This document shows, one piece after another, positions 1 through 36,055 of a stretch of 36,055 nucleotides of DNA. Source of the stretch: Lactobacillus sp. (lineage in GTDB: Bacteria; Bacillota; Bacilli; Lactobacillales; Lactobacillaceae); NCBI GenBank assembly GCA_022651245.1, contig JALCQM010000029.1, positions 1 to 36,055 of the forward strand, written 5' to 3'. The number at the start of each line of letters is the position of its first letter. The stretch's first letter is position 1. A model generated the notes under the pieces. It was not told the origin of the DNA and made no database searches. It saw only the letters and a list, made by a program, of their open reading frames with translations. The position numbers were made by a program, and so were the translations under genes.

Positions 1-82
1 ATTCAGTTCCTCTAGAATAGCTAGTTTTTCAAGCGCTGTGTGTCTGGATCTTGGCATACAAAAATCCCTCCATAATCATCAA

Positions 83-523
83 ATGAATTATTGTATTTCA
101 TCTGACAACCATAAAGGGATTATCGCAGAAACCCAAACGACGGGTTTGCAGGGGGCTTTCCTGATTCCGGCCAGCCCAGGCGTGGCAATTGCTTTTCGTC
201 AGGCGCGGGTGTATATTGTGCGCAAGTCAAAGATCACGGGGGAATGCGTAATGTTCAAACGACACAAACCGGACTTACAGGTGTTATCGGCGTTGACCGC
301 AGCAGTTGCGGCGACGGCGGCAATGCCGAAATTGCAGCAGCAATTGACGGCTTTTGCAGCGGATTACCAACAAGGTAAAGTGAGCCGCGTCGCAATTGGC
401 GTGTTCTCAAGTCGTATTTCCCGGGTGATCTACCACCAGGATTACCAAGTGCCGACAGAGGTCTTGGCCTTGTTGTCGCTACTGAACCAAAGGACGACGA
501 CAGTTGATCCGGGCCTATCGTAA
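83..523 (+). CDS. Unrecognised small protein (start uncertain)
   Basis: I do not recognise this protein. The reading frame is open back to the window edge, so the gene may be longer. ATG at 83 gives 146 residues, GTG at 38 gives 161, and ATG at 251 gives 90; only the last has a passable ribosome binding site (GGGGGA, seven bases upstream). Base composition changes from AT-rich to GC-rich near base 120, so the true coding part may begin inside the frame. The protein has an alanine-rich middle (residues about 65-80 from 83), no clear membrane segment and no motif that I can name. It ends just before a strong terminator, which supports a real transcript. A competence regulator was considered because of position but no matching motif is visible. 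Confidence 0.4.
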   Translation: MNYCISSDNHKGIIAETQTTGLQGAFLIPASPGVAIAFRQARVYIVRKSKITGECVMFKRHKPDLQVLSALTAAVAATAAMPKLQQQLTAFAADYQQGKVSRVAIGVFSSRISRVIYHQDYQVPTEVLALLSLLNQRTTTVDPGLS

Positions 524-530
524 TAAACCT

Positions 531-558
531 AAGTCTGGTGGCAACGCCAGACTTTTTT
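531..558 (+). terminator. Intrinsic terminator after the first gene
   Basis: AAGTCTGGTG pairs with CGCCAGACTT around a GCAA (GNRA-type) tetraloop, followed directly by a run of T. It begins eight bases after the stop codon at 521-523. Confidence 0.85.
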
Positions 559-605
559 ATTGCGTGTCCTAATTATGCTATGATGAATTAAAGGAGTGAA
601 CGCCG

Positions 606-962
606 ATGAAATTAATTGAAAATCCGATCCGCTTAAACGCGAGCTTGCACAAGATGTTGCCGTACACGATGCGTTACCTGTATGGGAAACATAACGGTAC
701 CGTGAAGATGTTCCGCCTGTATACACTCGGGTCAGTCCACGTGCACTATGTTGAAGGCTTCACGAAGACAGATGTGATCTTGACCCATGACCACCGCCAG
801 GTTAAGCAAGAAGAAATTGATTTTGTGATCAGCAAGTTGTTCCCAGATGTTCCTGCTGATCAACTAAAGGTCGATCCTGAAGCGAAGCCCGAAATCGAAG
901 CTGCGGTTCGCCGCAAGTTGCCATTCAAAGATATGGTGATCATCGAATTACCGACCGCCTAA
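606..962 (+). CDS. DUF1827-like small protein
   Basis: This encodes 118 residues of unknown function. The pattern of an N-terminal MKLI, a central LYTLGSVHVHYV strand followed by DVIL, and a C-terminal VIIELP resembles the DUF1827 family of lactic acid bacteria as I remember it; this assignment is from memory and not from a search. The protein is small and basic to neutral with no membrane segment, so it is probably cytosolic. ATG at 606 follows AAGGAG at 591-596 with good spacing. It stands alone between a terminator upstream and the potassium transporter promoter region downstream. The family has no established role, so no function is assigned. Confidence 0.55.
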   Translation: MKLIENPIRLNASLHKMLPYTMRYLYGKHNGTVKMFRLYTLGSVHVHYVEGFTKTDVILTHDHRQVKQEEIDFVISKLFPDVPADQLKVDPEAKPEIEAAVRRKLPFKDMVIIELPTA

Positions 963-1107
963 ACGCGGGAAATCCCATCAAGAAGGCTTTTTAGCGCACT
1001 TGGTAGGATTTTTCTTTGGCTAGAACAAAAGTACTGATAGCTTTTCAGAAAGTGATGCGCTAGAATAGCTTCTGTTTGATTTCTAGAAATGGGAATGGAG
1101 AAACGAA

Positions 1108-2937
1108 ATGGCTCATTTGAAACGCTTCTTAGTGGGGAAACCCCTCAAATCCAATGAGGAAGGGGGGCAAAAGCTCGGCAAGCTCAAAGCCTTGGCGATG
1201 CTATCCAGTGACGCTTTATCCAGTGTCGCTTACGGGACGGAACAAATCGTCTTAGTTTTGACGACGTTATCGGCGGCGGCTATTTGGTATTCGCTACCGA
1301 TCGCGGCGTTTGTGCTCGTGCTGTTGTTGGCCTTGACCATGTCGTACCGGCAGATCATTCACGCTTATCCTAGCGGCGGGGGCGCGTATGTCGTCGCCAG
1401 TGAGAATTTAGGGCAAAATGCTGGTTTAGCCGCAGGTGGGAGCCTGTTGATCGATTACATGCTGACGGTGGCCGTATCAACATCGGCCGGGGCTGAGGCG
1501 ATCACCTCGGCGATCCCGGCGCTATACGGGCACCAGGTGGCGATTTCGCTGGTCATTATCGTGATCTTGGCGTTAATGAACTTGCGTGGCATGAGCGAAT
1601 CGGCTAACTTTTTGATGATTCCCGTGTATTTGTTCGTTTTGGCGATCACGGCAATGATCGTTTGGGGCCTGTACCAGATTGCCTCTGGTGCGATTCCGTT
1701 CAAAGCGACGGCCGTCGTTGGCGGCGTGGTGCCAGGTATCTCAGCGGCATTGATCTTCCGGGCGTTTTCCAGTGGGTCGAGTTCCTTGACCGGGGTCGAG
1801 GCGATTTCCAATGCGGTCCCGTTCTTCAAGAAGCCGCGTGAGCATAATGCGGCGTCGACACTCGCCATCATGGCAGCCATCCTGGGCTTCTTCTTCGCGG
1901 GGATCACCTTCTTGAACTATTGGTATGGGATCGTGCCGGAAGCTAAGGTCACGGTGTTGTCCCAAGTGGCAGCACATACCTTTGGCAATGGTGGCATCAT
2001 GTATTACGTCGTGCAGTTTGCCACCGCTTTGATCTTAGCCGTGGCCGCCAATACCGGGTTTTCGGCATTTCCAATTTTGGCGTATAACCTCGCCAAAGAT
2101 AAGTACTTGCCGCATATGTATATGGATCGTGGCGATCGGTTGGGCTACTCTAACGGGATCTTGACGTTAGCGATCGGGTCCGGCATCTTGATCACGATTT
2201 TCCAAGGTTCGACGGAGCGCTTGATCCCACTGTACGCGGTCGGGGTGTTCATTCCGTTTACGCTGTCGCAGTCCGGGATGATCCGGCACTGGTGGCGTAA
2301 CCGCGGTAAGGGCTGGCTTGGCAAGAGCTTTGCTAACTTCTCAGGGGCGTTGATCTCCTTTGCGATCCTCGTGATCTTATTTGTTTACCGGCTACCCGAC
2401 ATTTGGCCGTTCTTCATTATCATGCCGTTGTTGATTGCCGTTTTCTATAAGATTCACACGCATTATAAAGAAGTGGCGGCCCAATTGCGGTTACCTGAAG
2501 AAGTGGCAAAGCACGAGTATTCCGGCTCGACAGTCATCGTTTTGGTCGGTAACGTGACGCGGGTGACGCGTGGCGCGCTGAATTACGCCCAGACGATCGG
2601 GGATTACGTCATCGCGATGCACGTGTCGATGGATGAAAACCCTAATAAGGAACACGAAACGCAAGACGAGTTCAAGCGGGACTTCCCTGATGTGCGGTTC
2701 GTCGATGTGCACTCGTCTTATCGCTCGATCACGGGCCCGACGATCCGATTTGTGGATATCATCGCCAAAAACGCGGCAAAGCGAAACTTTACCACTACCG
2801 TCTTGATTCCGCAGTTCGTCCCGAAGCAACCGTGGCAGAATATTTTGCATAACCAGACCAACGTCCGGTTGCGCACGGCCTTTGCCTCACGCGAAAACGT
2901 GATCATTGCTACTTACAGTTACCACCTCAAGCGCTGA
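1108..2937 (+). CDS. kimA: KimA-type potassium importer (APC superfamily)
   Basis: This 609-residue protein agrees closely with Bacillus subtilis KimA (YdaO), a high-affinity proton-coupled potassium importer of 607 residues. The N-terminus (KRFLVGKPLKS, then KLKALAMLSSDALSSVAYGTEQ), the glycine-rich stretch after YRQIIHAYP and the ALTGVEAISNA-like segment (SLTGVEAISNA here) are diagnostic. About twelve membrane segments occupy residues 30-450; the rest is a cytosolic domain with a universal-stress-like fold that in KimA binds cyclic di-AMP and reduces transport. ATG at 1108 follows GGAG at 1097-1100. TAGAAT at 1061-1066 may be the -10 box. No ydaO-type cyclic-di-AMP riboswitch is visible in the 145-base leader, so control here is probably at the protein level. 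The downstream terminator makes it a single-gene unit. Confidence 0.88.
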   Translation: MAHLKRFLVGKPLKSNEEGGQKLGKLKALAMLSSDALSSVAYGTEQIVLVLTTLSAAAIWYSLPIAAFVLVLLLALTMSYRQIIHAYPSGGGAYVVASENLGQNAGLAAGGSLLIDYMLTVAVSTSAGAEAITSAIPALYGHQVAISLVIIVILALMNLRGMSESANFLMIPVYLFVLAITAMIVWGLYQIASGAIPFKATAVVGGVVPGISAALIFRAFSSGSSSLTGVEAISNAVPFFKKPREHNAASTLAIMAAILGFFFAGITFLNYWYGIVPEAKVTVLSQVAAHTFGNGGIMYYVVQFATALILAVAANTGFSAFPILAYNLAKDKYLPHMYMDRGDRLGYSNGILTLAIGSGILITIFQGSTERLIPLYAVGVFIPFTLSQSGMIRHWWRNRGKGWLGKSFANFSGALISFAILVILFVYRLPDIWPFFIIMPLLIAVFYKIHTHYKEVAAQLRLPEEVAKHEYSGSTVIVLVGNVTRVTRGALNYAQTIGDYVIAMHVSMDENPNKEHETQDEFKRDFPDVRFVDVHSSYRSITGPTIRFVDIIAKNAAKRNFTTTVLIPQFVPKQPWQNILHNQTNVRLRTAFASRENVIIATYSYHLKR

Positions 2938-2953
2938 GCGGCGCTCAAGTCAC

Positions 2954-3008
2954 AGACCCCTGACCAGTCACGATCCAACGTTGTGGATTGACTCGGCAGG
3001 GGTCTTTT
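2954..3008 (+). terminator. Intrinsic terminator after kimA
   Basis: AGACCCCTG (2954-2962) pairs with CAGGGGTCT (2997-3005), followed by TTT. The loop contains a second stem, ATCCA with TGGAT, flanked by AGTC/GACT. Its inner layout faintly recalls the dispersed hairpins at 21976, 32034 and 35841. Confidence 0.8.
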
Positions 3009-3067
3009 GCGGCCTTTGGTGGCGAGCGCGTGAGGCGGCGATTTGGTTCGAAAAGTAAAAATAACGC

Positions 3068-3096
3068 TTGTTTTTAGTAAGCTGGAATGCTATGGT
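3068..3096 (+). promoter_or_regulatory. Sigma-A promoter of the structured RNA upstream of mutS
   Basis: TTGTTT (3068-3073) and TATGGT (3091-3096) are separated by exactly 17 bases. The predicted start near 3102 coincides with the first base of the helical region described next. Confidence 0.6.
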
Positions 3097-3098
3097 AA

Positions 3099-3285
3099 TC
3101 TGAAGATTCAGTGTCGTGTTTTGTGCGCCGACTACTGCGTGTCAAACACGGCTGCTTGACCGTTTTGGTGAGGATCAAGTGTGCTGAATCGGTCGTTGTC
3201 AGATGGGCGATTTAGCCCATGAGCTTTCAACGCATGAGAGAGAGGTCGCTTTTGGTCAGGAGACGCCGAAAGCGGCCTTTGTGCG
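3099..3285 (+). ncRNA. Candidate structured small RNA (about 185 nt)
   Basis: The segment carries a three-way-junction-like fold. TCTGA (3099-3103) pairs with TCAGA (3199-3203) and GATTCAG (3105-3111) with CTGAATC (3184-3190). Inside, CGTGTTT (3115-3121) pairs with AAACACG (3144-3150), and CTTGA (3155-3159) with TCAAG (3175-3179). A hairpin ATGGGC/GCCCAT follows at 3203-3220. A terminator-like stem GGTCGCTTT (3244-3252) with AAAGCGGCC (3269-3277) and trailing T closes it. A promoter lies directly upstream, and mutS has a separate -10-like TACAAT at 3312-3317, so an independent RNA is more likely than a simple leader. I see no AGGGTGGNACCGCG T-box element and no riboswitch core that I know. 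Confidence 0.5.
3243..3283 (+). terminator. Terminator of the structured RNA
   Basis: The stem GGTCGCTTT/AAAGCGGCC is extended inward by T-G and GG/CC pairs, then TTTGTGCGTTTT. The T-run is interrupted, so termination may be partial and some transcripts could reach mutS. Confidence 0.55.
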
Positions 3286-3352
3286 TTTTAGCGACGCTGT
3301 GGCAATCATGATACAATGGGTGCAGACGATAATTCAAAGATAAGGTGACAAG

Positions 3353-5926
3353 ATGCCCCAAAAAACTCAAGATACCCCAATGATGCAACAGTATCAGGCG
3401 ATCAAGGACCAGTACCCTGACGCTTTTTTGTTCTACCGAATTGGGGATTTTTACGAATTATTCTATGATGACGCGATCAAAGGCGCACAATTGCTCGAGT
3501 TGACGCTGACGGCGCGCAATAAAGCCGCAGAGGATCCGATCCCGATGTGTGGCGTCCCGCACCATGCGGCCCAAAGCTATGTGGATATTTTGGTGGATCA
3601 AGGCTACAAGGTGGCAATCTGTGAGCAAACTGAAGATCCTAAGCAGGCCGTGGGGATGGTCAAACGTGAGGTGATCCAGCTGGTCACGCCAGGGACGACC
3701 ATGGCGATTCGGCCAGGTGACGCCAAGGCGAATAACTACTTGACGGCGGTGTTGCCGCAGGACGGACGCTATGGGTTTGCGTATGCGGATCTGTCGACTG
3801 GTGAATTGAAGGTCACGGCACTGGCGCACCGCTTCGCCGTCCAAAATGAGTTAGCGGCGCTAGGAACGCGGGAGATCGTGGTGCCTGAGACGCTGTCAGA
3901 AGCGGATGCGCAGTGGCTGGGTCAAGGCCGGCTGTTATCCCGTCAAGCCCAAGGGGAGGCGGCTGCCGAAGCCAGCTATGTTAGTCAAGACTTGACGCAA
4001 CCGCTGCAATCGGCGGTGGTCGTGATGCTGATGCAGTACCTGTTGGCGACGCAAAAACGCAGCTTGGCGCACATTCAAAAGGCGGTGAGTTACCAACCCT
4101 CCAGCTTCTTGGAAATGGATCAAGACGCGCGGACGAACCTCGACATTTTGAAAAACTCGCGGACCGGGCGTAAAGGCGATACCTTATTAAGCATCTTGGA
4201 TCAAACCAAGACGGCGATGGGCGGCCGGCTTTTGAAGCAGTGGCTCGATCGGCCACTCCTGGATCTCCAACAGATCAAGTCGCGTCAAGACCAGGTGCAA
4301 GACTTGCTGGACCACTATTTTGAACGGAGCGAATTGCAAGAACGCCTGACGAAAGTCTACGATCTGGAGCGGCTTGCAGGGCGCGTGGCGTATGGTAATG
4401 TGAACGGGCGGGATTTGATCCAGTTGCAAACGTCTTTGGATCAGGTGCCGGCAGTGCAAGATATCTTAGCGCAACTTGATGATGGGGCGTTCGCGACGCT
4501 GCGCCAACAAATCGACCCCGTGCAAGATGTTGCGAACTTGATTCGGCGCGCGATCGAACCGGAAGCGCCGATTTCGATCACTGAAGGGGGCGTGATCTTG
4601 CGCGGCTACAACCAGCAGCTAGACACGTACCGCGATGCGATGGCTAACTCGAAGCAGTGGATCGCGGATCTGGAAGCGCAAGAACGAGAAGCAACAGGGA
4701 TCCACAACTTGCGCATTCGCTATAATAAAGTCGCCGGTTACTATATCGAGGTGACCAAAGGCAACCTCGATAAAGTCCCTGAAGGCCGTTATGAGCGTAA
4801 ACAGACGCTGACCAATGCGGAGCGGTTCAGCACCCCAGAGTTAAAAGACAAGGAAACGTTGATCCTGACGGCGCAAGAGTCTGCGACGGGCTTGGAATAT
4901 CAGTTATTCCAAGAAATCCGCCAGCAGGTGCAACAAGAGATCACGCGGCTGCAGCAATTAGCGTCTGTGGTCGCGGCGTTAGATATTTTACAAAGTTTTG
5001 CCGTGGTGGCGGAAAACAACCACTATATCCGTCCGGTGATGCACGCGGGGACGCATGCCGTGGCGATCCATGGTGGGCGCCACCCCGTCGTCGAACACGT
5101 GTTAGGGGCGCAACAATACATCCCCAACGATGTCCTCATGCAAGACGATACCGATATGCTGTTGATCACGGGTCCCAATATGTCAGGGAAAAGCACCTAT
5201 ATGCGGCAGTTGGCGCTGATCGTGATCATGGCCCAAGCGGGATGCTTTGTCCCTGCGGATGCGGCTGACTTGCCGATTTTTGACCAGATCTTTACGCGCA
5301 TCGGCGCGGCGGATAACTTGGCGGCTGGCCAGAGTACCTTCATGGTCGAGATGATGGAAGCCAACGCGGCCTTGGCCCACGCCACGGCCAGTTCGTTGAT
5401 CTTGTTTGATGAGATCGGGCGCGGGACGGCGACGTATGACGGAATGGCGCTGGCACAAGCCATCATCGAGTTCCTCCACGATCATGTGCATGCGAAGACG
5501 CTGTTTTCGACCCACTACCATGAGTTGACGAGCCTGGAAGATTCATTGACCAAGCTGCGCAACGTCCATGTCGGGGCGGTCGAAGAAAACGGCACGTTGG
5601 TCTTTTTACACAAAATGCTCCCGGGGCCAGCCGATAAGTCGTATGGGATCCATGTGGCGAAGTTAGCCGGCTTACCAACTGAATTATTGACGCGGGCGGA
5701 TACCATTTTGACCCGTCTAGAAGACACCGGGGCCAAGCAAGCGCCAGCGCCTGCGACCGCGCCACAGGTGCAAGAGGCGCAGCTCAGCCTCTTTACGCCA
5801 GAACCGGTGGTGCCAAAGCAAGATCCGCTCTTGGCGAAGGTCAAGCGGTTTGACTTGATGAATGCGACCCCGATGGACGCGATGAACTTATTGTATGCGT
5901 TACAAAAGCAATTAAAGAAGAAGTGA
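3353..5926 (+). CDS. mutS: DNA mismatch repair protein MutS
   Basis: This 857-residue protein recognises mismatches and small loops in newly replicated DNA and starts mismatch repair with MutL. The mismatch-reading Phe-x-Glu is F33-Y34-E35 in GDFYELF. The C-terminal ABC-type ATPase has the P-loop GPNMSGKST near residue 606, a DEIGRGT Walker B/signature region and the STHYHEL switch. The length is typical for the family. ATG at 3353 follows AAGGTG at 3341-3346. The stop codon is four bases before mutL, so the two are surely co-transcribed. TACAAT at 3312-3317 is a likely -10 box. The C-terminus holds a beta-clamp-like QLSLF peptide after an alanine/proline-rich linker, a common arrangement in Firmicutes. 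Confidence 0.98.
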
Positions 5927-5930
5927 GTAT

Positions 5931-7841
5931 ATGCCTAAAATCCATCAATTATCTGCGACGTTAAGTAATCAAATCGCCGCCGGTGAAGTGATCGAGCGGC
6001 CAGCGAGTGTGGTCAAGGAACTGGTCGAAAATGCGATCGATGCCCAAAGTACCCAGGTCGACATTAACGTTAAAGAAGCCGGGATCGCCTTGGTCCAAGT
6101 GATCGATAACGGCATTGGGATCACCGCAGAAGATGTGCCGACGGCTTTTTTGCGGCACGCGACGTCGAAGATCTTAACGGTCCGCGACCTCTTTAACGTG
6201 ACCAGCCTCGGGTTTCGTGGCGAGGCGCTGGCGTCGATCGCGGCAGTGGCAGACGTCACGTTAGAAACGGCAACGGCCTCTGGGTTAGGCACGGTGGCTA
6301 AGGTCAAAGGTGGCGAACTGCTAGAACAGCACAGTGCGGCAGTGCGGCGCGGCACCCAGATTTCAGTGCGCGACTTGTTTTACAATACGCCGGCAAGGCT
6401 GAAATACATCAAGTCGCAACAAACGGAACTCGGGAAGATCGTCGACATTGTTAACCGACTCGCCTTAGCACATCCAGACATTGCCTTCACCTTAAGACAC
6501 GATGATAAGTTGGTGCTGAAAACGGCGGGCCATGGTGATCTACAGCAGACGTTAGCCGGTATTTACGGGGTGACGACGGCGAAGAATATGCTGGATTTTC
6601 ATGGCGAGGATCTCGACTTTAAGGTCTCGGGTTATTTTAGCTTACCGGACACCACCCGGGCGTCCCGCAATTATTTGACGTTAATGATCAATGGCCGCTA
6701 CATCAAGAACTATCAGCTGACTAAAGCGGTGATCGCCGGGTACGGGTCGAAGTTGATGGTCGGCCGCTACCCAATCGCGGTGATCGCGATCAAAATGGCG
6801 CCGTTGTTGGTCGATGTGAACGTGCATCCGACTAAACAAGAGGTGCGACTGAGCAAGGAAACGCAACTCGCCGACTTACTGGCGGCAACGATCAAAGCAC
6901 GTTTGGCGCAGGAAAACCTGATCCCCGAAGCACTGCATAACTTGCGGCAACGGGAACCGGTCGATTTAGACCAGCTGAGTATGACCTTGCAAGAAGTCGG
7001 TCCGCGCACCCAAGACCGGCCCCAGCAGCCGGCCCCACAAGCGCCGACAGCCACGTCGCCTGCACCGGAACCTAAAGCGTTTGGTCTGGCGATGTCTGAG
7101 TTAGCGGCCACCCCGATTTTTAAGGACCCTGAACACCTCGCGGCTTGGGATGCCAAATATGGGCCCAAAGCCGTTGTAGTCCCCCAAGAAGCTAAGGCAG
7201 AAACGCCGGCAGACCCAGTAGCACCGCAGCCGCGGTTTCCGGACCTGCGTTACCTCGCGCAGTTGCACGGGACCTACTTGTTAGCGGAGACGCCAGAAGG
7301 GTTTTATCTGCTCGACCAACACGCTGCCCAAGAGCGGGTCAATTACGAATACTATCGTCAAGAGATCGGTAAGGTCGCAGCGGATCAGCAACGCCTGCTG
7401 GTCCCAATTGTCCTCGATTATCCCGCCAGTGATGCCGTCATCATTCGCGATCGCCAAGAGACCTTGCACAGTGTCGGGTTGTATTTGGAAGATTTTGGGC
7501 AAAATAGTTTCGTGGTGCGGCAGCACCCAACGTGGTTCAAGGCGGGCCAAGAAGAAGCGACAATCAAGGAGATGGTTGACTGGGTTTTGCGTGACGGCCG
7601 GCTGACCGTAGCGGAATTTCGGGAGAAAACGGCGATCATGATGAGCTGTAAACGCGCCATCAAAGCGAACCACCACCTCGACGACCAACAAGCACAAGCG
7701 TTGTTGACCCACTTGTCCCAAGCGGAAAACCCGTTTAATTGTCCGCATGGGCGCCCGGTGTTGGTCCACTTCTCGAATACCGACCTGGAGAAGATGTTCA
7801 AGCGCATCCAAGATAGTCACGTGGCTAGGGGGGCAGAATGA
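5931..7841 (+). CDS. mutL: DNA mismatch repair protein MutL
   Basis: This 636-residue protein couples mismatch recognition by MutS to strand removal. The N-terminal GHKL ATPase shows [12 protein letters not shown], the ELVENAIDA helix, DNGIGI, ATSKI and GFRGEAL. A variable alanine/proline/glutamine-rich linker spans roughly residues 345-430. The C-terminal dimerisation domain keeps the metal-binding endonuclease motif DQHA-x2-E-x4-E near residue 462 and the NCPHGRP motif near 603, so this MutL should nick DNA itself, as expected in bacteria without MutH. ATG at 5931 follows the mutS stop by four bases. Its stop overlaps the start of maf. Confidence 0.97.
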
Positions 7842-8398
7842 TGCTGATATTAGCGAGCCAATCGCCGCGTCGCCAAGAACTCTTAACCCGGATCACACCG
7901 GATTTCAGCGTCTGTCCGGCAACGATCGATGAACGGGCCTTGCCGCTGTTACCGCCGCCGGCTTATGTGCAGTCACTGGCGCAGGCTAAAGCGGCCGCCG
8001 TCGCCAAGACACACCCTGAAGCGATCGTGGTGGCTGCGGATACGATGGTCGTCTGGCAAGGGCAACTTTTGGGCAAACCAGCCGATCGGGTTGCGGCAGC
8101 GACCATGTTACAGGAGTTAAGCGGCCAGACGCATCAAGTACTGACTGGCTTGGCCGTTTTCTTTCCAGATGGGCGGCGCCAAGCAACGGTGGTGACGACG
8201 GCAGTTACGTTTTGGCCGCTGTCGCAAGCCGCGATCAACGCCTATTTAGCCACCGGCGAGTATCAAGACAAGGCGGGCGCGTACGGCATTCAGGGGCAAG
8301 GCGCGTTGCTGGTCCGTGCGCTACAAGGGGATTATTACAATGTCGTCGGCTTACCCATCAGCACCTTAGCGCGTCTGTTGGCCGCTGAACCGATATAA
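7838..8398 (+). CDS. maf: Maf family nucleotide pyrophosphatase
   Basis: This 186-residue protein belongs to the Maf/YhdE family, which hydrolyses non-canonical or excess nucleoside triphosphates (dTTP/UTP in the closest characterised subgroup) and is linked to septum formation. The N-terminal [11 protein letters not shown] loop, AADTMVVW, and the C-terminal [12 protein letters not shown] and [10 protein letters not shown] blocks are all present. ATG at 7838 overlaps the mutL stop (ATGA), with GGGGG as the binding site, so translation is coupled. Substrate choice cannot be fixed by reading. It is the last gene of the mutS-mutL-maf unit. Confidence 0.93.
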
Positions 8399-8399
8399 A

Positions 8400-8431
8400 A
8401 AGAAGGCAAGCCTGCATGGGCGTGCCTTCTT
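8400..8431. terminator. Bidirectional terminator between maf and the TVP38-type gene
   Basis: AAGAAGGCA (8400-8408) pairs with TGCCTTCTT (8423-8431). A-rich sequence precedes it on the plus strand, giving T after the stem on the minus strand, so it can serve the convergent genes on both sides. Confidence 0.8.
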
Positions 8432-8456
8432 AGTGTTTAGCCGCAATGATTTGATG

Positions 8457-9050
8457 TTAGAAGAGGTGGCTTAGCCAGTGCGCGCCAGAAACCAGTGCCC
8501 ATGAATAAGCGGCGATGGTGAGCGGCTTGCCTAAGAAGATGATCAACAAAAAGCGGCGCCAAGACATTTTGGTGAGCCCGGCGATCAGACATAACGCGTC
8601 ATCTGGGGCCACTGGAAAGACGATCGCTAAAGCGAAGAACCAGTCGAAGCGGCGCTGATTTTTGGTATACGCCATGTATTTGGTGTAGGTGCGCTCACTG
8701 ATAATATGGCGGATAAACGCCTGGCCGTAGTGGCGAGCAAGCGCGAAGTTGATGATCGAGCCAATCACGATACCGATATAGTTGTAGCCAAAACCTGCCC
8801 ATGGGCCGAATAACAGCACGCCGACCGCGGTGCTGATACCGCCTGGAATCACAGGAATTACCACTTGGATGACTTGGATCAAGATGAACGCGGCAGGCCC
8901 TAGCCAACCGGCGTCGCTGAGGTAGCCTTGCAGACTGTTCAAGTCGTGGAAGATGCCGAGATGATACCAGTAAATGGTTAAGCCGACCGCAGCGGCCAGG
9001 CACAATAGCGTGCTGGCGTTAAGGACCTGGCGCGTTCGTGGTGCTTCCAT
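8457..9050 (-). CDS. TVP38/TMEM64 (VTT/DedA-like) membrane protein
   Basis: This 197-residue membrane protein has about five to six hydrophobic segments. The segment after the first loop (IPVIPGG-type reentrant, then a glycine-rich FGPWAGFGYNYIG stretch) and the later FPVAPDDALCLIAGL are typical of the VTT domain found in TVP38/TMEM64 and DedA proteins, which are linked to lipid scrambling and membrane homeostasis. The exact substrate is unknown. ATG at 9050 (minus strand) is preceded by a near-perfect AAGGAGGG. It is the only confident minus-strand gene in the window and interrupts the maf to ruvA plus-strand series, with a shared terminator at its 3' end and divergent promoters at its 5' end. 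Confidence 0.88.
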   Translation of the reverse strand: MEAPRTRQVLNASTLLCLAAAVGLTIYWYHLGIFHDLNSLQGYLSDAGWLGPAAFILIQVIQVVIPVIPGGISTAVGVLLFGPWAGFGYNYIGIVIGSIINFALARHYGQAFIRHIISERTYTKYMAYTKNQRRFDWFFALAIVFPVAPDDALCLIAGLTKMSWRRFLLIIFLGKPLTIAAYSWALVSGAHWLSHLF

Positions 9051-9124
9051 GTCATCCCTCCTTCACTGATACATTTAGTCTAGCAAAAGTAGCAGGCCTT
9101 GCCGATTGGACTTCAGCCCGATAT

Positions 9125-9152
9125 TGGGTAGGCGGGGAAACTATGTTAAAAT
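9125..9152 (+). promoter_or_regulatory. Likely promoter of ruvAB-queA
   Basis: TTGGGT (9125-9130) and TAAAAT (9147-9152) are 16 bases apart, upstream of the ruvA ribosome binding site. Confidence 0.4.
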
Positions 9153-9183
9153 AAACCAAACGTATGTACTGAAAGGATGCCCC

Positions 9184-9768
9184 ATGTACGAATTTATGCA
9201 AGGACGCGTCGCCGCAGTGAACCCTGGGTATATCGTCCTCGCTGTGAACGGGATCGGTTATCGCCTATTGGTCGCGAATCCCTATCACTTTGAGGTTGGC
9301 GCGGAGACGACAGTTTATGTGCAATTGATCATTCGCGATAACGATCAGGCGCTATATGGGTTTGCGACAGTCACGGATAAACAGACCTTTAATCAGCTGC
9401 TGACTGTGACTGGGATCGGCCCAAAATCAGCGTTGGCGATTTTGGCCAACGCGAACACAGAAGGCTTGGCCAATGCGGTCGCACAAGATGACGTTCGCTT
9501 TTTGACCAAGTTTCCTGGAATCGGTAAGAAAACGGCCCAACAGATTATTTTGGACCTTAAAGGCAAGCTAGAAGCCACCGGCCCCTTGCGCCAAGATTTG
9601 GCGCCAAAACCACAGGCAGACCCGCAATTGGCAGATGCCACCGCTGCTTTGGTGGCGTTGGGCTATCCGCAAAAGGCGGTCGATAAGCTCGTGCCGAAAT
9701 TAGAAGCGTCTACGGCGAAAACCACAGACGCTTATATGCGTTTGGGGTTATCATTGTTAAGCAAGTAA
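9184..9768 (+). CDS. ruvA: Holliday junction helicase subunit RuvA
   Basis: This 194-residue protein binds four-way DNA junctions and loads the RuvB motor for branch migration. The N-terminal OB-fold starts at MYEFMQGRV, two helix-hairpin-helix motifs are GIGPKSALAIL near residue 77 and GIGKKTAQQIILDLKGKL near 112, and the C-terminal RuvB-contact domain ends the protein. ATG at 9184 is chosen over an in-frame start at 9106 because the family begins with MYE(F/Y) and GAAAGGA lies at 9171-9177. ruvB follows after 12 bases. Confidence 0.97.
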   Translation: MYEFMQGRVAAVNPGYIVLAVNGIGYRLLVANPYHFEVGAETTVYVQLIIRDNDQALYGFATVTDKQTFNQLLTVTGIGPKSALAILANANTEGLANAVAQDDVRFLTKFPGIGKKTAQQIILDLKGKLEATGPLRQDLAPKPQADPQLADATAALVALGYPQKAVDKLVPKLEASTAKTTDAYMRLGLSLLSK

Positions 9769-9780
9769 AGGAGGGCGCAA

Positions 9781-10788
9781 ATGACTGACGAACGATTGAT
9801 GGCGACTGGAGCCAGTCCGGAAGAAGATCCGATCGAACGCAGCTTGCGACCACAATTGCTAGCTGACTACATTGGCCAAACGACGGTCAAACAACAGTTG
9901 AGCGTCTACATTCAAGCGGCCAAAAAGCGAGAAGAAGCGTTGGACCACGTGTTGTTATATGGCCCACCTGGCTTGGGCAAAACCACGTTAGCGTTAGTGA
10001 TCGCCAACGAATTAGCGGTCCACATTCGCACGACCAGCGGCCCCGCGATCGAGAAGCCAGGGGATCTGGTGGCCTTGCTGAACGAATTGCAGCCGGGGGA
10101 TGTTTTATTCATCGATGAGATTCACCGACTACCTAAGATCGTTGAAGAAATGCTCTACTCGGCGATGGAAGATTTTTACATCGACATCGTGGTCGGTCAA
10201 GGCCCAACTGCGCATCCCGTCCATTTCCCGCTGCCGCCGTTCACCTTGGTGGGGGCGACAACGCGGGCAGGGATGTTGTCGGCGCCGTTGCGCGACCGCT
10301 TCGGGATCACGGAACACATGGCCTATTACACGGCCGACGAGTTGACTGCGATCGTGCAGCGGACGGCGGGCATTTTTGATATGCGTCTGCAGCCAGAAAG
10401 TGCTTTAGCGCTGGCCCGCCGTTCGCGCGGGACGCCGCGGATCGCGAACCGCTTGTTAAAACGTGTCCGGGACTTTGCGGAAGTGGCGTCAGCCGAGTCG
10501 ATTTCTGTGGCCTTGGTTGACCATGCCTTAAACCAGCTCCAAGTGGACGCCAAAGGCCTGGACCAAATCGACCGCAAACTGTTGCTGATGATGATCCGCG
10601 ATTATGATGGTGGGCCAGTCGGGCTCGCGACGATCGCCGCCAATATCGGTGAAGAAACGGCCACGATCGAAGAAATGTATGAACCGTACTTACTCCAAAT
10701 TGGCTTTTTAAAGCGGACGCCGCGTGGCCGAATGGTGACGCCGGCAGGGTTTGCCCATTTGGATATCCCTTATTTGACTAAGAAATGA
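9781..10788 (+). CDS. ruvB: Holliday junction branch migration ATPase RuvB
   Basis: This 335-residue AAA+ protein forms hexameric rings that drive branch migration with RuvA. Walker [10 protein letters not shown] is at residues 61-69, Walker B FIDEIHR near 110, the sensor ATTRAG follows, and the arginine finger is in RDRFG near 171. The C-terminal winged helix with the [18 protein letters not shown] block is complete. GGAGG precedes ATG at 9781. The gene is sandwiched tightly between ruvA and queA, the standard Firmicutes order. Confidence 0.98.
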
Positions 10789-10803
10789 TTGGAAGGATAA
10801 ATT

Positions 10804-11838
10804 TTGTTAACCACAGAAGATTTTGATTATGACTTACCCCACGAACTGATCGCACAGACCCCGCTGAAGGAGCGCGATGCAAGCCGGATGTTGGTTTTGA
10901 ACGCTGAGACGGGCGCGACCGAGGACAAACATTTTTACGATATTCTCGACTACATCCAGCCAGGGGATGCGATCGTGATGAACGATACTCGGGTGATGCC
11001 GGCCCGCCTGTACGGGGTCAAAAAAGACACTGGCGCGCATATGGAAGTGCTATTGCTCCACAATACAGAAGGCGACCAGTGGGAAACCTTGATGAAGCCA
11101 GCGCGCAAGGCGCCGGTGGGCACCGAAATCGATTTTGGCGATGGCCTATTAACGGCCGTCGTTAAAGAAGAGTTGGATCATGGTGGCCGGATCGTTGAGT
11201 TCCATTATCAAGGGATCTTCATGGAGGTGCTGGACCAGCTGGGAGAAACCCCATTGCCGCCTTACATCAAGGAAAAACTAGATGATCCAGAGATGTACCA
11301 AACCGTGTACGCCAAAGAAGTCGGCTCCGCAGCGGCACCAACAGCCGGGTTGCACTGGACAGAAGACTTATTGCAAAAAGCGCAGGACAAAGGGGCCAAA
11401 CTGGTTTACCTGACCTTGCACGTGGGCTTAGGCACGTTCCGGCCGGTATCTGTGGATAATATTGAAGACCACAAGATGCATAGTGAATTCTACCGGTTTT
11501 CTCAAGAGGCGGCGGACACTTTGAATGAGGTGCGGCGCAACGGCGGTCGGATCATTGCCACCGGGACGACCTCGATCCGGACGCTCGAGACGATCGGGAC
11601 AAAGTTTGATGGGGAGATCAAGCCGGCTAGTGGCTGGACCGACATTTTTATTAAGCCGGGGTATCAGTGGCGGGTCGTCGATGCCTTCATCACGAACTTC
11701 CATTTGCCAAAGTCGACGCTTGTGATGTTAGTCGCTTCTTTCACCGGCCGTGAGAACATCTTGAACGCGTATCAGCATGCAATCGAAGAACGGTATCGCT
11801 TCTTCAGTTTTGGTGATGCGATGTACATTCATAAATAG
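10804..11838 (+). CDS. queA: tRNA preQ1(34) S-adenosylmethionine ribosyltransferase-isomerase QueA
   Basis: This 344-residue enzyme moves the ribosyl part of S-adenosylmethionine to 7-aminomethyl-7-deazaguanine in tRNA to give epoxyqueuosine, the step after Tgt. The N-terminus ([20 protein letters not shown]), the [10 protein letters not shown] block, the [10 protein letters not shown] block and the C-terminal FSFGDAMYI are family hallmarks. The start is TTG at 10804, with GGAAGGA at 10791-10797 six bases upstream; no ATG fits. queA usually precedes tgt directly, but here a TnpB element and a gene remnant separate the two by 1.8 kb. Confidence 0.97.
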
Positions 11839-11841
11839 CTT

Positions 11842-11873
11842 AAAAAAACGCCGATGCTGAACCAGCATCGGCG
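11842..11873 (-). terminator. Strong minus-strand terminator downstream of queA
   Basis: CGCCGATGCTG (11849-11859) pairs perfectly with CAGCATCGGCG (11863-11873). The seven-A tract lies on the queA side (11842-11848), so the T-run exists only for minus-strand transcription; on the plus strand the stem is followed by CCCC. It therefore fits the minus-strand remnant at 11963-12130 and not queA. Confidence 0.75.
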
Positions 11874-11962
11874 CCCCACGTGGTAGGCGGACCCCATTAT
11901 CGGTTAGTGCCTTGACGACGGAGACGTTTCTTCTAGACGCGTGAACGCGCTAAAACATCGAA

Positions 11963-12130
11963 TCAAAAATCGAACGCTTGAATGGCGGCAAAAAAGCTGC
12001 CGAGATCGGTTTTTGGATCCGCCTTAATCGCATTATCGCATGTCTGCGCACCGCGGGCAATCAATCTGCTCGCAGCATACGAGGAGGTCAACAGCTGTAA
12101 ATAAAAATGTAGAATAATATAGAGTTTCAT
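11963..12130 (-). pseudogene. Minus-strand gene remnant (C-terminal fragment)
   Basis: A 55-codon minus-strand frame ends at TGA (11963-11965). The last 35 or so residues (from AASRLIARGAQTC to IQAFDF) come from GC-rich, chromosome-like DNA and read like a true protein C-terminus, whereas the first 15 codons come from AT-rich DNA and lack a ribosome binding site in front of ATG at 12130. A strong minus-strand terminator lies 90 bases beyond the stop. The simplest reading is that an older minus-strand gene lost its 5' part when the TnpB element arrived. A genuine short hydrophobic peptide is the alternative. I cannot name the parent family. Confidence 0.4.
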
Positions 12131-12306
12131 CACGCTTTGTGACGCTGTAGTGATTCAGTGGAAGGTAGCGTCATAGTGTTGTATGAAATGATGAACTCGT
12201 GAGAAGTGCATAGTAAACTGGTGCTCTCTTAGTGGTAAAAGTTTCTCTGTCTTGACAAACTTCTTTCATCTTCTTTGCGTAATTTATAGATGAAGGAGGT
12301 GATGAG

Positions 12307-13491
12307 ATGCTAAGAACTCACAAAGTACGCTGCTACCCGAATGCCACGATGCAACTGGCCTTGAAGCAAGCGTGCGATTATCGGCGCTATAGCTATAACC
12401 AAGCTCTGGCAACTTGGAACGATATGTATGATGAATCCGTCATCTTGGAAGACAAGCGCTTGCGCCCAAACGAGCGCAAAGTGCGTGACGAATTGGTCGC
12501 CAATAAAGCTGACTGGCAGTTCAGTCGTTCAGCCCGTATCCTACAGTTGGCCGTACATGACGTTGCCCAAGCGTGGAAAAATTTCTTCAACCCGAAGATG
12601 CCCGACCACGCTAAGCCGCGATTCAAGTTTCGAAAGCGTAGTCGCCAGGCCTTTAAGACTGATCGTGCGACGATCGTGGGTGGTAAGCTGCGGCTGGACA
12701 AACCACATGCGTATCAAGGTGCTTGGTATGGTATCCGCTTAGCAGAAACCCCGCGCTGGAAAGGCCCTATTCGGTTGGCAACCATTGCTGAAGAAGCTGA
12801 TGGCTACTATGTGAGTTTGAGTATCGAGGTTGAACAGCCGCAACCCTTGCCAGCTTCGGAGCGGGTCTGCGGGGTCGACGCCAATATCGGCAAGTACGTC
12901 TATAATAACGGCGACACCATGGCTACCCTGCCAGTATTGACTGCCAAACTCATCAGCCTGTACGACCGCATCTCCTTGTATCAACGTCAACTTGCCCGCA
13001 AGCGGCGAGCGAATCCAGGACACTTTCTGTCTAAGCATTACCGCGCAGCGAAAATCAAGTTGAAGCGGGCTTATCAGAAAGTATCACGGATTCAAAATGA
13101 TCTCTTGCAGAAGCTGACGACGCAGCTGGTGGTTAACAACGGTACTATTGCCATCGAAGACCTGGATGCGAAGCACATGAAGATGAACAAACGACTGGCC
13201 AAAAACCTTCATCGCTCGTTGTTTGGGCGCTTCAAGGTGTTGATGCAGGATAAGACCGCTTGGTATGGTCGAACATTAGTGCTCGTCGATCGCTTCTTTC
13301 CTAGCACGCAGCAGTGCAGCAATTGTGGCGTCGTCAAGACTGGCATCGATAAGCTGACCTTGGCTGGCAATCAGTATCATCACACCAAACATCACGAGTT
13401 TCATTGTTACGGCTGTGGCATCCGGTTAGACCGGGATCAAAACGCTGTATTGAATTTGATTCAGTATGCACAGGGGCAGGCTATGTCCTAG
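12307..13491 (+). CDS. tnpB: RNA-guided nuclease TnpB (IS200/IS605 family)
   Basis: This 394-residue protein is a TnpB, the RNA-guided DNA endonuclease ancestor of Cas12. The RuvC catalytic triad appears intact: D191 in GVDANIG, E284 in AIEDLD and D377 in LDRDQNA. The zinc finger is C337-x2-C340 (CSNC) with C367-x2-C370 (CYGC). The N-terminal helix-turn-helix-like region (residues 1-60, RCYPNATMQLALKQACDYRR) is typical. ATG at 12307 follows AAGGAGGTGAT, almost fully complementary to the 16S rRNA tail. TTGACA upstream of the gene (within 12250-12262) is a possible -35 box. The length is normal and there is no frameshift, so the protein is probably functional. No tnpA is present, so mobility would need help in trans. 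Confidence 0.93.
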   Translation: MLRTHKVRCYPNATMQLALKQACDYRRYSYNQALATWNDMYDESVILEDKRLRPNERKVRDELVANKADWQFSRSARILQLAVHDVAQAWKNFFNPKMPDHAKPRFKFRKRSRQAFKTDRATIVGGKLRLDKPHAYQGAWYGIRLAETPRWKGPIRLATIAEEADGYYVSLSIEVEQPQPLPASERVCGVDANIGKYVYNNGDTMATLPVLTAKLISLYDRISLYQRQLARKRRANPGHFLSKHYRAAKIKLKRAYQKVSRIQNDLLQKLTTQLVVNNGTIAIEDLDAKHMKMNKRLAKNLHRSLFGRFKVLMQDKTAWYGRTLVLVDRFFPSTQQCSNCGVVKTGIDKLTLAGNQYHHTKHHEFHCYGCGIRLDRDQNAVLNLIQYAQGQAMS

Positions 13492-13560
13492 CGATTCAAG
13501 AGCTAGTCAATGTTGCCAAGGGGTATCCCGCGGTAAGAATACTGGTGTTGACGGGATCAA
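13400..13560 (+). ncRNA. Probable omega RNA (reRNA) of the TnpB element
   Basis: In this family the guide RNA scaffold overlaps the 3' end of tnpB and ends at the element's right boundary, with the guide read from flanking DNA. The stem ATCCCG (13525-13530) with CGGGAT (13552-13557) and the terminal TCAA fit a scaffold 3' end. The guide would then begin at 13561 (ATAAAATAAGAGTGAACAAC). The 5' limit is only a guess from family practice. Confidence 0.4.
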
Positions 13561-13599
13561 ATAAAATAAGAGTGAACAACTAAGAAAGGAAATATATAA

Positions 13600-14793
<1,194 letters not shown>

Positions 14794-14861
14794 GGGTGGC
14801 TGAAAGCCGGATAATCTGTTACAGTATTAGACGAACGAATAAAAAAAACGAGGTGCCTATA

Positions 14862-15239
14862 TTGGGTAATTATTCCATGATTTTACTGATCGTCGTCATG
14901 TTTGCCTTCATGTACTTTGGCATGATGCGACCACAAAAGAAGCAACAACAAAAGCGCGCCGAAATGTTACAGCAGATGAAAAAAGGCGATAAAGTCGTGA
15001 CGATCGGTGGGTTACACGGTGTCATCGATAGCATTGATAATGCTAAAGGCACTGTTGACCTCGATCTTGACGGTATCTTCTTGACCTTCAACTTGAGCGC
15101 GATCCGGACAGTTGATCCGACTGCAACTGCAACCACGGCCGCGACGACGCAATCCGAGTCCACAGAGACGGCGGATAAGGTAGAAGCTAAGTCGGACGCT
15201 GATGACAATGCGGACGATGACAAGTCGGATAAAGATTAA
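14862..15239 (+). CDS. yajC: Preprotein translocase accessory subunit YajC
   Basis: This 125-residue membrane protein is the SecDF-associated YajC. It has one N-terminal membrane segment (about residues 5-21), then the family motif FGMMRPQKKQQQKR and MKKGDKVVTIGGLHGVI. A threonine/alanine-rich then very acidic tail of about 35 residues ends the protein. I choose TTG at 14862 because GAGGTG sits six bases upstream; a frame open from 14796 would add 22 non-conserved residues. It lies 68 bases after tgt, the standard order, and is closed by a strong terminator. Confidence 0.92.
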   Translation: MGNYSMILLIVVMFAFMYFGMMRPQKKQQQKRAEMLQQMKKGDKVVTIGGLHGVIDSIDNAKGTVDLDLDGIFLTFNLSAIRTVDPTATATTAATTQSESTETADKVEAKSDADDNADDDKSDKD

Positions 15240-15249
15240 GCAAACTGAG

Positions 15250-15274
15250 ACCGCCCCGTTGTGGGCGGTTTTTG
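15250..15274 (+). terminator. Intrinsic terminator after yajC
   Basis: ACCGCCC (15250-15256) pairs with GGGCGGT (15263-15269), followed by TTTTT. Confidence 0.88.
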
Positions 15275-15356
15275 TATGCCGTAGATTTTGAGTGCACGCC
15301 AGTCACTTCCTCGTGATCGCAAAAAAACCGTGTGTTAGCTCGTCATGAGTTTTGTG

Positions 15357-15390
15357 GCGCCAACGTCGCCGCGCTACGTTGGCGCTTTTT
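15357..15390 (+). terminator. Second plus-strand terminator in the yajC-adhE gap
   Basis: GCGCCAACGT (15357-15366) pairs with ACGTTGGCGC (15376-15385), then TTTTT. It lies about 85 bases beyond the yajC terminator with no gene between, so either it is a back-up or it ends a short unrecognised transcript. Confidence 0.75.
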
Positions 15391-15452
15391 GAATTGTTTG
15401 TTAGTTATTCGCGTCCTTGTGCAGCACCGCCTTTCCTTCTGGTACGGGGTCG

Positions 15453-15554
15453 TCAGCCAGGATTAATTTCGTCAAAGCGGCTCAATGACAACTCGGTGTG
15501 TTCATCATTTTCAATCCCTTCGTTCGTTAGCTTCGGACCACTGATCGGGTGCTC
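15453..15554 (-). pseudogene. Possible C-terminal protein remnant without a start
   Basis: A minus-strand frame runs from just after a TAG at 15555-15557 to TGA at 15453-15455. It encodes 33 residues (from EHPISGPKLTNEG to FDEINPG) with no ATG, GTG or TTG start near its 5' end. It looks like a clipped C-terminus next to the inverted repeat. It may also be chance. Confidence 0.2.
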
Positions 15555-15751
15555 CTATATACAAAGAGGCAATTAACCTTCGAAAAAGAGAGTGCTCTCA
15601 TCGAACTTTAATATTAAAAAATAAATTTTTCGTCGTGTATGACATGCGCCGCAACCGGTACACGACAATTAGCCTAAAAAATTGTGCGTAGACGCCTCTC
15701 TTTTTTGACCCTAAATTGCCTCTTTGTATATATAAGGGTCACCGATCAGTC
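15540..15751. repeat. Long inverted repeat with divergent promoter-like arms
   Basis: The left arm (15540-15592) and right arm (about 15698-15751) are inverted copies. Their core AATTGCCTCTTTGTATATA (15714-15732) is a perfect 19-base inverted match to 15556-15574. Similarity continues outward (ACTGATC/GATCAGT) and inward (GAGAG/CTCTC with the A/T tract). The 139-base spacer contains the palindrome GTCGTGTA (15632-15639)/TACACGAC (15659-15666) and AT-rich TTTAATATTAAA. Each arm reads outward as a promoter. Confidence 0.8.
15705..15732 (+). promoter_or_regulatory. Promoter of the large RNA
   Basis: TTGACC (15705-15710) and TATATA (15727-15732) are 16 bases apart (18 if the overlapping TATATA at 15729 is used). 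The start would be near 15740. The mirror arm has TTCGAA-N17-TATATA pointing the other way, with a poorer -35 box. Confidence 0.65.
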
Positions 15752-16295
15752 CCTTATCGCGATCACGTGAGTCGCTGGTATTCTGCCCCACAGAAACCAG
15801 CGCGGGGCACGTGCGGTCGCTGAAAGCGACGTGGGCCCACGCCGCTTTCGCCTAGCCATTGTGCCGATAGTGCGACCTTTCGTCTTATCGCCTCAGCCGG
15901 TTAGGCCCCTGTTGTCCGTCGCTTTGGCCTGGTTTACCCGATGTGCTAGCGCCGTTCGCTAGACGCATCACCGCAGGCACCCCCGCTGAGGTCGCGCGCC
16001 AAGATCGTTGCGACCCACCTGTACCATTGCCGCGCCTTGCGCGTGACCAAAGAGCATACCGATACGCACGATACCGGCTAGCGTCAATGCACACGCCCCT
16101 ATAAAGCCTCTATGCTCATGCCGCAGTCCGGACCAGTTGCCCTCGGTCCCTCTTCGCTCACGGCTTGGCCCGGCCACTGTCCGTTGTCCCCGTGCCTGTG
16201 GGCACCACCCGCGACGATTTGGCGCCGCGGTACTTACAACTGAAGCGCCAAAGGCTCACAGCGTTCAGGCGTTGGGGGTCTTTGGTGTGCAAAAA

Positions 16296-16420
16296 ACCAG
16301 AGCAGAGCATCGCGGTTTTAGCGGTGTGTGTAAGGCAGCCTGGTCGTTGTGCGGCGCCAGCCGTGCAGCGGCCGGGATGACTTACACGCAACCGCGTTGC
16401 GCTGCGGCGCTCGACGATGA
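16296..16420 (+). repeat. Tandem structured repeat, unit 1
   Basis: The unit begins with ACCAGAGCAGAGCA and ends with GCTCGACGATGA. GAGC/GCTC closes the unit, CGCGGTT (16311-16317) pairs with AACCGCG (16390-16396) and GTGTAAG (16328-16334) with CTTACAC (16381-16387). Confidence 0.8.
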
Positions 16421-16546
16421 ACCAGAGCAGAGCAAGGACGGGCCTAGGGGTGGGTATAAGGCGGCGTGACGCGTTATGGCGTAGCCATAGCGTGGCGCGA
16501 CGACTTATACACGACCCCGTTGTCCTTGCGTAGCTCGACGATGAAA
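16421..16546 (+). repeat. Tandem structured repeat, unit 2
   Basis: The edges are the same as in unit 1. The outer stem is GCAAGGAC (16432-16439) with GTCCTTGC (16522-16529). The inner stem is GTATAAG (16454-16460) with CTTATAC (16504-16510), a paired G-C to A-T change relative to units 1 and 3. Confidence 0.8.
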
Positions 16547-16667
16547 ACCAGAGCGCAGCAAGCCGGTTTTAGCAATGTGTGTAAGGCGGCTTGGGTGCGT
16601 CGCGGCACGCGGCGTGAACGGGATGACTTACACGCAATTGCGTTGCGCTGCGGCGCTCGACGATAAA
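16547..16667 (+). repeat. Tandem structured repeat, unit 3
   Basis: Edges are shared with units 1 and 2. GCAAT (16572-16576) pairs with ATTGC (16637-16641), GTGTAAG (16579-16585) with CTTACAC (16627-16633), and GCAG-CAA (16555-16561) with TTGCGCTGC (16643-16651). Confidence 0.8.
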
Positions 16668-16713
16668 GCACCTCCCGAAAGGCTAGATGACGGCACCTTC
16701 AGTCGTTGCGCGG

Positions 16714-16753
16714 AGACTTGTGGCCGGATATCACCCGAGCACAAGTCTTTTTT
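16714..16753 (+). terminator. Intrinsic terminator of the large RNA
   Basis: AGACTTGTG (16714-16722) pairs with CACAAGTCT (16740-16748), followed by TTTTT. It is unidirectional (plus strand), which fixes the coding strand of the RNA upstream. Confidence 0.85.
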
Positions 16754-16927
16754 GCTGCCGACATGGAAAAAGATGGCGGAGCGGAAGACTTCGTGAAATT
16801 AATAATACAGTTAGCAGCAGAATGAAGCACAGAAAAAAGATTTATTGAGAAGAAAGTTCATAGTGTAACAATTTAAAAGGACGATATATTGAAGGAAAAT
16901 GCCTAATCTAGCCTGATTTCAAAAAAA

Positions 16928-16945
16928 TCGTGAAAAATATCACCA
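16928..16945. promoter_or_regulatory. Rex-like operator upstream of adhE
   Basis: GTGA (16930-16933), six A/T bases, then TCAC (16940-16943) lie inside TCGTGAAAAATATCACCA, two mismatches from the TTGTGA-N6-TCACAA Rex consensus. It ends about eight bases before the -35 box. A second half-site TTGTGA is at 16985-16990, and TTCACAA overlaps 16960-16966. Rex represses fermentative genes when NADH is low, which suits adhE. Confidence 0.55.
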
Positions 16946-16951
16946 AACCTG

Positions 16952-16980
16952 TTTACAAATTCACAACAATCGGTTATATT
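16952..16980 (+). promoter_or_regulatory. adhE promoter
   Basis: TTTACA (16952-16957) and TATATT (16975-16980) are exactly 17 bases apart, 52 bases before the adhE start. Confidence 0.75.
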
Positions 16981-17032
16981 GTTCTTGTGAAATGGTTAAC
17001 GAAAAAATTTCGACTCGTGGAGGGAACGTAAC

Positions 17033-19660
17033 ATGCTGAAATCGTCTGACAAAAAAACTGTACAAGACACCAAGGCTGTTGATGTTGATAAGATGATCGA
17101 TGAACTCGTTAAGAATGCCCAAGAGGCATTGGAAATCATGAAGGGCTTCGATCAAGAGAAGGTCGATCATATCGTGCACCGGATGGCGATCGCAGGCCTG
17201 GATCACCATATGGAGCTCGCGAAGTTAGCGGTTGAAGAAACCGGCCGTGGGGTTTATGAAGATAAAGCGATCAAGAACATGTTTGCCACTGAAGAAATCT
17301 GGCATTCGATCAAGAATGACAAAACCGTTGGGGTCATTAACGAAGACAAACAAAAGAATGTGGTTTCGATCGCAGAACCGATCGGCGTTATCGCTGGGGT
17401 GACCCCAGTCACGAACCCAACGTCGACGGTGATGTTCAAATCTGAAATTGCGATCAAGACGCGTAACCCGATCATCTTCTCCTTCCACCCAGGCGCCCAA
17501 AAGTCTTCCGCTCGTGCGTTAGAAGTCTTGCGTGATGAAGCGGTGAAGGCCGGGTTACCAGCTGGCGCATTGCAGTTCATTGCCGTGCCAAGTATTGAAG
17601 CGTGCCAGGCCTTGATGCATCACCCAGGGGTGGCCACGATCTTAGCCACCGGCGGCCCAGGCATGGTGAAGTCCGCTTATTCTTCTGGCAAACCTGCATT
17701 AGGGGTCGGTGCTGGGAATGCCCCGGCATATATCGAAGCCAGTGCCGATGTCAAGCAAGCCGTCAATGATATCATGCTTTCCAAGAGTTTTGACCACGGG
17801 ATGGTTTGTGCTTCCGAACAAGGGATGATCGTTGATGCACCGATCTACGATAAGGTGAAGCAAGAATTTAAGGATCAAGGGGCGTACTTCATTCAAAAGA
17901 AAGATATGAAGAAGTTCACCGAAACCGTGATCAACACTGAAAAGATGGCCGTTAATCCGCGGATCGTGGGCCAAAGTGCTTGGCAGATCGCAAACTGGGC
18001 AGGCATCGATATTCCTAAAGATACCCAGTTGATCATTGCTGAACTACCAGAACCAGGTGATAAGTACCCATTGTCCCACGAAAAACTGAGCCCAGTTTTG
18101 GCGATGTTCAAAGCAACCGATCATGAGGATGGGTTCGCGAAGGCAGAAAAAATGCTCGACATCGGTGGTCTTGGCCATACGGCTGTAATTCACACCCATG
18201 ATGAAGATTTGGCGTTAGCTTATGCCGATAAGATGCAGGCGTGCCGGATCTTGGTCAACACCCCATCCACGATGGGCGGGATCGGTGATTTGTACAATAA
18301 TATGATCCCATCCTTGACACTGGGTTGTGGCTCTTACGGTGGTAACTCAATTTCGCATAACGTGGGGACGATCGACTTGTTGAACATTAAGACATTGGCT
18401 AAGCGCCGTAATAACATGCAATGGGTCAAACTACCACCGAAGATTTACTTCGAACGCAACTCGGTTCGCTACCTGGAAAAGATGGACGGACTCGACCGCG
18501 TCTTGATCGTCGGTGACCGAGGCATGGAAAAGCTCGGTTACGTGCGGATTGTTGAAGACGTGTTGAAGAATCGGACGAACAACGTTGATATTCAGACGTT
18601 CTTGGATGTTGAACCGGATCCATCCAGCAACACGGTGTACAAAGGCACGGCAATCGCTAAAGACTTCAAGCCGGATGCGATCGTAGCCGTTGGTGGTGGT
18701 TCCGTCATGGATGCGGCCAAAGGAATCTGGTTGTTCTATGATGGCGATGGTGACTTCTTCGGTGCCAAGCAAAAGTTCTTGGATATCCGTAAGCGGACTT
18801 ACAAGTTCCCGAAGCCAACGAAATCCAAGCTGGTCTGCATCCCGACGACTTCAGGAACTGGTTCTGAAGTGACCCCATTTGCGGTCATCACGGATTCGGA
18901 TACCGGTATCAAGTATCCATTGGCTGACTATGCCTTGACCCCTGATGTGGCCTTAGTTGACCCGCAGTTCATTGAAACGGTGCCGGCAAAAGTCGTTGCG
19001 GATACTGGGCTGGATGTGATCTGCCACGCCACCGAAAGTTTCGTTTCGACGATGGCTAGCTCCTACACTCGCGGCTTGTCGCTGGAAGCGCTGAAGTTAG
19101 CCTTTGATAATTTGGAAGCTTCTTATAACGGCGACTTGGAAGCCAAGGCCAAGATGCATGATGCCTCGACCATTGCCGGGATGGCCTTCGCCAATGCCTT
19201 GTTAGGGATCAACCACAGTATCGCGCACAAACTGGGACAGACGTACCACTTGCCTCATGGACGTTGCATCGCGATCAGCTTCCCACACGTGGTTCGCTAC
19301 AATGCCAAGACCCCGACCAAGCGTGCGGTTTGGTCGAAGTATAACTACTTCAAGGCAGATGAAGATTACGCCCAAATTGCTCGGTACTTGGGGCTTAAAG
19401 GCAACACGACGGCAGAATTAGTCGAAGCCTTTGTCCAAGCTTATATCGATCTTGCTGGTCGTATCGGCGTCAAGATGAGCCTGAAGGAACAAGGCATTTC
19501 TAAAGAAGACGTGTTGGCGAATGCAGATCGGATCGCCGAGTTAGCTTATGAAGATAACTGCACGGTGACTAACCCGGTTGAACCATTGATCGCAGACATG
19601 AAACAAATTGTCTTAGATGAGTATGAAGGCACCGCTTCGGATCCGTCCGTTCGCGCCTAA
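17033..19660 (+). CDS. adhE: Bifunctional acetaldehyde-CoA/alcohol dehydrogenase AdhE
   Basis: This 875-residue enzyme reduces acetyl-CoA to acetaldehyde and then ethanol, using two NADH. The N-terminal aldehyde dehydrogenase half has its catalytic C259 in MVCASEQG and the VTPVTNPTS block. From about residue 455 the iron-dependent alcohol dehydrogenase half shows GGGSVMDAAK, PTTSGTGSEVTPF and the metal ligands around DVICHATES and NHSIAHKLG...HGRC. The length is typical and both halves look intact. ATG at 17033 follows GGAGGG. Regulation by Rex is likely from the operator. In heterofermentative lactobacilli this is the main electron sink, which makes zwf nearby meaningful. AdhE usually forms spirosome filaments. 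Confidence 0.97.
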   Translation: MLKSSDKKTVQDTKAVDVDKMIDELVKNAQEALEIMKGFDQEKVDHIVHRMAIAGLDHHMELAKLAVEETGRGVYEDKAIKNMFATEEIWHSIKNDKTVGVINEDKQKNVVSIAEPIGVIAGVTPVTNPTSTVMFKSEIAIKTRNPIIFSFHPGAQKSSARALEVLRDEAVKAGLPAGALQFIAVPSIEACQALMHHPGVATILATGGPGMVKSAYSSGKPALGVGAGNAPAYIEASADVKQAVNDIMLSKSFDHGMVCASEQGMIVDAPIYDKVKQEFKDQGAYFIQKKDMKKFTETVINTEKMAVNPRIVGQSAWQIANWAGIDIPKDTQLIIAELPEPGDKYPLSHEKLSPVLAMFKATDHEDGFAKAEKMLDIGGLGHTAVIHTHDEDLALAYADKMQACRILVNTPSTMGGIGDLYNNMIPSLTLGCGSYGGNSISHNVGTIDLLNIKTLAKRRNNMQWVKLPPKIYFERNSVRYLEKMDGLDRVLIVGDRGMEKLGYVRIVEDVLKNRTNNVDIQTFLDVEPDPSSNTVYKGTAIAKDFKPDAIVAVGGGSVMDAAKGIWLFYDGDGDFFGAKQKFLDIRKRTYKFPKPTKSKLVCIPTTSGTGSEVTPFAVITDSDTGIKYPLADYALTPDVALVDPQFIETVPAKVVADTGLDVICHATESFVSTMASSYTRGLSLEALKLAFDNLEASYNGDLEAKAKMHDASTIAGMAFANALLGINHSIAHKLGQTYHLPHGRCIAISFPHVVRYNAKTPTKRAVWSKYNYFKADEDYAQIARYLGLKGNTTAELVEAFVQAYIDLAGRIGVKMSLKEQGISKEDVLANADRIAELAYEDNCTVTNPVEPLIADMKQIVLDEYEGTASDPSVRA

Positions 19661-19693
19661 AAATACTGAATTGTCCCTCCACAGTTCAGTCTG

Positions 19694-19725
19694 AAGAAGT
19701 CGCACTTGTGCGACTTCTTTTTTTG
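19694..19725 (+). terminator. Intrinsic terminator after adhE
   Basis: AAGAAGTCGCA (19694-19704) pairs with TGCGACTTCTT (19709-19719) around CTTG, then a T-run. A weaker CTGAA/TTCAG hairpin precedes it. Confidence 0.9.
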
Positions 19726-19779
19726 TGAGATTCATGCCATAATAGACAAAGACAAATGGCTAAAAAGTAAGGATGGGCT

Positions 19780-20436
19780 ATGACACCAAATAAAGAAGAT
19801 TATTTAAAAATGATTTTTGAACTGGGCGGTGACACCCAGCTGATTTCGAATAAGCAAATTGTCGCCGGCTTGGATGTCTCAGCCGCTTCTGTCAGTGAGA
19901 TGATCACCAAACTGGTCGAGCAAAAATACGTGACGCATACGCCGTACCAAGGCATTAAACTCACCGCGACCGGGCAGAAGCGGGCCGCGCTTTTAGTCCG
20001 GAATCATCGACTTTGGGAAGTGTTTTTAGTCGAGTCGTTGAAATACCCAGTCGACCGAATTCATCAAGAAGCCGAGAAGCTGGAGCACGCGACCACGCCC
20101 GAAATGGCAGACCGGTTGGCGAATATGCTCGGGGAACCGCAATATTGCCCACATGGTGGGGTGATTCCAGATTCTGATGGGCATTATATTGACCAAAGTC
20201 GCGTGCCACTGGCGAGCTTGGTCAGTGGGCAAAAGGCCCATATCGAGCGAATCGTCGATGAGGCAGCCGTTATCGACTATATTCACGATATCGATTTGCG
20301 GGTCAACGACCATTTTACCGTCATCGGGGTGGATAAGTCGGCGATCACGATTCACCAGGTGCGTACCGACCGTGACATTGCGGTCAACCGCGTGCGTGCG
20401 GCCCACATCTTCGTGGATCCGGCGTTTAATTTGTAA
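19780..20436 (+). CDS. DtxR/MntR-family metal-dependent transcriptional regulator
   Basis: This 218-residue regulator starts with a DtxR-type winged helix (NKEDYLKMIFEL, then the recognition helix DVSAASVSEMITKLVEQKYV). A dimerisation and metal-binding domain follows (HRLWEVFLVESL, then EAEKLEHATTPEMADRL and CPHGG), with a C-terminal SH3-like FeoA domain from about residue 145. Proteins of this shape sense Mn(II) or Fe(II) and repress metal importers; the metal is not certain from reading. ATG at 19780 follows AAGGATGGGCT. It is 18 bases from zwf, so the two are probably co-transcribed, although no metal transporter gene lies in the window. Confidence 0.9.
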   Translation: MTPNKEDYLKMIFELGGDTQLISNKQIVAGLDVSAASVSEMITKLVEQKYVTHTPYQGIKLTATGQKRAALLVRNHRLWEVFLVESLKYPVDRIHQEAEKLEHATTPEMADRLANMLGEPQYCPHGGVIPDSDGHYIDQSRVPLASLVSGQKAHIERIVDEAAVIDYIHDIDLRVNDHFTVIGVDKSAITIHQVRTDRDIAVNRVRAAHIFVDPAFNL

Positions 20437-20454
20437 ACAAATAGGAGCAGCTTA

Positions 20455-21939
20455 ATGGTAGAAGAAAAAGCAGCAGTGATCATTTTATTTGGTGGTTCTG
20501 GCGACTTAGCCCGGCGTAAACTTTATCCGGCGATGTTTGGCTTGTTTCAGCGCGGCTTTTTGAAAGACCGGTTTGCCGTGATTGGGACTGCCCGGCGGCC
20601 ATGGTCGGACGATTATTACCGAGATATCGTGACCAATGCCGTTAAGGACCAGCCAGGGGCGACAGTTGAGGCGGCAGAGGCGTTTGCGGCGCATTTCTAC
20701 TACCAATCACACGATGTCACCGACGCGGCCCACTATATCACGTTGAAAGAACTGGCGGCTAAGCTCGACGACCAGTATCATGTTGGGGGCAACCGTCTGT
20801 ATTATATGGCCATGGCGCCGAATTTCTTCGCCACGATCGCTGAGCATCTGAAGTCTGAGTCTTTACTGACGGCAGAAGGGTTCAACCGGTTAGTGATCGA
20901 GAAGCCATTTGGCCATGACTATCAAAGCGCCAAGGCGCTGAACGAGTCGATCACGGCGACCTTCGATGAAAAACAGATCTACCGGATCGACCACTACCTC
21001 GGCAAAGAGATGGCACAGGCTATTTTAGCGTTGCGGTTCGCCAATCCCTTGATCGGGGCGGCTTGGAACAAGGATCACATTCAGAATATGCAGATCACGC
21101 TGGCAGAAGCCGTGGGGGTCGAAGAGCGTGCCGGTTATTATGAAGGCTCCGGGGCGATGCGCGACATGGTGCAAAACCATGTGATGCAACTGTTGGCGTA
21201 CTTGACCATGGCCCGGCCGCAAAGCCTGACGCCAGAAGCTGTGCACGCGGTCAAAGGCGACGTTTTTGACCATTTGCAACCGTACACGCAAGAAGAGGCG
21301 CTGGCTAATTTTGTGCGCGCACAGTATGCGCCAGCCGTCGTCGATAATTTGACCGTTTCGGGGTACCGTGATGAAGCCGGCGTGGCGAAAGACTCGTTGA
21401 CGGAGACTTTTGTTGCCGGTAAGATCACGGTCGATACACCAGAATTTGCTGGGGTGCCGATCTACGTCCGCACCGGGAAGCGGTTGACCCGCAAGTCGAC
21501 ACAGATCTCGATCGTGTTTAAGCCGGTCGCACATGATTTGTTTGGTGCGCAAGCCAAGTCGAACGTGTTGACCATTTATGTGGAGCCAGGCGAAGGATTT
21601 TCACTGACGTTGAATGGGAAGGCGTTGGGGCAGTCAAACGACCTGACTTCTGAGGAATTGCGTTTTCGGCATGATGAGCGGGCCACGAAGGCTGCGCCGG
21701 AAGCGTATGAGCGCTTGATTCAAGATGCGCTAGAAGGCAACCAAACGAACTTTACGCGCTGGACAGAGCTGGCGCAGACGTGGCAGTTTGTCGATGCGAT
21801 CATCGCGGCTTGGCACACGACGACGGCGATGCCGACTTATCCGGCGGGCACGATGGGCCCCAAAGCTGCCAGTGAGCTATTAGCTCGGGATGGTAATCAC
21901 TGGGTCTGGCAGCCCACGCACGTCCAGCTCGCCGATTAA
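20455..21939 (+). CDS. zwf: Glucose-6-phosphate 1-dehydrogenase
   Basis: This 494-residue enzyme oxidises glucose 6-phosphate to 6-phosphogluconolactone with NADP, the entry to the pentose phosphate/phosphoketolase route. The N-terminal nucleotide loop GGSGDLARRKLYP lies at residues 13-25, EKPFGHD precedes the active-site block RIDHYLGKEMAQ near residue 176, and the C-terminal domain contains YVRTGKRL. ATG at 20455 follows AGGAG. It follows the DtxR-type gene closely and is followed by a hairpin repeat at 21976-22018, which probably terminates it. Confidence 0.97.
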   Translation: MVEEKAAVIILFGGSGDLARRKLYPAMFGLFQRGFLKDRFAVIGTARRPWSDDYYRDIVTNAVKDQPGATVEAAEAFAAHFYYQSHDVTDAAHYITLKELAAKLDDQYHVGGNRLYYMAMAPNFFATIAEHLKSESLLTAEGFNRLVIEKPFGHDYQSAKALNESITATFDEKQIYRIDHYLGKEMAQAILALRFANPLIGAAWNKDHIQNMQITLAEAVGVEERAGYYEGSGAMRDMVQNHVMQLLAYLTMARPQSLTPEAVHAVKGDVFDHLQPYTQEEALANFVRAQYAPAVVDNLTVSGYRDEAGVAKDSLTETFVAGKITVDTPEFAGVPIYVRTGKRLTRKSTQISIVFKPVAHDLFGAQAKSNVLTIYVEPGEGFSLTLNGKALGQSNDLTSEELRFRHDERATKAAPEAYERLIQDALEGNQTNFTRWTELAQTWQFVDAIIAAWHTTTAMPTYPAGTMGPKAASELLARDGNHWVWQPTHVQLAD

Positions 21940-21975
21940 GGTCGCGTTAGCTGATTCGTCGGCCGGAACAAACAA

Positions 21976-22018
21976 ACCTCTGTATCGCGATTCAATTCTT
22001 GAGTCGGGGTGCAGAGGT
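21976..22018 (+). repeat. Dispersed hairpin repeat, copy a (after zwf)
   Basis: ACCTCTG (21976-21982) pairs with CAGAGGT (22012-22018). Four more pairs, one G-G mismatch and then CGATTCAA (21988-21995) with TTGAGTCG (21999-22006) complete a near-continuous 20-pair stem. It shares the CGATTC core, the single mismatch and the TTTGT tail with the copies at 32034 and 35841. Confidence 0.65.
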
Positions 22019-22092
22019 ATTTGTATGTCTTGGCAGGGGAAATGGCATTGCGGTTAAGCCCGTCCTGGCTTCGCTCACGCTAAACGCGTTCC

Positions 22093-22190
22093 CCGATGCA
22101 AGGGTGAGCGTTCTAACTGGTCACGGCGGCGTGCGGCTGTTCGCCACCCACCACCATGCCCTGTTAGACCGTCACCCTTAATCGCATCGG
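22093..22190 (+). other. Long hairpin between zwf and dinB
   Basis: CCGATGC (22093-22099), AAGGGTGA (22100-22107) and TCTAAC (22112-22117) pair in order with GCATCGG (22184-22190), TCACCCTT (22172-22179) and GTTAGA (22163-22168). The loop is about 45 bases and GC-rich. The dinB ribosome binding site begins ten bases later. It may be a leader structure or a small RNA; the overlapping 60-codon frame at 21999 is not convincing. Confidence 0.6.
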
Positions 22191-22214
22191 CTCACGCTCT
22201 GGAAGGAGAACCGA

Positions 22215-23318
22215 ATGGCTTGGTTAGAGGTGCCACTCACCAATGATACGACACGGCGGATTTTGCATATTGATATGGATGCTTTTTATGCGTCGATCGA
22301 GCAGCGAGACGAGCCTGCCTTGCGCCAAAAGGCCTTGGTGATCGCGCATGACCCTCGTGAAACCGGGGGCAAAGGCGTTGTGACCACGGCAAATTATGTG
22401 GCCCGGCAATACGGGGTGCATTCGGCGATGGCGGCTAATGAGGCCTTGCGCTTAGTTCCGCGGCGCTTGCTCGTCTTCAAAACGCCGGATTTTACCAAGT
22501 ACCGTGCGGTTTCCCAGCAGATCCATGACCTGTTTCATCAGGTGACCGATTTGATCGAGCCGGTGGCGTTAGACGAGGCGTATCTAGATGTCAGCGCCAA
22601 CCGAGACTTCTCGACGACGATCGATCTCGCTTTGTGGTTACAAGCACAGATCCGTACGGCCACTCATTTGACGTGTAGTTTTGGCTTGTCCTATAACAAG
22701 TTTTTGGCCAAAGAAGCGTCCGAGTACAACAAGCCTAATGGCCGGACGGTGATCCTTCCAGAGCAGGCGGAGGCTTTTTTAGACCGGCTGCCGATCGCGG
22801 CGTTTCGTGGTGTCGGCAAGAAGACCTTGCCGAAGCTAGAAGCGTTAGGTATCACAGACGGCGCGAGTTTGAAGCAATATTCGCAATCGGAGCTGATTCA
22901 GTTGTTCGGTAAAATGGGCTTGGGGCTGTACCAACACGCCCGTGGGGTGGATAACCGCCCAGTGCGCGTGACAGACGCTAAGTCGATCGGCAAAGAGCGG
23001 ACCTATCGCGCCATCAAAACGACGGACGCCCAAGTTGAAGAAGAACTGCACCGGCTAGCGGCGCTGGTGCAAGCGGCTTTGGTGCGCAAGCAAAAGCACG
23101 GTAAAACGGTGGTGCTTAAGGTGCGCGATTCCGCGTTCAACACGGTGACGCGGCGGGTGACCACGGCACATTACATTGAAGGCGAGACGGCCATTTTTCA
23201 GGCGGCTTGGCAACTATGGCAACAGGTGCGGCCGAGCGACATTGCGATCCGCTTGCTCGGAATCACGGTGACGGGACTCGACCCACAGCAGTTCGAAAAT
23301 ATCGATCTGCCTCTGTGA
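22215..23318 (+). CDS. dinB: DNA polymerase IV (Y family)
   Basis: This 367-residue polymerase performs error-prone translesion synthesis. Catalytic carboxylates are D20 and D22 in HIDMDAFYASIEQ and D120-E121 in ALDEAYLD. The NYVARQYGVHSAM, SFGLSYNKFLAKEAS and GVGKKT (helix-hairpin-helix) blocks complete the palm, fingers and thumb, and the C-terminal little-finger domain is present. ATG at 22215 follows GGAAGGAG. The first twelve residues precede the usual start but the ribosome binding site supports them. It is preceded by a large hairpin and followed 53 bases later by the YtoI-like gene's ribosome binding region. Confidence 0.95.
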   Translation: MAWLEVPLTNDTTRRILHIDMDAFYASIEQRDEPALRQKALVIAHDPRETGGKGVVTTANYVARQYGVHSAMAANEALRLVPRRLLVFKTPDFTKYRAVSQQIHDLFHQVTDLIEPVALDEAYLDVSANRDFSTTIDLALWLQAQIRTATHLTCSFGLSYNKFLAKEASEYNKPNGRTVILPEQAEAFLDRLPIAAFRGVGKKTLPKLEALGITDGASLKQYSQSELIQLFGKMGLGLYQHARGVDNRPVRVTDAKSIGKERTYRAIKTTDAQVEEELHRLAALVQAALVRKQKHGKTVVLKVRDSAFNTVTRRVTTAHYIEGETAIFQAAWQLWQQVRPSDIAIRLLGITVTGLDPQQFENIDLPL

Positions 23319-23340
23319 TTAGTACAGCCGTGAGATGTGT

Positions 23341-23370
23341 TATACTGACAGTAACTGAAATGACATGAGG
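23341..23370 (+). promoter_or_regulatory. Likely -10 box and ribosome binding site of the YtoI-like gene
   Basis: TATACT (23341-23346) is a good -10 box. GAGG (23367-23370) is seven bases before ATG 23378 but only one base before ATG 23372, which decides the start in favour of 23378. Confidence 0.45.
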
Positions 23371-23377
23371 TATGACT

Positions 23378-24694
23378 ATGGCGACGAAACATGAACAAAT
23401 CCTGCAATTTATCGCGAATCTTGCGGTAGGCACGAAGATCTCGGTCCGCTCGATCGCAAAACAGCAACAAGTTTCAGAAGGGACGGCGTATCGCGCGATC
23501 AAAGAAGCCGAGGCGACCGGGTTAGTCTCGACAATCGAACGCGTGGGGACGATCCGCATCGAACAAAAGCCGCTCAATAACATCGACTCCTTGACGTTCA
23601 AAGCGCTGTTGAAGCTGATCGATGCGAAGGTCTTAGGCGGCTCTGCCGGTCTCGGGAAGAAGCTGGATAAGTTCGTGATCGGGGCGATGACGCCTGACGA
23701 AATGATCCGCTACATTACCAAGAATTCTCTGATGATCATCGGGAATCGAGAAGACGCGCAGAAATTAGCCTTGGAAAATGGTGCAGCGGTATTGATTACG
23801 GGTGGTTTTATGACTAGCGACGCCGTGATTGCCAAGGCGAACGCGGCGTCTTTACCGGTGATCCAAACCAGCTACGACACCTTCACCGTCGCGACGATGA
23901 TCAACCGGGCCTTGTCCGATCAGGCCATCAAGCAAGATATCATGACAGTGGCGGCGATCTATACGCCGCTGAGCAAGACGAAGACCGCTTTGCCGGATGA
24001 AACCGTCGCGGACTTCCAACACTTGCGCGGCGACCAAAGTGACTTTTACCTGCCTGTGATCACGGCGACTGGCCGGCTCGTCGGCATGGTCACCGAGGCG
24101 ATGGTCGCAGGTAAGAAAGGGACGACCCCATTAGAGCGGGTAATGTATAAGGATCCGCAAACCGTCAAGCCGTATCTGAGCGTGACGACCGTTGGCCACA
24201 CGATGCAAGGTAACGGATTGCGGGTTTTACCGGTGGTCGATGATTCTTGGCAATTACTCGGGATCGTGACGCGCCAAAGCGTTTTTGCCAGCATGGCAGA
24301 CCTCAATCACAGTCGGGATGCCGCGACGTTCGCTGACCAAGTCGCCAGTCAAATGACGTTGGTCGAATCAGCCGCCGTCGATCAAGCCGACTACCGCTTG
24401 CACACGACGCCGATCATGACCAATCAGTTAGGGACGTTGAGTTTTGGCGTGCTGAATGAAGCGGTGAATGCCGCGGCCACCGGGTATTTGAACCGGGCTG
24501 GCCGGCGTAACGTCTTGGTGGCCCAGCAGTCGTTGCATACGTTCCGCCCGATCCAATTGGAAACCACGGTCAATATCCATGTCCGGCCATTAGAATTGAC
24601 GCGGCATGAAGCGACGTTGGATATCGAGTTGGCGACAGATGGCTTGCCGGTGGCCAAGGCGTTGGTGACCTGCCAGCTATTAGAAAGGAACTAG
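23378..24694 (+). CDS. YtoI-like HTH-DRTGG-CBS-hotdog protein
   Basis: This protein of 438 residues combines four modules. An N-terminal winged helix (about 1-60, SVRSIAKQQQVSEGTAYRAIKEAE) is followed by a DRTGG-like domain (about 75-180), a CBS pair (about 185-305, including VITATGRLVGMVTEA and LPVVDDSWQLLGIVTR) and a C-terminal hotdog/thioesterase-like domain (about 315-438). This is the architecture of B. subtilis YtoI. CBS pairs usually bind adenine nucleotides and the winged helix suggests DNA binding, but no function is established. It is one base from the DHH phosphoesterase gene, the same pairing as ytoI-ytqI in Bacillus, which hints at nucleotide sensing. Confidence 0.85.
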   Translation: MATKHEQILQFIANLAVGTKISVRSIAKQQQVSEGTAYRAIKEAEATGLVSTIERVGTIRIEQKPLNNIDSLTFKALLKLIDAKVLGGSAGLGKKLDKFVIGAMTPDEMIRYITKNSLMIIGNREDAQKLALENGAAVLITGGFMTSDAVIAKANAASLPVIQTSYDTFTVATMINRALSDQAIKQDIMTVAAIYTPLSKTKTALPDETVADFQHLRGDQSDFYLPVITATGRLVGMVTEAMVAGKKGTTPLERVMYKDPQTVKPYLSVTTVGHTMQGNGLRVLPVVDDSWQLLGIVTRQSVFASMADLNHSRDAATFADQVASQMTLVESAAVDQADYRLHTTPIMTNQLGTLSFGVLNEAVNAAATGYLNRAGRRNVLVAQQSLHTFRPIQLETTVNIHVRPLELTRHEATLDIELATDGLPVAKALVTCQLLERN

Positions 24695-24695
24695 C

Positions 24696-25646
24696 ATGAA
24701 TTTAGAGGCAATTTTGGACCACATCGAAGAAGCGGAGACGATCATTATTCACCGCCATGTCAATCCAGACCCTGACGCATTAGGCTCACAAGGCGGCTTA
24801 GCGGCTAGTATTCAGGCGGCCTACCCGCAAAAAAAGGTGTTCTTAGCCGGAGAAGGCGTCGGTAACTTGGACTGGTTATCAACGATGGACCAGGTGCCAG
24901 ATGCCGCGTATGCCAACGCCTTAGTGATCACCGTGGATACCGCAGACACCCCGCGCGTCAGTGATCAGCGGTTCAATACGGGCAAATTCTTGATCAAGAT
25001 CGACCATCATCCCAATGACGACGATTACGGGGATTTATCTTGGGTGGTGCCTGAAGCGAGTTCGACTTCGGAGTTGATTTATGATCTGATCCAGCATGCG
25101 GCGGGCCGTTTAGGCTTCAACGCGACGGTCGCGCGGCTGTTGTACGCCGGGATCGTCGGAGACACGGGCCGCTTCTTGTTTAACAATACCAGCGCGCACA
25201 CGTTGCGAGTCGCTGCGGCACTGATCCAAGAGGACTTTGACCCGACGGCGTTGAATAACCGGATGAACCAAATCACGTTAGCACAAGCCAAGTTGCAAAG
25301 TTATGTTTTTGAGCATCTCGAAGTCACGGCCAGCGGCGCGGCCAGCGTGGTGATTCCTTTGGCAGTTGTCGAAAACTTAGGGCTGACCAGCGATCAGGTG
25401 CATGCCGCCGTGGGGACGCCTGGCCGCTTAGAGGGAGTCGTTGCGTGGGCGATCTTCGTTGAACAGCCCGAAGCCCCGTACCGCGTTAACCTACGTTCTA
25501 AAGGGCCGATCATTAACGAACTGGCTAAGGGTCACCATGGTGGCGGGCATCCACTCGCCAGTGGCGCCAAGGCCCAAAATACCACTGAGATAGCAGAAAT
25601 TCGGGCGCAGTTAGATGCGCTCGTGACGCAATTTGTGACGGCATAA
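24696..25646 (+). CDS. DHH/DHHA1 phosphoesterase (NrnA/DhhP type)
   Basis: This 316-residue enzyme has the DHH superfamily metal motifs: HRHVNPDPDALGS at residues 19-31, a second aspartate in VITVDTAD, the name-giving DHH in KIDHHPND, and GDTGRFL. The C-terminal DHHA1 domain ends with the GGGHPLASGA substrate loop. Relatives (NrnA/YtqI, DhhP) degrade short RNA fragments, pAp or linear and cyclic dinucleotides such as pApA from cyclic di-AMP. Which of these applies cannot be told by eye. The gene starts one base after the YtoI-like gene; a KimA transporter, which cyclic di-AMP controls, lies elsewhere in the window. Confidence 0.9.
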   Translation: MNLEAILDHIEEAETIIIHRHVNPDPDALGSQGGLAASIQAAYPQKKVFLAGEGVGNLDWLSTMDQVPDAAYANALVITVDTADTPRVSDQRFNTGKFLIKIDHHPNDDDYGDLSWVVPEASSTSELIYDLIQHAAGRLGFNATVARLLYAGIVGDTGRFLFNNTSAHTLRVAAALIQEDFDPTALNNRMNQITLAQAKLQSYVFEHLEVTASGAASVVIPLAVVENLGLTSDQVHAAVGTPGRLEGVVAWAIFVEQPEAPYRVNLRSKGPIINELAKGHHGGGHPLASGAKAQNTTEIAEIRAQLDALVTQFVTA

Positions 25647-25673
25647 CGTCACGCACCCCATACAGGAGGCTAC

Positions 25674-27011
25674 ATGAACCAATTCAAACAATACGCGCTG
25701 AACGCCGGTGTGCTCTCTGGTTTAGAGAACATGCAGATCACGACGCCGACCCCGATCCAGGAGCGGGTGATCCCAGCTGTTTTGCGCGGTGAAAGTGTCA
25801 TCGGCCAAAGCCAAACCGGTTCTGGCAAAACGCACGCCTTTTTGGTGCCGATCTTATCGCGGATCGCGCCGGATAAAGACCAGGTCCAAGCCGTGATCAC
25901 AGCGCCTAGCCGCGAACTGGCGACGCAGATCTATACGGTGGCGACCACCTTGGCGGCAGACTTGCCAGAAGTCCGGATCCAACGCTATGTTGGCGGGACG
26001 GATAAGGCCAAGCAAATGGATAAGTTGCAGCATCAACAACCACACATCGTGATCGGCACGCCGGGACGTGTGTTAGACTTGATCCGTTCTGGGGCGCTAG
26101 CGGCGCATACCGCCACGACGTTCGTGGTCGATGAAGCGGATATGACGCTCGATATGGGCTTTTTGCCCGCTGTGGATAGCATCGCGGCGACCTTTCCTAA
26201 GGCGCTGCAAATGCTGGTGTTTTCGGCGACGATCCCGCAAAAACTACAGCCATTCTTAAAGAAGTACATGGCTAATCCGACGGTCATTGAGATCCGGCCA
26301 CAAAGCGTGATCGCCGACACTGTGGACAACTGGTTGATCGCGGCTAAGGGGCGAGATAAGAACCAAATGATCTATCAACTCCTGACGATCGGCCAGCCAT
26401 TTTTGGTGTTGATCTTTGCCAACACCAAGACCAGTGTTGACCACATTCATCAATATTTGACGGATCAAGGCTTAACCGTGGCCAAAATTCATGGGGGAAT
26501 CCCACCGCGTGAACGCAAGCGCGTGATGAAAGACGTCGCCGCCTTGAAGTATCAGTATGTGGTGGCGACCGATCTAGCCGCTCGGGGGATCGATATCAAA
26601 GGGGTGTCGCACGTGATCAACGCCGAGATCCCTAGCGATAACGAGTTCTTCATTCACCGGGTGGGGCGGACCGGGCGTAATGGCATGTCCGGGATCGCGA
26701 TCACGCTATATGCCCCGGGCCAAGAAGAGCAAATCGCCGAGTTAGAGCATTTAGGGATCCATTTCACCCCTAAGGCGATCAAAAACGGTGAGATCGTTGA
26801 TTCTTATGACCGTAATCGCCGCACGACTCGCAAGGCCAAGGAAGATCCGCGTTCCTTAGCGATTCGGGGGCTAGCGAAAAAAGAACAGAAAAAGCATATG
26901 CCAGGTTACAAGAAGAAGATTCAAAAGGCGATCGCAACGGAGCGGCGTAAGAATTCGCGGATTAAAAAACGTGAAGAAATGCGTGCGGCACGCAAAGCAA
27001 AGAAGTCGTAA
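25674..27011 (+). CDS. cshB: DEAD-box RNA helicase (CshB-like)
   Basis: This 445-residue ATP-dependent RNA helicase contains all core motifs: Q motif (TPIQERVIPAVL), motif I SQTGSGKT, Ia PSRELATQ, TPGR, II DEAD, III SAT, then the second RecA domain with DLAARGID and HRVGRTGR. The C-terminus from about residue 375 is strongly basic (KK/KKIQKA/RRKNSRIKKREE), suiting RNA binding. The length and basic tail resemble B. subtilis CshB more than CshA, but the symbol is tentative. AGGAGG precedes ATG at 25674. It follows the DHH gene by 27 bases. Confidence 0.9.
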   Translation: MNQFKQYALNAGVLSGLENMQITTPTPIQERVIPAVLRGESVIGQSQTGSGKTHAFLVPILSRIAPDKDQVQAVITAPSRELATQIYTVATTLAADLPEVRIQRYVGGTDKAKQMDKLQHQQPHIVIGTPGRVLDLIRSGALAAHTATTFVVDEADMTLDMGFLPAVDSIAATFPKALQMLVFSATIPQKLQPFLKKYMANPTVIEIRPQSVIADTVDNWLIAAKGRDKNQMIYQLLTIGQPFLVLIFANTKTSVDHIHQYLTDQGLTVAKIHGGIPPRERKRVMKDVAALKYQYVVATDLAARGIDIKGVSHVINAEIPSDNEFFIHRVGRTGRNGMSGIAITLYAPGQEEQIAELEHLGIHFTPKAIKNGEIVDSYDRNRRTTRKAKEDPRSLAIRGLAKKEQKKHMPGYKKKIQKAIATERRKNSRIKKREEMRAARKAKKS

Positions 27012-27035
27012 CAAGGTAGACGGGGAGGCGCGCTC

Positions 27036-27929
27036 ATGGTCAATGCGGAGTTGTTATTTCCAGATTGGGAAGGATTGAAGCCCCAACGGCGGCAGTTTAT
27101 TTTCGAACAGTTAACGCGGTATTTTCTCAGTCCGTTATTGTCAGTTGACCAATTGAAGCCGGTGGCGGTGAATTATTTTGGTCAAACGCTGAATACCTTT
27201 GATGCGTTGATCGGTGGTGAATGGTTACGGTTTATCCCCGGGCGACAAACGGTCACCTTAGGGGTCGACCGCACGGCCCCGGCGATTGCCGCGTTACTGG
27301 ATCAACTGCCAGCAGGGGAATTGAGCCCTCAGCGACAGGTGATGATGCCACCGATGCTGGTGGCCCGCCAAGCGGTGCCGGTCAATGAAGAAGTCATCGG
27401 CCAAGTCAACTTGTTGACGCAAGTCTTTAAAGGCAACCATTTTGCCTATGTGCCGTATAAACCGACCGTATTGGCGTTGTTGCACCCAACAGTGACCAGC
27501 GTCGACCCTGAGGCCCAGCCAACTTGGGCGCCAGTTCTCGCCTCTGGCCGGGTGCGGTTAATTCAAGCCAGCGCCCACCACTACCAAGTCCGGTTGCAGC
27601 ATGATTGGGACCAAGCCGGGTTGACGAAGGCGCTCGGTGGTTTTGGGTTTAGCCTGCCAACGGAAGATCAGTATGAGTACTTGCAAGGTGGCGGTTTTGA
27701 CCAACTCTTTTCCTGGGGGAATCAGCGCCTCAAGACGTTGCCGGCGTACTTACCGAATCGATTTGGCCTGACCATCCCCACGCACGCCGCCGTGCCAGAA
27801 CTCGTTGCCGAAGGGGTGACGAAGCGCGGAGACGGGTTGTTGGGCTGGTCACCATTCTACCGTGCCGCGCAACCTGCCGCATTTGCAGACCACACCTATC
27901 GTAAGGTCGCCGTCGTCAGTTTAGACTAG
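27036..27929 (+). CDS. SUMF1/FGE-like protein lacking cysteine
   Basis: This 297-residue protein is of unknown function. Its C-terminal half contains a segment (FSLPTEDQYEYLQGGG then LFSWGN, about residues 208-230) that matches the RLPTEAEWEYAARGG...PWGN signature of formylglycine-generating enzyme/SUMF1-like C-type lectin folds. The N-terminal 190 residues are not recognised. There is no cysteine anywhere, so it cannot use the copper-binding cysteine pair of true formylglycine-generating enzymes; a structural or binding role is more likely. There is no signal peptide. ATG at 27036 has GGGGAGG upstream and lies 24 bases from the helicase gene, so it is probably in the same operon. The alaS promoter follows. 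Confidence 0.7.
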   Translation: MVNAELLFPDWEGLKPQRRQFIFEQLTRYFLSPLLSVDQLKPVAVNYFGQTLNTFDALIGGEWLRFIPGRQTVTLGVDRTAPAIAALLDQLPAGELSPQRQVMMPPMLVARQAVPVNEEVIGQVNLLTQVFKGNHFAYVPYKPTVLALLHPTVTSVDPEAQPTWAPVLASGRVRLIQASAHHYQVRLQHDWDQAGLTKALGGFGFSLPTEDQYEYLQGGGFDQLFSWGNQRLKTLPAYLPNRFGLTIPTHAAVPELVAEGVTKRGDGLLGWSPFYRAAQPAAFADHTYRKVAVVSLD

Positions 27930-27944
27930 TTCAGCCGGCTGAGG

Positions 27945-27973
27945 TTGACAGCAGTCGGCAGGGTTCGTATAAT
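27945..27973 (+). promoter_or_regulatory. Consensus promoter of the alaS T-box transcript
   Basis: TTGACA (27945-27950) and TATAAT (27968-27973) match the sigma-A consensus in every base, with 17-base spacing. Confidence 0.92.
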
Positions 27974-27979
27974 TAGCAA

Positions 27980-28168
27980 CCGTTAGGATATGCGGTTAAG
28001 TGGGCACTCATACAGAAAGCAACGGCGTGCTGAGAGCGTTGCGACCCCGACTTAGCTTGTGCTCCCTGATGCATAATTGAACACGTTAATGAAGAGGTAT
28101 ACGATCAACATCGTTGCAAACAAGGTGGTACCGCGCGTCAGCGTCCTTGGATTGCAGCGGTGTTTTTA
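27980..28168 (+). promoter_or_regulatory. T-box riboswitch controlling alaS
   Basis: The T-box sequence AAGGTGGTACCGCG is at 28122-28135. ACCGC (28130-28134) can pair with GCGGT (28157-28161) before TTTTT, forming the terminator that competes with the antiterminator. Upstream, GGGCAC near 28002-28007 pairs with GTGCTC near 28059-28064 as the base of stem I, with an inner GCAACG/CGTTGC helix. GCT at 28055-28057 is a candidate alanine specifier, not certain. Uncharged tRNA-Ala should turn the gene on. Confidence 0.88.
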
Positions 28169-28201
28169 TATGCCGTGAGAAAAAATCTTTAGGAGGCCGC
28201 T

Positions 28202-30844
28202 ATGAAGCAGCTTAATAGTGCAGAGATCCGCCAGATGTTCCTTGATTTCTTCAAGTCCAAAGGGCACGATGTTGAACCCAGTGCCAGTTTGATCCCCGTA
28301 AATGACCCGACGTTATTGTGGATCAACTCAGGGGTCGCGACCTTAAAAAAGTATTTTGATGGCAGCGTTGTGCCTAAGAACCCGCGGATCACGAACGCGC
28401 AAAAATCCATTCGTACCAACGATATTGAAAACGTCGGTAAAACAGCGCGCCACCTGACATTTTTCGAAATGCTCGGGAATTTCTCCGTCGGCGATTACTT
28501 CAAGGCTGAAGTGATTCCGTGGGCGTGGGAGTTTTTGACGTCCGATCAGTGGTTGGGGCTGGATCAAGACAAGCTATACGTTACGGTTTACCCGAAAGAT
28601 ACCGAAGCGCGCCGTATTTGGCATGAAGTGGTCGGCTTGGCCAACGAGCGAATCTTTGATGTGGAAGACAATTTCTGGGATATCGGTGAAGGCCCTTGTG
28701 GCCCCGACTCCGAGATCTTCTTTGACCGTGGGCAAAGCTTCAACGATATTGCCGAAGATGATCCAGAGAACTATCCTGGCGGTGAAAACGAGCGCTATGA
28801 AGAGATCTGGAACCTGGTGTTCTCCGAGTTTAACCACTTGCCAGACGGGCGCTATGTCGAACAGCCGCATAAAAACATTGATACGGGGATGGGCCTAGAG
28901 CGGTTAGTCTCGGTGATCCAAGGCACCCGGACCAACTTCGAAACCGACTTATTCATGCCAATCATCCAAAAAACCGAGGCCTTATCCGCCGGCAAGCATT
29001 ACAACGCCAACGCGCAAGATGACGTGTCTTTCAAGATCATCGCGGACCATGCGCGGACGGTCACGTTTGCCATCGGGGATGGCGCTTTGCCATCCAACGA
29101 AGGCCGCGGGTATGTCCTGCGGCGGTTGATCCGGCGGGCGGTGTTGAACGGCAAAAAGTTGGGCATCGAAACCGACTTTTTGTACCAATTGGTGCCGATC
29201 GTCGGCGAGATCATGCAAAGCTATTACCCTGAGGTTTTGAAGAATCAGGCGTTCATCCAAAAGGTGATCCGCTCTGAAGAAGCGCGCTTCCGTGAAACGC
29301 TCGATGCCGGGGTCGCGCTGTTGAATCAAACCATTGCGGACTTGAAGCAAAAAGGCGAAACCGCCGTTCCCGGCGCAACGGCCTTCAAGTTGTTCGATAC
29401 TTTTGGCTTCCCGGTCGAAATGACCCAAGAACTCGCCGAAGATGACGGCTTGACCGTGGATATGGACGGTTACCAAGCCAACATGGCCGCGCAACGTGAA
29501 CGGGCGCGGGCGGCGCGCGGTGACGCCCAGTCGATGGGGAGTCAAGATAAGCTGTTGATGGGGATCGAAACCGCTAGCCACTTCACCGGCTGGACGACGA
29601 CCGAAAACCAGGCGGTCTTGAAGGACTTGATCGTGGACGACGCCTTAGTGGAAGTGGCGACTGCCGGCGTGGCGCAGCTGATTTTTGATCAGACGCCGTT
29701 TTATGCGGAAATGGGTGGCCAAGTGGCTGACCACGGCGAGATCGTGGCGGCAGACGGTGCCGTGGTCGCGCGGGTGACAGATGTTCAGCACGCCCCGAAT
29801 GGGCAAAACTTACACACGGTCGACGTGGAAGGCACGCTGAAAAAAGGCGAAACTTACACGCTGAAGGTGGCGTTGGAACGGCGCAAGAAGGTGTCGATGA
29901 ACCATACGGCGACCCATTTGCTCGATACGGCGCTACGGCAGGTGCTTGGCGACCACACGCATCAAGCAGGGTCGTTGGTGGAGCCGAACTATTTGCGGTT
30001 TGACTTTACTAATTTTGGGCAGGTCACCGACGAGCAGCTCACCCAAATCGAGCAGATCGTCAATACCCAGATCTGGCGCGCTTTGCCGATCACCTGGAAG
30101 GAGATGCCGTTAGCAGACGCCAAAAAAGAAGGCGCCATTGCCATGTTCGGTGACAAGTATGGCGATACCGTGCGGGTCGTGACCATTGGGGACTTCAACA
30201 AGGAATTCGATGGGGGGACGCATCCGGACAATACCAGTGCCTTAGGCTTGTTCAAGATCACAGGGGAAAGTGGTATCGGCGCTGGCGTTCGCCGCATCGA
30301 GGCGGTCACCGCTAAGGAAGCCTTCGAATACTTGAACCACCAAGAGGCTTTGTTAAACCAAGTGGCAGCAGCGGTCAAGAGTGAGCAACTCGATACCGTG
30401 CCAGCCAAAGTAATGAGCCTCCAAGCAGACCTCAAGGCGAGTCAAAAACAAGTTGAAGCCTTGCAAGCAAAGTTGGCGGCACAAGCGGCGAGTGGGTTGT
30501 TTGATTCTGCGACGCAAGTGGGCCAGTACACGTTGATCAAGGCGGAGCTGAAAGTCGCCGGCATGAACGAACTGCGTCAATTAGCCGATCAATGGAAGGA
30601 AAAAGGCGCCTCCGACGTCTTAGTCCTGGCCACAGCGGCCAAAGGCAAAGCCAACTTGATGGTGGCGGTGAGCGCCGAGGCCATCAAGCAAGGGGTCAAG
30701 GCAGGCGATTTGATCAAAGCGATCGCCCCTAAGGTTCAAGGTGGCGGCGGTGGTCGTCCCGATTTGGCTCAGGCTGGGGGAAAAGACCCTGCTGGGATCC
30801 CTGCAGCGTTGGCAGAAGCGGTCACAGTTTTGGCGGCTAAATAA
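28202..30844 (+). CDS. alaS: Alanyl-tRNA synthetase
   Basis: This 880-residue class II synthetase charges tRNA-Ala. The catalytic core (NSAEIRQMFLDFFKSKGH, the RITNAQKSIRTNDIENVG block and the GMGLERL motif) is followed by the tRNA-recognition domain, the editing domain with H568-x3-H572 (HTATH) and the C-terminal DHHA1-type C-Ala domain with a coiled-coil stretch (about 725-765). The usual CGGTH zinc-ligand motif of the editing site reads DGGTH here (D670, H674), so one expected cysteine ligand is aspartate. Everything else looks complete. ATG at 28202 follows TAGGAGG. The T-box upstream controls it. Confidence 0.97.
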   Translation: MKQLNSAEIRQMFLDFFKSKGHDVEPSASLIPVNDPTLLWINSGVATLKKYFDGSVVPKNPRITNAQKSIRTNDIENVGKTARHLTFFEMLGNFSVGDYFKAEVIPWAWEFLTSDQWLGLDQDKLYVTVYPKDTEARRIWHEVVGLANERIFDVEDNFWDIGEGPCGPDSEIFFDRGQSFNDIAEDDPENYPGGENERYEEIWNLVFSEFNHLPDGRYVEQPHKNIDTGMGLERLVSVIQGTRTNFETDLFMPIIQKTEALSAGKHYNANAQDDVSFKIIADHARTVTFAIGDGALPSNEGRGYVLRRLIRRAVLNGKKLGIETDFLYQLVPIVGEIMQSYYPEVLKNQAFIQKVIRSEEARFRETLDAGVALLNQTIADLKQKGETAVPGATAFKLFDTFGFPVEMTQELAEDDGLTVDMDGYQANMAAQRERARAARGDAQSMGSQDKLLMGIETASHFTGWTTTENQAVLKDLIVDDALVEVATAGVAQLIFDQTPFYAEMGGQVADHGEIVAADGAVVARVTDVQHAPNGQNLHTVDVEGTLKKGETYTLKVALERRKKVSMNHTATHLLDTALRQVLGDHTHQAGSLVEPNYLRFDFTNFGQVTDEQLTQIEQIVNTQIWRALPITWKEMPLADAKKEGAIAMFGDKYGDTVRVVTIGDFNKEFDGGTHPDNTSALGLFKITGESGIGAGVRRIEAVTAKEAFEYLNHQEALLNQVAAAVKSEQLDTVPAKVMSLQADLKASQKQVEALQAKLAAQAASGLFDSATQVGQYTLIKAELKVAGMNELRQLADQWKEKGASDVLVLATAAKGKANLMVAVSAEAIKQGVKAGDLIKAIAPKVQGGGGGRPDLAQAGGKDPAGIPAALAEAVTVLAAK

Positions 30845-30899
30845 GTGGAATTGGCCTAGGCTTGGCCTGGGTAAATGCCGTGAAGACATTTTAGTTTGA

Positions 30900-30928
30900 T
30901 TGTACTTTGCTGACTTTTCAAGTAGAAT
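30900..30928 (+). promoter_or_regulatory. Promoter of ireB-ruvX-DUF1292
   Basis: TTGTAC (30900-30905) and TAGAAT (30923-30928) are 17 bases apart. Confidence 0.55.
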
Positions 30929-30962
30929 AATAGGTGAATTGGACAGAATAGAGGTGTTAGGA

Positions 30963-31223
30963 ATGAGCACATTAGATCAAACCGTCCACTTTGATTTTCG
31001 CGATAACGACCCGAAAAATGTTCATGAAACATTAGAAACGGTGTATAACTCGCTGGAGGAGAAGGGCTACAACCCAATTAACCAGATCGTCGGTTACCTG
31101 ATTTCTGGCGATCCGGCGTATATCCCGCGGTATAACGATGCCCGTAACTTGATCCGCAAGCACGAACGCGACGAGATCATCGAGGAGCTCGTTCGTAACT
31201 ATCTCGGCAAGGAGAAAGCTTAA
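30963..31223 (+). CDS. ireB: IreB family regulatory phosphoprotein (UPF0297/DUF965)
   Basis: This 86-residue cytosolic protein belongs to the IreB/YrzL family (previously DUF965/UPF0297). In Enterococcus, IreB is phosphorylated by the PASTA kinase IreK and affects cephalosporin resistance. The [45 protein letters not shown]-type region, shown here at residues 10-54, is highly conserved. I choose ATG at 30963, supported by GAGGTG at 30950-30955, over an upstream frame beginning at 30900. Its stop overlaps the ruvX start (TAATG). The ireB-ruvX-DUF1292 cluster is standard after alaS. Confidence 0.95.
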
Positions 31224-31654
31224 TGCGCCTAATGGGGTTAGACGTTGGGTCAAGAACCGTTGGGGTCGCTTTGAGTGATCCTTTAGGCTGGACGGCCCAA
31301 GGCCTCGAAATTATCCGGATCAATGAGGATAAAGGGGAGTTTGGCTTGGATCGGGTGGCGGAGATCGTCAAAGACTATGCGGTCACCGGATTCGTTTGCG
31401 GATTGCCGAAGAATATGAACAATACGTTAGGCCCTCGAGCTGAGAAGGCCCGAGAATATGGGGCGATGCTTGAAGAACGGTTTGGCTTACCGGTCGATTT
31501 TACGGATGAGCGCTTGACGACCGTCGAAGCGTCGCGGATGCTGATCGAAGAGGCGGATGCTAGCCGGAAACGGCAAAAGCAAGTGATCGATAAGCTAGCC
31601 GCACAGATGATCCTACAAAACTATTTGGACCAAAAGGGTCGCTTGACCCGCTGA
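31223..31654 (+). CDS. ruvX: RuvX/YqgF Holliday junction resolvase-like nuclease
   Basis: This 143-residue protein has the RNase H-like fold of YqgF. It shows the first acidic residue in [15 protein letters not shown], the [22 protein letters not shown] block and the [13 protein letters not shown] block. The family is implicated in pre-16S rRNA 5' end processing and in Holliday junction resolution. ATG at 31223 overlaps the ireB stop, which points to translational coupling. The length is normal. Confidence 0.95.
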
Positions 31655-31674
31655 TTTGCTGATAGGAGGCAACT

Positions 31675-31986
31675 ATGGCAGAACAAGAAGACTTGCATCC
31701 AGCTGAAGATGAACAGCTGATCACCTTGATCGACGACAAGGGTAACGAAGAGCTATACCGCGTCTTGTTTACCTTTGATTCTGAAGACTATCACAAGAGC
31801 TACGTTTTGTTGTATCCGCAAAGCGATAGTGACAACGATGAACTCGATATTCAAGCGTTCTCCTTCACGCCTGATGAGAATGGGGACGCCAGTCAAGGCG
31901 ACTTGTTCCCGATCGAAGATGACGACGAATGGCAAATGGTCGAAGAAGTCCTCAATACCTTCTTAGGCGATGAAGACGCCGAGTGA
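31675..31986 (+). CDS. DUF1292 family protein (YrzB-like)
   Basis: This 103-residue, strongly acidic protein matches the DUF1292 family: ITLIDDKGNEELYRVLFTFDSEDYHKSYVLLYP, then DIQAFSFTPDE and a C-terminal DDDEWQMVEEVLNTFL. The function is unknown. ATG at 31675 follows AGGAGG. It is the third gene of the conserved ireB-ruvX-DUF1292 cluster and is followed by the hairpin repeat at 32034, which probably ends the transcript. Confidence 0.93.
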   Translation: MAEQEDLHPAEDEQLITLIDDKGNEELYRVLFTFDSEDYHKSYVLLYPQSDSDNDELDIQAFSFTPDENGDASQGDLFPIEDDDEWQMVEEVLNTFLGDEDAE

Positions 31987-32033
31987 TTTCACTTAGTTGC
32001 GGCTGAGCTTAGTGCAAAGCCCAAAACATGCGT

Positions 32034-32077
32034 GCCTTCGCACCACGATTCAATCAATGAATCGCGGTGCGAAGGCG
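32034..32077 (+). repeat. Dispersed hairpin repeat, copy b (after the DUF1292 gene)
   Basis: GCCTTCGCACC (32034-32044) pairs with GGTGCGAAGGC (32066-32076). After one A-C mismatch, CGATTCA (32046-32052) pairs with TGAATCG (32058-32064) around ATCAA. GTTTGTGTTT follows, so it may terminate transcription. Confidence 0.8.
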
Positions 32078-32151
32078 TTTGTGTTTCTGGCCGCGATGGG
32101 ATAAGGCGCGCCGCGTGCGGATGTCTCGTCTCTAGCTTTTTTCGCGTTGCC

Positions 32152-32180
32152 TTTCATGGTAGAATGATTATCGGTATACA
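32152..32180 (+). promoter_or_regulatory. Likely promoter of zapA-cvpA
   Basis: TTTCAT (32152-32157) and TATACA (32175-32180) are 17 bases apart, just before GAGGAGG at 32184-32190. The -35 box is poor. Confidence 0.4.
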
Positions 32181-32197
32181 ATTGAGGAGGCAGTGTT

Positions 32198-32443
32198 GTG
32201 ACAGAGCAGAAGCGGCGGTTTAAGGCCGAAATAGCAGGTAAGACCTATACGATCATTGGCCCCGGAACGACCGAACACTTCCAAGCCACGACGGCGTTGC
32301 TCAACCAACAACTGGCCCAGATTCAGAAGCTTTCGCCAGAGTTGAGCCTACAAGATGCGGCCGTGTTATTAGCTTTCAATGCGTTGTCCGATCAAGTGAC
32401 GGCGCAGGCGGCTCGGCAGCTAGAGGAACGCGAGGAAGAATAA
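32198..32443 (+). CDS. zapA: Cell division protein ZapA
   Basis: This 81-residue protein is of ZapA length. ZapA binds FtsZ and bundles its filaments at mid-cell. The N-terminal beta strand region (KRRFKAEIAGKTYTIIG) and the long C-terminal helix (DAAVLLAFNALSDQVTAQAARQLEEREEE) are typical. The start is GTG at 32198, seven bases after GAGGAGG. Its stop overlaps the start of the CvpA-like gene, and the zapA-cvpA-mutS2-trxA order is the standard Firmicutes arrangement. Confidence 0.9.
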   Translation: MTEQKRRFKAEIAGKTYTIIGPGTTEHFQATTALLNQQLAQIQKLSPELSLQDAAVLLAFNALSDQVTAQAARQLEEREEE

Positions 32444-32982
32444 TGGTATCGTTGATCATCCTGGCCCTGTTCGCGTATTGTTTTTATTCTGGCGCGCGCC
32501 GGGGAATGTGGTTACAGCTGGTTCACGTGGTGGGCTATCTTTTGAGTCTAGGCTTAGCGTGGGCGACTTATCAGCCGTTAGGAGTCGTCATGGCGCAGTG
32601 GGTGCCTTACCCGAGTGCGACGGAACAAAGCCAGTTTGTCTTTTTCACCAATCAAGTGGGGTTGACCTTAGACCATGGGTTTTATAATGGGGTCGCGTTT
32701 GTCTTCATGTTGGGGATCGGCTGGTTGGTCACGCGGTTTGTGGCGTTGTGGTTCCATAACCTCACGTATCGCACAGGCGACCGGCAGATGAGCTTACTGA
32801 TCGGTGGGGGCTTGAACTTTTTGATGGGCTATTTGTTCATTTTCTTAGTGCTGTATCTGTTGGCACTGATCCCAGTCGCATCGATCCAAGACATGTTGGC
32901 GCATTCGGCCATTGCCCGTTCGATCGTGCGGTATACGCCGGGCTTGACCAATCTGTTCACCACATTATGGATCGCAAAATAA
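32443..32982 (+). CDS. cvpA: CvpA family membrane protein
   Basis: This 179-residue integral membrane protein has four hydrophobic segments (about residues 1-17, 26-50, 80-105 and 122-150), as in the CvpA family first linked to colicin V production in E. coli. The position between zapA and mutS2 is the usual one. The biochemical role is not established. ATG at 32443 overlaps the zapA stop (TAATGG), so it is translationally coupled. No terminator is seen between it and mutS2. Confidence 0.88.
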   Translation: MVSLIILALFAYCFYSGARRGMWLQLVHVVGYLLSLGLAWATYQPLGVVMAQWVPYPSATEQSQFVFFTNQVGLTLDHGFYNGVAFVFMLGIGWLVTRFVALWFHNLTYRTGDRQMSLLIGGGLNFLMGYLFIFLVLYLLALIPVASIQDMLAHSAIARSIVRYTPGLTNLFTTLWIAK

Positions 32983-33062
32983 ACGTTAATCATCAACGGC
33001 GGCTATGCTTGGGGTAGACTCATGGCATCAGACGTCGTTTCTTTTTGGATTAGGAGGTAGGC

Positions 33063-35417
33063 ATGAACACGAAGATCTTAACGACCTTGGAGTACGGCAA
33101 GGTGCGCGCAAGCCTGCAAGGCCTCGTGACGACGGCAAGCGGGGCGGCGCTGGTGGCACAGCTGACGCCTTCCAGTGACCCGCAATGGGTACAAACCGCT
33201 TTAGACGAAACGGCAGACGGGGCTTCGATCTTGCGCTTAGCCGGCGGGATCCCAGTGCCACAACTGGAGAACATTGCGCCCGCATTGAAGCGTGTTGACA
33301 TCGACGCGACCCTCAATGGGCGTGAATTAGCGGCGATCGGGCGCGTTTTGAAAACGGTTAGCGCGGTTGAGCGCTTCTTAGACGACCTTCAAGAGCGCCT
33401 GGAGTTGCGGCGTGTCTATGCGTTGCAGGCCCAATTGGTGGCACTACCCGCTTTAGAACGGCGCTTGTTAACCGCAGTCGATGAAGACGGTAGCCTGACA
33501 GACGAAGCCAGCCCGGCGTTACACGGGGTACGGCAAGCGATTCGCGGCCTGGAAGGCGAGATCCGCAGCCGGATGGAAAAATACACGCGAGGCGGCTCGG
33601 CTAAGTATTTAAGTGATCCGATCATTACGATCCGAGACGATCGGTATGTGATCCCTGTGAAGGCGGAATACCGGGGTCAGTTCGGCGGTGTCGTCCATGA
33701 TCAAAGTGCTTCTGGCCAGACGCTGTTCATCGAACCGCAAGCCATCGTCGAGATGAATAACCGGCTACGAGAAGCCCAATTAGAAGAACAAGCAGAAATT
33801 ACGCGCCTGCTGGCGGAGCTGTCTGAAGCGGTGGCGCCATATACCCGCGAGTTGCGCCATAACGCACAGTTGCTGGGCCATTTTGATTTCATTAATGCCA
33901 AAGCCAAGTATGCCAAGCAGTTGCAGGCGACGGAGCCACAAGTGTCGGCCCAAAACCATGTGGACTTGATCCAAGCGCGCCACCCGCTGATCGAACCGCA
34001 TCAAGTCGTGCCGAATACGATCACGATCGGTGCGGATTATCAGGCCATCGTCGTCACCGGGCCCAATACAGGGGGGAAAACCATCACGCTGAAAACCTTA
34101 GGGCTTTTACAGCTGATGGGGCAGTCTGGCTTATTTATCCCGGCAGAGGAACAGTCGACGATCGGGGTGTACTCGAATGTCTTCGCTGACATCGGTGATG
34201 AGCAGTCGATCGAGCAAAGCTTGAGTACGTTCAGTTCCCACATGAAGACGATCGTCGATATTTTAGCCGCAATGGATGACCACGCCTTGGTCTTGTTCGA
34301 TGAATTAGGGGCAGGGACCGACCCGCAAGAAGGGGCGGCGTTGGCCATTGCGATCTTGGATGCGGTCGGGGCAGCAGGGGCGCAAGTGGTCGCGACGACG
34401 CACTATCCAGAATTGAAGCTATACGGGTATAATACGCCGGGCACGATTAATGCGTCGATGGAATTCGATTCGGCCACCTTACAGCCGACGTACCGGTTGC
34501 TGATCGGGGTGCCTGGTCGTTCGAATGCGTTCGATATTTCGCAGCGCCTGGGCCTTTCGCCGACCATTGTTACCGCGGCGAAAAGCTTGATCGCTGACGA
34601 TTCGCACGAATTGAACAATATGATCTCGGATCTGGAAAGCCAGCGCAAAGCGGCAGAAACCGAGTACTTGGAGACGCGGCGCCAGCTGGAAGACGCGCAA
34701 CAATTGCATGATGACCTGAAGCATGCTTACGAGGACTTTTTCACCGAGCGCGAGCGCCAGTTGGACCGGGCGAAGGATCAAGCCAATGCGATTGTCGATA
34801 AGGCACAGGCCAAAGCGGATAAGATCATCAAGGATCTCCGCCAGCTCCAAAAAGCACAACAAGGCAACGTGAAAGAAAACGTGCTGATCGATGCGAAAAC
34901 CGCGCTTAAGAATTTGCATCAAGAAAAGGCCCAGCCCCAAAATCGGGTGTTGCGGCGCGCCAAAAATAAGCAGGCCCTGCATCAAGGCGATACGGTCCGG
35001 GTCCTTTCCTATGACCAAACTGGCGAACTCCTGGATCAAGTGGACGCGACGCACTGGGACGTGCAAATGGGCATTATCCGTATGAAGATCGCCACGCAAG
35101 ATATTGAAAAGGTGCAGCCAGCCAAAACCCAAGAACCCAAGCGCCGCGTGACGGTGGTGCGCGGGGCGACCGGGCCGTCGACGACCTTGGACTTACGCGG
35201 CCAGCGTTACGAAGAAGCGATGACCAATCTCGATCAGTATATCGATGCGGCCTTATTGGCAGGCTACGCGCAGGTGACCATCGTTCATGGCTTGGGCACT
35301 GGCGCGATCCGCAATGGGGTCACGCAATACCTCCAACGCAATCGCCAAGTCAAAAAATTTGGCTTTGCGCCGCAAAATGCTGGGGGTTCAGGTGCAACGA
35401 TCGTTCAGTTCAAGTAA
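33063..35417 (+). CDS. mutS2: MutS2 endonuclease/ribosome rescue ATPase
   Basis: This 784-residue protein has the MutS-like lever and ATPase domains but no mismatch-binding N-terminus. The P-loop GPNTGGKTIT is near residue 333, DELGAGTDPQEGAAL is the Walker B region and TTHYPELK the switch. A long coiled coil spans about residues 510-640. A C-terminal Smr domain (LDLRGQRYEEA near residue 707, HGLGTGAIR near 742) provides nuclease activity. MutS2 suppresses homologous recombination and, in B. subtilis, splits collided ribosomes. TTAGGAGG precedes ATG at 33063. Confidence 0.96.
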   Translation: MNTKILTTLEYGKVRASLQGLVTTASGAALVAQLTPSSDPQWVQTALDETADGASILRLAGGIPVPQLENIAPALKRVDIDATLNGRELAAIGRVLKTVSAVERFLDDLQERLELRRVYALQAQLVALPALERRLLTAVDEDGSLTDEASPALHGVRQAIRGLEGEIRSRMEKYTRGGSAKYLSDPIITIRDDRYVIPVKAEYRGQFGGVVHDQSASGQTLFIEPQAIVEMNNRLREAQLEEQAEITRLLAELSEAVAPYTRELRHNAQLLGHFDFINAKAKYAKQLQATEPQVSAQNHVDLIQARHPLIEPHQVVPNTITIGADYQAIVVTGPNTGGKTITLKTLGLLQLMGQSGLFIPAEEQSTIGVYSNVFADIGDEQSIEQSLSTFSSHMKTIVDILAAMDDHALVLFDELGAGTDPQEGAALAIAILDAVGAAGAQVVATTHYPELKLYGYNTPGTINASMEFDSATLQPTYRLLIGVPGRSNAFDISQRLGLSPTIVTAAKSLIADDSHELNNMISDLESQRKAAETEYLETRRQLEDAQQLHDDLKHAYEDFFTERERQLDRAKDQANAIVDKAQAKADKIIKDLRQLQKAQQGNVKENVLIDAKTALKNLHQEKAQPQNRVLRRAKNKQALHQGDTVRVLSYDQTGELLDQVDATHWDVQMGIIRMKIATQDIEKVQPAKTQEPKRRVTVVRGATGPSTTLDLRGQRYEEAMTNLDQYIDAALLAGYAQVTIVHGLGTGAIRNGVTQYLQRNRQVKKFGFAPQNAGGSGATIVQFK

Positions 35418-35483
35418 CGTGGTGGTATTTTTGGGGGCATCGTGATAAGATGTAGTTACGAAAAGTAAGAGGAGGAATGGCGA

Positions 35484-35795
35484 ATGGTTCAAGCAGTGAC
35501 AGATCAGGATTTTGAAACCGAAACCGCAACAGGCGTAACATTAACCGATTTTTGGGCAACTTGGTGTGGCCCTTGCAAGATGCAAAGTCCCGTTGTGGAT
35601 GCCTTAGCAGAAAATCGCGATGATGTGAAGTTCGTGAAGATGGATATCGATCAGAACCCAAACACCCCGCAGTCTTTTGGCATCATGGCGATTCCGACGC
35701 TGTTGATCAAGAAGGACGGCAAGCCAGTCGAGAAAGTGGTTGGCTACCATACCAAAGATCAGCTTAACGAAATCTTAGATAAGTACACGGCCTAA
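35484..35795 (+). CDS. trxA: Thioredoxin
   Basis: This 103-residue cytosolic thioredoxin reduces protein disulfides using electrons from thioredoxin reductase. The active site is W27-C28-G29-P30-C31. The conserved cis-proline is in MAIPTLLI, and the DFWATWCGPC and VKMDIDQNP blocks are canonical. GAGGAGG precedes ATG at 35484. TAAGAT in the 66-base gap after mutS2 may be its -10 box. The hairpin repeat at 35841 probably ends the transcript. Confidence 0.97.
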   Translation: MVQAVTDQDFETETATGVTLTDFWATWCGPCKMQSPVVDALAENRDDVKFVKMDIDQNPNTPQSFGIMAIPTLLIKKDGKPVEKVVGYHTKDQLNEILDKYTA

Positions 35796-35840
35796 GGGTC
35801 AAAGGCTGAGACGTAAAGCGGTTTTAGCCCATAACACAAG

Positions 35841-35885
35841 CGCCATTGCGTCACGATTCGTTCCTTGAATCGCGGCGCAATGGCG
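35841..35885 (+). repeat. Dispersed hairpin repeat, copy c (after trxA)
   Basis: CGCCATTGCG (35841-35850) pairs with CGCAATGGCG (35876-35885). A T-G wobble, a C-G pair and one A-C mismatch follow, then CGATTC (35854-35859) pairs with GAATCG (35867-35872). TTTGTGTTTTT follows the stem, fitting a terminator role. Confidence 0.8.
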
Positions 35886-36000
35886 TTTGTGTTTTTGGGC
35901 GTTGCTTTATGGAACGCGACTACGGATTTTTGTCTTGGATTCTTTTTTGCGCTGGGACGATCTCAGTCCAGGGGCCTAAAAATAACGCCTTGGACGGACA

Positions 36001-36052
36001 AAGCGGCGGCCCTTTTGAAACCCGACGTTAGGGTTCACAAGGGCCGCCGCTT
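36001..36052. other. Very stable hairpin at the window end
   Basis: AAGCGGCGGCCCTT (36001-36014) pairs perfectly with AAGGGCCGCCGCTT (36039-36052), with an inner AACCC/GGGTT stem. No T-run is visible on either strand before the window ends, so a terminator role is not shown. Confidence 0.7.
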
Positions 36053-36055
36053 ATA

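Follow-up and report, generated by a model that had tools for sequence, protein, structure and literature searches.

What is the DNA between yajC and adhE in this Lactobacillus sp., and does it encode a protein, an RNA or neither? The window, i.e. the whole stretch analysed here, comprises 36,055 nucleotides, and the region of interest covers positions 15740–16753. As the first-pass annotation had placed it, this region lies between YajC (14796–15239, PF02699) and the bifunctional aldehyde/alcohol dehydrogenase AdhE (17033–19660). Its description as GC-rich is likewise accurate, with 60–63% GC in the 500-base windows of 15750–16749 versus 40–53% in the other windows of 14000–18500. The genome belongs to Lacticaseibacillus: AdhE is 97% identical to its counterpart in the sister species, L. 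baoqingensis 47-3, and DNA identity with this species is 85% across 1485 bases running from upstream of yajC into yajC.

The region is a composite: a core RNA (15736–16290) is followed by three hairpin units (16295–16661), and both recur in the genome. A single RNA unit of ∼1 kb had been proposed; instead, the conserved RNA stops near 16290 and the remainder up to 16661 consists of tandem units of a hairpin repeat found across the genus. With moderate confidence, we regard the region as a copy of a structured, stand-alone RNA gene that forms a multi-copy family specific to this lineage. The parts of the region and its surroundings are as follows.

15425–15538, minus strand: decayed remnant of a small gene, the 71-aa ORF that at own-genome copy C6 is found left of the element in divergent orientation (blastn)
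15556–15592, minus strand: left inverted arm, a reverse-facing promoter-like copy (inverted repeat I1, 37 nt, 86%), with an exact TTGCCTCTTTGTATATA
15598–15695, no strand assigned: AT-rich region with a AAAAATAAATTTT centre, conserved in the seven own and four L. baoqingensis 5′ copies
15696–15733, plus strand: right arm of the inverted repeat, with the promoter-like motif TTGACC-16-TATATA at 15706–15733
15736–16290, plus strand: core, a large structured RNA of ∼555 nt (copies in both species, pair conservation, covariation)
15773–15807, plus strand: H-type pseudoknot, 15773–15779/15797–15803 with 15786–15789/15804–15807 (pair counting on copies)
15833–15838, plus strand: GGGCCC hairpin tip, self-complementary, a candidate kissing loop, invariant in 10/10 copies
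15971–15980, plus strand: 5′ strand of a long-range 10-bp helix (helix 10), paired in 6/6 copies
16192–16201, plus strand: 3′ strand of helix 10, which spans 211 nt
16249–16285, plus strand: 3′-terminal hairpin of the core (helix 17), terminator-like, 98.1% of cells paired
16295–16415, plus strand: hairpin repeat unit 1 (R2 model, 121.8 bits)
16420–16539, plus strand: hairpin repeat unit 2 (R2 model, 111 bits)
16546–16661, plus strand: hairpin repeat unit 3 (R2 model, 96.8 bits)
16714–16753, plus strand: terminator-like inverted repeat I4 (16714–16748) followed by T5

The intrinsic terminator proposed to close the region is present as a plus-strand inverted repeat with its T5, but the rule of the terminator scanner does not list it and it is not seen at copy C38. 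A further terminator-like hairpin followed by T5 occurs between yajC and the element (15328–15393), in a stretch that by eye is missing from L. baoqingensis; its Rfam match, ncS54, scores under the family cut-off. The gene remnant is recognized by the alignment of 15425–15512 with positions 743–830 of locus L117, which carries copy C6 (76% over 88 nt, blastn), where the frame is open; its extent to 15538 was set by eye.

No credible gene had been seen in the region, and the copies bear this out. ORFs are short, and copies differ by indels of 1, 2 and 4 nt (1, 1, 1, 2, 2 and 4 nt, among others, between the cores of the window and of L. baoqingensis copy L172). The core of the window contains nine frames that run for 45 or more codons without a stop, one of which is open also in C38 and in L171–L173. 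The check suggested earlier, for a conserved protein frame across the region, returns only this one, of 53 codons (16082–16240). It is open in six of the copies that span it whole, from both species, is frameshifted in C30 and L174, and has no coding signature; differences from L171 fall at codon positions 1, 2 and 3 in the numbers 20, 15 and 15. A protein-coding reading was rejected, because indels shift the frame and third positions show no excess of differences.

Multiplicity is the next property of the element. A blastn search of the own genome with 15500–16860 gives at least 76 matches within the best 40 of 103 candidates, and these form two classes. The left class (∼15598–16290) is represented by seven five-prime parts (window, C38, C6, C46, C24, C43 and C73) and six three-prime parts (window, C38, C42, C63, C30 and C66). 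Only the window and C38 hold whole cores; every other piece ends at a contig end, as expected when a long repeat interrupts an assembly. The core is therefore present in at least seven copies, a lower bound like all own-genome copy counts, for which the best 40 of 103 and the best 20 of 31 candidates were scored. Among these matches no internally truncated own core is seen, and where >100 columns overlap, own cores are pairwise 92.4–99.3% identical. The right class (16295–16661) consists of the three ∼120-nt hairpin units, which elsewhere occur without the core at many places, mostly as tandem arrays. At the 3′ end of own cores, three units are found in the window, two in C38 and three plus a part in C63, with remnants discerned by eye in C42, C30 and C66.

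In L. baoqingensis, four loci (L171–L174) match all of ∼15555–16296 with 66–69% identity, and hairpin units are absent from all four core copies. Core identity is 65.8–69.6% between the species and 88.7–93.5% among the L. baoqingensis copies. The upstream region is conserved together with the core in both species, with identities of 62.3–71.2% between species, 79.0% between the window and C38, and 89.3–96.4% within L. baoqingensis. In one L. baoqingensis copy (L174, 1787–2484), an internal deletion takes out one core hairpin.

For the sites compared, the places of the element differ between the two species. The yajC–adhE gap of L. baoqingensis measures ∼305 nt between blast blocks and is without a copy, and none of the four L. 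baoqingensis copies has a flanking gene in common with those own copies that entered the comparison. A blastp comparison of flanking ORFs from ten own and four L. baoqingensis loci, the window's own flanks being left out, links the two species only via ABC-type ATPases (30–36% identity) and an ORF inside the element, which is read as no common site. Hence an RNA belonging to a housekeeping locus, as first described, gives way to an element with at least seven own copies and none in the yajC–adhE gap of the sister species. Neighbours scanned with Pfam belong to different families. The downstream neighbour lies on the opposite strand at nine of the ten sites where it is known, adhE being the exception (probability of at least nine at even odds, 0.011); among these nine genes, those at C38, C66 and L171 rest on ORF length, with no Pfam match, and the one beside C30 reads by eye as AroE.

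The distribution is narrow. Covariance models of the 5′ domain (R1) and of the 3′ domain (R3) have convincing matches in the same two of 397 Lactobacillaceae genomes, among the matches listed under strict filters and with a small number of candidates scored for each genome, and R1 finds only L. baoqingensis among 15 named Lacticaseibacillus genomes. Weak R3 matches (E ≤ 0.01) in six other genomes were not counted, the terminal hairpin resembling an ordinary terminator; of the four that were aligned (L227–L230), this hairpin provides most of the match in three and all of it in the fourth. Likewise, R1 matches in seven further genomes of 30 at E ≤ 10 (best E 0.135) were taken as chance. A phage or plasmid origin was considered and set aside, with no blastn match in phage or plasmid collections, and two exact motifs searched in viral contigs were found in none. 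No published description of the core or of the hairpin repeat was found among the open-access papers listed.

The fold of the core is kept in both species. Hairpins, possible pseudoknots and a long-range stem had been noticed in the single sequence, and comparison upholds all three: the pseudoknot, a covarying hairpin tipped by GGGCCC, the long-range helix and the terminal hairpin are common to both species. Pseudoknot loop pairs are kept in all ten copies with letters at both sides and never vary, its upper stem shows a C–G/U–A double change, and four of the seven pairs of helix 6, under the GGGCCC tip, have double changes. The terminal hairpin resembles terminator-like hairpins of other genomes. 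Covariation among homologues, which the first-pass annotation had proposed to look for, is present. RNAalifold on six copies (the window, C38 and the four from L. baoqingensis) yields 181 pairs, 25 of which have at least one double-sided change. The assembled structure, with 175 nested and four pseudoknot pairs drawn mainly from this six-copy fold, was counted on 14 copies, eight of them partial. Standard pairs make up 91.6% of 1628 cells versus 87.2 ± 0.4 in shuffles, in a structure derived from six of the same sequences. Double changes affect 33 pairs (23.6 ± 2.5 in shuffles) and 79 cells (33.9 ± 4.0) but represent few independent events, since the 14 copies effectively form two clusters. 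For covariation, the score is 0.077 (0.049 ± 0.002). For these four measures, none of 500 shuffles is as high, and sliding the 3′ partners leaves 34.5–40.5% of cells paired and at most six double-change pairs. A fifth measure fails, since its 67 further pair types are reached by 493 of the 500 shuffles, and the weakest helices are helix 14 (79.6% of cells paired) and helix 1 (79.7%). Free-energy z-scores are −3.12 for the plus strand of the window (15740–16290), −5.73 for L172 of L. baoqingensis and −2.29 for the minus strand of the window. The core shows a weak excess of G·U over A·C variants (inner pairs, 21 to 11; all pairs, 33 to 20).

As to the hairpin units, the window and the fetched own loci yielded 104 that are near full length, and 56 were picked by hand for alignment, most of the low-scoring tail being left out. 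Of the cells in these 56 units, 97.3% are paired; double changes occur at 23 of 43 pairs, and the covariation score reaches 0.397 versus 0.150 ± 0.006 when shuffled and at most 0.086 when slid. G·U variants outnumber A·C variants (48 versus 4 at inner pairs, 64 versus 20 at all pairs), which points to an RNA of the plus strand of the array, although the sequences are related and these variants are not independent events. Units occur in 27 of 30 Lacticaseibacillus genomes, with at least 120 in the own genome and 105 in the genome taken as L. baoqingensis; across Lactobacillaceae, the model finds 29 of 301 genomes at E ≤ 1e-5. The species assignment of that genome follows from contigs, coordinates and scores identical to those obtained with the genome of the L. 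baoqingensis locus. In the own genome, 16 of 35 arrays start within 4 nt of a same-strand stop codon, counting open frames of at least 100 codons read stop to stop and arrays that lie beyond the initial 400 nt of the fetched sequence. The repeat is also seen in the window at 22083–22202 and at loci L116–L152.

Upstream of the core, the right arm is on the 5′ side in all seven own and all four L. baoqingensis five-prime copies; the left arm is present in three of the seven and in all four, respectively. TTGCCTCTTTGTATATA has ten exact sites in the own genome, all at the element (seven right arms and three left arms), and with three mismatches two further sites away from it. The promoter that had been read here stands in part: TTGACC-16-TATATA is at 15706–15733 and AAATTGCCTCTTTGTATATAT, on its −10 side, is identical in 7/7 own five-prime copies, but the −35 varies among own copies (TTGACC, TTGGAC or TTGGCC), no recognizable −35 occurs in the four L. 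baoqingensis copies, and a consensus promoter scanner does not list the motif. A sigma-70 reading is thus only partly supported, and the variable −35 may indicate recognition by another sigma factor or dependence on an activator. At copy C6 (L117, 571–4000), the left arm faces several small genes, beginning with the 71-aa ORF and continuing with those for a DUF2922 protein, for a short product that includes a hydrophobic segment, for a GH25 lysin and for an AAA_21 ATPase. The 71-aa ORF, without a Pfam match, is presumably DUF1659-like. In this copy, the same motif may drive both sides.

Three other explanations deserve weighing. The main one, which we hold possible but clearly less probable, is a non-autonomous mobile element whose inverted arms and structured RNA are recognized by an unseen mobility enzyme, the RNA serving its own spread and having no function for the cell. 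Presence in only two species and at different positions fits such an element equally well: no orthologous position is seen (no flanking gene shared by the four L. baoqingensis copies, an empty yajC–adhE gap), the core diverges more between species (66–70%) than the flanking genes do (85%) while copies within a genome are 89–99% identical, and R1 finds the core in just two of 397 genomes, among the matches listed under strict filters. Against this, the element contains no transposase ORF, visual inspection of the four L. baoqingensis sites recognized no target duplication, no truncated copy appears among the matches listed except for the internal deletion of L174, the left arm is missing in four of seven own copies, and the RNA fold is conserved.

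That the fold acts as DNA, either as a cruciform or as a protein-binding site, is improbable. The minus strand, too, is more stable than its shuffles (z −2.3) and the G·U versus A·C asymmetry of the core is weak, as a DNA reading would have it; yet the plus strand folds relatively better, the promoter-like right arm is 5′ in all 11 five-prime copies (seven own and four L. baoqingensis), and a pseudoknot together with a helix spanning 211 nt would be hard to form in a cruciform. Slightest of all is the chance of a cis-acting leader or 3′ tail of neighbouring genes (riboswitch, attenuator or termination block): copies do adjoin gene ends and terminator-like hairpins, but the scanned neighbours are from different families, and with nine of ten downstream neighbours on the other strand the core cannot be their leader.

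According to the preferred reading of a family of stand-alone RNA genes, transcription would start near 15736–15740 from the right promoter arm. Comparison of the copies suggests that the ∼555-nt RNA folds compactly: the 5′ domain would contain the pseudoknot, a 10-bp helix would close the 3′ half and a hairpin would end the molecule. In the window copy, transcription probably continues through the three hairpin units to the terminator at 16753. We infer that the product is stable and acts as RNA, perhaps as a dosage-amplified scaffold or as a component of an RNP. Given its invariant palindromic GGGCCC loop, it may self-associate. Duplication or transposition would account for the likeness of copies within a genome and for their differing places. 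It is tempting to go further, though with considerable doubt, and to propose an RNA-only gene family: a self-associating 555-nt RNA, whose promoter and RNA multiply and relocate as a unit without a protein of their own, whose copies are kept alike as rRNA operons are, and which bears hairpin arrays 3′ as do the stop codons of many protein genes.

Few large structured RNAs are known from bacteria, and for most of them no function is known. A repeated candidate of this kind, which has a defined fold and a common promoter-like region and can be compared between two related species, is directly testable, and since no common position was found between the sister species, it bears on how large RNAs arise and spread.

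Among known systems, the candidates named at first were ROOL, GOLLD, OLE and HEARO. An Rfam search gives no match at the gathering score in the window and nine loci, and none of these four families appears up to E 10 (15240–17030; L172, 1800–2700). Without a covariance-model match, membership in ROOL or GOLLD fails. Nor is their setting, in phages, prophages or plasmids near tRNAs, found here, with no tRNA in the window and the ten loci checked and no phage, plasmid or viral match. ROOL, which includes a 520-nt lncRNA of L. salivarius, resembles the core in size, pseudoknot, stand-alone character and occurrence in lactobacilli; it differs in that the core has no Rfam match up to E 10, is multi-copy and has no tRNA nearby. 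ROOL is reported to be abundant but non-essential in L. salivarius and to form a cage of eight chains seen by cryo-EM (PMC12286853); in the core, the one feature that bears on such an oligomer is the invariant palindromic loop. GOLLD shares the large, ornate form and the occurrence in Lactobacillales, but no Rfam match links it to the core, and among the Pfam-scanned neighbours only the GH25 lysin beside C6 could be of phage kind.

Mobile and palindromic repeats provide another comparison. The hairpin units resemble REP/BIME-type palindromes in being dispersed, intergenic and of high copy number, but they measure ∼120 nt versus 20–40 bp for REPs (PMC3733652), stand in direct tandem, have the G·U polarity of RNA and in many arrays abut a stop codon. 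As for insertion sequences and MITEs, the arms bracket the upstream region and not the whole element, no target duplication is seen by eye, and own partial copies, among the matches listed, all end at contig ends.

A further comparison is with the L. plantarum supermotifs (LPSM; Wels et al. 2009), which PMC5643018 describes as 800–1000 nt long, intergenic, transcribed and present in many copies, and as known from no Lactobacillus species other than L. plantarum. Searching 11 Lactiplantibacillus genomes (including L. plantarum EGD-AQ4) with R1, in a run without a positive control, yields no match at E ≤ 1. The core shares their multi-copy, intergenic and lineage-restricted character, with at least seven plus four copies in two of 397 genomes. 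On the preferred reading, the core would work in the manner of ROOL or of the supermotifs, its nearest working models, the proposed likeness being one of mode.
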